This document shows, piece by piece, positions 1 through 52,635 of a DNA stretch of 52,635 nucleotides. The notes under the pieces are model-generated. The model was not told the origin of the DNA and did not search any database. It saw nothing but the letters and a program-made list of their open reading frames with translations. The stretch's first letter is position 1. Each line of letters begins with the position of its first letter. A program made the position numbers and the translations under genes. Source of the stretch: Candidatus Lokiarchaeota archaeon (GTDB lineage Archaea > Asgardarchaeota > Thorarchaeia > Thorarchaeales > Thorarchaeaceae); the NCBI GenBank assembly GCA_014730275.1, contig WJIL01000095.1, forward strand, positions 1 through 52,635. Reading direction: 5' to 3'.

Positions 1-1908
1 AATCACTCGTTTACTGTTGACAAGCTATATCCTTCACCAGAAGGAAATCTTACATCAGACCGGCTTGAGTCGTATGATATTCTCATACTGGTATGTCCTG
101 ACTACAATCTTACTAGCGATGAACGGACGGAGGTTCAGTCTTGGGTCCATTCAGGGGGGTCTCTCTTACTGATGTCCGATTCACCCACTTCGCATTCTGC
201 AAATGAGAAGCCTGTGGATCAAATCAATCAGCTAACAGGCCCGTTCGGGATGGAGATTGCTAATGGATTTGACTGGGATGTTACTGCACCGATAGTAAAG
301 CATCCCATCAGGGACCGAGCATCCTATGCTCGCTTGGAAATTGCTGGACCTATTAATATCACAGAAGGTGCCTTCCCGCTGGTTGAGAAGGATGATGACA
401 TCTTCATGGCTGCAAGAGAATATGGAAATGGTCGAGTGGTACTATCGGGCGATATGAATTGGCCTGATTTGAACCATCTCGAACTACAGGATAATCGCGA
501 CTGGGCATTCAACATAGTGAACTGGTTGGGCGCAAACGAAGCAGACACATTATTGTACTGTGATAATCTCATCTCGGACGATTTCTATGACAGCCCTGCT
601 TCGAAAGCATTGAACGAACTCGGAGTGGACTATTTCTTGGTGACTGATGCTAGCAATCTCAACCTGACGCTCCATGAGTATGAATGGGATCGAATCATCA
701 TTGACTCGGTCATGTGGGACGTTGCAGACTCCATTGAGCCCTTGATTGAACATCTTGACAACGGAGGATACCTTGCGATGGCCTGTAGTAATTTCGACAA
801 CCCGATTTATGAACCGCTTCTGAACATGATGGGGGTATCTCAGAACAACAACTATCCATCCAATTCTGAGTTCTATGTATGGGAAGAGGAGCATCCTATG
901 TTCTCACGACCTGTTAATATGAGTACGAGTTCCTTCAGTACGGTAAGCTACTACAGTGATGATGGAGATGAATTAAGCGTCTTAGACAACGCAACTGCAC
1001 TAGGTGGCTCCACCTCCCATGTAGATCCTGACAAAACCGCGCTGGCAGTGCGAGATGACGGTAAGACTATTGCTATGGGTTACATGTTCGATCAGATTGA
1101 TGGGGACAACGACAATTCAGCATATGCTGACAGTTTTGAAATGTGGCTCAACACAGTATCCTACATCTTTGCACCTTCTGTCGATAGTCCTCCTGACAGG
1201 AACTTAGAGCTGGGTACAAGTGGAGAATTCATCACTTGGCATCCATCTAGTTACAGACCTGACAGTTTCACCATCGAAGAGAACGATATTGTAATCGAGA
1301 GTGCGCTCTGGAACGGTGGTGACATTAGCCATTCTCTGGATGGATATGACACTGGAACCTATAACTTCACGTTGACAGTGATGGACTCGTTTGGTCAAAC
1401 AACTTCTGACGAAGTGCAAGTCGTGGTAGAAGACACGACTCTTCCTGTACTAGATTCCCCCTCGGATGTAGAGTTTACAGAAGGAGAGGAAGGTAACTTC
1501 GTCAACTGGACTGTTACCGACGTGCAAACAGGTATGTGGGAGCTTCTCGTTAACGGTACTTTGAACGAAACTGGTGCATGGTCCAGTGGTGACGAAATCT
1601 GGTTCGATGTCGATGGATTCGAAATTGGCACTCACAATCTCACTCTTCTTGTGTGGGATGAGAGTGGAAACATGGCAACTGACACGGTATTAGTTACAGT
1701 GCTCGAAGAATCCACCACAACAACTGAAACAACAACCACCACAACAACTGAAACAACAACCACCACAACAACTGAGACCACAGAAACCACGACAACGACT
1801 ACAGAACCCCCGGCTCCACCTGGTCTACCCATGGATATGCTGCTTATAGCGGCTGCAGCAGGAGTAGCGATTCTGATCCTACTCGTTGTCATAATGAAAC
1901 GAAAATAG
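1..1908 (+). CDS. Surface protein with GATase-like and Ig-like domains, Thr-rich stalk and C-terminal anchor (5' truncated)
   Basis: The reading frame is open from base 1, so the gene begins before the window; the first in-frame ATG (172) is internal, because the codons before it align with the paralogs (motif TVDKLYPSPEGNLTSDRLES corresponds to TFDKLYPSPDGNLTADRLEA in the next gene). About 635 residues are visible: the end of a Rossmann-like domain resembling DUF4350/class I amidotransferase-like folds, a second similar domain, two Ig/PKD-like beta domains (each starting near a D-S-P-S/P-D motif), a Thr-Glu-rich stretch, one transmembrane helix and a short KRK tail. It is probably a cell-surface protein with an O-glycosylated stalk. 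It is the most divergent of four tandem paralogs. No catalytic residues can be assigned; a binding or scaffold role is inference. Confidence 0.85.
   Translation, partial: NHSFTVDKLYPSPEGNLTSDRLESYDILILVCPDYNLTSDERTEVQSWVHSGGSLLLMSDSPTSHSANEKPVDQINQLTGPFGMEIANGFDWDVTAPIVKHPIRDRASYARLEIAGPINITEGAFPLVEKDDDIFMAAREYGNGRVVLSGDMNWPDLNHLELQDNRDWAFNIVNWLGANEADTLLYCDNLISDDFYDSPASKALNELGVDYFLVTDASNLNLTLHEYEWDRIIIDSVMWDVADSIEPLIEHLDNGGYLAMACSNFDNPIYEPLLNMMGVSQNNNYPSNSEFYVWEEEHPMFSRPVNMSTSSFSTVSYYSDDGDELSVLDNATALGGSTSHVDPDKTALAVRDDGKTIAMGYMFDQIDGDNDNSAYADSFEMWLNTVSYIFAPSVDSPPDRNLELGTSGEFITWHPSSYRPDSFTIEENDIVIESALWNGGDISHSLDGYDTGTYNFTLTVMDSFGQTTSDEVQVVVEDTTLPVLDSPSDVEFTEGEEGNFVNWTVTDVQTGMWELLVNGTLNETGAWSSGDEIWFDVDGFEIGTHNLTLLVWDESGNMATDTVLVTVLEESTTTTETTTTTTTETTTTTTTETTETTTTTTEPPAPPGLPMDMLLIAAAAGVAILILLVVIMKRK
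1717..1776 (+). repeat. 24-bp tandem repeat coding for the Thr-rich stalk
   Basis: Two identical 24-bp units (1717-1740 and 1741-1764) are followed by half a unit (1765-1776). They encode Thr-rich repeats with one Glu per unit. The perfect identity points to recent slippage or duplication, so stalk length may vary between strains. Confidence 0.9.
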
Positions 1909-1920
1909 CCTAACACCACA

Positions 1921-1955
1921 AGTGCCGGTATTCCGGCACTCCCCTTACTTTTTTG
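1921..1955 (+). terminator. Hairpin plus T-tract after the first surface-protein gene
   Basis: A perfect 8-bp stem (AGTGCCGG with CCGGCACT) encloses a TATT loop. A T-rich run follows within about 10 bases. It begins 12 bases after the stop codon. Closely similar hairpins follow the next three paralogs. Confidence 0.8.
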
Positions 1956-2002
1956 ATTATGATTCTCAACCAACCCAATTGGTGGAAGGTATGCTAATAC
2001 AT

Positions 2003-2029
2003 CATATATTATAGTAAAACCTGTTTTAC
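2003..2029 (+). promoter_or_regulatory. TATA-like box with adjoining palindrome upstream of the second surface-protein gene
   Basis: An AT-rich TATA-like stretch (about 2003-2013, core TATATTATAG) runs directly into a perfect inverted repeat, GTAAAAC-CT-GTTTTAC (2014-2029). The position fits a core promoter with an operator just downstream of the TATA box. The 5' leader would be roughly 50-60 bases. The palindrome is not repeated in front of the other paralogs. Confidence 0.4.
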
Positions 2030-2089
2030 CATCTTATTTTTTCGGGCAGGACTTATTAGGTCCTTTTCCGCGGAGCGCGAGGTGAAAAT

Positions 2090-4957
2090 TTGAAGCGCAT
2101 ATTTGCTATATTTATAGTCTCAGTATTTCTTGCGGGCTTCATTTATTCCCCTTTCACTTTGGGAATGTCAGAAGAGACGCCTCAAGGAGTACTTGGAGAT
2201 GAGCAATCTGTAATCCAACATGAATCCACAGAGATACTGGAACGGCAAATTCGTGTTGCGATATACAACTCTACCAACACAACCACACCATCCTATGCAG
2301 AAGGCTATGTTCAGGCAAACTACTCAAGCATACATGATCTTTTGTTGGAAGCTGGATTTGATGTAACCAGGATCACATCTCGTGATATTGCGGATTACAA
2401 GCTACAACCGTCCCGCTATGACATTCTGGTTCTTGCGGATAATGTTCCGTTGACAAATGAAACAGACATCGTCAAGGATTTCTGGCTTGGCGGGGGAGGA
2501 ATCCTAAGCTTCGATACTGCTGCATCGTATCTCTGCTATGAAGGGATCCTTCCAAGAGAAGCCGAGGGCACGGATGGATGTCCGAACTACTTTGGTTATC
2601 CATACAATTCATTCTACAATATTACAGCCCGGCATCCCGTGACACAGTCATATGAGCTTGATGACTCCATTACGATTCCCCATGACGATTGGGCGGCGTA
2701 TAATTGGAGTGCTCTGCAGGAATCATCATTAGCTGATGACGTTGTACGTCTTGTTACTGTCGCTAGCGACGATAACGAAGCGTATGGTGTGGCTTGTGAT
2801 CCTTTTGATATGGGTGGGAAAGTTGTTCATCTTGGTATTCCAATGGGAGATCAGTACCCAACCGACTTTGATGAGATGATAATTGATGCTGTTGAATGGA
2901 TCTGTCCCACTCCCAAGGGTCGTGTTGCATTTGATTTCTCGCATCGTCCATACTACGGCATTGATTCATGGGACGCATACTGTGATTTCGCAGGGAAATA
3001 CACGGAACTCAGAAACGATATTGTCAGCAGAGGTTACACATTTGATAAGTTGTATCCATCTCCTGACGGAAATCTGACAGCTGATCGGCTTGAGGCCTTC
3101 GATGTACTCATTCTTGAGGCTCCTACTCTGAATTACACCGAAGCTGAGGTCGCTGCTGTTGATTCTTGGGTTGATTCTGGTGGAGGACTGTACATTCTTT
3201 CGGATAGTTGGGGCTCAATGAACGAGGAATGTAGACACTTGCAGTATCTTATGTCATCTTACGATTTCTCCATCTATGAGAGAATGGCAGGGTTCACCGG
3301 CACGGTAAGTGAAGCAAGCAATCATCAAACGACAGAGTACTGCACATCATTGAGTTTGGTTGCTGCCGGCTTCCTGAATCTCTCAGGTGACGCTGTTTCT
3401 GTCTGGGAAGAGGGTGCTGATACATTTGCCGCTGCTGATCCCCATGGAAACGGGAGAATCTTGGTGATATCAGATATCCACTATGCTACAGACACCTACA
3501 TCGATGATAGCTCAAATCGGGAATACACCTTCAATGTCATAAACTGGTTATCTTCGGATGATGCAGAAGTACTGATCTTTACAAATGAACCAGAAGGTGA
3601 ATTATTCTGGACTGGGAAAAGCATCCATGCTGTTCAGACTCCTGTTGCACGGGCAGCAAACGAGCTCGGAATTAGCTTTGTGATTCACTCGGAAGCTGCT
3701 TTCTTCAATCGTTCGCTACGATCCCGGTTTTGGGATCTTGTTGTGTTTGATTGTCCTACCAGTCTAAGCGTTGGCTACATCGATGACATTGAGTGGTATG
3801 TTGAAACGGGTGGGGCGTTACTCATGAACTACTGGGGGATGTTCAATATTCCAAGTCATAGCTTATGGCCCAAGCTGGGAATTAACTACACCGGGCGCCT
3901 ATACAATCCAACACCTGTGTATCCCTGGGAAGACAATCATCCTCTTTTCACAATTCCAACACAGTATAAAGCCAGCAATTATAGTGGACCTCGAGATTAT
4001 GGCACAACTGGCACTCTGATGGAAGCATATGACAATGCGACCGTCTTGGCCGGTATTACTGAATCGCCAGAAGAGACTACTGCAACTCTTGTTCTTCGAA
4101 ACGACGGGAAAACGCTCTATAACTCATATTTGACGGATCAGTATGCCGAGGATATTGATGATTCCACATATGAGGATCGATTGGAGCTATGGCTGAATGA
4201 ACTGGCCTTCATGCTTCGACCTGAAATCGACAGCCCTTCAGATGCTGAAATAGAGTTCGGAACCACAGGTGAGAATGTTGTTTGGGATGCGGATAGCTAC
4301 AAACCACGCAACTACGTGCTGGAAGAAAATGGAGTTGTGATACGGAACTGTTCTTGGAATGGGGAGCCCATCTCCTTGTCTCTTGATGGTTACGCTGTTG
4401 GAACATACAGTCTTGCAATTACAGTGATTGATGAGATTGGTGAAACAGCTTCTGATATGGTTGAAGTGACTGTTGTGGACACAACGAAGCCGACAATAGA
4501 TGGGCCATCGGATATGGAATTCGTTAAAGGAGAAACCGGCAATGTTGTCAACTGGAGCATTTCAGATCTACGCCCCGCAGCATGGGAGCTTTTCATAAAC
4601 GGTACATCTAATCAGACTGGTACATGGTCTGATGGTGACGAGCTATCATTCAATGTAGATAACTTTGAAGTCGGTTCTCACCATCTCGTCTTGACAGTAC
4701 ATGATGAAAGCGGCAACTATGCAATCGATGTAGTGATTGTAACAGTGCTGGCAGAAAGTGCTGTGACTACAACGACCACAACGACAACTTCCACAGGCAC
4801 TACAACCACAACACAGCCAACCACGACAACTACGACGAATCCCACATCTACTACAGAGCCAACAGCAACCGGTTTACCCCAGAGTACGTTGATTGTACTT
4901 GCAGTATCCGGCGCGGTGATTTGCGTTTTGCTGATAGTAATTGTAAAACAGAGGTAA
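2090..4957 (+). CDS. Tandem surface protein, paralog 2 (three GATase-like domains, two Ig-like domains, Thr stalk, TM anchor)
   Basis: The start is TTG at 2090 behind a GGTG ribosome site. It opens a signal peptide (KRIFAIFIVSVFLAGFIYSP) that aligns with the ATG starts of paralogs 3 and 4. The 955 residues contain: signal peptide; three alpha/beta domains, each with a pattern like DVLVLADNVP...GGGGIL, resembling DUF4350 or non-catalytic class I amidotransferase folds (about residues 50-265, 275-500 and 500-700); two Ig/PKD-like domains (about 715-890); a Thr-rich linker; one transmembrane helix; and a KQR tail. Many N-x-S/T sequons fit an exported glycoprotein. The gene has its own TATA-like box and terminator, so it is probably transcribed alone. 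Function is unknown; ligand binding or cell-surface structure is inferred. Confidence 0.85.
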   Translation: MKRIFAIFIVSVFLAGFIYSPFTLGMSEETPQGVLGDEQSVIQHESTEILERQIRVAIYNSTNTTTPSYAEGYVQANYSSIHDLLLEAGFDVTRITSRDIADYKLQPSRYDILVLADNVPLTNETDIVKDFWLGGGGILSFDTAASYLCYEGILPREAEGTDGCPNYFGYPYNSFYNITARHPVTQSYELDDSITIPHDDWAAYNWSALQESSLADDVVRLVTVASDDNEAYGVACDPFDMGGKVVHLGIPMGDQYPTDFDEMIIDAVEWICPTPKGRVAFDFSHRPYYGIDSWDAYCDFAGKYTELRNDIVSRGYTFDKLYPSPDGNLTADRLEAFDVLILEAPTLNYTEAEVAAVDSWVDSGGGLYILSDSWGSMNEECRHLQYLMSSYDFSIYERMAGFTGTVSEASNHQTTEYCTSLSLVAAGFLNLSGDAVSVWEEGADTFAAADPHGNGRILVISDIHYATDTYIDDSSNREYTFNVINWLSSDDAEVLIFTNEPEGELFWTGKSIHAVQTPVARAANELGISFVIHSEAAFFNRSLRSRFWDLVVFDCPTSLSVGYIDDIEWYVETGGALLMNYWGMFNIPSHSLWPKLGINYTGRLYNPTPVYPWEDNHPLFTIPTQYKASNYSGPRDYGTTGTLMEAYDNATVLAGITESPEETTATLVLRNDGKTLYNSYLTDQYAEDIDDSTYEDRLELWLNELAFMLRPEIDSPSDAEIEFGTTGENVVWDADSYKPRNYVLEENGVVIRNCSWNGEPISLSLDGYAVGTYSLAITVIDEIGETASDMVEVTVVDTTKPTIDGPSDMEFVKGETGNVVNWSISDLRPAAWELFINGTSNQTGTWSDGDELSFNVDNFEVGSHHLVLTVHDESGNYAIDVVIVTVLAESAVTTTTTTTTSTGTTTTTQPTTTTTTNPTSTTEPTATGLPQSTLIVLAVSGAVICVLLIVIVKQR

Positions 4958-4968
4958 CAGTATATTCG

Positions 4969-5002
4969 AGGTGTCGGGAAACCGGCACTTCTTCACTTTT
5001 TT
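4969..5002 (+). terminator. Hairpin plus T-tract after surface-protein paralog 2
   Basis: A 7-bp stem with one G-T pair (GTGTCGG with CCGGCAC), extended by two weaker pairs, has a GAAA loop and ends in six T. Sequence and position match the hairpins behind the other three paralogs. Confidence 0.75.
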
Positions 5003-5091
5003 CATCTCTATATTTGTTCAAATCCTGAGATTGTAATTTTTTCACGTAGTGTTTATTAATGGGAATTTTGAACGACCAGCTTGGTGTGAAT

Positions 5092-7881
5092 ATGAAGCGC
5101 GTCACCATATTATTAGTGATAAGTATGTTTCTTGCCGGCTTAATCTTTTCGCCAACTGCTTTTAAAGCACAAAGCGGTGCTGGCCAAGAAATACCTCTAA
5201 ATACGAATCTTGGAATCCAACACGAAACAGCCAGCGTATTGCCTGGTCCAGTTCGTGTTGCACTATACAATTCAACTAACACGGTCGAGCCGGCATATGT
5301 AGCTGGTCAGGTTAGGACTAATTACTCTGCTGTCTATAATCTATTAGTCAATTCTGGATTTGATGTTACTAGAATCACATCTACTGACATTGCGAACTAT
5401 GAGTTGCAGCCTTCAGCCTATGATGTTCTGGTGTTAGCTGATAATGTGCCTTTAGCCAATGAAACAGACATTGTGAAAGATTTCTGGCTAGGAGGAGGCG
5501 GAATTTTAGGTTTGGACACCGCAGCATCCTATTTCTGCTATGAAGGAATTCTTCCCAGAGAAGCTGAGGGAACAAGCGGGAATCCCGAATACTTCAACTA
5601 TATCTACAATGATGTTGACAACGTAACTGCCAGACATCCGGTGACTCAATCGTATCAGATTGATGATTCGTTGTCCAAAGACTACGTTGATTTAGCTGCA
5701 TATAACTGGACAGCCTTGCAAGAATCGTCTATTGCAGACGATTTGACACGTCTTACCGCTGATGATGACAATGATGAATGGGCATTCGCTGTTGCTTCTG
5801 ATGCTTCGGATAGAGGCGGGAGAGTTGTCCACATTGGTATTACAATAGGAAACCTGTACCCAACTGATTTTGATGCCATGGTTGTCGATGCTGTTGAATG
5901 GATGTGTTCCCAGCCTAAGGGGCGTGTTGCTTTCGATTATTCCCATGAGCCCTACTATGGGGTGGACAATTGGGATGACTACTGTACGCTCTCAGGAAGA
6001 TACGAAGAACTCAGAGATGATATCGTAAGTAGGGGATTGACATTCGATAAACTGATGCCCTCATCTGGAGGGAATCTCACAGAAGCCAGGCTTGAATCTT
6101 TCGACGTACTGATAACGGTGCTACCAGATCTGAATTACACCTCTGCAGAAGTCAATGCGGTCGAGTCGTGGGTCAGTGAAGGTGGAGGACTTTACGCACT
6201 CTCCGATAGGTGGGCTCTTAGCTTGGTCGATAATTGTCAGAATCTAGATTCTCTACTCTCATCCTTCGATGTATCGATCTATGAAACTGGTGATGGTTCC
6301 AGCGTAACTGTCTCTGATCATAGTAATCATCCCACAACGGAGGGCTGCGGCTCCATAAGTGTAACCGCTCCCGGTTTCATGAATGTGACCGGTGATGCAG
6401 AAGCTGTTTGGTGGCAAGGAGGTAATACCTATGCGGGTGCTGATACTCATGATGAAGGACGTGTAATGTTGGTTTCAGACTCCAATTTTGCTGGTGATGC
6501 ATATATTGATGATAATAGCAACCGTGCGTTCACATTCAATGTCATTAACTGGCTATCATCGGATGATGCCGAGGTGCTGGTTTTCACAAATGAACCATCC
6601 GGTGAATCGTTTTGGACAGGAAAGAGCATTCATGGTCTCGAGACTCCGGTTGCCGAGGCGATGAATGAACTTGGAGTGTCCTATATGTTGCATGAAAGCA
6701 TGAGCTACTTCAACCGGTCTCTTCGGGCAGGGTCTTGGAACCTAGTCGTAATCGATGCACCTTGGGGTCTTTCCTCAGGCTCCTTAGATGACCTCGAATG
6801 GTATGTCGATAATGGTGGTAGATTCTTGATGAACTACTATCACATAACCATGAATCCTAGTCATAGCCTTTGGGGCAAGCTGGGCTTCAATTATACGGGA
6901 GACTTGTCATCTCCAACGCCAGTCTATACGTGGAATAGCAATCACCCCGTTTTCAAGATCCCTCTGGAATACGGAGCAAACAACTACAGTGGACCTCGTG
7001 ACTACGGTAGCACGGGGGACCTGCTACACGTCTTTGATAACGCGACTGCCCTGGCTGGAATCACGGAATCACCAGAAGAAGGAAACGCGACTCTCGTTCT
7101 CCGTAATGACGGAAAGACATTGTATGATTCGTACTTGACTGACCAGTACTCTGGCGATACGGATGATTCTACATATGAGGACAGGTTTGAGCTCTGGATG
7201 AATCAGCTAGCTTTCATGCTTAGACCTGAAATTGACAGTCCCTCAGATGTTGCTATGGAATTGGGAGATACTGGCGAAAGCGTAGTTTGGCAACCATCCA
7301 GCTACAAGCCTGCAAGCTACGTCATCAAGGACAATGGTACCAATATCGAAAGCGGTACATGGGACGGTGGAACTGTATCCCTCTCCCTCGATGATTTCGG
7401 ATTAGGGACACACATCGTTACTTGTACAGCAATTGATGTCTATGGTGAGAAAGAGATGGACAAAGTAATAGTCACGGTTGAGGACACAACCGCACCGGTT
7501 CTTGATACACCCGCTGATATCGAATACACCGAAGGGGAAACCGGCAATAAAATCGAATGGACTGTTACGGATCCTCAATCAGGTACTTGGGAGCTTCTGC
7601 TCAACGGTACTTCTGATGACACAGGTGCATGGTCCAGCGGTGGCGATGTCATTTCAATTAATGTGGACAACCTCGCGTCCGGAACCTACAACTTCACCAT
7701 GATTGTAGAAGATGGCAGCGGCAATTCAGCTAGTGATTTTGTTCTTGTTACTGTTGTTGAACCAACCGCTGGAGGACCATTTGGACTGCCAGAAACCATC
7801 TTTGGCATCGATACGTGGATTCTCCTAGTGGCCGCAGGTGTCATCATCCTGCTTCTGATAGTAGCGATAGCTAAGCGGTAG
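5092..7881 (+). CDS. Tandem surface protein, paralog 3 (no Thr-rich stalk)
   Basis: An in-frame ATG lies at 5059, but alignment with the paralogs places the start at 5092, where MKRVTILLVISMFLAGLIFS forms the signal peptide behind a GGTGTG site. The domain order is that of paralog 2: three alpha/beta domains, then two Ig-like domains (the second includes the motif TGNKIEWTVTDPQSGTWELL). The Thr-rich stalk of the other three copies is missing; a short Gly/Pro linker leads straight into the transmembrane helix (IDTWILLVAAGVIILLLIVA) and an AKR tail. The protein should therefore sit closer to the membrane than its relatives. Its length is 929 residues from the preferred start. Confidence 0.85.
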   Translation: MKRVTILLVISMFLAGLIFSPTAFKAQSGAGQEIPLNTNLGIQHETASVLPGPVRVALYNSTNTVEPAYVAGQVRTNYSAVYNLLVNSGFDVTRITSTDIANYELQPSAYDVLVLADNVPLANETDIVKDFWLGGGGILGLDTAASYFCYEGILPREAEGTSGNPEYFNYIYNDVDNVTARHPVTQSYQIDDSLSKDYVDLAAYNWTALQESSIADDLTRLTADDDNDEWAFAVASDASDRGGRVVHIGITIGNLYPTDFDAMVVDAVEWMCSQPKGRVAFDYSHEPYYGVDNWDDYCTLSGRYEELRDDIVSRGLTFDKLMPSSGGNLTEARLESFDVLITVLPDLNYTSAEVNAVESWVSEGGGLYALSDRWALSLVDNCQNLDSLLSSFDVSIYETGDGSSVTVSDHSNHPTTEGCGSISVTAPGFMNVTGDAEAVWWQGGNTYAGADTHDEGRVMLVSDSNFAGDAYIDDNSNRAFTFNVINWLSSDDAEVLVFTNEPSGESFWTGKSIHGLETPVAEAMNELGVSYMLHESMSYFNRSLRAGSWNLVVIDAPWGLSSGSLDDLEWYVDNGGRFLMNYYHITMNPSHSLWGKLGFNYTGDLSSPTPVYTWNSNHPVFKIPLEYGANNYSGPRDYGSTGDLLHVFDNATALAGITESPEEGNATLVLRNDGKTLYDSYLTDQYSGDTDDSTYEDRFELWMNQLAFMLRPEIDSPSDVAMELGDTGESVVWQPSSYKPASYVIKDNGTNIESGTWDGGTVSLSLDDFGLGTHIVTCTAIDVYGEKEMDKVIVTVEDTTAPVLDTPADIEYTEGETGNKIEWTVTDPQSGTWELLLNGTSDDTGAWSSGGDVISINVDNLASGTYNFTMIVEDGSGNSASDFVLVTVVEPTAGGPFGLPETIFGIDTWILLVAAGVIILLLIVAIAKR

Positions 7882-8187
7882 AATACCTCGTGGGAAGCGT
7901 CGGACAACCGGCGCTTCATCTTCTCTTTTTTCAATATACAACTCATCAAGCTTGCAGCTTAAATGCCCGAAATATGGAGGATGGCATTGGTTTCATTATG
8001 AGAAAGGGGCGAATGAAGTCTTCAATTATATGGCAATTATCTACTCATGTTTTTTTTTTGCCGAGGATGATTCGCTTATCGGACTATGCTTCTCTATTTT
8101 TCTTAACCATGCTTATATTTGGTTAATTAGCCGTAATATGAAATGTTTTTTATTAACTATTGTTAATATTGACCTGCTGATGATAAT
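7882..8187 (+). other. Intergenic region between surface-protein paralogs 3 and 4
   Basis: It holds the terminator at 7894-7931. Near the downstream gene there is a TATA-like sequence (about 8112-8120), a perfect inverted repeat ATTAAC-TATT-GTTAAT (8152-8167) and a 17-codon open frame (8138-8191) that overlaps the next start by ATGA. A longer open frame ending at the same stop (from 7952) has no recognisable product. Otherwise it appears AT-rich and non-coding. Confidence 0.5.
7894..7931 (+). terminator. Hairpin plus T-tract after surface-protein paralog 3
   Basis: A 10-bp stem with one G-T pair (GAAGCGTCGG with CCGGCGCTTC) and an ACAA loop is followed by a T-rich run ending in six T. Confidence 0.8.
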
Positions 8188-8191
8188 ATGA
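8138..8191 (+). CDS. Possible 17-codon leader peptide overlapping the start of paralog 4
   Basis: This short open frame begins with ATG at 8138 and stops at TGA 8189-8191, overlapping the ATG of the next gene as ATGA. Its first residues (MKCFLLTIV) resemble the start of the downstream signal peptide (MKRFAFILV). The flanking bases (TAATATGAAAnGTTTT) are duplicated at both starts. It could be a translationally coupled leader or simply a decayed duplicate of the gene's 5' end. Confidence 0.25.
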   Translation: MKCFLLTIVNIDLLMII

Positions 8192-11016
8192 AACGTTTTG
8201 CTTTCATTTTGGTAGCAAGCTTCCTTATTGCCGGCTTGTTTTTTTCTCCTAGCACCATGGAGGTTGCCGGACCTATCAATCAGGAAACTAGCCCAAACCA
8301 AAATCCAGTAACTCAACCAGAAAATGCAAGAGTTTTACCGGGAGAGGTTCGTGTTGCACTATATAACAGTACCAACTCGACCACGCCAGATTATTCATTT
8401 GGTAGCGTGATTGCAAATTATTCCGCAGTCTACGACCTCTTAGTTGATGCTGGATTTGATGTGACTAGGATAACATCCAGTGATATCGCTAATTATGAGT
8501 TACAGCCATCTGCTTACGATGTGCTGGTTCTTGCTGACAATGTTCCTCGAGAAGATGAGATCAATATCGTGAAAGATTTTTGGCTCGGAGGTGGAGGCGT
8601 ACTGAGCATAGATACTGCGATCACCTATTTGACTTATGAAGGAATTCTCCCAAGAGAAACAGAGGGAACACATGGAAAACCTGATTATTTTGATTATGTC
8701 ATTAACGATATTGATATTGTATACAATAGACATCCCGTAACTCAAGCGCATCAGGTTGGTGATTCACTGACCAAGCAAGATGCAGATTGGGCAATGTACA
8801 ATTGGACAGCCTTACAGGGAACGTCCATAGCTGATGAATTGACACGGCTAACCGTTGACAATGACGATGCTACCTGGGCTTCGGCGGTGGCTTCTGATGC
8901 CTCTGATAGAGGTGGAAGAGTTGTTCAAATCGGTATCCCGTTGGATCCTTATTCAACCGACTATAACGAGATGATAGTTGATGCTGTAGAATGGCTGACA
9001 CCACGCCCTAAGGGGCGAGTCGGTTTTGACTATTCTCACAAGCCTTACTACTCAATAGACCCATGGGACAGCTACTCTGAGTATTCAGGTAGATATGAAG
9101 AGCTAAGGGACGACATCGTTAGCAGGGGCTTTACATTAGACAAACTGCATCCATCGCCTATTGGCAACCTGACAGAGAATCGGCTGGCCTCATTCGATGT
9201 TTTAATAGCCGAGCTTCCAACGCTAAATTATACCGCGGCTGAGGTTAGTGCTGTTCAATCGTGGGTAAGTGCTGGTGGAGGCCTCTACGCAATCGCTGAT
9301 CAATGGGCTGGTAGTTTGATTGACTATAGCCAGAACCAGAACTACCTATTATCGCCATATGATGTCAGTGTCTCCGATGCGGGTATAGGATCCAGCGTCT
9401 CAGTTACAGGACATGGTACGCATCCAACTGTTGAGCTTTCTAGCTCTCTGGAACCCGTTGCGGGCGGCTATGTCAATATTACTGGAAATGCAGAATCCGT
9501 CTGGTGGGAAGAAGGAGATATCTATGCTGGAGCTGATATCCATAATTCGGGACGCATTATGCTCGTTTCAGATATCAACTTCGCCCAGGATTCCTATATA
9601 GATGATGGGAGCAATCGCAGGTTCACATTCAACGTGGTGAATTGGCTATCGGCTGACGATGCCGAGGTGCTGATTCTAACTAACCAAGCATATCCAGAGA
9701 ACATCTTCAGCAGCACGAGCATTCATGCCCTAGAAGCGCCAGTATCACTCGCAGCAAATGAGCTTGGAATGCCCTACATGGTTTACCAAGACGTGGCCTA
9801 TTTCAATCGATCACTCTACCAGCATTCGTGGGAATTGGTTGTTATTGATGCACCATGGGGTTTCAACTCAGACTATCTTGACGATTTTGAGTGGTATGTA
9901 GATAATGGAAATAGGCTCATCATGAACTGGTATCATATGACATCTACCCCGGTTCACAGCCTCTATCCCAAACTAGGATTCAAATACTCGGGAGACTTGT
10001 CGAACCCAACCTCAGTATATCCATGGGACTATACTCATCCCGTATTCAACAGGCCGTTGGATTACGGAGCAGGACATTACAGTGGTCCTTTAGACTATGG
10101 AAGTACTGGCGATGTACTAGAGGTTTATGACAATGCTACAGCTTTGGCTGGAATAAGTGCTCCTGAGAACGGGAAGGCAACATTGGTTCTTAGAAATGAC
10201 GGTAAGACCCTGTACAATTCCTACATCACAAATCAGTACACTGATGATATCGATGATTCCACATATGAGGATCGATTCGAGGTCTGGTTGAATGAGTTGG
10301 CCCTGATGTACAGGCCCTTTGTCGATGAGCCTTCGGACATTGTCATGGAATTGGGCACGACAGGTCAAGACGTTGCATGGAACCCATCCAGCTACAAACC
10401 AGATAGCTACGCAATAGAAGAAGATAGTGTGACTGTTGACAGCGGTTCATGGGGTGGTGGTTCAATCTCATACTCGCTCGATGGCTACGATGTGGGGACA
10501 TATGTCTTCACTTTGGAGCTGAAAGATGCTTATGGTGAAACCACCTCGGACACTGTTGAAGTAGTGGTAGAAGATACCATATCACCATCGCTTAGTTCAC
10601 CCTCAGACGTGCAATACACAGAGGGAGAATCTGGTAATTTTGTCAATTGGACTGCTACTGACCTCAACCCAGGCACATGGGAGCTCTTCGTCAACGGTAG
10701 CTCTGATGACACAGGCGTTTGGACCAGTGGAAGTGAGATTTGGATGAGTGTAGATGGATTTGATGCGGGTTTCTACAATCTCGAATTGGTAGTTGAGGAT
10801 GGAAGCGGCAACTCTGCAAGTGATACCATTACCGTGACGGTTGTCGAGGACACCACCACGACGACAACTACCACAACTACCACCACTGAGCCTACGACGA
10901 CCACAACGCCTCCACCCACTTCTGGACCAGCTGGATTGTCAATGCCTATTCTACTTGCTTTGATTGGTATGGCAGGTGTAATTGTTGTCCTCTTGGTAGT
11001 GATAGCAAAGAAGTAA
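8188..11016 (+). CDS. Tandem surface protein, paralog 4
   Basis: The ATG at 8188 begins a signal peptide (MKRFAFILVASFLIAGLFFS). The 942 residues repeat the architecture of paralogs 2 and 3: an N-terminal alpha/beta domain (RVALYNSTNSTTPDYSFG), a second (GRVGFDYSHKPYYSIDPWD), a third (ADDAEVLILTNQAYPEN), two Ig-like domains, a Thr-rich linker with a Pro-rich end, a transmembrane helix and a KK tail. It closes the array and has its own terminator. The Ig-like segments resemble surface-adhesin modules, but no catalytic or binding site can be named. Confidence 0.85.
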   Translation: MKRFAFILVASFLIAGLFFSPSTMEVAGPINQETSPNQNPVTQPENARVLPGEVRVALYNSTNSTTPDYSFGSVIANYSAVYDLLVDAGFDVTRITSSDIANYELQPSAYDVLVLADNVPREDEINIVKDFWLGGGGVLSIDTAITYLTYEGILPRETEGTHGKPDYFDYVINDIDIVYNRHPVTQAHQVGDSLTKQDADWAMYNWTALQGTSIADELTRLTVDNDDATWASAVASDASDRGGRVVQIGIPLDPYSTDYNEMIVDAVEWLTPRPKGRVGFDYSHKPYYSIDPWDSYSEYSGRYEELRDDIVSRGFTLDKLHPSPIGNLTENRLASFDVLIAELPTLNYTAAEVSAVQSWVSAGGGLYAIADQWAGSLIDYSQNQNYLLSPYDVSVSDAGIGSSVSVTGHGTHPTVELSSSLEPVAGGYVNITGNAESVWWEEGDIYAGADIHNSGRIMLVSDINFAQDSYIDDGSNRRFTFNVVNWLSADDAEVLILTNQAYPENIFSSTSIHALEAPVSLAANELGMPYMVYQDVAYFNRSLYQHSWELVVIDAPWGFNSDYLDDFEWYVDNGNRLIMNWYHMTSTPVHSLYPKLGFKYSGDLSNPTSVYPWDYTHPVFNRPLDYGAGHYSGPLDYGSTGDVLEVYDNATALAGISAPENGKATLVLRNDGKTLYNSYITNQYTDDIDDSTYEDRFEVWLNELALMYRPFVDEPSDIVMELGTTGQDVAWNPSSYKPDSYAIEEDSVTVDSGSWGGGSISYSLDGYDVGTYVFTLELKDAYGETTSDTVEVVVEDTISPSLSSPSDVQYTEGESGNFVNWTATDLNPGTWELFVNGSSDDTGVWTSGSEIWMSVDGFDAGFYNLELVVEDGSGNSASDTITVTVVEDTTTTTTTTTTTTEPTTTTTPPPTSGPAGLSMPILLALIGMAGVIVVLLVVIAKK

Positions 11017-11028
11017 AGCACAATGTAT

Positions 11029-11072
11029 GAAGCGTTGGTTCGCCGGCGCTTCTTTTTCTTTATTTTTTTTTT
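11029..11072 (+). terminator. Hairpin plus long T-tract after surface-protein paralog 4
   Basis: A 10-bp stem with two G-T pairs (GAAGCGTTGG with CCGGCGCTTC) and a TTCG loop is followed by T runs up to ten long. It is the strongest terminator of the series. Confidence 0.85.
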
Positions 11073-11159
11073 GGAGGTTTTGGATCTCAGACCAAATCCT
11101 CAAGTATATCATGCGTTCCAAGCTTCAAATGAGGTATAGCTGAAAAATGATATGGGGAG

Positions 11160-11197
11160 AAAAACAAGAATGAGGGTCTGGGAGTGCTACCCAGACC
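11160..11197 (-). terminator. Hairpin plus T-tract after the 186-residue helical-protein gene
   Basis: Read on the minus strand, a perfect 8-bp stem (GGTCTGGG with CCCAGACC) with a 7-base loop is followed by a T-rich stretch ending in TTGTTTTT. It starts 11 bases past the stop codon of the minus-strand gene at 11208. Confidence 0.75.
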
Positions 11198-11207
11198 GAG
11201 ATTGAAA

Positions 11208-11768
11208 CTAATCCTGGTAACCTTTCATGAATCCTTCTCGCTGGTTCCATTTCTCCTCGAGGCGCTGCATGATCTGCCACATTCTGTGCGTGTATTTCCA
11301 CGCCTCGTCGAACTTGCCTTGATTCATATCGTCCATGAACTGTTCAGCAACATCATTGATCGCTCCGATGTCTTTGATGATGGTGGCATCAAACTCGTAG
11401 AGTCGATCAAGTTCGCTTTCGTCGATCTTCTCCTTCGAGCCCCACGCTGCATAACCATAGTCTGCATATCGTATCGAAGACTCGATTTTGTCACAGAGCG
11501 CAAGCATCCTGTCGAACGTCTCCCATGTCTTGCTGAGGTCATAATCTACAGCCATCATTTGCAGCTTCTCAAGGTCTTGCTCAACGAGCCGAAGCTGGTC
11601 AGCGAGAAACTCTCTTAGAACCTTGTCCGCTTGGCGACGCTCTTCTTTCTCTTGGTATCCGTGCCAGCCAGGAATATAGTGCGTTATCTTGCCTACAATA
11701 CCGCCTTTGATATCTTTGGCAGCTTTTTCCCGAATACGCTTTGCTATTGGGTCGTCTGATCCGCCCAT
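11208..11768 (-). CDS. Conserved-looking helical protein of unknown function
   Basis: The 186 residues are almost entirely alpha-helical and charged, with no signal peptide or membrane segment. A basic N-terminal stretch with a short Gly/Pro section (KITHYIPGWHGYQEKEERR) is followed by several heptad-like helices (residues 55-180) rich in Glu, Lys and Leu, and the C-terminus is aromatic. I do not recognise the family. The gene stands alone: a terminator follows it, and a nested inverted-repeat region (11831-11891) lies about 60 bases before its ATG. A cytosolic, coiled-coil or helical-bundle protein is all that can be inferred. Confidence 0.75.
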   Translation of the reverse strand: MGGSDDPIAKRIREKAAKDIKGGIVGKITHYIPGWHGYQEKEERRQADKVLREFLADQLRLVEQDLEKLQMMAVDYDLSKTWETFDRMLALCDKIESSIRYADYGYAAWGSKEKIDESELDRLYEFDATIIKDIGAINDVAEQFMDDMNQGKFDEAWKYTHRMWQIMQRLEEKWNQREGFMKGYQD

Positions 11769-11830
11769 GCTAGATTATCTCCTATTTTTGATAGGCCTCG
11801 TTGTTTAACCTCCGAGGCTACGTTGAACTG

Positions 11831-11891
11831 CTACTGCCACTATCTACTTAAAAACTCAATGTAGATAGCTCTTGTTTGCCGGTGGCAGTAG
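11831..11891 (-). repeat. Nested perfect inverted repeats upstream of the helical-protein gene
   Basis: An outer pair, CTACTGCCAC (11831-11840) and GTGGCAGTAG (11882-11891), encloses an inner pair, CTATCTAC (11840-11847) and GTAGATAG (11861-11868). Both are perfect. On the minus strand this would form an extended hairpin with a 13-base asymmetric bulge in the leader or promoter of the gene starting at 11768. The inner loop holds TTTTTAAG on that strand, a possible TATA element. It could be an operator, a structured leader or a small RNA. Confidence 0.55.
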
Positions 11892-11912
11892 GCTACTATG
11901 TTCTGTGATTGA

Positions 11913-13112
11913 TTACCATAGTTGGTATTTTCTCTTAACGAATCCCTTCCAGACATCTGGCAGTTTTGCAATCACATCTTGTGAGATGCTTTCGACAGAG
12001 CTTTCAACATTGCTGAGGTCACAGTCTCCATAGAGTTCTATATTGACTGCACTTGGCTCCGTGATTGGAGCACCAATCTGGCTTACCAGGTAGCAATAGA
12101 CCTGTGAAAGGTCGGGATGCTCTTCTACAACTGTTTCGACAATTTCTCTTGCTGCAACGTTGTATGTCTTCCCAACGTGTGATACTGGGTTCTTTCCTGC
12201 CGCAGCTTCGAGAGTCATTGGCCTATATGGTGTAATTAACCCATTAGCCCTGTTTCCTCTTCCAACTTGTCCATCGTCACCATGTTCTGCAGACGTACCG
12301 GTCACTGTGAGGTAGTACGTATCCTCTTCTGGCTGGTCTGCTGTGTTGACGTGAACTTCGACTTCGTGATCTGTGGTTTTTGCTGCCAGATCCAGAAGCA
12401 TGTTCTTGATACCGTCCATCACATTTTCATACTCATCGGCATCCTTTGTTTCCGTGGAGATAATGGCAGCGGCAATTTGCAGGTGAATATGATCTTCCAC
12501 CCTTGTTCCCATGACTTTGATGTCCTCGCCTATTTGTGGCCATTTCTCCTTTGTCTTTGGATCATTGAGCAGTCTTTCTGATTCTAGAACCAGCTCTTCT
12601 GTGTCAGAAAGGGGAGCATATGCAACACCAAAACTTGTGTCGTTTGCCCTTGGAATGTCCCGCCCAACATCGAAGTTTCCAACAAGGTCGGTGCTCCCAG
12701 CACGAATCTTGTAATCAATAATCACATCTGCATTTACATCAAGATGAGGAAGATCGTCTGTAAGCCACTCCCTCGTATGTTGGACCGAGAACTTGCCAAC
12801 AGGAACCTGACGCTCATAGTCCTTGTTTACTACGTCTACCGCTCTACCGCTGAGGAGTATATAGATTGGTTCAATAACATCTCCTCCGCCAAAAACAGTA
12901 TTCGATTGACCACCGACAAGGAGAACCTTATCGACATTGTGGTGCTGCACTCTTCCGAATGTGTCTAAGTAATACTGACTAAGCTTAACTGACAATTCCT
13001 CTGCGGCCTTGTCACATAACGTATCAGGGTGTCCTTTTCCTTTCCTTTCAACTATTTCGACTTGCCGTTGCGAAACGGGCTCTCCCGCGCCGCGAGTTAC
13101 TCTAATATTCAA
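11913..13112 (-). CDS. mat: S-adenosylmethionine synthetase, archaeal type
   Basis: It makes S-adenosylmethionine from methionine and ATP in the cytosol. The 399 residues match the length of the archaeal Mat family (COG1812), which is only distantly related to bacterial MetK. Visible hallmarks are [19 protein letters not shown] near the N-terminus, [12 protein letters not shown], and the Gly-rich segment [16 protein letters not shown] with [18 protein letters not shown]. The start is TTG at 13112 behind a GGTGA site. It is divergent from the HTH-CBS gene at 13238 with about 125 bases between them. A gap of roughly 145 bases with inverted repeats separates it from the downstream gene, so it is likely monocistronic. 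Confidence 0.95.
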
Positions 13113-13196
13113 CTCTTCATCACCCTATTAGTCCACTTTCACGTTTGGACAGCTTCATAAGGCTTTGCATATCTAATTCGCATAGGTAATACCAGC

Positions 13197-13212
13197 AGTA
13201 ATATTAATTACT
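13197..13212 (+). promoter_or_regulatory. Inverted repeat and TATA-like sequence before the HTH-CBS gene
   Basis: AGTAAT-ATTA-ATTACT is a perfect 6-bp inverted repeat overlapping an AT-rich TATA-like stretch, 26 bases before the ATG at 13238. Given the HTH domain of that gene, an autoregulatory operator is plausible but only inferred. Confidence 0.35.
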
Positions 13213-13237
13213 GAGAAGAATATGGCAGCTGAATCAT

Positions 13238-13774
13238 ATGTTGTACGATGCTGATGATTTACACAGGTTGCGGAAAGAAGCAGGCCTGACACAAGAAGAT
13301 CTTGCAGAGGATGTCGGTGTGTCTCAATCGTATATTGCACGCATAGAGAATAAATCGTTGGATCCCAAGCTCAGCATAGTAAACAGGATTGTTAAGACGC
13401 TGAAACGCATACGAAGTCAAAGCTGTTCCGAAATCATGAGTAGAAACCCCGTTTCCGTAAAAGCTCGAGATTCTGTGTCTGTCGCAATTCAACTCATGCG
13501 AGAACGGGGATTCAGCCAGCTTCCAGTACTGAAGGGCACAAATACTATTGGCCTAATTACTGAACGTGACGTTATTAGAAATCTTGGTCATAATTTGGAT
13601 GAATTATCGGTTGAGAGTGTTATAAGCTCTGGTGGTGTTCCGATGTTCGATGAAGAGACACCAGTTGACGCCATCATGCCGCTTTTTGACAGATATCAAG
13701 CAGTAGTTGTGCAGAAGATGGGTAGAATCACTGGCATTATAACCCGATCAGACCTTCTGCACCTCAATCGGTAG
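13238..13774 (+). CDS. HTH-CBS transcriptional regulator
   Basis: The 178-residue protein has an XRE/Cro-type helix-turn-helix at about residues 5-58 (LRKEAGLTQEDLAEDVGVSQ, then SYIARIENKSLDPKLS). Two CBS domains follow (about 64-118, with RDSVSVAIQLMRERGFSQLP, and 125-178, ending GRITGIITRSDLLHL). CBS pairs usually bind adenosyl ligands, including ATP, AMP and S-adenosylmethionine. Divergent placement beside AdoMet synthetase makes the latter an attractive but untested ligand. The HTH-CBS arrangement is common in archaea. Confidence 0.9.
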   Translation: MLYDADDLHRLRKEAGLTQEDLAEDVGVSQSYIARIENKSLDPKLSIVNRIVKTLKRIRSQSCSEIMSRNPVSVKARDSVSVAIQLMRERGFSQLPVLKGTNTIGLITERDVIRNLGHNLDELSVESVISSGGVPMFDEETPVDAIMPLFDRYQAVVVQKMGRITGIITRSDLLHLNR

Positions 13775-13811
13775 TATTTTGAGTCCAAAGATGCGCAATG
13801 CAAACGTAGAA

Positions 13812-13822
13812 TATATTATAAA
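13812..13822 (+). promoter_or_regulatory. TATA box for the helical-protein gene at 13858
   Basis: The sequence TATATTATAAA lies about 36-46 bases before the TTG start. That fits transcription starting near 13845, just at a GGAG ribosome site (13844-13847). Confidence 0.5.
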
Positions 13823-13857
13823 CCAATAATCAAGAACTAACATGGAGTAGAACAAGT

Positions 13858-14520
13858 TTGGCACGAGAAATGGAGGTACTCGAGGATTTACGTGAGGGCA
13901 TTGATACGTTCGTCGAACGCTGGCAGAAAATCCAACGTTCGTCAGTGAAATCGGTCCAAGCCGTGACCAACACTCTTGTGCAACTTGAGCACCTTGACGG
14001 CCCTCTTGGGAAACTGGAAGGATTCCAGGACATCCGCAAAAAGGCCAAGGGAAAACTCCTGGTCAATCTCTATGATAAACTTGTGCCAGCCTTGGAGAAG
14101 TCTATTAAGCAGTTTACACGATTGATGCAGATGTTTGAAGACTTACGCCAGAAAGTCTCAACAATTCAAACATTCAGTGAGTCGCTGCGTGGGAGCATCG
14201 AGGAGTCTCCCCAGCTGGAAGATCTGGTTGGGTTCTTGGATTTGATTATTCTGAGCATCCAAGACATCCTATCCATGTATGAATCTGAATTCCTTGTTAA
14301 GCTGACAATTTTCAAAGACCTTGAGGAATCATCTCTCGAAGTTGCGGTTGTAAGCAACTATCTAACAATCTGGCTTGCTCAACCAAACATCGAAAAACAA
14401 GCTTTGGAGAAGCAGTTAGAGGATTTGGATGAACACTTTGAACTCCTGCGAGACGTATTCGAAGGAAAGACAGGTATCCAGATTCCTGATGTATACAGGC
14501 AGACATCCACTCGATTCTGA
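13858..14520 (+). CDS. Helical protein of unknown function
   Basis: The TTG start at 13858 is preferred because GGAG lies ten bases upstream; an ATG four codons later (13870) is the alternative. The 220 residues are predicted to be nearly all helical, with long amphipathic segments (for example VQAVTNTLVQLEHLDGPLGK and FTRLMQMFEDLRQKVSTIQT) and no membrane segment or Cys motif. I do not recognise the family. It is convergent with the antiporter gene, with only 7 bases between the stops. A near-palindromic GGCGGT...ACCGCC at 14532-14561 lies inside the neighbour's 3' end and may help separate the transcripts. Confidence 0.7.
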   Translation: MAREMEVLEDLREGIDTFVERWQKIQRSSVKSVQAVTNTLVQLEHLDGPLGKLEGFQDIRKKAKGKLLVNLYDKLVPALEKSIKQFTRLMQMFEDLRQKVSTIQTFSESLRGSIEESPQLEDLVGFLDLIILSIQDILSMYESEFLVKLTIFKDLEESSLEVAVVSNYLTIWLAQPNIEKQALEKQLEDLDEHFELLRDVFEGKTGIQIPDVYRQTSTRF

Positions 14521-14527
14521 AGGCTTA

Positions 14528-16162
14528 CTAGGCGGTTGGAGAAATATCTTCCAGACCGCCCCGTTCTTCCTCAGCTAGGTCTCTCATACACTTGAGTTCA
14601 TCGATCTCCTCTTCAAGAGATTCCTTCTTCTCTGCGTAAAGGGCTTCATTCAGGTTGCCCTTTTCAAATTGGTTCTCATAATGTTCGAGTTTTCGCTGAC
14701 ATAGGTTTTCTCGCATTCGTAGCTCATTCAGCCTAGCTTCTCTTTCAGCCACCAATCTTCGCAGCTCATCTTCGATCGTGTAGATTTCTTCTTCCAGTTC
14801 CGCTTTCAGGCGGTTGTAAAGCTCACTATCAATATTGCCTTCTGTGTATTCATCAACTAGATGCAACAAAGCTTGTCTTGTGGCATCTCGTTCAGCTACT
14901 AGTTCCTCAAACGCATCTCTATCTTCAGTAACTCCTAGGGTTTCTGCCAGAAATGGCGTCGTTAGGCCTTGTAAGATGAGACTCACCATGAGTGCAACAA
15001 ATATGAGCGACGTTATAGTTTGGCCGAGGGTACGGTACTCCGGCACACCATATACATCAGCGGCATTGTTGAGAATGGAAACCGCAATAGCACTCAAAGC
15101 AGCACTGGCTACCCCCTTGACTCCTGCCCAGCTCACGAAAACTCTTTCTTCAATGCTCATTTTTCTATCATGTGCGGTCATCAGGAAGACCGTAGCGGGA
15201 CGAGCCACGAAGATAACGAGAGCAGCTATAGCAAGACCAAGCATGATAATGTTTGGGTTGGCAAGGATAAACTGGAGGTCAACTTGGTAGCCAAGCAATA
15301 TGAACACAATGACTTCAAGTCCAAAGGATACCCTGTTTGTAGTGCTGCGCATTGTTTGCTGTGGAAGGGCTCGTAGGCCCATTCTTCTGGAGTTGGCCAA
15401 GAATATTCCCGCGAACACAGCCGCAAGGGCTCCCGGATGAAATCCAAAGACCGTTAAGGTTTCACCCAATCCATAAGCGAGGAAGGGCGTTGTGGCAGTT
15501 AGGATTGAGATATTCGTTTCGCCTGTTCGCAGAATTAGTTTGCCGATAACATATGCTACAATGAGGCCAATCAGGAATCCGGCAACCATGCTGGCAATGA
15601 ACTGAAAGGCTACGACAAACCACGGCTGGGCCAGTTCAACTACTACGAGTGGTTCGAATACTGTGATTACGAGTATAGCGGCTGTGGCATCATTGAATAC
15701 TGCTTCGCCTTCGAGGATGGAAAAGAGCTTTCGCTTGACCGGGACCCCTCCCGTTTCAAGAACCGAGAAGAGGGCAGCTGGGTCAGTAGGAGATAGAATA
15801 GCTCCGATCAGGAATGCAGCCAGTGTAAGTGTTGGGAAAACTAGAAGTGCAGTAGTTCCTGCTATCAGTGAAGTCGCCATTACTCCCACGGTAGCAAGCA
15901 GGGCAACATTGACAATAGAGAGCCTTAGTTCTTTGAGATTCATGGTGAGGCCGGCATAGAAAATAACCGTTGCCAATGTTATCTGGGCAATGAAATCCAA
16001 GCCGATGATGTCTAGAAACCCTTCAGTTGGTATGGTCTGCCGAAGGATGATTCCACCTATAATCAATGGAATCGGATATGGGAGCCTATACTCTTCGGCT
16101 ACTTTTGCCAAAGAAGCTCCTACGATAATTACTGCAGCGATCAGATACAGGTCGATCGCCAC
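14528..16162 (-). CDS. NhaP-type Na+(K+)/H+ antiporter (CPA1) with cytosolic coiled-coil tail
   Basis: This integral membrane protein probably exchanges protons for monovalent cations. About 400 residues form roughly 12 hydrophobic segments. CPA1 landmarks are GAILSPTDPAALFSVLETGG and EGEAVFNDATAAILV, which carry the Asp of the ion-binding region. The last 130 residues or so are charged and coiled-coil-like (QALLHLVDEYTEGNIDSELY onward), longer than in minimal NhaP proteins and possibly regulatory. The start is GTG at 16162, with GAGGTGA overlapping the stop of the PhoU-like gene, so translation is coupled. It is the last gene of a three-gene operon. Confidence 0.9.
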   Translation of the reverse strand: MAIDLYLIAAVIIVGASLAKVAEEYRLPYPIPLIIGGIILRQTIPTEGFLDIIGLDFIAQITLATVIFYAGLTMNLKELRLSIVNVALLATVGVMATSLIAGTTALLVFPTLTLAAFLIGAILSPTDPAALFSVLETGGVPVKRKLFSILEGEAVFNDATAAILVITVFEPLVVVELAQPWFVVAFQFIASMVAGFLIGLIVAYVIGKLILRTGETNISILTATTPFLAYGLGETLTVFGFHPGALAAVFAGIFLANSRRMGLRALPQQTMRSTTNRVSFGLEVIVFILLGYQVDLQFILANPNIIMLGLAIAALVIFVARPATVFLMTAHDRKMSIEERVFVSWAGVKGVASAALSAIAVSILNNAADVYGVPEYRTLGQTITSLIFVALMVSLILQGLTTPFLAETLGVTEDRDAFEELVAERDATRQALLHLVDEYTEGNIDSELYNRLKAELEEEIYTIEDELRRLVAEREARLNELRMRENLCQRKLEHYENQFEKGNLNEALYAEKKESLEEEIDELKCMRDLAEEERGGLEDISPTA

Positions 16163-16173
16163 TTCTATTCACC

Positions 16174-16797
16174 TCACATTTCATTGATAGACTCGGCACA
16201 GGCCTTCAGATAGTCCGTGATATGCTCCAGTTCTCTAACGACTTTTCGCATGATGTAGCACACGAAGCCGGCATCCCCATTCGTTACCACGGAAATCTGC
16301 CGGCTGATAATTATATTCTCTTCATCTACCGCACGTTCTATTTTGGCAATCTGTTCAGTTCCTTCTTCTATGCTGCTAGGGTTCTCCGGGTAGTCTACCA
16401 ACATCCTATGAAATACATCAATCGCTTCTCCAACTTTGTCGGAAATGGCAGAGAGTGAATCCATGTAGAGTTCTTCAAATGGTTGTTCATAGACACTATC
16501 GATTAGTATCACAATACGCTGAAATGAGCACTGGATGTTTGACATACTGGATATACTAACATGTGCATCTAGCCCAACCTCATTTGCCGGCAAGTCTGCT
16601 GCAAATCCGTAGAGCCCCATCATTTTTCTTAGCATCTTGATGAGCTCTTTCTTTCGTTCTTGCCACTCTTCAACCTCTCCTCCTTCGGGAGAGATGCAAA
16701 GCTGGGTGTGCAAAACTGTTGTTATCTCTTTCAGGAGTTCCGCGTGTTTCGTGAACGCCTTGACTATGCCTTTTTTGTCAAGATTATTCTTTTCCAC
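16174..16797 (-). CDS. PhoU-like helical regulator
   Basis: The 207 residues form an all-helical protein of PhoU/DUF47 character. The C-terminal segment VVRELEHITDYLKACAESI resembles the PhoU helix with an E/D-x-x-x-D metal-binding pattern. The start is GTG at 16797; the gene overlaps the upstream amphi-Trp-like gene by 14 bases and ends 11 bases before the antiporter start. PhoU domains control phosphate or cation transporters in several systems, so a role in regulating the neighbouring antiporter is a reasonable inference. The family assignment rests on pattern and fold only. Confidence 0.6.
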   Translation of the reverse strand: MEKNNLDKKGIVKAFTKHAELLKEITTVLHTQLCISPEGGEVEEWQERKKELIKMLRKMMGLYGFAADLPANEVGLDAHVSISSMSNIQCSFQRIVILIDSVYEQPFEELYMDSLSAISDKVGEAIDVFHRMLVDYPENPSSIEEGTEQIAKIERAVDEENIIISRQISVVTNGDAGFVCYIMRKVVRELEHITDYLKACAESINEM

Positions 16798-17059
16798 CTT
16801 CCACTTCCTCCAGGCGCTTTCGCTCAGGTACGGACCATTTGAGATCTATTCGCAGGCGTACAGATTGTTTTCGAAGACCTACTTCAATTCCAGTCTCAAC
16901 CGGTTCACTCAAGGGCAGCTCGATAATCCCCGATTTGAAGCTGGGCATAGGAAGTTCAAGGTCTCCTCTATCGGCTACTTGTTGAGCTATACCGCTCAAT
17001 AGTTCAGCCAAAGAGGATAGCGTTTTTTCCTCTTCGTATTCGTAGTCGTCAATTCTCAC
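16784..17059 (-). CDS. Small amphi-Trp-domain-like protein
   Basis: This 91-residue protein has a helix with SLAELLSGIAQQVADRG, then alternating hydrophobic strands (IIELPLSEPVETGIEVGLRK) ending RLRIDLKWSVPE. Two strands and a terminal W are typical of the amphi-Trp domain, a small domain of unknown function. The start is GTG at 17059. It is the first gene of the operon with the PhoU-like and antiporter genes, overlapping the former by 14 bases. A TATA-like TTTTTAAAA lies about 50 bases upstream on this strand. Confidence 0.55.
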   Translation of the reverse strand: MRIDDYEYEEEKTLSSLAELLSGIAQQVADRGDLELPMPSFKSGIIELPLSEPVETGIEVGLRKQSVRLRIDLKWSVPERKRLEEVEGGKE

Positions 17060-17269
17060 GATTCCCTATCTCCGTGGTCATTCGTTCTTGTGAAGGTACA
17101 ATTTGCCTTTTTAAAATGACTCTTATCATACGAATCACTTTACAGCGTTTTTCACACGGCATTCTTGCGTTCTGAATATGGCCAAATCAATTTTTGCTAT
17201 GAATACCATTATGCTTAATTGGAATCGCCAAGGTCCACAATCAACCAGTACCACAATCGAGGAATGACG

Positions 17270-18418
17270 ATGGGTGAAGAAAACGAAGATATGCTTGTCA
17301 CACCTTGGGAAGTGAAAGGCAAAGTTGATTATGCTCGCCTCATCGAGGAGTTTGGAACAGAACCCATCGATGATGAATTGCGGCAGCGGCTTTTTGACTT
17401 GGCCGGAGATGATCATATCCTTCTTAGAAGAAGGCTGTTCTTCTCACATCGAGACCTCGATTGGATTCTCGACGAATATGAGAAAGGCAATGAGTTTATT
17501 CTGTATACTGGTAGAGGTCCAAGTGGTCACACCCACATAGGCCATCTGGTGCCTTGGATTTTCACCAAGTGGTTACAGGAGCGGTTCGACGTTCCACTGT
17601 ATTTCCAGATTACAAACGACGAGAAGTACTTCTTCGAACAAGACCTGACATTGGATGACGTCTATCAGTTCACGTACGAAAACTCGCTTGATTTGCTTGC
17701 ATTAGGATTTGATCCCGAGAAAACATTCCTCATTGATGACATCAGACACATTGACCTACTATACGAAATAGGAGCTCGAGTAGCAAAACGCATAACCTTC
17801 TCTACTGCGCGTGCTGTATACGGATTCGATAATAGCATGAATATCGGAGGTATCTGGTACCCCGCTCTTCAAGCAGTTCCTGCGTTTCTCCACTCGGAAA
17901 TTGTAGGAAAGAAGACACCGTGTCTGATTCCGTGTGCTATTGACCAGGATCCTCATTGGAGAGTCGCCCGTGATGTTGCAGAGAAGATTGGTTACTACAA
18001 ACCAGCATCAATTCAGAACAAATTCGTCCCTGGCTTGGGAGAAGGCGGCAAAATGTCCGCCTCTGATGAGATGTCCGCTATTTACACAACTGATGAACCG
18101 AAGAAAGCCAAGAAGAAGGTCATGAATGCATTTACTGGGGGACGTGCAAGTGCTGAGGAACAGCGGAGACTGGGAGCCAATCCCGACATCTGCTCAGTGT
18201 TCAAGTACTACACTTTCCTCTTTATTGAAGATGATAACGAGTTGGCAGAAATTGAGCGTGAATGCAGAAGCGGTGATATTCTCTGCGGTGAATGCAAACA
18301 GAGACTGGCACCAATGGTTATGGAATTTCTAGAGAAGCATCAAGCGGCACGCGAAGAAATGAGGGACCGGGTAGACGAGTTCTCAGCATCAAGACTCAGA
18401 GAGAAACTACGGAAGTAG
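17270..18418 (+). CDS. trpS: Tryptophanyl-tRNA synthetase, archaeal/eukaryotic type
   Basis: This class Ic synthetase charges tRNA-Trp. The ATP site is visible as GRGPSGHTHIGHLVPW (HIGH motif) and GGKMSASDEMSA (KMSKS equivalent). The N-terminal TPWEVKGKVDYARLIEEFG is typical of the archaeal/eukaryotic family. The open frame extends back to a TTG at 17219, but ATG at 17270, seven bases after GAGG, is the better start and gives 382 residues. It is divergent from the amphi-Trp operon. Confidence 0.95.
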   Translation: MGEENEDMLVTPWEVKGKVDYARLIEEFGTEPIDDELRQRLFDLAGDDHILLRRRLFFSHRDLDWILDEYEKGNEFILYTGRGPSGHTHIGHLVPWIFTKWLQERFDVPLYFQITNDEKYFFEQDLTLDDVYQFTYENSLDLLALGFDPEKTFLIDDIRHIDLLYEIGARVAKRITFSTARAVYGFDNSMNIGGIWYPALQAVPAFLHSEIVGKKTPCLIPCAIDQDPHWRVARDVAEKIGYYKPASIQNKFVPGLGEGGKMSASDEMSAIYTTDEPKKAKKKVMNAFTGGRASAEEQRRLGANPDICSVFKYYTFLFIEDDNELAEIERECRSGDILCGECKQRLAPMVMEFLEKHQAAREEMRDRVDEFSASRLREKLRK

Positions 18419-18554
18419 TTTGTCTAGCTGTGCTCTGGTTACTCTTTTGTAGTAGTCTACTGCGAGAAACTCAGGTGAAGCTTTTAAGCTCAAAAAGACA
18501 TAGAGTTGCTGATTGAGAAGGCTTCGTCCTCAAGATTGAACAATCAGAAGATGC

Positions 18555-19547
18555 ATGAACATGTACGATCAGGAAGTGGGAGGAAGCGGGAAGATAATCA
18601 TTGCAGTGGCCGTAGTTGTTGCAGTAACAGCGGCTGGATTTGCCTTGGTTGGATTAACGAATGTAGATAATAGCGGTAATCCAACCACAACGCCTACTCA
18701 GCCTTTACCTCTCTTCGACGATGAACCAATATACATAGCAAACAACACCGATTTCGTTCACAAGGCTCAGGAACGGGGTTGGTCAGGAACCGGAACCCAG
18801 AACGATCCCTTTGTGATAAACCATGAAAACATCCAGGATCCTGCATATTGTATCCGTATAGTGGATGTGACTGCTTACTTCGTGATACGGAATTGCGTGC
18901 TTCGGTGCTTTGAACCTGGTCAGGGCATTGGAATCTATGTAAGAAATTCAACCAATGGTGTGGTTGAGTCCTGTGATGTATCGGCAGGAGTTTCTGGGGT
19001 TGAGTTGTTCCTATCCCATAACTTCGTTATCAAGAATTGCTCTGTTTTCTCTCCTATTTTTGCTGTTAACATGAGCGGATCCCATGACAATCAGATTCTT
19101 GAAAATGATATTGAATCGGATTTTTTCGCTGTTTCCGCTATTGGTAGCAATCGGTCTCTTATTCAGAATAACACCATTCACGGTATGGATGCTGGTATCG
19201 TAGCTCAGTGGTCATGGAACTCCACGGTTCGCAACAATCGAATCGAGATGAATAACACTGGCATTGATTTACAGGTGGCTTGCCACAATTGGACACTTAT
19301 CGACAACGAGGTTTCTGTTGACCGAGGTGTAGGTATTTGCATATCCGAGTCGTCGTCATTCAACAGGATTTTCGAAAATCATTTCAGTCATGTTAATGGA
19401 ACAAATGCGATTGATAACGGTATGAACAACACATGGGATGACGGAATCAACTGGGGTAATTGGTGGAGTGACTACAATGGCATAGGCGTGTATCCAATCC
19501 AAGGAACAGCAGGGAGCGTTGACCATTATCCGCGAGTACTTGAGTAA
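18555..19547 (+). CDS. NosD-like right-handed beta-helix surface protein
   Basis: The 330-residue protein has an N-terminal transmembrane anchor (IIIAVAVVVAVTAAGFALVG), a Thr/Pro linker, and a run of short repeats with the N-N-x-I/V and N-S-T-x-x-x-N patterns of parallel beta-helices of the NosD/PF05048 type. It closes with the hallmark GNWWSDYNGIGVYPIQGT...DHYP. Such proteins bind metals or polysaccharides at the surface; the ligand cannot be told from the sequence. The start is one of two close in-frame ATGs (18555 or 18561). It is convergent with the flavodoxin gene, 7 bases apart. Confidence 0.8.
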   Translation: MNMYDQEVGGSGKIIIAVAVVVAVTAAGFALVGLTNVDNSGNPTTTPTQPLPLFDDEPIYIANNTDFVHKAQERGWSGTGTQNDPFVINHENIQDPAYCIRIVDVTAYFVIRNCVLRCFEPGQGIGIYVRNSTNGVVESCDVSAGVSGVELFLSHNFVIKNCSVFSPIFAVNMSGSHDNQILENDIESDFFAVSAIGSNRSLIQNNTIHGMDAGIVAQWSWNSTVRNNRIEMNNTGIDLQVACHNWTLIDNEVSVDRGVGICISESSSFNRIFENHFSHVNGTNAIDNGMNNTWDDGINWGNWWSDYNGIGVYPIQGTAGSVDHYPRVLE

Positions 19548-19554
19548 ATTCCTA

Positions 19555-20139
19555 TCACGGCGTTGAATCTCTGGAAAAGAGATACTTTCTGAAAAATACG
19601 ATCACCCCATCTGATTCTCGTGATGACATGACTTCTTCAGCGAACAACTGGGCATGCCTCAAATCGGTTCTGTCGGGGTGTGATTTCACCAATTGCAGAT
19701 ACTTATCGAAGTTGGTTTCCTCCTTGATGATGTTGGTGTGAATGAACTCTTCTACAGGGGGCGAAGGATTTCCTAGGCATGAGAAGTACCCTTTAAAGGG
19801 AATATTCTTAGCATGGCATTCTTTCGAAAAGGTGTTGAAACACTGATTTGTCCATTCCCCTGTAGGATCTACTGTAGCGTGGGTTACGAATCCAGCAACA
19901 ACACAACCCTCTCCTACTCTCAGGTGTTTCAAGAAATCCTTGACTGGTTCAGCCACATCCCGAGAATGGCATGCTGAACCGATGAAAATTGCGTCATACT
20001 CGGTAAGCATCCCGTAGTCTTTGTCCTCTATCCTCTCAATTTGTACAGAATGTCCCTTACGAGAAACCCCGTCTCTCATGGCCATAGCTATTTTTTCTGT
20101 ATTGCCGGTTTGACTGAAGAAGGAGATGAGTATGTTCAT
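19555..20139 (-). CDS. Flavodoxin-like protein
   Basis: The 194-residue protein begins with the FMN phosphate-binding loop SFFSQTGNTEKIAMAM. A second loop follows (IFIGSACHSRDVAEPVKDFL), as does a C-terminal extension with several Cys and His (CFNTFSKECHAKNIPFKGYF, then SCLGN). The extension is longer than in a minimal flavodoxin. It may be an electron carrier or an NAD(P)H-FMN reductase-like protein; partners are not apparent nearby. Confidence 0.8.
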   Translation of the reverse strand: MNILISFFSQTGNTEKIAMAMRDGVSRKGHSVQIERIEDKDYGMLTEYDAIFIGSACHSRDVAEPVKDFLKHLRVGEGCVVAGFVTHATVDPTGEWTNQCFNTFSKECHAKNIPFKGYFSCLGNPSPPVEEFIHTNIIKEETNFDKYLQLVKSHPDRTDLRHAQLFAEEVMSSRESDGVIVFFRKYLFSRDSTP

Positions 20140-20353
20140 GTTGTTTCACAATGTTAGTGATGTCTAACGAGTCGTGATTGGTTGCCTTAAAACGGTATAG
20201 TTGAAACCAAGCTTTCCTGGGATTTGCTTTAGAAAGGCCTCCCTTTGTGTTCTTCCGTTGAAATCCCCCCAGAACACGCTCTGTATATCACCAGAATGTA
20301 TAATAGATTATCACGAGACCACAGCCTAATAATGCGATTACGGAGGACACCAA

Positions 20354-21376
20354 GTGGCATCTGAATCACCATCAATGTTCAAGTGCCCAGTGTGCAACGC
20401 CAATGTCAAGGTCGGTCCTGATGACGTAATTATCACCTGCACGTACTGCGGTAGCACCACAACTATCGAAGGCAAAGAGGTAGGCGATCACCTGATGCAG
20501 GTTGGCGTTCCAGCAGAGAAGCGTGTTGAACGATTCCGCAAGTTTCTAGATGACAATAAGGGAATCAACACCGCTCTCGTTACCGATTCAAAAGTTGCCG
20601 AGAATACGATAATATTCGTTCCTGTATGGAGCACGAATGTAAAGGCTGATTCTTGGTACAAAGGCTACAAGACTGTACAAGTACCTGTAGAAAGACAGGA
20701 GACGTACACAGATAGCGATGGAAATCGGCGCACTCGGACACGAACGGAGTACAAAACCGGATACGTTCCGGTTCAAGACGAAATCCACACAAACACAACG
20801 GAGCGCCTGCTGGCAAGAAAAGGCGCACGGACCTATGGTCTTGAGCAATATTTGGACAAGATAGAGCTGAAGGACACGGAGCAATACAACTTCGAGAAAA
20901 TCAAGGATCTGGAACCGGACATCCTGAATGCGGAAATCGGTCAAGACGAATTCGAGACTGCCATGCATGGCCGGGTAGCAGATCGCCATCGTGAACAAGC
21001 TCGGAGTGGATTGACTGAGCTGTTTGATTGTCGTACCGAGACGTCAATCTCTGGAACGACTTATCTTCAAGCACCCTTTGCACTGATTCGATACAAATTC
21101 GAAGGCGATCTCTACAAGTGTGCTATTGACGGTCACAGTGGCGATGTTGTTCTTGGCGAAATACCGATAACCAAAGCACAGCGAGCGCTCTGGACTATCG
21201 TTGGTCTCATTGGAACAGTCATAGGTGGAGCTGGTGGACAGTTTGCCTATTGGGGTTTCTTATTCGATACAACGAACTTCCTGCTCGGCGGTATTCTAGC
21301 TGCGATTGTCGGCGTTGTCATGGCCTTCTTCGGGTTTAGGACGTTACTGATGACACAAAGGGAGAAGGAGGGGTAG
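20354..21376 (+). CDS. Zinc-ribbon membrane protein, first of a pair
   Basis: The start is GTG at 20354 behind GGAGG. The 340 residues have an N-terminal zinc ribbon (CPVCNANV...CTYCGSTT, two C-x2-C pairs), a middle region with strands around an F-V-P-V-W motif, a charged segment rich in Thr and Arg, and two C-terminal hydrophobic helices (LWTIVGLIGTVIGGAGG, and FLLGGILAAIVGVVMAFFGF) with a short charged tail. The bulk would face the cytosol. It is paralogous to the next gene, which starts 2 bases after its stop. I do not know the function; membrane-linked protein binding is a guess. Confidence 0.8.
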   Translation: MASESPSMFKCPVCNANVKVGPDDVIITCTYCGSTTTIEGKEVGDHLMQVGVPAEKRVERFRKFLDDNKGINTALVTDSKVAENTIIFVPVWSTNVKADSWYKGYKTVQVPVERQETYTDSDGNRRTRTRTEYKTGYVPVQDEIHTNTTERLLARKGARTYGLEQYLDKIELKDTEQYNFEKIKDLEPDILNAEIGQDEFETAMHGRVADRHREQARSGLTELFDCRTETSISGTTYLQAPFALIRYKFEGDLYKCAIDGHSGDVVLGEIPITKAQRALWTIVGLIGTVIGGAGGQFAYWGFLFDTTNFLLGGILAAIVGVVMAFFGFRTLLMTQREKEG

Positions 21377-21378
21377 AA

Positions 21379-22338
21379 ATGGCAAGATGTGCATTTTGTG
21401 ATGCAGATTTCGAAGCTGGTCGTGGAGACGTTCTGCTAGTTTGTCCCTACTGTGGAACAGCTCAGACTGAGGCAGGCGCGAAGTTCGAGGAGCATTATAT
21501 GATTCGGGTCCACTTTGGCCAAGCTGAGGCGCAACGGACACTTCTGGATTGGTGTTCTAAGCAATTAGGAGCTCCGCAGGACTTGCCTGTACGGGCTGAT
21601 TTCTTGAAATACAAGCTGAAATTCTACCCATTCTGGATTAGCAGGATTGACGCTCATACGGAGTACTCTGGTCTTGGAAAAGATGCCCGCTTCCATGGTC
21701 CCTGGCCGCAACGGCCCGGAGCCTACAAGCATATTGATTTCTACCACAAACCAGAGTCCGGCGAATTCACTCGCAGGCACGAGATCAGTATTCCTGGTGT
21801 TCCAAATATCGATGAAGACATACGTGATTTCCCGATTCCAACTCGGGCAAAGGAGTACTTCAGTCATGCTCACGCTGAGGAGTATGATGGGGAGGTACTG
21901 CACAGCAAGGTCGATGAACCATCAGCCAAATCCAAGGCAAAGGAAATCGCTCATCAGAAGCAGACAGCTCTCATCATGGACGAAGTCGACAAAATCGAGT
22001 CACGTAATGAAAACTTGGAAGTAGGCGAGACATTTTTGATTCATGTGCCTGTTTGGAAGCTACAGTATCGTTACGGCAACAGCAAGTACGACGCCCACGT
22101 TGCTGCTGCAACCGGGTACGTGATTGAGAGCGAGTATCCCCGGTCCCGTGCTTTCAGGGCGATGGGTATCGGTTTTGGTATTTTGCTTCTCCTCGCAGGA
22201 ATTGGCCTGATCTCAATGGCTTATTTCTTGAACCTCCTGATTGGAGCAGGCTATGTGTCAGGTAGCATCCTCACAGTACTGGGCCTGATGCTACTGTACA
22301 AGGGAGTCTCGAGGAAAGAGGCCAAAGAGGAACTGTAG
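21379..22338 (+). CDS. Zinc-ribbon membrane protein, second of a pair
   Basis: The 319-residue paralog of the preceding gene has a zinc ribbon at residues 4-30 (CAFCDADF...CPYCGTAQ), a middle region repeating the F-Y-P-F-W and H-V-P-V-W patterns, and two C-terminal transmembrane helices (GIGFGILLLLAGIGLISMAY, then a second). Its ribosome site (GGAGGGG) lies within the upstream gene, so the two are translationally coupled and probably work together, perhaps as a heterodimer. A UUCG-capped terminator hairpin follows. Confidence 0.8.
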   Translation: MARCAFCDADFEAGRGDVLLVCPYCGTAQTEAGAKFEEHYMIRVHFGQAEAQRTLLDWCSKQLGAPQDLPVRADFLKYKLKFYPFWISRIDAHTEYSGLGKDARFHGPWPQRPGAYKHIDFYHKPESGEFTRRHEISIPGVPNIDEDIRDFPIPTRAKEYFSHAHAEEYDGEVLHSKVDEPSAKSKAKEIAHQKQTALIMDEVDKIESRNENLEVGETFLIHVPVWKLQYRYGNSKYDAHVAAATGYVIESEYPRSRAFRAMGIGFGILLLLAGIGLISMAYFLNLLIGAGYVSGSILTVLGLMLLYKGVSRKEAKEEL

Positions 22339-22349
22339 AGAAGAACTAG

Positions 22350-22379
22350 GAGGGCTTCGGCCCTCTTCTTATTCTTTTT
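22350..22379 (+). terminator. UUCG-loop hairpin plus T-tract between convergent genes
   Basis: A perfect 6-bp stem, GAGGGC-TTCG-GCCCTC, closes the zinc-ribbon operon and is followed by TTCTTATTCTTTTT. On the minus strand the same hairpin lies just beyond the NreA-like gene and could serve both. Confidence 0.8.
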
Positions 22380-23522
22380 CTATGCCAGTATCGCAACTGT
22401 TTCTGTTGCATCATCAAAAACGCTGAATGGTAATGAAGATTCCCAGACTCTGGGATTTGGTGAAAGAATACCTTTCAAGAGCTCCGAATCTGTCTGACCC
22501 AAACCTACCCGAATGCGTTCAGAAGCGAGAGCTTTCTTGACTCCCTCTCTAGCAATCCATGGACCCAGAGTATTGTTGCGAGCATTGCTTGAAGAGTGGA
22601 AAATCGTGATGTGGGCCTTTACCCCATTGGCTAGAAGATATCTGTATGCTGAGTATCGGGCATGATCAGCATAGAGCGAAGATTTCGCATCGGAAGCCGG
22701 CCTCCTATCACCCTCAAGAGAATATCCTTGGTCTGTACCTGATGGTTTTGTATCCATTCTCAGATAGTCAACCGTGGGTTCTCCTGGGCGCAGAAGGATT
22801 GTGAACTTGTCGGTAAAGAGAGTTGAAGAGAATACAGCTCTTCCGTTTACTATGGGTTTTTCTGCTAGCTCAAGTACAGTGTGGTTGATGAAAGCATCAA
22901 TCGTGGCCTTATAGGCTCCTCTCGTGGTGATGATTCTACGGTTTTTGATTTTGCCTAGGAGACCAACGGCCATGAGACGGGCAGCTTGATCAAGAGAGTA
23001 GTCATATTCGAGCAGTTGCCAAACCCCTTGCGCGGCCGGGATATCCTTTTGGGTGATAGCTTCTGCAACTCTGCTGATTTGTGGATCAGATATGACTTCA
23101 AGGGAATCTACAGATACTTCTGCTCCTGAAGGCAATTGCCCGGGATTAGTAAGGAGATTAGTTGGAGGAAGTCCGTTGCTTGTTATCTGCAATGCCACCG
23201 GAGAAACGCTTAGGGCGATCTGCTGGATTTTCTCAACAGTTTCAGACGGTTCCATCCTTCTAGCATCGAGAGGGACCTTCAGCTGGTATAGGCGGCGTCG
23301 CATTGAGAGAATGGCGTTTTTGGCAAGTCCTCCCCAGCACTCGGGGTGGTCAAAAAGAGAAAGATGCTCAGAAGGAGAAGAAGACGCCAGAATACTAGCT
23401 GTGACGGTAGGGTATCTGCTTGACTCAATAAGGATGCCTGGTGGAGTGAAAAGACTGGTAGATTCTCTACCTTCCACAGGCTCAATTTGAATCTGTGTTT
23501 GCAGTGTCTTACCGGTTGACAT
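22380..23522 (-). CDS. Divergent NreA-like DNA-repair family protein
   Basis: The 380-residue protein keeps several landmarks of the archaeal NreA family, PCNA-associated proteins implicated in DNA-damage repair. LLGKIKNRRIITTRGAYKAT corresponds to the NreA LLG...RRLVPTR segment. Others are FTILLRPGE, the YADHARYSAYRYLLANGV stretch, and GPWIAREGVKKAL (NreA W.VRE.V). The N-terminal SLFTPPGILIESSRYPTV resembles the NreA F.G.SPP...GYP region. The Cys zinc finger that many NreA proteins carry at the N-terminus is missing, and the C-terminus (VFDDATETVAILA) has no PCNA-interaction motif. It is probably a divergent relative whose role may differ. Confidence 0.6.
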   Translation of the reverse strand: MSTGKTLQTQIQIEPVEGRESTSLFTPPGILIESSRYPTVTASILASSSPSEHLSLFDHPECWGGLAKNAILSMRRRLYQLKVPLDARRMEPSETVEKIQQIALSVSPVALQITSNGLPPTNLLTNPGQLPSGAEVSVDSLEVISDPQISRVAEAITQKDIPAAQGVWQLLEYDYSLDQAARLMAVGLLGKIKNRRIITTRGAYKATIDAFINHTVLELAEKPIVNGRAVFSSTLFTDKFTILLRPGEPTVDYLRMDTKPSGTDQGYSLEGDRRPASDAKSSLYADHARYSAYRYLLANGVKAHITIFHSSSNARNNTLGPWIAREGVKKALASERIRVGLGQTDSELLKGILSPNPRVWESSLPFSVFDDATETVAILA

Positions 23523-23716
23523 ACGGATTCCTCCTTGTTGGGGTAGACCTACACTAATTCAATGAACAACTATTCTATTTGCCTTCTGTAACCTGTTTCT
23601 CTATGTAAACAAACAAAGAGCGAGAGGAGGGGGTTGACCGAAAGTATTATGCCAGTATTATGTCTCGGAAAGCTTTAATCGTGGGAAGGTCTATCTTATT
23701 GTCAGGCGGGTCTATT

Positions 23717-24193
23717 ATGAGTGAAGATAGCTCAAAGGCTAACTGGGTCAAAGAACAGGTCGCATCGTACCTAGATCTTCTGGATATGAAGCATTCGTGG
23801 AATGATGATAAACGAGAGTTTGAGCTCCTTTTCAAAGAACGGAAGGACAACCTCCCGGCTAGCCCAATGGTCACGGAAGAAGAGGACCATTTCCGTTACA
23901 AAATCAAGGTATTGCTAAGCGAAAAATGGGTTCAGGTTTATTGCGATGTGTATCCACTTAACAAAATACCTGAGGAAAAGAAAACCGAGATACTTCTGGA
24001 TCTTTTAGGAGCGAATAGGAAGTATGCAGAAGTCTGCTTTGACTACGATGAAAAACGGCAAATCATCGGCTCCTCGCAGGAGATGATGGTACAAGGACTG
24101 AACTTCGATGCGTTCAGGGAGGAATTTCTTGCTGTACCCTGGGCTGTAAAGAGATTCTGGGCTGAAATCGCCAAGAAACATGACTTGGAATAG
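23717..24193 (+). CDS. Small alpha/beta protein, YbjN / secretion-chaperone-like fold
   Basis: The open frame extends back to 23660, but ATG at 23717 behind AGGCGGG is preferred. The TATA-like GCTTTAAT near 23682 lies about 30 bases before it, implying a very short leader. The 158 residues start with a helix (SKANWVKEQVASYLDLLDM), then strands (REFELLFKE; FRYKIKVLLSEKWVQVYCDV), then helices, an arrangement like YbjN or CesT-type chaperones. Fold assignment is by pattern only and function is unknown. Confidence 0.6.
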   Translation: MSEDSSKANWVKEQVASYLDLLDMKHSWNDDKREFELLFKERKDNLPASPMVTEEEDHFRYKIKVLLSEKWVQVYCDVYPLNKIPEEKKTEILLDLLGANRKYAEVCFDYDEKRQIIGSSQEMMVQGLNFDAFREEFLAVPWAVKRFWAEIAKKHDLE

Positions 24194-24204
24194 GCGGTAG
24201 TTTC

Positions 24205-25401
24205 TCAGATCGTCTCTTTTACCCTAATGAGAAGCTCCTGATAGAGTTTTTCAGGATCTTCCACCGATTGAAAACCTCCAGTGTATATTTCTCCTCGCCC
24301 GCCTCCTTTACCTTCCAATGAATCAACGATATCCCCCATGTAGACACAAGCTTCTTCTAGTCCCACCGACCGAACGACTAGGTATGAAGTTTCACCTGGT
24401 GAGAAGAGCAGTACGAGAGCTGGTTCATCACGTTCAAGATTTAGAGCCGCCTCTCGAAGCGCCTTTGTATCGAAGCCGGGTAGCGAATCGTGATAGATGG
24501 TGACATCATCAGCTGTATGAATTCGAACGGAATGATCTATTCCCGATTTGATTTTCTCTAACATCTTTTCATGATTTGCCTGCAGAACTGAATACTTGTC
24601 CAAGATATGTCCGAGTTGCTCCATCTCAAATGGAACCTGCTCCGTTCTTGTGAGTGCAAGATTATACGTCTTTGTGAGTTCTTCGATGGCATTGGACCCT
24701 GTCAGAAATGCAATTTCTGTTCTGTTATTGGATGAAGTATAATCTACAATCTTGAAGACTTCGATTTCTTCTGTGTTTCTTACATGTGTCCCCGAACATG
24801 CAGACTCATCATGACTTCCAATACTGACAACTCGAAGCTTTTCGTGTTTCTCTAAGGCACCTTCTCTTGCCCTTGTGCCTTCATCCACTTCCTTTGATTC
24901 AACCAGTTCTGTAGTCACTTCGAGCCCTTTTTCGATAAGCTGTTGCACTCGCCTTTCAGCTGCGAGCAAATCTTGGTGTTCAATCTCCGATCCTTGGAGT
25001 GTCAAGTTCGCTTTCTTTCCATCGATCCACAACTCGCATACGCTGAGGCTGGGGGACCTCTGTAACAACTGAGAAACAAAGAGGTGCTCTGCAGTGTGAT
25101 TCTTCATCATTGAGTATCTCCAATTCCAATCAATGACCAAGATGTATTGCTTGTCTACAGCAGGCACTTGATTTGCAATCAGGACAGTTTGGGTTCCTTC
25201 TAATTTGGTATCGAAAAACTGGATTTCTGCCGTATCTCCAGTCAATAGCCCTCTGTCTCCAGCCTGCCCTCCACTAGCTGGACGTGCAACCGGCTTATCG
25301 ATTGTGATTTCAGCTACTTCGTTTTTTTCAATAACACTGAGAACAGTTACTTCAAATTCAGTTTGGTACGGATTGCTCCAGTACAGAGGAGTGTTTTCCA
25401 T
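24205..25401 (-). CDS. alaX: Alanyl-tRNA editing protein AlaX (long form)
   Basis: It hydrolyses mischarged Ser- or Gly-tRNA-Ala in trans. The 398-residue length from ATG 25401 and the presence of a C-terminal DHHA1-type region (EGKGGGRGEIYTGGFQ) make it the long AlaX form. The zinc site is visible as NHTAEHLFVSQLLQ (H-x3-H) and SACSGTHVRN (C-x3-H). An upstream in-frame GTG at 25410 is possible, but a GGTGA ribosome site just before 25401 favours the ATG. It is divergent from the TPR-Ig gene, with a TATA-like TATTTTATGAG on its own strand about 25-30 bases upstream. Confidence 0.9.
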   Translation of the reverse strand: MENTPLYWSNPYQTEFEVTVLSVIEKNEVAEITIDKPVARPASGGQAGDRGLLTGDTAEIQFFDTKLEGTQTVLIANQVPAVDKQYILVIDWNWRYSMMKNHTAEHLFVSQLLQRSPSLSVCELWIDGKKANLTLQGSEIEHQDLLAAERRVQQLIEKGLEVTTELVESKEVDEGTRAREGALEKHEKLRVVSIGSHDESACSGTHVRNTEEIEVFKIVDYTSSNNRTEIAFLTGSNAIEELTKTYNLALTRTEQVPFEMEQLGHILDKYSVLQANHEKMLEKIKSGIDHSVRIHTADDVTIYHDSLPGFDTKALREAALNLERDEPALVLLFSPGETSYLVVRSVGLEEACVYMGDIVDSLEGKGGGRGEIYTGGFQSVEDPEKLYQELLIRVKETI

Positions 25402-25410
25402 GCTAATCAC

Positions 25411-25460
25411 CAGAGGTATCTCTCATAAAATACCGTGCATATTCGAATCTAACGGAAGCC
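25411..25460 (+). repeat. Copy A of a 50-bp direct repeat, beside the alaX start
   Basis: It aligns without gaps to 25749-25798, with 38 of 50 identical bases. Shared blocks are CAGAGG, CTCATAAAA, CTAACGGAAG-like and the surrounding spacing. It lies directly upstream of alaX and includes a TATA-like element on either strand. Nothing else is recognised in the roughly 290 bases between the copies. Confidence 0.6.
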
Positions 25461-25748
25461 TAGACCACTGATTAATTCAGCCATGATGAACAAAAACTTC
25501 ATTTTGGGCTGAATCATCTTCGTACTGCCCGTTTCTGGGTAAATCAAATCGGTTAGAAGCGGTATGTTGTTTGGGGATGTGTATGAAGGTGTATGTCACT
25601 GGTAAAGTCTTTACCGCTTTTGACTAAACATTATCTGAAAGCTAATTACCCGCAATTAACGTGATAAACATTAAACAGAGCCGAGCCCTTCCCATTGAGT
25701 TCATATGGATTCATCCAATACGACAGAAAATGCTCTATGTATATTTCG

Positions 25749-25798
25749 CAGAGGCGTAACTCATAAAACAGCATACATACTCGAAGGTAACGGAAGGC
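25749..25798 (+). repeat. Copy B of the 50-bp direct repeat, promoter of the TPR-Ig gene
   Basis: The second copy lies 17 bases before the ATG at 25815 in the same orientation as copy A. ACTCATAAAAC (25769-25779) is a good TATA candidate, giving a leader of about 15-20 bases that includes GGAG at 25801. Confidence 0.6.
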
Positions 25799-25814
25799 AC
25801 GGAGAAGAGAATCG

Positions 25815-27077
25815 ATGTTTGATTTCCTTGATAAGATTCTGAATAGAGATCCGATGGATCGTGCGAAGAAACATGTCGATCGGGCAATAGAGGAATGGGA
25901 ACACAATTATCCTGATTATGCTAGCACCGAATACGAAAAGGCAGCTAATCTCTTTCTTGAAGCTGATGAGATTGATTTTGCTATCAAGTATTTTCGTGAA
26001 GCAGCATATTGTTCTTTAGAAATGGATAATCATAAACGAGTTGGCCAACTAAAGCAAACGGCCGCTAGAGTCCTTCTACGTGACATGAGATATGATGAAG
26101 CGGCTGTTCTCTATTCGGAGACTTCTGATCATTTCAACCGTGCTGGAGAAGCCAAAGATTCTGGTCGAACAATATCCATGGCCATTCTTTGCCGTCTCTT
26201 ATCCCGGAATTTTGATGCAGCTGTAAACCTTCTGAGAAAAGCTGAAAAAAGAATCCCACCAAAGCTCGCTTCTAATCTGTCCTCGTTTGGATTAGCGCGG
26301 CTCTGTGTTTCTGTGCTTTTCGAAGGAGAAAGCGCTGAACATGATGATTTTTCTCGTATTTTGAAGAAATCATCGCTGGCCAAGGAGGAAAAGAACGCAG
26401 TACAATCCCTCTCTAGTTCATTCAAGTTTGCCAGTGCTACTGATTTGATACTTGAGTGGGCAGGGCCTGCTCAAAGAGAAGTTAGGGCAAAACAGGAGCT
26501 AGAATTTGAGCTTCATTACACCTGTCCAGTTCCAGTGAGGGTAACTGATTACAGCTTCTCCCTATCCAATAGTCTCCGCCTTTCAAACGAACCTGAGATA
26601 GAACGTGCACCTTCCCAACAGGAATCATGGCTTCTCAGAGTGAAGCCAACTCTGAGTGGTGATGGATCCCTTGGTCCGGTGAGAATGACTTTGGAAGGAG
26701 AAGATGTTCTAGTCCATAAACGAAGCAATCAGATTTCATTCAGAATTGCACCAGCCCCACCCGATTTACAAATCGATGTGCGCCCCCGTAAAATATCGTG
26801 CGGCCTAGATGAAGAAGTGGTGTTCGATATAACTCTCAATAATCAAGGATCTGGTCCTGCCAATGACATTGACTTGGTTTTTGAGACTTCACCTGGAGTT
26901 GAGGTATCAGTTGGAGGAGATAGCAAATCAATCAATTTTGTTGGTGTGGGCGAGCAAATGAGATTCCAACTCTATCTGCGGGGTGTAGTTGAGGGGACAC
27001 AGAAGGCTTCAGTAATCGCTCGGGATAGCGATGGAGAAGAACTGGCTTCTGAGGAACTCCAAGTTTTCGTGGAATAA
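25815..27077 (+). CDS. SNAP/TPR-like helical-repeat protein fused to Ig-like domains
   Basis: The 420-residue cytosolic protein has no signal peptide. Residues 1-215 or so form helical repeats of the SNAP/TPR kind (ASTEYEKAANLFLEADEIDF; AIKYFREAAYCSLEMDNHKR; EAAVLYSETSDHFNRAGEAK). Residues 225-420 form two beta-sandwich segments: PVPVRVTDYSFSLSNSLRLS, then LQIDVRPRKISCGLDEEVVF with a CARDB-like LNNQGSGPANDIDLVF. Helical repeats followed by Ig-like domains recall eukaryotic trafficking and tethering subunits, but homology is not shown here. A promoter sits in repeat copy B. It is convergent with another SNAP-like gene, 8 bases away. Confidence 0.75.
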   Translation: MFDFLDKILNRDPMDRAKKHVDRAIEEWEHNYPDYASTEYEKAANLFLEADEIDFAIKYFREAAYCSLEMDNHKRVGQLKQTAARVLLRDMRYDEAAVLYSETSDHFNRAGEAKDSGRTISMAILCRLLSRNFDAAVNLLRKAEKRIPPKLASNLSSFGLARLCVSVLFEGESAEHDDFSRILKKSSLAKEEKNAVQSLSSSFKFASATDLILEWAGPAQREVRAKQELEFELHYTCPVPVRVTDYSFSLSNSLRLSNEPEIERAPSQQESWLLRVKPTLSGDGSLGPVRMTLEGEDVLVHKRSNQISFRIAPAPPDLQIDVRPRKISCGLDEEVVFDITLNNQGSGPANDIDLVFETSPGVEVSVGGDSKSINFVGVGEQMRFQLYLRGVVEGTQKASVIARDSDGEELASEELQVFVE

Positions 27078-27085
27078 CGCTACGA

Positions 27086-27832
27086 TTACGAAGAAAGTTG
27101 CTCTCTTCTTCGGCGTCGTTCTATCTCCTCTCGGATGTTAAGACAGGCACCCATTACTTCTTGGATGGTCTCTTCTTCTTCGAAGTCTTCAAGAAGCTCG
27201 TCTGCTTTGTCAAGATTGTTCTCGGTGAGAGCCTCACTAAATGATAGGAGTGTCTTCAACCAGACCCACCTTGTCTTGTCTATGATCCGACGTGCTTTCT
27301 TTATTTCTTCACGAGCTTCATCCATGCGCTCAATAGTCGCAAATCCCATTGCGGCAAGGGATAAATCAATGACAGCCCTTTCGGCTTTACCTTCGTCTAG
27401 GGCTTTCTTTGCTGCTTTTTTGTAGAGGTTGCCCATGTTCTTTGCGCATGTAAGGAAGTACTCCTTGTTACCGAGTTTGTGGCAGGCAAATGCCGCCCAG
27501 AGATATGCTTGTGCAGCGGTTTCAGTCATTCTTTCTAAAAGCGCCTCTTTGGCCGCATTCTCATATAGCGTAAGAGCCGTATCATGTTCACTAATTTGTC
27601 TGTACTGAGTTGCTGCTTCAAAATAGCCTTGAGCTGCAGATCTATGATCATCCCTTTCCAAGCTTGCTTCTGCATAAATGTGGTAATTCTCAGCTGAATT
27701 GCGAGTCATTTCTTCGACTCGATCAAGATAGCATACTGCGGCCTGTTCGTATTGGTTGGCTGCCTGGTAAAACTTCTCGACTTCTACAAACTCTCCGGCT
27801 AGCCGTTCCCACTGGCTACAATCTTGTTCCAT
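27086..27832 (-). CDS. Alpha-SNAP-like TPR protein
   Basis: The 248-residue protein consists of about six helical hairpins with TPR/SNAP spacing (KFYQAANQYEQAAVCYLDRV; HRSAAQGYFEAATQYRQISE; TALTLYENAAKEALLERMTE; KKAAKKALDEGKAERAVIDL), then a charged C-terminal helix ending RRRRREQLSS. No signal peptide or membrane segment is present. The pattern resembles eukaryotic alpha-SNAP, which stacks such repeats, but a SNARE-related role cannot be claimed. It lies tail to tail with the related gene at 25815. Confidence 0.75.
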   Translation of the reverse strand: MEQDCSQWERLAGEFVEVEKFYQAANQYEQAAVCYLDRVEEMTRNSAENYHIYAEASLERDDHRSAAQGYFEAATQYRQISEHDTALTLYENAAKEALLERMTETAAQAYLWAAFACHKLGNKEYFLTCAKNMGNLYKKAAKKALDEGKAERAVIDLSLAAMGFATIERMDEAREEIKKARRIIDKTRWVWLKTLLSFSEALTENNLDKADELLEDFEEEETIQEVMGACLNIREEIERRRRREQLSS

Positions 27833-28024
27833 ATCATTCTAACCCCGCTGGGTGGGCTCTCTTAGGTTGTGGCAAGAGCCAATTCTCGTTATCATCCATA
27901 CTTGAGTAATAGAAATATCTTGTGTCGACGAACCATTTCGATGGAAACAAAACATTATTCTACCACCATGAATCAGGTGTATTGAACCTGCATACTCCTT
28001 CCTTCGAGAATATTCCCGCCGATT

Positions 28025-29290
28025 CTATGATTTGCGCAATTCTTGGAGGATTTCTGTGGCTCTCTCAGTGTTTATCTTTCCTTCCTTCACTAGGATATCT
28101 GCTACTTTCTGAATTTCTTCACCTGAAGCTCCTGCTGTAGCTGCAACATTTCTTGCGTGCAAAGCCATATGTCCTTCTTGTATGCCTTCTGATGCCAGAG
28201 CTCGCAAGGCAGCAAGATTCTGAGCGAGTCCTACACTGGCAACTACTTCTGCCAGTTCATCTGCGGTATCCACACCCAGAATATCAACGCATGCCCTAGC
28301 AACAGGATGCACTTTTGTGGCTCCACCAACAAGACCGACCGCGAGTGGCAGTTCAATTGACCCAATTAGGTTCCCATCCTTACCTTTCTCGTACTTGGTA
28401 AGGCTGCTATAGCCTCCTATTGCTGCGTAGCTGTGTGCTCCAGATTCGATTGCTCGGAAATCATTTCCAGTTGCTATTATTACTGCGTCTATTCCATTCA
28501 TGACGCCCTTGTTGTGAGTTGCACATCTGTAGGGATCTGCTTCTGCAAACGCCCAAGCATCAAGAATTCCATCGACAACTTGTTCTCCACCTAGCTCTTC
28601 TGCATCGAATTTCGCACTAGCATGGACGAGTCGTCTATCTGCAAGATTTGAAAGGATTCGTAAAAGCACTTGTCCGCCCGTGATTTCTTCAATTAGTGGA
28701 GCGACTGCTTCAGCCATTGTGTTGACAGCATTTGCTCCCATGGCATCCTTAGTGTCCACCAAGAGCTCGGCAATCATCATGGGCCCCCGTCGAGTATGAA
28801 TGACTCGTGTCCGAAGGTCCTTGGCGCCTCCACCTAGTTTGACAAGAATCGGGTCTTGTTCATTTGCAAGCTCGAGTATTTCATCCTTAGCATTCAGAAC
28901 GTCAATGCTCGCAGAATGAGGGGCAGGAACCTTGACCGCTTGAATCTGAGCAATCATCATTGAGTCTCGCTGTACTGCTTTGAAACCACCATGGATTCTG
29001 GCAATCTTGGCAGCATGACTTGCTGCAGCAACTACTGAGGGCTCTTCGATTGCCATTGGAACTAGGTAATCGGTGCCGTTGATTTTGAAGTTCGTTGCGA
29101 TTCCCAAAGGCAGTGTCATAGAGCCAATGACATTTTCAATCATGTGATCTAGAATTCCCATCTCAATTTGTCCTGGGTTGATCAATGGGCCAAGTGTTTC
29201 TTCATCAAGGCCGGTCAACTGCATGAGCTTGTCGATTCTCTTCTCTCGGGGGAGATTGTAGAAGCCAGATAACCTCGAATCTTTGACCAT
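28025..29290 (-). CDS. mvaA: HMG-CoA reductase, class II
   Basis: It interconverts HMG-CoA and mevalonate; in an archaeon it most likely supplies isoprenoid lipid synthesis. The class II signatures are [28 protein letters not shown], the catalytic Lys in [13 protein letters not shown], the Asp in [10 protein letters not shown] and the His in [11 protein letters not shown]. The frame extends back to TTG 29305, but ATG at 29290, nine bases after GGTG, is preferred, giving 421 residues. TATTAAGTA on the minus strand about 35-43 bases upstream is a likely TATA box. Most archaea use class I; class II occurs in some lineages and in bacteria, so transfer is possible. Confidence 0.9.
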
Positions 29291-29425
29291 ACTCAAGAAC
29301 ACCAAATAAGAATCAGCAGTTGGATACTTAATAAGACTGCTGGGGGCGGAAGCATACGTTCTAATGAATGATGCTTCGTTACACTTAAGACAACTCGCAT
29401 ATTGCCTCCCAAATGGTAGTTATCG

Positions 29426-30949
29426 ATGTCCGGAGATAGAGACTTCAGTGATGTTATTTCCGCTTTAGCAATAAAGAGAGGCTTCTTCTGGGGACCATCC
29501 CCCGAAATATACGGTGGAAGCTCCGGATTCTATGATTTGGGGCCGCTAGGTAAACTTCTCAAAAATCGCCTTGAGCGAGTAATTAGGAAGGAATTTGTCA
29601 AGGCTGATTTCTGGGAAATCGAGAGCCCAACGGTAGCTCCTCGAGAGGTATGGGAAGCTTCGGGACACTTGGAAGGCTTCATCGACCCCATAGTAACCTG
29701 TGATAAATGCGGACAAACCTATCGAGCTGATACCCTTATCAAGCAGGAAGCTCCTGATGTGAAAGTCGAAGCCATGAGTCTTGAAGACATGTCTAATACC
29801 ATTCAAGAGCTTGAAATAGAATGTCCTTCTTGTTCAGGCTCGTTTGGAGAGGTTGAATCATACAATCTTATGCTCAAAACGAGGTTAGGATTAGATCAAG
29901 AGGCTTATTTGCGGCCAGAAACGGCAACAACGACCTATCTCCTATTCAAGCGGCTCATGACGTTCTTCAGGGACAAACTGCCTGCATCAGTATTCCAGAT
30001 TGGCAAAGCCTATAGAAACGAGATTTCACCTCGTCAAGGTCTTCTGAGACTCAGAGAGTTCACTCAAGTGGAAGGTCAGATTTTCATAACAGATGAAGAT
30101 GAAGAAGACTGGCCTGATTACGAAACCATCAAACAAGTAGAGATGCCTTTGCTTTCTGCTGAGGCCCAGCTTGAGAAAGAAGATGCCGAGGTATCGATGA
30201 CTGAAGTTGGAGATGCCAAAGAAAACGACCACTTTGAAACTGAAGCTTATGCCTGGTGCGTATATCTAGCATATGAGATATTTAGCGGCATGGGTTTCAC
30301 TGATTCGAATATGAGACTGCGTCAACATCTACCTGATGAACGTGCTCACTATGCAAAGGATGCTTGGGATGTGGAAATCCACACTGATAGCTTTGGCTGG
30401 ATTGAGTGCTGTGGTGTTCATGATCGAGGAGATTACGATTTGAAGCGCCATCAGGAATACTCCGGCGAAAGTATGACTGTGAATGTGGGTGACAAGAAGG
30501 TCGTGCCAAATGTACTTGAGATTGCTTTCGGTGTTGAACGACCCCTTTACTGTCTTATTGACAACGCCTACAGAAAAGATGAGAAACGTGTATGGCTTAA
30601 ATTTGAGCCCGAAGTTGCACCGGTTCAAGTAGCTGTATTTCCCTTGATGAGCAAAGATAAGCTGATGAAACCTGCTAGAGAAATCTACGAAGATATCTCT
30701 GAGAGCGGTTTGATCTGTCAGTTCGACTACAGCGGCTCAATAGGCCGAAGATATCGGCGGCAGGATGAGATTGGTACTCCATTTTGTATTACCATAGATT
30801 ATGATACACTTGAAGATAGAACCGTCACAATACGAGAAATTGAAAGCATGAAACAGATTCGCAGACACAAGGATGAGCTAGTATCAGTTCTTACAGACTT
30901 GGTTAAAGGGAGAAAGGACTTCCAGGTGTTGCTTGAGCGAGAGAACTAA
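29426..30949 (+). CDS. glyS: Glycyl-tRNA synthetase, dimeric archaeal/eukaryotic type
   Basis: This class II synthetase charges tRNA-Gly in the cytosol. The 507 residues show motif 1 (GFYDLGPLGKLLKNRL), a zinc-type insertion with two C-x2-C pairs (CDKCGQTY and CPSCSGSF), RPETATTTYLLFKRL, motif 2 (IGKAYRNEISPRQGLLRLRE, with FTQVEGQ) and an anticodon-binding domain from about residue 385 (VQVAVFPLMSKDKLMKPARE). Everything expected appears intact. It is divergent from HMG-CoA reductase and convergent with the small gene at 30953, 3 bases away. Confidence 0.95.
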   Translation: MSGDRDFSDVISALAIKRGFFWGPSPEIYGGSSGFYDLGPLGKLLKNRLERVIRKEFVKADFWEIESPTVAPREVWEASGHLEGFIDPIVTCDKCGQTYRADTLIKQEAPDVKVEAMSLEDMSNTIQELEIECPSCSGSFGEVESYNLMLKTRLGLDQEAYLRPETATTTYLLFKRLMTFFRDKLPASVFQIGKAYRNEISPRQGLLRLREFTQVEGQIFITDEDEEDWPDYETIKQVEMPLLSAEAQLEKEDAEVSMTEVGDAKENDHFETEAYAWCVYLAYEIFSGMGFTDSNMRLRQHLPDERAHYAKDAWDVEIHTDSFGWIECCGVHDRGDYDLKRHQEYSGESMTVNVGDKKVVPNVLEIAFGVERPLYCLIDNAYRKDEKRVWLKFEPEVAPVQVAVFPLMSKDKLMKPAREIYEDISESGLICQFDYSGSIGRRYRRQDEIGTPFCITIDYDTLEDRTVTIREIESMKQIRRHKDELVSVLTDLVKGRKDFQVLLEREN

Positions 30950-30952
30950 TTC

Positions 30953-31186
30953 CTACTTGAGGACACCATATTTCCGAGCTTCTGGGAAGAATTCGCGAAC
31001 ATTTTCCTCGAGTAGTGACTTCTGTACAATCACGCCTTTTCGACGCAAGGTCATCTGAATATCTTCAGCAACTTGAGCTGCTGTTTTATCTTTAACATCG
31101 AATGTCTGTACCCCTTGCCCCTGCTTTTTGAGTTCTACCGCATCTCCTTCCCTTGTCATCGAGTATCTGGTTCCTGCTATTCTCAA
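30953..31186 (-). CDS. Small basic protein of unknown function
   Basis: The 77-residue protein starts with TTG at 31186, about six bases after a GGTGA site, supporting expression. Visible features are two short strands (GTRYSMTREGDAVELKKQ), a helix (TAAQVAEDIQMTLRRKGVIV) and a helical end (LEENVREFFPEARKYGVL). It resembles a small alpha/beta or winged-helix-sized domain, but no family is recognised. It lies tail to tail with glyS. Confidence 0.6.
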   Translation of the reverse strand: MRIAGTRYSMTREGDAVELKKQGQGVQTFDVKDKTAAQVAEDIQMTLRRKGVIVQKSLLEENVREFFPEARKYGVLK

Positions 31187-31329
31187 TGTTATTCACCATC
31201 AATAGTCCGATATACGAAACATTGTAACTTATCTCTATCGCTCGTTAATACTACACCTGATTTTTGGAATTTGAAAAAGAAGAAAAAAGAGATAAGGTAT
31301 GTAGCTAAGAATCTGCTTGAGGATGTTCG

Positions 31330-31794
31330 ATGAGTGAGGATGTAGAGCCAAAAAAAGAGACCAGAGCAGAAATCGATAGAATATTGGTTGCCGTGGATGG
31401 GTCAGAGCACTCAGACAAGGCTGTCAAGTACGCTTGCTCAATAGGGCCTAATATGAACGCAGAGGTAATTCTCCTTCACGTCGTGCCTATGCTTGTATCC
31501 GCAACCCCTTATCATGATACGGTTTCAGATCAACCCTTTCTGGCGCTGCAGAAGGTCGGTGAGGATATATTGACAAAGGCCAAAAATCTCGCTTCTAACC
31601 TCGATTGCGAGGTCACTGATCTCATTGACCATGGTGATCCTGCGAGTCGTATTATAGAAATCGCAGAAGAGAAAAACGCTGATCTTATCATAATGGGTTC
31701 ACGAGGTTTGAGTGGTCTTAAGAGGCTCTTTGTTGGCTCAATAAGTGACAAGGTTACTAACCACGCGAAATGTCCTGTTATGCTGGTACGCTGA
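31330..31794 (+). CDS. Universal stress protein (UspA family)
   Basis: The 154-residue single-domain protein starts ILVAVDGSEHSDKAVKYACS. Near its end it carries the ATP-binding pattern G-x2-G-x9-G-S as GSRGLSGLKRLFVGSISDKV, with KCPVMLVR at the terminus, as in nucleotide-binding Usp proteins. It is cytosolic and probably dimeric. The next gene starts 54 bases after its stop on the same strand, so they may be co-transcribed. Confidence 0.9.
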   Translation: MSEDVEPKKETRAEIDRILVAVDGSEHSDKAVKYACSIGPNMNAEVILLHVVPMLVSATPYHDTVSDQPFLALQKVGEDILTKAKNLASNLDCEVTDLIDHGDPASRIIEIAEEKNADLIIMGSRGLSGLKRLFVGSISDKVTNHAKCPVMLVR

Positions 31795-31848
31795 CGAATT
31801 TGATGAGGAAACCTTGGACCACCTCCTCGATTCCAGGGTTGTGTTATC

Positions 31849-33132
31849 ATGGCTGGGGTTACCGTCGATATAGGTACATCCAAAATAGTGGTTCGACTGA
31901 CTAGGTCTGGAACCCCCCCTCCTATTGCTGAGCGGGTTCTTCCGAACCCTCAATCATTTGCTGGTTCTGACATCATATCCCGTGCAAGATACGCTGTTGC
32001 ATCTTCTTCTCAGGCAAAGAAACTTCGAGCTGTTACTGTCGAGGCAATTGACTCAGCCATACATGACATGCTTCATTATCAAACTCTCGGACGGGAGGAA
32101 CTGGGCGAGGTCGTGGTAGTTGGCAATACGGTGATGCATCATCTTTTTCATGGCTTAGAACTGGATTCCCTCCTCAGCCATCCCTACACTCCTAGTTCTC
32201 GTCGTGTCATCGAAACTTTTGCTCCTACTGCAGGTTTACCGTCTGCGGGCAGCGTTCCGTGCTATTCCCCTGCTGTAATAGCGGCATTTGTCGGATCTGA
32301 TGCCTCTGCCAACCTAGCTTCTTCAGAGGTCTGGGAATATACGGAACCAGTTCTGATTCTTGATATTGGTGTGAATACAGAAATCCTACTTTGGGATGGA
32401 GAGAAATTGTGGGTTGCTTCAGTTGCATCTGGTCCCGCCTTTGAAGGTATGTCTTTTGCTTGTGGTGTAGAAGCTGGGAATGGTGCAATTGATACAGTAT
32501 CAATCGACAAAGAGGCTGACGAGATTAACTACAATGTTATCGGCGGCGGAAAGGCTTCGGGCATTTGTGGTTCTGGTGTTGTTTCTTTGCTTTCTGAGAT
32601 GTTAGAAACCAACTTACTCCTGAAAACAGGATCCATCAACCGAGAATTGGATAGCACTCGAATCAAAAGCTCTGGTTCCGTAAGGTACTTCGAAATGGCA
32701 GAGAAGAACCAAGACTCTTCTGAATGCGATATCTACCTAACCCAACCTGAAATCCGAGATTTACAACTTGCTAAATCAGCGATAGCAGCGGGTATCTATG
32801 CAGTTATGCGGGAATGCGAAACCTCCGTATCAAGTGTTGCAGAGGTTCACGTTACAGGTTCTTTTGGGTCTTCTTTGGATTTCGAAGCTGCGAAGAATAT
32901 TGGTATGCTTCCTGCCTTCGAAAATTCATACCACGTGGCAAAAGCCGATGGGCCGAGTATGGGCGCAGCGAAGATTCTCTGTGAACCTAGAATAAAGGAA
33001 AGATGTCACCAATTGACATTGGATGCACATTATGTCGATCTTGAACATAACCGCTTCTTCAATCGAGCTTTCCCAGTAACCAGACTCTTCCAACCTTGGA
33101 GCTCGCTAATGGTGAATATGAACGAAAGGTGA
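31849..33132 (+). CDS. ASKHA ATPase of the RACo/RamA-like (DUF4445) family, without Fe-S domain
   Basis: The 427-residue protein has the actin-like ATPase fold of corrinoid-protein reductive activators. Phosphate loops are VDIGTSKIVVRL at the N-terminus and LDIGVNTEILLWDG in the middle. Family landmarks are GNTVMHHLFHGL, SGPAFEGMSFACGVEAGNGA, GICGSGVVSLLSEML and VHVTGSFGSSLDFEAAKNIG, followed by MLP. RACo carries an N-terminal 2Fe-2S domain and RamA a C-terminal 4Fe-4S pair; neither Cys set is present here, so electrons would have to come from a partner, or the protein activates something else. The stop codon lies inside a 20-bp palindrome. Confidence 0.75.
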   Translation: MAGVTVDIGTSKIVVRLTRSGTPPPIAERVLPNPQSFAGSDIISRARYAVASSSQAKKLRAVTVEAIDSAIHDMLHYQTLGREELGEVVVVGNTVMHHLFHGLELDSLLSHPYTPSSRRVIETFAPTAGLPSAGSVPCYSPAVIAAFVGSDASANLASSEVWEYTEPVLILDIGVNTEILLWDGEKLWVASVASGPAFEGMSFACGVEAGNGAIDTVSIDKEADEINYNVIGGGKASGICGSGVVSLLSEMLETNLLLKTGSINRELDSTRIKSSGSVRYFEMAEKNQDSSECDIYLTQPEIRDLQLAKSAIAAGIYAVMRECETSVSSVAEVHVTGSFGSSLDFEAAKNIGMLPAFENSYHVAKADGPSMGAAKILCEPRIKERCHQLTLDAHYVDLEHNRFFNRAFPVTRLFQPWSSLMVNMNER

Positions 33133-33143
33133 GCTCACCTTTC
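33124..33143. repeat. 20-bp perfect palindrome across the stop of the ASKHA gene
   Basis: Ten-base arms (GAAAGGTGAG and its complement) meet with no spacer. The sequence spans the last codons and TGA stop at 33130-33132. It sits between convergent genes, and could form a hairpin in both 3' ends. There is no T-tract, so a simple terminator is uncertain. Confidence 0.6.
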
Positions 33144-33162
33144 GGACCATATCTCTGCGTTG

Positions 33163-34353
33163 CTACTTTTTGTCCAAATGGGCTTTTATCGCATCTGCGA
33201 GCTCTTTGGTTTGTTTCTTTTCGGTATCGGTAGCTCGTCCGCGAACTCGGACAACCGGCTCCAAGATATCATATCTAAGGTCTTTGAGTTGTTTCTTGGT
33301 CTTTCGAACACCGCCTCCGCCCCAGCCGTAGGTGCCAAAGAGGCCGATTGGTCGTTTTGGCAGTCTCTTCCCTTCCATTTCATTCAGGAATGACCATATC
33401 GGTGGAAATGGGAAGGCATCATACGTTGGCAAGCCTAGGACCAGTACTCCTGCTCTCATCGTATCAACAAGGATTCTGCTCATATCCGAATATGAGGCAT
33501 TATGCATCTTGACTTCGACATCGCGCTCAAGTAATTCCTTCTTCAGCTTGACCGCCAACCTCTGTGTGTAACCATACATGCTTCCATAGACAATTGCGAC
33601 ATGATCCTCCAATTCAGGCCTTGTCCATTCATCATATTTCTGAATGATCCACTCTGGATTCTCTTTGTACACGGGGCCATGGCTTGGTGCAATCACGTCA
33701 ATTTCGATTCCAAGATCCTTAATCTTGTCAATTCCTCGTTGTACGAATTTCAAATAGCTCGTAATAATCGATGAAAGGTATCTTCTGCTTTCTTCCTCTA
33801 CCGCATCCAGATTCCATTCTGAGTCGAACAGCTTCCCGTTCAGTGCACCATATGCTCCGAAGGCATCACAGGGGAATAGCACCTTGCTTTCTTTCAGATA
33901 GGTCACCATAGTTTCTGGCCAATGAAGAAATGGTGCTTCCACGAACTGAAGCGTTTTACTTCCAAGAGACAATTCCTCCAGATCTTCAACAGTTCTTTCC
34001 TCCAAATCCACGTCGTAGAACGACTTCTGCATATCAGAGGCCCTTTCTGTGTAGATCATCACTACATCGGGTGCCACCTCAGCCAATTCGGGCAGAGCAC
34101 CAGTGTGATCCGGCTCCATGTGATTCATGATAACGTAATCTATTTCTGATGGGTCCACAACTTCTTTGATGTTGTCAAGCCATTCTTCTGCCCATGGTTC
34201 TTTTACTAGGTCAATGACTGCAATTTTTTCATCAACAATCAAATAGCTGTTGTAGGAAACTCCGTATGGAATCTCCCATAGGTTTTCAAAAAGCTCGGTG
34301 TGATGATCGTCCACACCCACATAATGCACTCCATCTACAATCTCTCTATGCAT
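33163..34353 (-). CDS. fprA: Flavodiiron protein (FprA-like oxidase)
   Basis: This cytosolic protein reduces O2 (or NO) to water using reduced F420 or rubredoxin. The 396 residues are a metallo-beta-lactamase-like diiron domain with NHMEPDHTGAL (H-x-E-x-D-H), a further His in PFLHWPETM, Asp in FPCDAFGAYG and His in APSHGPVYK, then a flavodoxin domain from about residue 253 (IVYGSMYGYTQRLAVKL) ending near AIKAHLDKK. All diiron ligands expected of an active enzyme appear present. A role in oxygen protection would suit an anaerobe. It is convergent with the ASKHA gene. Confidence 0.92.
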   Translation of the reverse strand: MHREIVDGVHYVGVDDHHTELFENLWEIPYGVSYNSYLIVDEKIAVIDLVKEPWAEEWLDNIKEVVDPSEIDYVIMNHMEPDHTGALPELAEVAPDVVMIYTERASDMQKSFYDVDLEERTVEDLEELSLGSKTLQFVEAPFLHWPETMVTYLKESKVLFPCDAFGAYGALNGKLFDSEWNLDAVEEESRRYLSSIITSYLKFVQRGIDKIKDLGIEIDVIAPSHGPVYKENPEWIIQKYDEWTRPELEDHVAIVYGSMYGYTQRLAVKLKKELLERDVEVKMHNASYSDMSRILVDTMRAGVLVLGLPTYDAFPFPPIWSFLNEMEGKRLPKRPIGLFGTYGWGGGGVRKTKKQLKDLRYDILEPVVRVRGRATDTEKKQTKELADAIKAHLDKK

Positions 34354-34521
34354 TTTCTAAGGCCACCTTCTCAAGCTGTTGGTGTGATGGTGGAAATGAG
34401 CGATAAAAGCTCTCCCCTATGTGATGAAATGGAGTGTTTTGCCTTTTCTTGTTGATTCCACTGATTCACATTACCCTTAGCAAGGTTTTTCTATAGCTGA
34501 ATTGACTTCTGAAAAGTGTGA

Positions 34522-35577
34522 GTGAGAACTTTGGTTAAGACAGATACTTTTCGGGGTAAGGATTACTTAACAATACTTGATTACTCCAAAGAGGAAATCG
34601 AAACCCTCTTGGATGTTGCACTTGACTTGAAGCGTAGGTATGCCTTGGGCGAACCGCATAGGCTACTTAGTGACAAGAGCCTCTTCATGATTTTCTACAA
34701 TAGCAGCCTTAGGACCAGAAACTCCTTCGAAGCTGGGATGACTCAGCTTGGCGGTCATGCTCATTTTCTTGATACCGACAAAATCTATGCACCTGCAATG
34801 GAAGGAGATGAGAAGGCCTATTCTACTGAACGAGTCTCCGATGTAGCTCGCGTGCTTTCACGGATGGGCGATGGCATTGCCATTCGATGCTATGGAGATC
34901 CGGTTGGCTGGAATTATGGAAAAGCAAACAAGATGTTAGAAAACTTCGCTTATTGGTCAGACACGCCTATACTCAACATGGAAGATGACGTCTACCACCC
35001 ATGTCAGGGTCTGGCTGATGTACTGACTGTGAAAGAGAAGTTTGGTGGATTCGATGATGTCAAGTTCGTGATGAGTTGGGCCTATTCGCCTTCGGTTCAC
35101 AAACCGCTTGCAGTCCCTCAGAGCGCTATTATTGCTGCGACTAAGATGGGAATGGATACAGTGCTTGCTCATCCGAAGGGAATGGAGCTGGATGACAAGA
35201 TTATCAAGGAATGCGAGGTAATGGCTGAGGAAAACGATTCGAGTTTCGATATCCAATATGACATGGAAGAGGCCTTTGAAGGTGCAGATGTTGTGTATCC
35301 AAAGGCTTGGACCTGCAAGGAGTACATCCCGCCATTCAATGATAAGGTTGAACTAGAGAAATCACAGAAAGTCTTCGACAAGAACAAGCATTGGATCTGC
35401 GATGAAGAAATGATGGAGATTGCAGGACCAAATGCTAAGTACATGCATTGCCTGCCTGCAGATAGAGGCTTTGAAGTTTCCAACTCGGTTATTGATGGAC
35501 CTCAGTCTGTTGTATTTGATCAAGCAGAAAACAGATTGCATGGTCAGAAGGCTGTAATGGCACTCACAATGAGATAG
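34522..35577 (+). CDS. Aspartate/ornithine transcarbamylase superfamily protein, N-acylornithine-type-like (1)
   Basis: The start is GTG at 34522. The 351 residues carry the carbamoyl-phosphate site as SSLRTRNSF and HPCQGLADVL, and the amino-acid loop as HCLPADRG. The closest visible pattern is that of the knotted N-acetyl- or N-succinyl-ornithine transcarbamylases: FVMSWAYSPSVHKPLAVPQS corresponds to the W-T-Y-H-P segment of those enzymes, and the end AENRLHGQKAVMALTM matches. It probably transfers a carbamoyl group to ornithine or a derivative. A perfect-stem terminator follows. The second copy is 4.2 kb away. Confidence 0.8.
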   Translation: MRTLVKTDTFRGKDYLTILDYSKEEIETLLDVALDLKRRYALGEPHRLLSDKSLFMIFYNSSLRTRNSFEAGMTQLGGHAHFLDTDKIYAPAMEGDEKAYSTERVSDVARVLSRMGDGIAIRCYGDPVGWNYGKANKMLENFAYWSDTPILNMEDDVYHPCQGLADVLTVKEKFGGFDDVKFVMSWAYSPSVHKPLAVPQSAIIAATKMGMDTVLAHPKGMELDDKIIKECEVMAEENDSSFDIQYDMEEAFEGADVVYPKAWTCKEYIPPFNDKVELEKSQKVFDKNKHWICDEEMMEIAGPNAKYMHCLPADRGFEVSNSVIDGPQSVVFDQAENRLHGQKAVMALTMR

Positions 35578-35611
35578 CTTTCTTCATCAATTCCCTTGAG
35601 CCAAATCATAG

Positions 35612-35645
35612 ACAGGCCTTCTCAGGCCTGTTCTTCTCTTTTTTT
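35612..35645 (+). terminator. Hairpin plus T-tract after transcarbamylase 1
   Basis: A perfect 8-bp stem, ACAGGCCT-TCTC-AGGCCTGT, is followed by TTCTCTTTTTTT. It starts about 35 bases after the stop codon. Confidence 0.85.
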
Positions 35646-35734
35646 CAAGAACGAGGATCTGCGCGAATCTTTTTGTCGAAAGAGTTTTTTGTCAACCTAT
35701 TCAAAGTCTCTTGTATTTCGTGGAGGGAAAAGAA

Positions 35735-36229
35735 ATGGAGTTGATAAAGAGAATCCTATTACTGCTGGGGGTTCTTGGCGTTGTTCTTGGTGGTAGTTAT
35801 GCGGTATGGCATTGTTACATGTCGCTGCCTATCAATTACGGCTCACTGCAGATTGAATTCATGATGGTTGATGAAGCAGACGCTGATTCTATCTATGACA
35901 CTTCCGAAACCTTCACACTTACGCTATGCTACAATAGATTTGAGAAACAAGATACGGATAAGCATCTTGAATTTGCGTATAGCCTTCCCGATGAATGGAT
36001 ATCAAACCAGAGCGAAGCTAAATTGCTAATTCATCTGTTCAACAATTCCATCGACCAAGGAGATTACTCTGTCCGACACTATATGGTGCAAAAAGTGGGA
36101 GACCGCGAGATTGTGTTTTTTATAGTGGGAATTGTGGAGGAGAGCTGGGGACTTGCACCGATTGCTGAATCATTTACTCTATCCATATGGGAAGAAGGAA
36201 CTGGTCCTCACCCTGAAATCGAAGCATGA
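35735..36229 (+). CDS. Small membrane-anchored protein of unknown function
   Basis: ATG at 35735, preceded by GGAGG (35722-35726), is preferred over the upstream TTG at 35711. The 164 residues have one N-terminal membrane segment (LLLLGVLGVVLGGSYAVWHC) and a soluble domain rich in strands (FTLTLCYNRFEKQDT; HYMVQKVGDREIVFFIVG), ending in an acidic tail. It probably faces the outside. No family is recognised. Confidence 0.65.
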   Translation: MELIKRILLLLGVLGVVLGGSYAVWHCYMSLPINYGSLQIEFMMVDEADADSIYDTSETFTLTLCYNRFEKQDTDKHLEFAYSLPDEWISNQSEAKLLIHLFNNSIDQGDYSVRHYMVQKVGDREIVFFIVGIVEESWGLAPIAESFTLSIWEEGTGPHPEIEA

Positions 36230-36254
36230 GATATGAACTCCTCTTTTGGTCTTT

Positions 36255-37103
36255 TCACTTCTGACCCCAAAAGACGCTTAGACCAGAATAGGCTTTTTCT
36301 ACACCTATTTCGGAAAAGAGGGCATCCAGATGATTCAGTATTTGCTGTCCCTCGATGATTCCCAGTTCGGGAAAGAACTCGATAGCTGATATTTTGATAA
36401 ACTGTTCAAGGTTTGGTTGCTTGGATTCAGCAACAGACACTAAGGGTGCCATTATGTGCAGAATCCCCCCTTCTTTCAAAACTCGATGGCATTCTTCTAA
36501 GACAAACGGCAATCTGTCAATTGAGGGTGTGTCGTCTATCCACACTTCGTCAAAACGGGAATATCCAATAGCCATATCTTCAGCTGTTCCTTCAACGACT
36601 TTCAGATTAATTCCCTTTGTATCAATGGAACTTGGATCGCCCAATGTGTATACAGATTCTGCTTTCGTTTTTTGTACAAGGACTTCAAGCAACTTGACGT
36701 CTTTACTGGTAAATCGTTTTACTGGAATAAGAAGTACACGTAACGAATTTTTTGTCTGTTTGGGTCTGACAAAGCCAGCCCCAAATTCCTCCCTCAGGGA
36801 GTAGCGATAATCCACATAGAAGTGAAGAACAGCTTCAACAGATTTCTTGAAGATTTCTCGAAGCTCGTTTTCACCTCTGGGAGTAAGACTGTAGATACGC
36901 CGATCTGGACCATGGGGGCCTGGAACCAACCTGCTTTGAATCAATCCTATGCTCTCCATGTCATGCAACCAGCGATACAATGTACTAAGCTTCAGCTTAC
37001 TAGATGAATCTCTGATGACCTCTAGCAGTTCGTAGCCATGAGATGGTTTTTCATCCAATGCTAGGAGCACTCTCTCCTGCATAGATGATGTATTTGGACT
37101 CAT
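36255..37103 (-). CDS. PadR-type winged helix fused to a degenerate methyltransferase-like domain
   Basis: Residues 1-95 form a PadR-like DNA-binding domain (RVLLALDEKPSHGYELLEVI; TLYRWLHDMESIGLIQSRLV, with PGPHGPDRRIYSLTPRG). From about 120 to the end the chain resembles a class I methyltransferase with a motif-like FDEVWIDDTPSIDRLPFVLE and the post-motif CHRVLKEGGILHIMAP. The Gly-rich AdoMet loop (normally G-x-G-x-G) is replaced by VYTLGDPSS, so catalysis is doubtful and a sensor role is more likely. The gene is convergent with the small membrane protein and divergent from the peptide-binding protein. Confidence 0.75.
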   Translation of the reverse strand: MSPNTSSMQERVLLALDEKPSHGYELLEVIRDSSSKLKLSTLYRWLHDMESIGLIQSRLVPGPHGPDRRIYSLTPRGENELREIFKKSVEAVLHFYVDYRYSLREEFGAGFVRPKQTKNSLRVLLIPVKRFTSKDVKLLEVLVQKTKAESVYTLGDPSSIDTKGINLKVVEGTAEDMAIGYSRFDEVWIDDTPSIDRLPFVLEECHRVLKEGGILHIMAPLVSVAESKQPNLEQFIKISAIEFFPELGIIEGQQILNHLDALFSEIGVEKAYSGLSVFWGQK

Positions 37104-37558
37104 CTAGACCTATCTCGAGGATATTCTCGTCAGTAATTACTATAATATGTGGGTTCAGCGTAACGTCAGGTGATTTCTCAAAAGAAGTAACAGAATGAAC
37201 CTATATGCATTCTCACATACAGCTTAGGGTACATTTCTGCTTATCAATTCATGTTGTTTTCTATGGTCTGGCCAAGAGAAGCTGCTTACAGCTTTTCTCT
37301 CTATCTGCCTTGGAGGGCGCCCATTTGGGCGTCACTCCTACCCACCATCACGTTGTTTATGTTATTATTGAACATTACCCGATGTAAACGTAATTAATTA
37401 ACATTTCTGTGTACTTTGGTTGTTTCTCTTTCAGCTATCCTCATTCTCACGTATAGCTTCTCAATCATTTCGACTTATTTTGTACATCTCAACAGCTATC
37501 TCAGAATCCTTTGGGGATTTGATCCGAATTTTCGACTCGGTTAGGAGATAGAAATGCA
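37104..37558 (+). other. Intergenic region with imperfect direct repeats and two hairpins
   Basis: A 37-bp imperfect direct repeat occurs at 37208-37244 and 37442-37478; 27 of 37 bases match, including CATTCTCAC, AGCTT, CATTTC and CTTAT at fixed spacing. Between the copies are two stem-loops, AAGCTG-CTTA-CAGCTT (37279-37294) and GGCGCCC-ATTT-GGGCGTC (37316-37333, one G-T pair). A 60-codon frame here looks random. GGAG at 37544 is the ribosome site of the next gene. Confidence 0.5.
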
Positions 37559-39388
37559 ATGATGAATAATAGACGAAAAGCAGTAGGCCTCACAATGGCT
37601 TTGGCTTTCTTGTTTATGGCGGTTTCACCTGCCATGATAAGCGCTGAAACAGGGACATCTGATTGGTCCAAAGCCGGACCTTATATTGACAAGGTTGTCT
37701 TCGATGTGATTCAGTCTCAGGATCAAACCGTTGTAGCCCTACTGGATGGTGAACTTGACCTCATAGGATCACAGGTTGATCCTAGCTTCCTGCCACAACT
37801 TGAAGAGGCGGAGAATATCGAAATCGCAGATGTATTGCGAAACGGTTATGGTTACGTTACTCTGAATACGAGGAAATATCCTCTGAACGAAACTGCCCTT
37901 AGGCGAGCCATAGCATTTGGGTTGGACAAACAGGCAATATCTGATGACATCTGGGACGGTCTTTCTGTACCACAGGACTCTCCTGTACCGCAGGTGAATC
38001 CCTTTTCCATTGAAGATCAGATGACCTACCATTACTACGAAGCAAACATAGAGAAAGGCAACGATTTGCTTGATGCCGCCGGTTTCCTAGATACTGATGA
38101 TGACGGATTCAGAGAAGCACCTAATGGTGAAGATTTCGATATTCTTGTCGAATGTGCACAGTCTTCTGAGATTGCGATTGAGGTGGGCCAGAAAGTGGCT
38201 GATGCTCTCGAAGCACTGAGCGTCGAAGCCGAATCAGTTCCAACCGACTTCTATGAGTATCTCAACCGACTGTATTACCACGGTGACTATGATATCGTGT
38301 TTCTCGGCTCAAACTTCAACGATTTTGATGTCGATTGGCTAGCCTATGAATTCTGGTCTGAATACACTGATGAGCCATTATGGAACTTCGCGAATTTCGC
38401 GAACGATAGCTATGATGGGTGGAGAGACCAGTTACTTCATGCAACAGAATACGACGATGTCTACGAAGCAGCGATAGAAATGCAGAGAATACTGACATAT
38501 CAGGTGCCGTATATCATCTGCTATGAGAACATTGTCCTGTCTGCCTATCGGACAGATAGATTTGAAGGTTTCATCAATGATGTCAGTGATGGAGTTCCCG
38601 GTTGGTGGACCAACATGAAGGTTCACTTGAAAGACTCCGAAGGTGGACCTTACGGAGGTACCTTCACCTGGAGTAACTCCCTAGACATAGATACCTTCAA
38701 CCTGATGGTTACCTCGAGTCAGTACTCTGTCAACATCCTTCAGATGATGTACGATAAGCTAATCGATGTCGATCCTGAGGGGCATGATGTACCTGATTTG
38801 GCAGAATCTTGGATTGTGGAAACACATGAAGATAATGCGGATATTCCTGATGGACATACTCGAATAACGTTCAATATGCTCCAGAATGCAACATGGACCG
38901 ACGGAAATCCAATAACTGCTGAGGATGCAGCCTTTACCCTGAACTACTACCGTGACTCCCCAGGCAATCCATCTGGATCTGGTTTAGACGAGATGACGGC
39001 CGCCTATGCTCCAACGCCATACACTCTGGAAGTGGAATTCAGTACTGAGTCGTACTGGCATCTGCATAGTGTCGCTTACAAGAACATTATTCCGAAGCAT
39101 GTGTTCGAGGACATAGGTCTGCAAGGTTGGAACGAATACAGCCCGGAACCTCCATCTGATGCTATGGTGACATCAGGTCCATTCAATGTCTCAGAGTATG
39201 TCGCAGGCGAGTTCACAGAACTCAGCTATAACCCGCTTTACTTCCACCGCTTGGATAGGCCAACCGATGGTGACATGACAACACCGGGAGCAACTCCTAC
39301 CAATCTAACACTCGCACTAGTGGCGGGTGCAGTTGGTGCCGCCGTTGTTATTCTTATCGGCGGATACGTGCTGATGCGGCAGAGATAA
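37559..39388 (+). CDS. Membrane-anchored family 5 peptide-binding protein with circularly permuted domain order
   Basis: The 609-residue exported protein has a signal peptide ending near SPAMISA. The chain then starts with YIDKVVFDVI, VVALLDGELDLIG and GYVTLNTRKYPLNETALRRA, all of which belong to the C-terminal half of SBP_bac_5 proteins. That half continues to about residue 355. Only then, from GGPYGGTFTWSNSLDIDTFN (about 362), does the canonical N-terminal half appear: MMYDKLIDVDPEG, VPDLAESW, NATWTDGNPITAEDAAFTLN (about 446) and SGPFNVSEYVAGEF, ending LSYNPLYFHRLDRP. A linker, a transmembrane helix (about 583-604) and RQR follow. Normal family members have the reverse order. It probably binds peptides outside the cell and delivers them to an Opp/Dpp-like importer. 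Confidence 0.85.
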   Translation: MMNNRRKAVGLTMALAFLFMAVSPAMISAETGTSDWSKAGPYIDKVVFDVIQSQDQTVVALLDGELDLIGSQVDPSFLPQLEEAENIEIADVLRNGYGYVTLNTRKYPLNETALRRAIAFGLDKQAISDDIWDGLSVPQDSPVPQVNPFSIEDQMTYHYYEANIEKGNDLLDAAGFLDTDDDGFREAPNGEDFDILVECAQSSEIAIEVGQKVADALEALSVEAESVPTDFYEYLNRLYYHGDYDIVFLGSNFNDFDVDWLAYEFWSEYTDEPLWNFANFANDSYDGWRDQLLHATEYDDVYEAAIEMQRILTYQVPYIICYENIVLSAYRTDRFEGFINDVSDGVPGWWTNMKVHLKDSEGGPYGGTFTWSNSLDIDTFNLMVTSSQYSVNILQMMYDKLIDVDPEGHDVPDLAESWIVETHEDNADIPDGHTRITFNMLQNATWTDGNPITAEDAAFTLNYYRDSPGNPSGSGLDEMTAAYAPTPYTLEVEFSTESYWHLHSVAYKNIIPKHVFEDIGLQGWNEYSPEPPSDAMVTSGPFNVSEYVAGEFTELSYNPLYFHRLDRPTDGDMTTPGATPTNLTLALVAGAVGAAVVILIGGYVLMRQR

Positions 39389-39404
39389 TCAATCCTATAC
39401 TACT

Positions 39405-39439
39405 GGGAGGAACGCAAGATTCCTCCCTCTTCTTTTTTT
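39405..39439 (+). terminator. Hairpin plus T-tract after the peptide-binding protein
   Basis: A perfect 8-bp stem, GGGAGGAA with TTCCTCCC, around a 7-base loop is followed by TCTTCTTTTTTT. Confidence 0.85.
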
Positions 39440-39581
39440 GACCAATGAACTGGATTTGATTCCTTGTACAACGTGTTGGTGTCTCTCCTGTCTATTGGCA
39501 CCTATATGCAGGAGCACGATTAGATTCTGAGACTAGTATGCGTAGAATGTGAGGTTTACATTATTTCTTTGCTATTGTATC

Positions 39582-39755
39582 ATGAAAATCCAAGTCGATG
39601 TGTCACCAATGATGCAATGGAAAGCAACAAAGAAGGTCGAAACCGATTCTACTGAAGAGACGAATGCATCAGAGGAAACGGAGATTAATTTGAAGCAGAG
39701 CATTACTGAGTTTTGGCTATCTCGCAAGGAGAGAACGAAACCCACTATGAATTGA
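39582..39755 (+). CDS. Doubtful 57-residue hydrophilic open frame
   Basis: A short, Thr/Glu-rich frame from ATG 39582 (starting MKIQVDVSPMMQW) lies in the 430-base gap before transcarbamylase 2. No ribosome site or family is evident and the composition is low-complexity. The rest of this gap holds the terminator at 39405 and the promoter of the next gene. It is listed only because nothing else explains the stretch. Confidence 0.2.
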   Translation: MKIQVDVSPMMQWKATKKVETDSTEETNASEETEINLKQSITEFWLSRKERTKPTMN

Positions 39756-39784
39756 GAATTTTTTGCTTGGTTTTTCACGACATG

Positions 39785-39795
39785 AAGATTTAAGG
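39785..39795 (+). promoter_or_regulatory. TATA-like box implying a leaderless transcript for transcarbamylase 2
   Basis: AGATTTAAGGG lies 24-34 bases upstream of the ATG at 39819, and no ribosome site precedes the ATG. This spacing is that expected of a leaderless archaeal mRNA. Confidence 0.45.
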
Positions 39796-39818
39796 GCGGA
39801 TTAGTTCACAATTTCAGT

Positions 39819-40850
39819 ATGAGTCTTTACGGTCGCGACCTGCTCTGCACGCAGGACTGGAGTATTGATGAGATAGAGAAGACCTTGGATTTGGCCAAGG
39901 AGATGAAAGCCAAGCGTTTTGACCACAGGCTGAAAAATTGTTTGGATAGACGCACGTTTTTCATGATGTTCTATAATCCGAGCGTCCGTACACGGCAGTC
40001 ATTCGAGTGTGCGGCAACCGAACTAGGGGGACATGCCCAGTTCCTGACACCAAAGACAATGCGTCTGAAGACTGAGAAATCAGCAGGTGAAACGGTTCAA
40101 GATGCAGCTACTGTGATGAGCCGGTATGCAGCAGCAATTGGTGTTCGTATTCTTGAAACAGCAATCTCAGAATATAGCCAGGGCCATGAATTGCTGGAGG
40201 AATATGCGAAATATGCCGATGTGCCAATCATAAGCATGGCACACGATAGATTCCACCCCTGCCAAGGACTAGCTGATGTCATGGGTATGAGGGAGCATGC
40301 AGGCGAGGATCTCAAAGGAAAGAAGATACTACAGGTCTGGGGGAAGGGTGCCCTGGTCAGGTCATGGTGCTCGGTTCAGGAAAGCATCCTAATTAATAGC
40401 CGACTTGGCCTGGATGTCACGTTGGCTCGTCCAGAAGGATATGATCTTGATCCTGAGGTCATGAAATGGTGCGAAGAGAATGCAGAAGAAGCAGATTCGA
40501 ATTTTGTAGTTACTGATGAACTTGAAGAGGCATACAAGGATGCAGATTTTGTCTACTCGCGCAATTGGATGTCTCCAAAATTCTATGATCGTGTGAACAA
40601 GCATGGTGTGGAAAAAGCCAAGGAGCTGGAAATAGAACAAGCAGCTCAGTTTGATGAATGGATCTGCGATAGCGAGAAGATGGAACTAACCAATGACGCA
40701 TTCTTCACCCATTGCGGTCCAGTTGACAGAAATGCAGAAGTTACAGACGAAGTCGTTGATGGTCCTAAGTCCATTGTCTACGATGTTGCAGAAAACCGCC
40801 TTCATGTTCAGAAGGCACTAATGGCCCTGACAATGGCACTGAAAGAATAA
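39819..40850 (+). CDS. Aspartate/ornithine transcarbamylase superfamily protein (2), altered substrate loop
   Basis: The 343-residue paralog of the gene at 34522 keeps the carbamoyl-phosphate motifs NPSVRTRQSFE and HPCQGLADVMG, and the ending AENRLHVQKALMALTM. The amino-acid loop reads HCGPVDRNAEV rather than the H-C-L-P of ornithine enzymes, and the second-domain segment is QVWGKGALVRSWCSVQESIL rather than WAYSPS. The acceptor is therefore probably not plain ornithine and differs from that of copy 1. The chain looks intact, so it is likely an active enzyme of unknown specificity. Confidence 0.8.
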   Translation: MSLYGRDLLCTQDWSIDEIEKTLDLAKEMKAKRFDHRLKNCLDRRTFFMMFYNPSVRTRQSFECAATELGGHAQFLTPKTMRLKTEKSAGETVQDAATVMSRYAAAIGVRILETAISEYSQGHELLEEYAKYADVPIISMAHDRFHPCQGLADVMGMREHAGEDLKGKKILQVWGKGALVRSWCSVQESILINSRLGLDVTLARPEGYDLDPEVMKWCEENAEEADSNFVVTDELEEAYKDADFVYSRNWMSPKFYDRVNKHGVEKAKELEIEQAAQFDEWICDSEKMELTNDAFFTHCGPVDRNAEVTDEVVDGPKSIVYDVAENRLHVQKALMALTMALKE

Positions 40851-40862
40851 AGCTTGGGGACA

Positions 40863-40890
40863 AAGAGGGTATTTCCCTCTTCCTTTCCTC
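40863..40890 (+). terminator. Hairpin after transcarbamylase 2
   Basis: AAGAGGG-TATTT-CCCTCTT is a perfect 7-bp stem with a short pyrimidine-rich tail (CCTTTCCTC). The T-tract is weak compared with the other terminators. Confidence 0.55.
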
Positions 40891-40916
40891 ATGCATGAAG
40901 CGATCCGAAGCTGGAT

Positions 40917-41666
40917 TTACAGCCAATAACCTGGCTGATGATAGAAATCGTAGAGATCTGTTTCATATTCTCTTGTAACTGGTTCTGCGGGGTTGTATTC
41001 TGGGCTGTTCTCAATTTGCTTCTTCGTCAGATCCACTTCAATTTCACCTTCAAGCCACTCGATTTCTGAGACCCAGTCCGGCGATACGATGACTTCTTTT
41101 CCAGTTATCCACCTTCCAATGTCTACAAGGAGATACCTAATAACCCAGTCTTTTTCGTCTACGAAGAAATCCTTCACCGAACCGATGCAATCATCTTCGC
41201 ATTCGACTTCGTATCCAGTGACTTCTTCAGCACTTCGCAGATTGGCTTCACCCTCTTCAGTTTCTTCACGCAGTTCCTTTCGCTGCGCAATATCTGCAGT
41301 CGGTGATACAATTGGATATGGTCCGTAGATTTGTGCCCCCGATGGCATGAACTGTGACCATTGGTAATGCTGATGCAATTCGCTGAGTTTCTCTCGAGAC
41401 ACAGGCTTAGCAAAATCAATCTCGGGTCGGCTCTTTATGTCCTCCTTTGAGATATCTGTAGTGATTTGCTTCTCCTCCCAATTGGGCTTGTGAAGAGCTT
41501 CTGTGGCCACAATGAAGCGCTCTCCTAGCAACCAATCACCAGACTCCACAACAGCATATTTCACCTTCCAATTGTTGTCCTGGAAGTATATGTCATGAAT
41601 CTCACCCATCTTCTCGTCTTGGGCAAATACTTCAAAATCGATGAGTTTGCTATACTTGTCTAGCAT
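40917..41666 (-). CDS. Protein with two PRC-barrel domains
   Basis: ATG at 41666 is six bases after GGAGG. The 249 residues hold two PRC-barrel-type beta domains: residues 1-75 (LIDFEVFAQDEKMGEIHDIY, then WKVKYAVVESGDWLLGE) and about 142-220 (EVTGYEVECEDDCIGSVKDF, then WVIRYLLVDIGRWITGKEVI). A charged linker joins them and the C-terminus is rich in aromatic residues. The duplication of one domain is clear. PRC-barrels occur in photosynthetic, RNA-processing and cell-surface contexts; here the role is unknown. Confidence 0.8.
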   Translation of the reverse strand: MLDKYSKLIDFEVFAQDEKMGEIHDIYFQDNNWKVKYAVVESGDWLLGERFIVATEALHKPNWEEKQITTDISKEDIKSRPEIDFAKPVSREKLSELHQHYQWSQFMPSGAQIYGPYPIVSPTADIAQRKELREETEEGEANLRSAEEVTGYEVECEDDCIGSVKDFFVDEKDWVIRYLLVDIGRWITGKEVIVSPDWVSEIEWLEGEIEVDLTKKQIENSPEYNPAEPVTREYETDLYDFYHQPGYWL

Positions 41667-42104
41667 GAAATACCTCCGATATTTTCTTGTGAATCATAAG
41701 TTGTTTTCTATACGCCGTAATTAGATAAACTACTGGAATCAATCGTTTTTCTTTCTGTCCAGATACTACACATATATAGCTCATTCTTAACGATATTAAA
41801 TATTTGGTATCAGAGCTCCAATTAGAAAATGCTCTCTTCCGCGCAACATCTCATATCTGCTCGAATTCGAGCATTCATAGTTGGTTATTTCGCGCGATTC
41901 AGGGGTGATTAGATGATATCCCAGTAAGATGTATATACTCAAAATCACCTAAATGACTGAACCGCCGGGAGGAAAAGATTGTTTGGCGCAAAGGAGTGCT
42001 GGATTATCAAGAGTGTATAAGTTCAATCGTCTCTATACATTTCTAGAGGTGGATGTTTTCAATTCTCCAACCGTTGGATAATTGGCTCTCTTCATTGTGC
42101 TAAC
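41667..42104 (+). other. Gene-free gap with a 16-bp perfect palindrome
   Basis: AT-rich, TATA-like segments near 41767-41800 probably serve the minus-strand PRC-barrel gene. TGCTCGAATTCGAGCA (41858-41873) is a perfect 16-bp palindrome. A 42-codon frame at 41953-42081 lacks recognisable features. Nothing else is seen. Confidence 0.45.
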
Positions 42105-42127
42105 GTGGGCGCTTGGTCGGCGCCCAC
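42105..42127 (-). terminator. Strong GC-rich hairpin after the first ABC ATPase gene
   Basis: A perfect 8-bp stem, GTGGGCGC with GCGCCCAC, around a 7-base loop lies 7 bases past the stop of the minus-strand gene. It lacks a clear T-tract, so it may stabilise the 3' end rather than terminate. Confidence 0.5.
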
Positions 42128-42133
42128 ACCTTA

Positions 42134-43219
42134 TCAACTCAAGTCTTCCCAGCGTAAACACCGGATGAAATGACCAGGTTCAACTTCTCGATAGTCAGGT
42201 ACCGTGGTGCTACATTCATCAATAGCGAATTCACAACGAGGATGGAACGGGCACCCAGAGGGAATGTTTGCTGGATCTGGAGGGTTGCCTTGTATTCCCC
42301 GTAGACGCGGCCTTTCTTTGCCCTTTTTCATTTGCATCATAGCTATTCTTGGGTAGGATGCCATCAACCCTCTCGTGTATGGATGGTCAGGCTCATGGAA
42401 CATCTGTACCGCCTCTCCAAGCTCCATGATTTTTCCAGCATACATGACAGCCACTCGATTTGCCAAATCAGCTATGACACCGGCATCGTGACTAATTAGC
42501 AGCGTTGAAACATCGAATTCGTCACGAATCATCTCAAGCACATTGAGTATCTGTCTCTGAATAGTTACATCAAGTGCTGAAGTTGGCTCGTCTGCAATTA
42601 CCAGATATGGCCCAGAGATTATTGACATGGCAATGAGTATTCTTTGGGATTCTCCGCCGCTAAAACTACCCGGGTCCAGTACAAAGCGTGTTCCTGAATC
42701 AGCTAACTGCACAAGATCAAGATATTCAAGAACTTTCCTTTTCAGTTCAAGGAGTCTTACATCTTCCTTGTGAATTTCAACCGGTTCACCTGTTTGCATA
42801 CCAACACTATACTGTGGATTGAGAGCATGCCCAAGTCCTTGAGGTATAAGTGAAATCTCCCCACCGCGAATCTCGACCAATTCTTCTTCAGGGAGAGCAG
42901 TCAGCTCTTTGCCTCTGAAGACTACTTTTCCATGAACGCCCGCTCTCTCATTTCCTTTGTCATCAAATCTTTCCCGTAAACCGGGCGTGCTGGATGCACC
43001 TGCTTCGAATCTTGCTATCTTCTCAAAAAGACCTAGTATAGCCAGAGCAAGTGATGACTTCCCACAACCACTTTCGCCCAGGAGACCCAAGCATTCACCT
43101 TCATTCACTTCGAAAGATACATCATCGACTGCGCGGATGAGACCTTCTTTGGAAGGATAGTATGCTCTTAGATTTTCAACCCGCAAAAGTGCATCTTCTT
43201 CGGACACATTGCCCACCAT
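42134..43219 (-). CDS. Oligopeptide ABC transporter ATP-binding protein (OppD/DppD-like), canonical
   Basis: This cytosolic ATPase probably energises a peptide importer. Motifs are Walker A GESGCGKSS, Q-loop LIPQGLGHALNP, signature FSGGESQRI, Walker B YLVIADEPTSALD and switch His in LLISHDAGVIADLAN, all intact. The C-terminal extension holds SGCPFHPRCEFAIDEC and a fourth Cys (FIRCLRW), matching the 4Fe-4S site reported for Dpp-type ATPases. The frame extends back to ATG 43246, but 43219 (MVGNVSEEDALLRVENLRAY) fits the family N-terminus better. No permease is nearby. It is divergent from the DUF362 gene. Confidence 0.9.
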   Translation of the reverse strand: MVGNVSEEDALLRVENLRAYYPSKEGLIRAVDDVSFEVNEGECLGLLGESGCGKSSLALAILGLFEKIARFEAGASSTPGLRERFDDKGNERAGVHGKVVFRGKELTALPEEELVEIRGGEISLIPQGLGHALNPQYSVGMQTGEPVEIHKEDVRLLELKRKVLEYLDLVQLADSGTRFVLDPGSFSGGESQRILIAMSIISGPYLVIADEPTSALDVTIQRQILNVLEMIRDEFDVSTLLISHDAGVIADLANRVAVMYAGKIMELGEAVQMFHEPDHPYTRGLMASYPRIAMMQMKKGKERPRLRGIQGNPPDPANIPSGCPFHPRCEFAIDECSTTVPDYREVEPGHFIRCLRWEDLS

Positions 43220-43343
43220 AGACACCAAAACCAACACTACTGCCATTAAAACGCTATTGAACTGGGTATTGCCAGTTTCTTCTTGGTACCGATGAGTTAA
43301 TCAGTTATCGACAGGACTGAATCTGAACAAGGTGAAACGGTGA

Positions 43344-44534
43344 ATGTCAAAATCCAAAGTTTTCTTCACAGATCGAAAAGCGACTTCTGATTACAACATG
43401 TTAGACAAACTTGAGCACATATATCGTTCTTTGGGGCTTGGAGATGCCATTGAAGAAGGAAGCAAAGTCATGGTGAAGACACACTTCGGACAATATGGCA
43501 ATACCAATTACATCCGACCTGCATATGTCCGGAAAGTAGTTGATTTGGTTCGGGAAAGTGGGGGAATCCCGTTTGTGGCAGAAACCTGTGGTCTCGGATA
43601 TGGAACTTCGGGCATTTATGGTGGCAGAACGACAGCTGTCGAGTATCTCGGTATGGCTATGAAAAACGGCTATAGCCCTGCTACAGTTGGGGCACCCATG
43701 ATTATGGCTGATGGATACTGGGGAACAGATATTCGCATGGTTGATATAGATGGCGAGTTCGTCGAAGACGTGGATGTTGCAGCAGCACTATTCGATACTG
43801 ATGTCGTGATTGTTCTCACCCACGCTAAAGGTCATGGGCTGAGTGGCATTGGCGGCACCCTGAAAAACCTTGGAATTGGGCTGGTTGGCAAGCGAGGAAA
43901 GGCTATGATGCATAACATGGGTGACGTATCTATAGACCCTGAGAAATGCCTTGGTCCTGAATGCGGGGAGTGTATAGAGGTCTGTCCAGTCCGATGTATA
44001 TCAATGGAAGATGAAACGGCAGTCATAGACTCTGCTCAGTGTATCTGGTGTGTCCACTGCCGATCTGTATGTTCTAATGTGGTTGAAGCTAAGGCTATCA
44101 ACGTAACTTGGCGACCAAATCCTGAACAATCTCCAAGATTCGTTGAGAATGCAATGGGCGTTATTGATTCAGTTGGGCGCGACAAGTTCTACTATATCAA
44201 TCTCGCAATCGATATATCCGATAAGTGTGATTGCTGGAATGTAGGTGCGCCACTTCTGGTTCATGACATTGGCATATTCGCCTCTCGAGACCCTGTAGCC
44301 ATCGATCAAGCCAGTCTTGATGCAATCAATGACGCGGAGCCGAATCCAGAATCAGAAGCAGCTGATTTAGAGTGTGGCGAACCCAAGTTTGCACACGTGC
44401 ATGAGTGCAGAGAAGATGATACGGGAGAGCTTTTGCGGCTTGCAGAAATCCAGCTTTCTCATGCAGAGAAAATTGAGCTTGGCTCAAGAGACTACGAGCT
44501 GGAGACACTAGAGAAAGAGGAATCTGATGATTGA
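43344..44534 (+). CDS. DUF362 protein with two 4Fe-4S clusters
   Basis: ATG at 43344 follows GGTGAA. The 396-residue protein begins with a DUF362 domain (SKVMVKTHFGQYGNTNYIRP; FVAETCGLGYGTSGIYGG; VIVLTHAKGHGLSGIGGTLK, then NLGIGL). Inserted at about residues 190-250 is a ferredoxin-type domain: CLGPECGECIEVCP (C-x4-C-x2-C-x3-C) and CIWCVHCRSVC (C-x2-C-x2-C-x3-C). After that the DUF362 end follows (FASRDPVAIDQASLD). DUF362-ferredoxin proteins are redox proteins of mostly unknown role. This gene runs opposite to both flanking ATPase genes, so it is not in their operon. A weak ACGCA...TGCGT stem follows the stop. Confidence 0.85.
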   Translation: MSKSKVFFTDRKATSDYNMLDKLEHIYRSLGLGDAIEEGSKVMVKTHFGQYGNTNYIRPAYVRKVVDLVRESGGIPFVAETCGLGYGTSGIYGGRTTAVEYLGMAMKNGYSPATVGAPMIMADGYWGTDIRMVDIDGEFVEDVDVAAALFDTDVVIVLTHAKGHGLSGIGGTLKNLGIGLVGKRGKAMMHNMGDVSIDPEKCLGPECGECIEVCPVRCISMEDETAVIDSAQCIWCVHCRSVCSNVVEAKAINVTWRPNPEQSPRFVENAMGVIDSVGRDKFYYINLAIDISDKCDCWNVGAPLLVHDIGIFASRDPVAIDQASLDAINDAEPNPESEAADLECGEPKFAHVHECREDDTGELLRLAEIQLSHAEKIELGSRDYELETLEKEESDD

Positions 44535-44559
44535 ACGCATGAGCTGCGTCTTGGCTTCC

Positions 44560-45714
44560 TTAGAACTTCGGTAGATTCTCATATCTGTGGCAGAAAATCC
44601 AGTATTCCGGCTCCACTTCTCGGTATTCTGGAACTTGCTCCTTGCATATGCTCTTCGCATACTGACAACGAGGATGAAAAGGGCAACCTGATGGGAGATT
44701 TGTCATATCCGGGGGTTCGCCAGGGATACCCCGGATACGCATTCCCCTCTCTCTGATTCGTCGCATCATTTTGAGTGGCGGATTGCTCATGATGAATGCG
44801 CGAGTGAAAGGATGTCCCGGTGTTTTTAGAACTCTTTTCGCGTTTCCAAATTCCATGATCCTTCCAGCTGACATCACAGCTACCCTATCACTGGTATCAG
44901 CAATCACTCCTTGATCATTACTGATGAGCAGCATAGAAAGGTCGAGTTCCTTTCTTGCTAGTCTGAGAGCTTCAAGAATCCGATTCTGAATGCCAACGTC
45001 TACTGCAGTTGTTGGTTCGTCCGCAATCAGTAACGAGGGCTTAGTCACAAGTGCCATCGCTATGAGAATACGTTGATCCTCTCCAACAGAAAACTCGCTT
45101 GGCTTGAGGTTCTTCCGTACATCAGGATCAGCCAACTCCACGAGATCTAGAACCTCAAGTACTCGCTTTGCTACTTCCCATTCGAACAGGACTTCATCTT
45201 CATCATGAGTCCAGAGCGCTTCTGCAGTTTGGAGCTCAATTTGTGTGTACGGATTCATTGACTTTCTTGTGCCCTGAGGAACGTAGGTGATATCATCCCC
45301 TCGAACCTCTCTGTAATCCTTGTCATTTAGCCCCACAAGGTCTTCTCCCTTGAACCAAATGTGGCCTTCTACTCCTGGGAGGTCCCGCCCTACCTCTTCC
45401 GAAGTGATACCTTTCTTTCTTGCTTCATCTCTTATCTTCCATAGCTTCTTGTTCTCTTCGTGGCCGGATGTAGATGCATAGTATCTGGAAAATCGATCAA
45501 AAATACCAAGAATTGCAAGAGCAACAGAGGTTTTTCCTGCGGCTGATTCACCAAACAGTCCAACCGCTTCACCTGGTTTGATTCCAAAGGATACATCGTT
45601 TACAGCTTTGACTAGCCCCCGTTTCGAAGTATAGTACGCTTTCAGATTCTCTACTTCGAGAATGTAATTATCATCTTCATCTGGCATGGCAGTAAAAGAT
45701 TGTGTTGAATCCAT
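44560..45714 (-). CDS. Oligopeptide ABC transporter ATP-binding protein, degenerate catalytic motifs
   Basis: The 384-residue paralog of the ATPase at 42134 has Walker A GESAAGKTS and Walker B LLIADEPTTAVD. Its signature reads FSVGEDQRI (Gly to Val in S-G-G) and the switch His is Asn (LLISNDQGVIADTSDRV). The C-terminal Fe-S type Cys set (SGCPFHPRCQYAKSIC and FCHRY) is kept. An extra segment of about 35 residues (SGHEENKKLWKIRDEARKKG and following) lies between Walker A and the Q-loop. In a heterodimer with the other ATPase one ATP site would be weak, as in asymmetric ABC proteins. It is separated from that ATPase by the opposed DUF362 gene. Confidence 0.9.
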   Translation of the reverse strand: MDSTQSFTAMPDEDDNYILEVENLKAYYTSKRGLVKAVNDVSFGIKPGEAVGLFGESAAGKTSVALAILGIFDRFSRYYASTSGHEENKKLWKIRDEARKKGITSEEVGRDLPGVEGHIWFKGEDLVGLNDKDYREVRGDDITYVPQGTRKSMNPYTQIELQTAEALWTHDEDEVLFEWEVAKRVLEVLDLVELADPDVRKNLKPSEFSVGEDQRILIAMALVTKPSLLIADEPTTAVDVGIQNRILEALRLARKELDLSMLLISNDQGVIADTSDRVAVMSAGRIMEFGNAKRVLKTPGHPFTRAFIMSNPPLKMMRRIRERGMRIRGIPGEPPDMTNLPSGCPFHPRCQYAKSICKEQVPEYREVEPEYWIFCHRYENLPKF

Positions 45715-45759
45715 AAAAGCTGTAGTGCTAACGCATTATCCTTTGTCAGCTTGAGGCTT

Positions 45760-47253
45760 CTAGAAGGTTAACACAAACTCCTTCTGTCTGTTTTCAAGCT
45801 CAGAGTAGTTTAAGTCACCTTTGTAGCGGATCATCAATTTCTTCACCACAAAGAGCCCCAAACCAAGGCCTTTTTTGCTGGGTGCAAATTCGTCAAAAAG
45901 TGTGAGTTTTACTTTCTTTGGTAGCCTCGGACAGTTATCTCTAAAGTAGAGGAGAACAATCGAATTGGCTTCCTTCGAAGCGATTTCTACTATCGGCTTA
46001 GTAGAGGAACAGTGTTCTACGCTATTCTCTATGAGGCTTACGAATACCTGTTCAACAAGCTCATCTGCTCGAATGGTAATGTAATCCACCTGGGTATAGT
46101 CAACCACAAATTCAGCATCTGCTAACATGTCTTCTACTAGCGAAACAGAACGCTCTCTTGCATTCTTCAGGTTTATGGGCTTGAACTGTTTCTCTTGTTC
46201 ATCTCGCAATTCAGCCAATTCTTTGACCCGATTAAGGATATCTGCGATTCTTGCAGCCAACTCGGATGCCGAATGTATGCTTGGAAGAATTTCCGATTCT
46301 GAGTCTTCTTTCATTTCAAAAATATCGAGGTAGAAAAACAGGGCTTGAAGAAGATTCCCCCCTTCATGACTTCAGAGGTAGAGATAGAAATCACTCTCAT
46401 CCCTGGCTGCTGCAATCTCTCTTGTTTGTCTTTCGACTTTCTTCTGCAGTACAAGGTGTTGATTACGACTGTAGGTTGAGACCATTCCTATTAGCATGAA
46501 TGTCAAGGCTTCAGTTCCGAGAGCAAGTGCTACCAGATGCTTGAATTTTGTCAGCCCTCTGCTTGAACCTGTACTAATGATGGCCAGTAGTACAAGGGAG
46601 AAGGTCATACCAATAGCGAGATTCATCGGGGTTTGGTCATATGCTATCTTGAGCAGGTGTTTCAGGAGCACCGCGATCGCCAATATCATATCTATTCCTG
46701 TCGCAACTACATCTAGAGCTGTTACTCCAGAATCATTGGCTAACAATGGCAAATCGAAGAGTAGAAAAGCGATTAGTAATCCAGCAAATGGAACTGATCC
46801 GAGCGTCAAGAGCAAAATGACGCTTTCCTGATTTCTAATTAGGCTTTCTTTGTTGGTGAAAACTTGGACAAAATGGGCAGTCACAGGTGCAAAAATCATG
46901 ATATACGCCAGCCAGTGACTGTTTGCGATTGAGACTGGGAAATACATTGAAAATGATGTCGTTGGATATGTCAGAGAGAAAAGCAATGATATAATGATAA
47001 TGTCAATGCTGGTGAGGGACACGATATAGTCTCGGAATCTCCTCTTCTGGGAATACAACATCAGTCCAAATGCAGCCATAAGCGCACGTGCACTGACTAG
47101 ATACCCACAAGCAAAGTCAGCCATGAATTGAACATTGAAGGCTTGAGATTGCGATTCGAATCTCCAACCTGTAAATGAACGACACTTGAGATAAGTGATG
47201 GTACAAAAAGTACAACCATTATCCATTCGGATTTTGAAATCTCTGGTGCTCAA
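45760..47253 (-). pseudogene. Seven-TM histidine kinase interrupted by one in-frame TGA just before the H-box
   Basis: The upstream part (47253-46372) encodes about seven membrane helices and a coiled coil ending AARDESDFYLYL. It stops at TGA (46374-46372). Reading on in the same frame gives SHEGGNLLQALFFYLDIFEM, a good H-box with the phosphoacceptor His two codons after the stop, and joins without shift to the downstream part (MKEDSES..., 46314-45760). That part has an N-box-like LIENSVEH and a G2-like GLGLGLFVVKKL. The G1 region DNCPRLP lacks the usual D-x-G-x-G. One 496-codon kinase was probably split by a single nonsense change, unless TGA is recoded or the base is a sequencing error. The start (47253 or a later ATG) is uncertain. 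Confidence 0.8.
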
Positions 47254-47386
47254 CAGACATGTTTTGGTTGACTCGCCTGCAAATTTTCTTTTTGTTCGTT
47301 AGGCCATTCTACTCTTTTCTTTAAGAGGGTTTATCCTGATGACCTTTCCCCCAACTCTGCTATGAATCGGTTCTATTTGAGTAAAC

Positions 47387-49579
47387 ATGGGATTAATATC
47401 CTCAGAGAGCATACGACTGTTTATGCATCGTAGGCTTGCCCTCCTCTTACTCATAACAACAATTTTCTTCCAAATAACGCCCAATCATAGTCACGCTACC
47501 CATGCTTCCTGCCCACATTTCGTAGCTCAGGAGGAAACGATTCATCGACATTGGAGAATGAATATCATACTCGTCAATTACGAATCAGATATCCTGAATA
47601 TAGACCTAATTTTACAGAATCTGCCTAGTGAAAGGATACACATGGTGGACGAGTTGACTATCAACTATACTATTGAATATTCGTTTGTATATGCTAGTGA
47701 GGACTATTCCAATCAGCTCCTCTCCGTAGTTGATAACAATTCGATAAACGGTTCTGATACAGGAACAACCATCAACGAAACAAAGCTAGAATACCAGAAG
47801 CAACATCCTGAGGAGCCGCAGCGAATCTTCTACCCCCGTGCTGGCAAATCCATTGATGCATACGCGGTTGAGGATTGGCTCTTGGAACACCCTCTGGTAG
47901 AACAGCCTGAACTAGGCTACAATTTCTATCTTCTCAATTTCTCGGCTCTCGATGCAGAGGATCATAGCGTTGAGCATTGGTATGATTACCAGGATGTCGA
48001 CCCCGATACTGGTGAACACATGGACTGGTTCAGACTGGAATGGGATAATGAACTGAATCCGCCTGTAGCTTTTCAGTACGCAGGCTTTGGAGGGCGAAGC
48101 GATTTGTACGTGCTAGATCCTTCTGCCAATCAGTGGTACCTGCGATGGGCTAGGATATGGTGGGGTACAGAACCATACAACGATGCCCCAGAATACTGCA
48201 CGAAGGACTTGGAGGATAAAGTTTCGGAAGTTGATGTTGCTACACAATCTGGAATCGATGATTTATCAGAATACCTTGGTAGCTACATGCATGATGTAGT
48301 CGCCTACCTACATTTTCCATTGCAACACAGTCCAGCAAAATACGCTTACAAGGGAACCCTGGAAGCTATCGTTTTTTCACTTGACACTGATAATGGCGTT
48401 CCCGTTGATAGCGTTGAATGGGTAACGAACGCAGAGATGCAGAAATCACACCTTGAAGAGTTTCTCCCATTCGTTGAGTGGGAGACTAACGTCAGTTACC
48501 TTGATATCAATGACTATCCAGAGTGGAATGAGACCTTCTGGAACCATGCTGAAGTCGTTGACGGGGAAACTATCGTAGACGGGTCTGCAATGTTCTACGA
48601 TATCTATCAGAATCACAGGTACAAATACGTGGACGTTTTTTCCGAGCAAATCAACGTATTCGGTGTGGTTTTCATCAAGAAAAAAATGGTAATGCATGCG
48701 TACGGACGAGAGTACACCGGTCTTGGCGGAGGTGGACAAACCGCTATATGGAAATCTTGGGAGAGATATTATCGCCCTAATGGAGTTACACCGCGCGAGG
48801 GGGTGTCCGGAGTTCAGTTGCACGAAACCATGCATGCTGTTGGTTTCGGTCATACGTGGAGTCATGACCATTATGCTGGCGATTTCTCCTATAGTCCGAT
48901 GGGGTATTTCGGTATGCATAACGGAACTTCAGTATTCGATCAGAATTGGGTACAGAGCACATACTTAGATCAAATGGAATGGGAGCACTGGAATCGCTTT
49001 GTAAACATCAGCGATTTAATCCCCGACAATCCCCGACCCGAGACTATTGAAGCCAAAGAGAAAACACTTGGTTGTTTCGAAGAGGCTCGAGAATTGTACA
49101 ACTCGATGAACTGGTCGGCCTGTTTTACGACCCTTGAGAATGCAGATGCTTGGACTACTCGATTGATGTATTCTATCTTTGACACAGAAGCTCCTGAGTT
49201 TGTGGACTGGGGAATCGATACTCTTGAGGAGCCGGAAGGAGGAAGGGAAGTTTGGGCTGTCGTTCACGATGATCTTTCCGGAGTAGAACAAGTGATTGCG
49301 CATATTATTGCTGATGGCGAGACTGAATACGAATATGAGTGCGTGGAAATTGACAATAGGTGGGAAGCAGAGATTCCACCGTTGGCTTTCAGCGACAAAC
49401 TGGTTATCTATCTTGAAGCAACAGATTTGGGACTGAATACTGCTCAGACTCAAGAAATCCAATATGTGCCCGAAGGATTTGCAATGCTGGAATTCCTGTC
49501 TAGGCACCCATATATTCCGATTGGCACTTTTGCAGTCGTGGCTATTGCCGCTTTCATATATCGACGCAGAGTGCAGTGA
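47387..49579 (+). CDS. Secreted, membrane-anchored metzincin-like zinc protease
   Basis: The 730 residues include a signal peptide; the start is ATG 47387 or, giving a more compact signal, ATG 47423 (MHRRLALLLLITTIFFQI). A long N-terminal domain follows with many N-glycosylation sequons. The zinc site is QLHETMHAVGFGHTWSHD, the full H-E-x-x-H-x-x-G-x-x-H metzincin pattern, and YSPMGYFGMH supplies a Met-turn. Next comes an Ig-like domain (about residues 600-690), then a transmembrane helix (IPIGTFAVVAIAAFIY) and RRR. It probably cleaves proteins outside the cell while anchored at its C-terminus. The exact family is not clear. Confidence 0.8.
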   Translation: MGLISSESIRLFMHRRLALLLLITTIFFQITPNHSHATHASCPHFVAQEETIHRHWRMNIILVNYESDILNIDLILQNLPSERIHMVDELTINYTIEYSFVYASEDYSNQLLSVVDNNSINGSDTGTTINETKLEYQKQHPEEPQRIFYPRAGKSIDAYAVEDWLLEHPLVEQPELGYNFYLLNFSALDAEDHSVEHWYDYQDVDPDTGEHMDWFRLEWDNELNPPVAFQYAGFGGRSDLYVLDPSANQWYLRWARIWWGTEPYNDAPEYCTKDLEDKVSEVDVATQSGIDDLSEYLGSYMHDVVAYLHFPLQHSPAKYAYKGTLEAIVFSLDTDNGVPVDSVEWVTNAEMQKSHLEEFLPFVEWETNVSYLDINDYPEWNETFWNHAEVVDGETIVDGSAMFYDIYQNHRYKYVDVFSEQINVFGVVFIKKKMVMHAYGREYTGLGGGGQTAIWKSWERYYRPNGVTPREGVSGVQLHETMHAVGFGHTWSHDHYAGDFSYSPMGYFGMHNGTSVFDQNWVQSTYLDQMEWEHWNRFVNISDLIPDNPRPETIEAKEKTLGCFEEARELYNSMNWSACFTTLENADAWTTRLMYSIFDTEAPEFVDWGIDTLEEPEGGREVWAVVHDDLSGVEQVIAHIIADGETEYEYECVEIDNRWEAEIPPLAFSDKLVIYLEATDLGLNTAQTQEIQYVPEGFAMLEFLSRHPYIPIGTFAVVAIAAFIYRRRVQ

Positions 49580-49755
49580 TGTTGTGGTTTCACTCCCACC
49601 GCTGGAGAGGATGGTTTCGATAAATCGAACGGAAAGTGAACAATAGGTGTTAAATAACGGACCGCTCACTTCTCTAACTCGAAGGCAGTGTATTGTAGAC
49701 CATACCAGAGGTCTCCAAATACAGCCAGGAATATAATAGAACGGAGAGGTATTGT

Positions 49756-52635
49756 TTGCTATCCAAGAAATGTATCTGTTCCCTAGCTGTAATTCTTCCA
49801 TTGTTCATAGGATTCTTCTTATCGACTCCAGCATCGATCGGTATTAATGCGGACATTCCCGGTGGATCTACGGTGGAATTAGAGAATGGGGACTCGGTGC
49901 ATGTTGGACCGGATGAAGTTCTGCGAAAATATGAGGTATCTTCCGTTCCAACGCAGGTGACTGGATCCGGTACTGCTTTGAACGGTTCTGAATATGGCAA
50001 CCGAACTGATACTTTCAACGACGAAACCATGGATTATGATTCTGACAGTGGCGATACTACCACATCCAATCTGAGTGTTCCCCTTGGAGAGGAATGGGAG
50101 TCGTATCGAGTGGATGCTGATATTACGGATATCACGGAAAATCGTACATGGGTGGAGAATTCTGGATTCGATGATTCCTCGACATGGAACTACACATATC
50201 ATAATGAACCAAAGACCTATCCAAATAGTACTGAGGACAATGAATTCATTTCTGAATGGGATTCAGATGGGGACGAATATGGTGGCGGGTGTAGCTTCTT
50301 CCAAATCGAAGGATATCGCTATGATACAGGTGACCAATGGGGAGATTGGTATGACCCCGGTGACAAGGCATATACTACTCAGAACATCTCAATAAATCGA
50401 GGTGAAATAACCTGGGCCGGAATTTCCCTCGATTACTATGCTGATTGTGTAGGTTGGAGTGGATATATGACAGGTTTCTTTGAGTTATTTGTATCCATAG
50501 GTGACCCTGATAATGGTGGTTCCTATTTGTGGTCTAAGCAGTTTGATGCAATCGATGATGACAATGTATGGTTCCCTACAGATATGATTGCCACCGATGC
50601 ATCATCACTGAACCTTCCAAATCTCAGTATCTGGGCGGGGCTTAGAGTAACTCAATTGGAGTGGTATAGAAGCTCCAGCAGCTACAATGACATCATCCCG
50701 CAAGGACGGCTCGATAACATAGTTATCTACATAAAATCTAAGGCTATTCCTGGTGACATTAACCTGAAAATGAATGGAGAAACTGTATCGAATGTCCTGG
50801 ATGGTGGTGATCCTGTTTACGGACTGGGAACAGCATCATATTCCCCCGTAACGCCGTGGAACCAGGGTGCTGCCTATGCGAACTTTTCTTGGACGCCATC
50901 TCCTAATCCTCCCGATCCGAATTTTGATATCAATGTTCAAATTGATGCAGCGGTTACAGCTTATGCCCGCAGATACAATGTGTCAACCATATATGACGCT
51001 GAGAATTTCTTAGTGGGAGACAGCTATTCGGTTGAAAATGCGAGTGATGTTAACTGGCAGACCAATTTCTATGCGGCTGTACCCGGAGGCTATGCGTCAA
51101 ATTACTTCTTCAACATCTCTCTCCCACAAAACAGAGATATCAACTACGTGGCACAACCAACAGACCGAACAACAAATCTCTCCCTCGGCTGGCATTACGG
51201 AGACCCCGGCGACGGTTTGGTGAATGTATCCGCCTACGAAGTCACCGTAGACTACCAGAATGGATTCTGGTTACTAAAGGGTTCATCTCCTAATATGATT
51301 CAGAATCTCGAAGTGTGGAATCAAGCGCTTTCCCAGTGGTCTAGAACCGAGGTATTCCGAGCAAATAATGATACTAGATTTAGGGCCACAGTACCTGCCT
51401 CCTATGAGAATAACATAGTCAACTACAGCATCTATGCGCCTAACGGCAGCATATGGACGAGTCTGCAAGCTACAGTAGATAGCAACGGTTACGCAATATC
51501 TGACTATGTGAATTTTGACCCGTATAATGCCTCCGTTGGGAGTTGGGAAGTACAAGCCACGGTGGTTGATTCTGTCCCAGGTGATGTTATTAGAAATGTG
51601 GGCTTCTACAGAAGGGAATTCTCAATCAAGCATTCAACAGATATCAGCGTGAAGTATCCAGTTGGTTCAGACGATACTTGGACTAAGAATGTATCTTACG
51701 GGGACCCTGTTCTACTTCAATTCAGAATACAAGATGCGGATAATGGGGACCTTCTTCCCGGCGGTGAAATGACCTACTCTTGGGCTGCTGGTTCTGGATC
51801 GCTGAATGATATGGGAACCGGTGAGTATTCGGTCACTTTGAATACGAGCCAAGTGACGAGTAGAGGTGCATATCCAGTCAGTCTAGAATGGTCTGATGAT
51901 TTCTATGATACTATTTCAACAGTCTTTACAGTCAACGCAATTTTCGATACTGAGCTCCTTTCTTCTGATGCACCTGGGATTGATATCCCCAGAGGGTACG
52001 TTGGTCAGATAAATCTCTATTATGAAGATGAAGAATCCAATCCCATATCTGGAGCAACGATAATAGCAAATTGGTCCCATGACGGATGGTCAGTAGAAGA
52101 AGAAGCTGAAGCTGGATATTACACTATCAACCTAGAAACTGATGATAGCCCTCTAGATACCTATCGACTGGAAATCACTGCTTCTCAAGACTACTGTGAG
52201 AGCCGAACGATTAGCCTTTCGGTCCAAGTGAGAGAGTTATTCACTTCAGCAATTCCTTCTACTAGCCAAGTTTCTCTTCCTGTTGGATATCAGAGTTCCT
52301 TAACTATAACATATCGAGATACTGATCATGACCAGCCTATCACAGGTGCTGCTGATGCAATCAGTTGTAATTGGTCCGAGATTCATTCAGCTGGCGAAGA
52401 GAACTACACCGTGGTCGAGACTTCACCTTGCAAGTATGAGGTAACACTATTCTCTGAAGACTCTGACGTTTTGGACTCTTACGACGTAGTTTTCAATGTC
52501 GAAAGGTACGCTACTCAGAATCACACATTTACAATCACAGTAGAATTAAGGACGCATCTGACCTCCCTATACTTAGATAATCCAATAGAGCCAACTCCAT
52601 ATACTGGTGAAATTGAAGCCTACGTTGTGTATTAT
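49756..52635 (+). CDS. Giant exported surface protein with repeated Ig-like domains (3' truncated)
   Basis: The frame opens with TTG at 49756, about six bases after GGAGAGG. It runs without a stop to the last base, so at least 960 residues are encoded and the end lies outside. A signal peptide (LSKKCICSLAVILPLFIGFF) is followed by a Thr/Ser-rich stretch, a beta-rich lectin-like region (about residues 60-340), and several Ig/macroglobulin-like repeats. The last two repeats share the pattern Y-x-D...P-I-S/T-G-A...NW (positions near 52008-52100 and 52314-52380). It probably forms part of the cell envelope or an adhesin; the end, likely a stalk and anchor, is not visible. Confidence 0.85.
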   Translation, partial: MLSKKCICSLAVILPLFIGFFLSTPASIGINADIPGGSTVELENGDSVHVGPDEVLRKYEVSSVPTQVTGSGTALNGSEYGNRTDTFNDETMDYDSDSGDTTTSNLSVPLGEEWESYRVDADITDITENRTWVENSGFDDSSTWNYTYHNEPKTYPNSTEDNEFISEWDSDGDEYGGGCSFFQIEGYRYDTGDQWGDWYDPGDKAYTTQNISINRGEITWAGISLDYYADCVGWSGYMTGFFELFVSIGDPDNGGSYLWSKQFDAIDDDNVWFPTDMIATDASSLNLPNLSIWAGLRVTQLEWYRSSSSYNDIIPQGRLDNIVIYIKSKAIPGDINLKMNGETVSNVLDGGDPVYGLGTASYSPVTPWNQGAAYANFSWTPSPNPPDPNFDINVQIDAAVTAYARRYNVSTIYDAENFLVGDSYSVENASDVNWQTNFYAAVPGGYASNYFFNISLPQNRDINYVAQPTDRTTNLSLGWHYGDPGDGLVNVSAYEVTVDYQNGFWLLKGSSPNMIQNLEVWNQALSQWSRTEVFRANNDTRFRATVPASYENNIVNYSIYAPNGSIWTSLQATVDSNGYAISDYVNFDPYNASVGSWEVQATVVDSVPGDVIRNVGFYRREFSIKHSTDISVKYPVGSDDTWTKNVSYGDPVLLQFRIQDADNGDLLPGGEMTYSWAAGSGSLNDMGTGEYSVTLNTSQVTSRGAYPVSLEWSDDFYDTISTVFTVNAIFDTELLSSDAPGIDIPRGYVGQINLYYEDEESNPISGATIIANWSHDGWSVEEEAEAGYYTINLETDDSPLDTYRLEITASQDYCESRTISLSVQVRELFTSAIPSTSQVSLPVGYQSSLTITYRDTDHDQPITGAADAISCNWSEIHSAGEENYTVVETSPCKYEVTLFSEDSDVLDSYDVVFNVERYATQNHTFTITVELRTHLTSLYLDNPIEPTPYTGEIEAYVVYY

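Follow-up and report, generated by a model that had tools for sequence, protein, structure and literature searches.

A rotated family 5 binding domain

Judged from its sequence, the 609-aa protein encoded on the plus strand at positions 37559 to 39388 of the window (the whole 52,635-nt stretch of DNA analyzed here) is a genuine circular permutant of the family 5 solute-binding proteins (SBPs; SBP_bac_5, PF00496), homologous to them and a topological variant of their domain. Very probably, it is a secreted and anchored cluster C (OppA/DppA-like) protein that keeps the ordinary fold, likely captures peptides for an importer, and originated by duplication. The ORF, which begins with ATG, has the limits given in an earlier note that proposed the permutation from the letters alone, and the layout described there was borne out. 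A signal peptide (aa 1 to 29, MMNNRRKAVGLTMALAFLFMAVSPAMISA; 37559 to 37645), recognized by sequence and hydropathy with its cleavage site placed by inspection, precedes segments of the canonical C-terminal half. The first of these is the M segment (aa 40 to 189; 37676 to 38125), the canonical mid-domain placed first here, which opens with GPYIDKVVFDVI and was delimited by segment HMMs and Pfam. The L segment (L1 plus L2, aa 190 to 361; 38126 to 38641; segment HMMs), the canonical C-terminal part, ends with the residues KVHLKDS, which directly abut EGGPYGGTF. This joint (38618 to 38659), placed by alignments and an AlphaFold2 (AF2) model, thus leads through a few-residue linker from the canonical C terminus (KVHLKDS) to the canonical N terminus (EGGPYGG). 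From residue 362 on follows the N segment (aa 362 to 564; 38642 to 39250; HMMs), canonically N-terminal and placed last here, which closes with SGPFNVSEYVAGEFTELSYNPLYF. A linker, a hydrophobic transmembrane anchor identified by hydropathy (aa 583 to 601, LTLALVAGAVGAAVVILIG; 39305 to 39361), and a basic tail, MRQR, terminate the protein. Peak 19-residue hydropathy reaches 2.07 in the signal peptide and 2.53 in the C-terminal segment, with at most 1.09 in the domain interior. The breaks sit where the halves normally meet, as had been proposed: GPYIDKVVF, which comes after NPxYW in canonical members, starts M behind the signal peptide in the window protein, and the N half closes with NPLYF.

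Pfam matches the protein to PF00496 in two swapped stretches (E value of 8.9e-59; 199.9 bits against a cutoff of 32.4), aa 36 to 269 corresponding to profile positions 141 to 364 and nucleotides 38789 to 39250 (aa ∼411 to 564) to positions 3 to 143. The collinear order N-M-L is therefore absent, and the segments read M-L1-L2-N, here called type 1. Segment HMMs found N, M, L1, and L2 once each, so that the protein holds one complete domain, neither truncated nor duplicated, between its signal peptide and anchor. Sequence matches in the PDB are swapped likewise: solved SBPs begin with the counterpart of the query's C-terminal part and finish with that of its N-terminal part (e.g., in 7ebm, query residues 425 to 564 match chain residues 57 to 190, and 109 to 354 match 266 to 519). 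When the N half was moved back to the front, as a pure domain rotation with leader and tail omitted, a single collinear PF00496 match resulted (positions 3 to 364 of 368; 213.6 bits, compared with 199.9 in the natural order), and the rotated-back protein could be aligned over its entire length with canonical members from archaea.

The new junction is conserved in alignments of 14 and of 64 rows. Thirteen relatives 46 to 72% identical to the window protein nearly all align across it, and over 60 relatives, drawn from dozens of genomes, are collinear through it, which excludes an accident of assembly as the source of the rotated order. An artifact could be suspected in a genome (G000) that does contain tandem SBP arrays (five genes on contig C61) and a paralogue split over two ORFs (on C44): the sequence might be misassembled, the gene might be an array member with a frameshift or truncation, or adjacent SBP genes might have merged into a chimera. 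However, the same order and junction recur in those independently assembled genomes at 25 to 72% identity to the window protein, and the relatives examined carry their own signal peptide and anchor with one copy per segment. The probability left to such an artifact is negligible, and a misassembled duplicated domain or a truncated gene was dismissed on the strength of the many independent genomes. Neither outcome that the earlier note had named as refuting the permutation, a single collinear match or a misassembled duplication, was observed.

The predicted structure agrees with a true permutation. AF2, supplied with 64 aligned type 1 rows, returned one compact fold (pLDDT of 94.9, pTM of 0.90) with high confidence on either side of the new joint; this run superseded an earlier, mediocre one with 14 rows (pLDDT of 74). 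Order-dependent Foldseek searches with the model listed only family 5-type binding proteins (TM of 0.41 to 0.48), in alignments of ∼280 to 345 columns, about half to three-fifths of the chain, as expected where the segment order differs; none of the solved structures listed matched the whole chain in the order M-L1-L2-N. By this high-confidence model, the window protein would adopt the ordinary two-lobed SBP fold of cluster C. Permuted and duplicated proteins can domain-swap, and both halves are complete here with a short linker at the new joint, features that would suit a dimer or larger unit in which complementary halves of neighboring molecules pair. We regard this arrangement as very improbable. 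The single chain was modeled with high confidence across the joint; in family 5 proteins, the native N and C termini belong to one domain, as established for OppA; and a direct joint between them would itself be expected to have a short linker.

Rotated forms across archaea

The permutation is not confined to the window protein. Named relatives belong to metagenome-assembled genomes called Candidatus Thorarchaeota and Lokiarchaeota, and the window's own genome (G000, Thorarchaeota-like) yields 29 PF00496 matches, which resolve into 14 type 1 proteins, one small fragment, and one type 2 protein (L1-L2-N-M), with no canonical-order SBP_bac_5 gene among them. Incomplete type 1 genes are those on C96 (cut at the contig start, its product having a signal peptide and then the M segment), C52 (beginning at the contig end), and C44, the split paralogue mentioned above. 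Region 48000 to 66000 of C61 (L033) holds the array of five type 1 paralogues together with an SBP fragment (C61:60767-60994); no permease genes were noticed among its listed, partly annotated ORFs. The permuted profile found matches in 37 of the 38 genomes sampled from the same family, and the majority of these matches follow the whole profile collinearly; full-length type 1 proteins of roughly 25 to 30% identity occur in families f9, f21, and f28 of the phylum. Canonical SBP_bac_5 proteins are also present in both the family and the phylum.

Several paralogues carry or adjoin other modules. A 2,520-aa protein on C20 (L034:876-8435, minus strand) combines a type 1 SBP domain with a subtilase (PF00082; E value of 9.7e-35), Ig-like repeats, and a C-terminal transmembrane segment, an architecture suggesting that a single molecule both produces and captures peptides. 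Long ORFs with the same permuted domain occur in relatives (L032; G001:C50 and G007:C110, in frames of 2,587 to 2,597 aa). Another type 1 gene adjoins an ORF with a weak presenilin match (L038:3100-4011, minus strand; 28 bits, below the cutoff of 34.3). Within the window, four large genes in succession (positions 172 to 11016) encode secreted proteins that carry Ig-like repeats and C-terminal anchors, three of them with Thr-rich stalks; similar Ig-like modules come after the SBP domain in the paralogue on C138 (L035).

Segment HMMs built from canonical and rotated-back sequences were used to score every ORF in the fetched loci. All four segments were found in 208 proteins, a set biased toward permuted relatives, whose proportions are therefore not frequencies: 110 were canonical (N-M-L1-L2), 70 type 1, 24 type 2, and 3 type 3 (L2-N-M-L1). 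None of the 208 archaeal proteins showed any of the 20 noncyclic orders, as circular permutation predicts. The one remaining protein, at first an apparent noncyclic case, a 1,026-aa lipoprotein-like ORF (L260:810-3887, plus strand; genome G422, family f72), turned out to be an in-frame tandem duplication (N-M-L1-L2-N-M-L1-L2) that matches PF00496 in two stretches with 606 bits and is followed by an OppB-like permease gene. Rotation has thus recurred in archaea, in no fewer than three noncanonical forms, and the search for archaeal proteins of the window protein's order, which the earlier note had suggested, returned many in several families along with the other rotations. Identity between rotated and canonical relatives reaches 60 to 80%.

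Individual assignments required inspection of the segment order. The gene on C1 of G000, with a Pfam match spanning positions 1 to 287, looked by that profile like the only canonical one in the genome, but canonical orthologues of ∼60% identity identified it as type 2. Matches of the permuted profile in G274 and G276 proved canonical, their halves matching in swapped coordinates, and a 707-aa G274 protein first taken as canonical is type 3. Bacterial plasmid matches with 80% query coverage were considered as permuted candidates, and all three inspected (two from Alphaproteobacteria and one from Deinococcus) were canonical.

The type 2 protein of C1 is 61% identical to canonical orthologues of its own family over N-M and 56% over L. 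Its C-terminal anchor aligns in place with theirs (43%; 59% for L105 versus L110), and the signal peptides are similar in kind and align weakly. Type 2 was further found in f9, f12, and f21, and also in f85 and f87, where leaders combine twin-arginine and lipobox motifs typical of haloarchaea; in several f85/f87 ORFs the Pfam match covers positions ∼1 to 287 and the piece from ∼287 to 367 lies upstream in the same ORF. A type 2 protein of f36 shares 66% and 61% identity with its canonical counterpart in f34. Type 3 occurs in f34, probably Thermococcaceae, with a beta-glycosidase-like gene nearby. Here, the type 3 protein L208 and the canonical L215 are 79% identical and occupy the same locus, with flanking DNA collinear on both sides (78% and 83%). 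They differ in the place of a ∼290-bp block, which follows L1 in L215 but has moved to a position directly after the signal peptide in L208, leader and anchor being unmoved. From this sequence comparison, L208 is a very recent circular permutation. Within the f34 lipoprotein family, L184 (type 3) and L217 (type 1) are 74% identical despite their different rotations.

Number of origins and route of rotation

On a maximum-likelihood tree of 131 rotated-back proteins, a quick tree with weak deep branches, 14 order changes were needed; each may be a gain or a reversal, which makes the exact number of events uncertain. The starred branches alone call for at least six changes for type 2, at least two for type 1, and at least two for type 3, and a smaller tree agrees in direction. 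More than one independent origin of rotation is thus well supported by the sequences. In Asgard archaea, type 1 seems to go back to a single ancient event (support of 80 to 88), after which its paralogues multiplied greatly.

Most likely, rotation arose by duplication and deletion, which is the simplest route for the recent cases. The mature domain, flanked by signal peptide and anchor, would have been duplicated in tandem and in frame; the first copy would then have lost its front part and the second its rear part. The native termini would thereby have become fused via the few-residue linker, and the loop that connects the NPxYF motif with GPYIDKVVF would have been opened to give new ones. 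Duplication with loss of redundant ends, with tandem intermediates expected, is the explanation given for permutation in saposin/swaposin and DNA methyltransferases (PMC3320104). The SBPs would resemble these systems in route and differ in that signal peptide and anchor were kept on either side of the rotated block, so that each of the two losses would be a deletion inside the gene. A domain-doubled family member, the form of the expected intermediate, does exist: L260, beside an Opp-type permease. Alternatively, a block may have been relocated directly. Fission and fusion, in which the halves would once have been separate genes and were re-fused in a new order, is the other of the two accepted models of permutation (PMC3320104), and we consider it improbable for these proteins. 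Separate half-genes were not seen as a stable form, a tandem duplicate exists, and in the L208/L215 pair signal peptide and anchor stayed fixed as the interior block alone moved, a pattern better fitted by duplication/deletion or block transposition.

Nearly all rotated proteins of the set examined here are tethered: those of Asgard archaea by a C-terminal transmembrane segment, those of haloarchaea-like genomes and some of f34 by a lipobox at the N terminus. Most canonical proteins are tethered too, and tethering alone therefore does not explain rotation. A broader reading, that permutation of tethered family 5 proteins in archaea is recurrent, ongoing, and selected, is possible but, taken as a whole, somewhat doubtful; its recurrence component is supported, and selection is its speculative part. 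On this reading, duplication and internal deletion would keep re-opening the domain at a small number of permissive loops, and the rotations would be retained for altering the suspension of the lobes from the anchor or their contact with the permease.

Function, precedents, and significance

At the cell surface, the window protein would capture peptides or related oligomers and hand them to an Opp/Dpp-type ABC importer. It is most likely a putative binding subunit of such an importer, given its homology, its leader and anchor, and the neighbors of its relatives. The related SBPs among the PDB matches bind peptides, sugars, nickel, or opines, a diversity that keeps sequence from assigning a ligand. 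No permease gene adjoins the window gene. Two Opp/Dpp-type ABC ATPases assigned by Pfam (ABC_tran plus oligo_HPY) lie 3 to 6 kb away on the opposite strand (42134 to 43246 and 44560 to 45714), the first being a possible transporter partner. The SBP gene is flanked by two carbamoyltransferase paralogues (34522 to 35577 and 39819 to 40850), both scoring highest as N-acetylornithine carbamoyltransferase at values below the cutoff (285.8/288 and 262.4/288 bits), which leaves their substrate uncertain.

The lack of neighboring permeases, the 14 type 1 genes of G000, most of which have no permease next to them in the ORFs inspected, and the membrane-anchored subtilase/Ig-like fusion of 2,520 aa would also fit surface peptide receptors or scavengers that are not importer subunits. 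As the main role of the permuted proteins this is unlikely, although some of the many orphan or fused paralogues may act in that way. Orphan SBPs commonly feed shared permeases, and several rotated genes do lie with Opp-type permeases: OppC/OppB-type permease genes immediately precede the start of the type 1 gene on C96, in the same orientation, the type 2 gene of G000 adjoins an OppB-type permease, and OppB- and OppC-like genes come after L217 (the f34 type 1 gene) and L218.

With OppA, AppA, DppA, and NikA, canonical members of cluster C, the window protein shares homology over the whole domain in all segments, the same predicted fold, secretion, and anchoring, and its relatives sit with Opp-type permeases. 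It differs in the order M-L1-L2-N instead of N-M-L1-L2 and in an anchor behind the canonical N half. The earlier note knew of no description of such a permutation. That holds for family 5, since we found none of permuted family 5 or archaeal SBPs in the open-access literature (an absence that is weak evidence), but not for SBPs at large. TpMglB-2 (Tp0684) of Treponema pallidum, a membrane-tethered glucose-binding ABC protein of Type I/cluster B, is naturally permuted and was proposed to form "Type Ic/Cluster Bc"; its authors speculate that tethering favored rotation (PMC4990184). The likeness lies in a natural circular permutation of a tethered ABC transporter binding protein. TpMglB-2 belongs to another cluster, has another breakpoint, and represents one rotation, its moved part being 13% identical to the canonical counterpart (PMC4990184), in contrast to the 60 to 80% reached by the archaeal forms. 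Matching PF00496 and cluster C structures, the window protein falls outside Type Ic/Cluster Bc; the kind of rotation is similar. Engineered biosensors are described as laboratory SBPs with new termini or inserted domains (for example, PMC6335823), whereas the archaeal permutants are natural. What is known, then, is a permuted binding protein of another cluster, and what is new is a topology variant of family 5 with an unusual, testable recurrence.

Circular permutation in nature is mostly known from isolated events of great age. In contrast, a single widespread family of transporter proteins offers all four rotations of its four segments, rotated and canonical relatives of 60 to 80% identity, one rotation at a locus whose position is conserved, and a tandem duplicate of the kind expected as intermediate. 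The route of circular permutation and its cost or benefit thus become directly testable, probably in culturable relatives, and many archaeal peptide-binding proteins are misread by collinear profile and structure searches.
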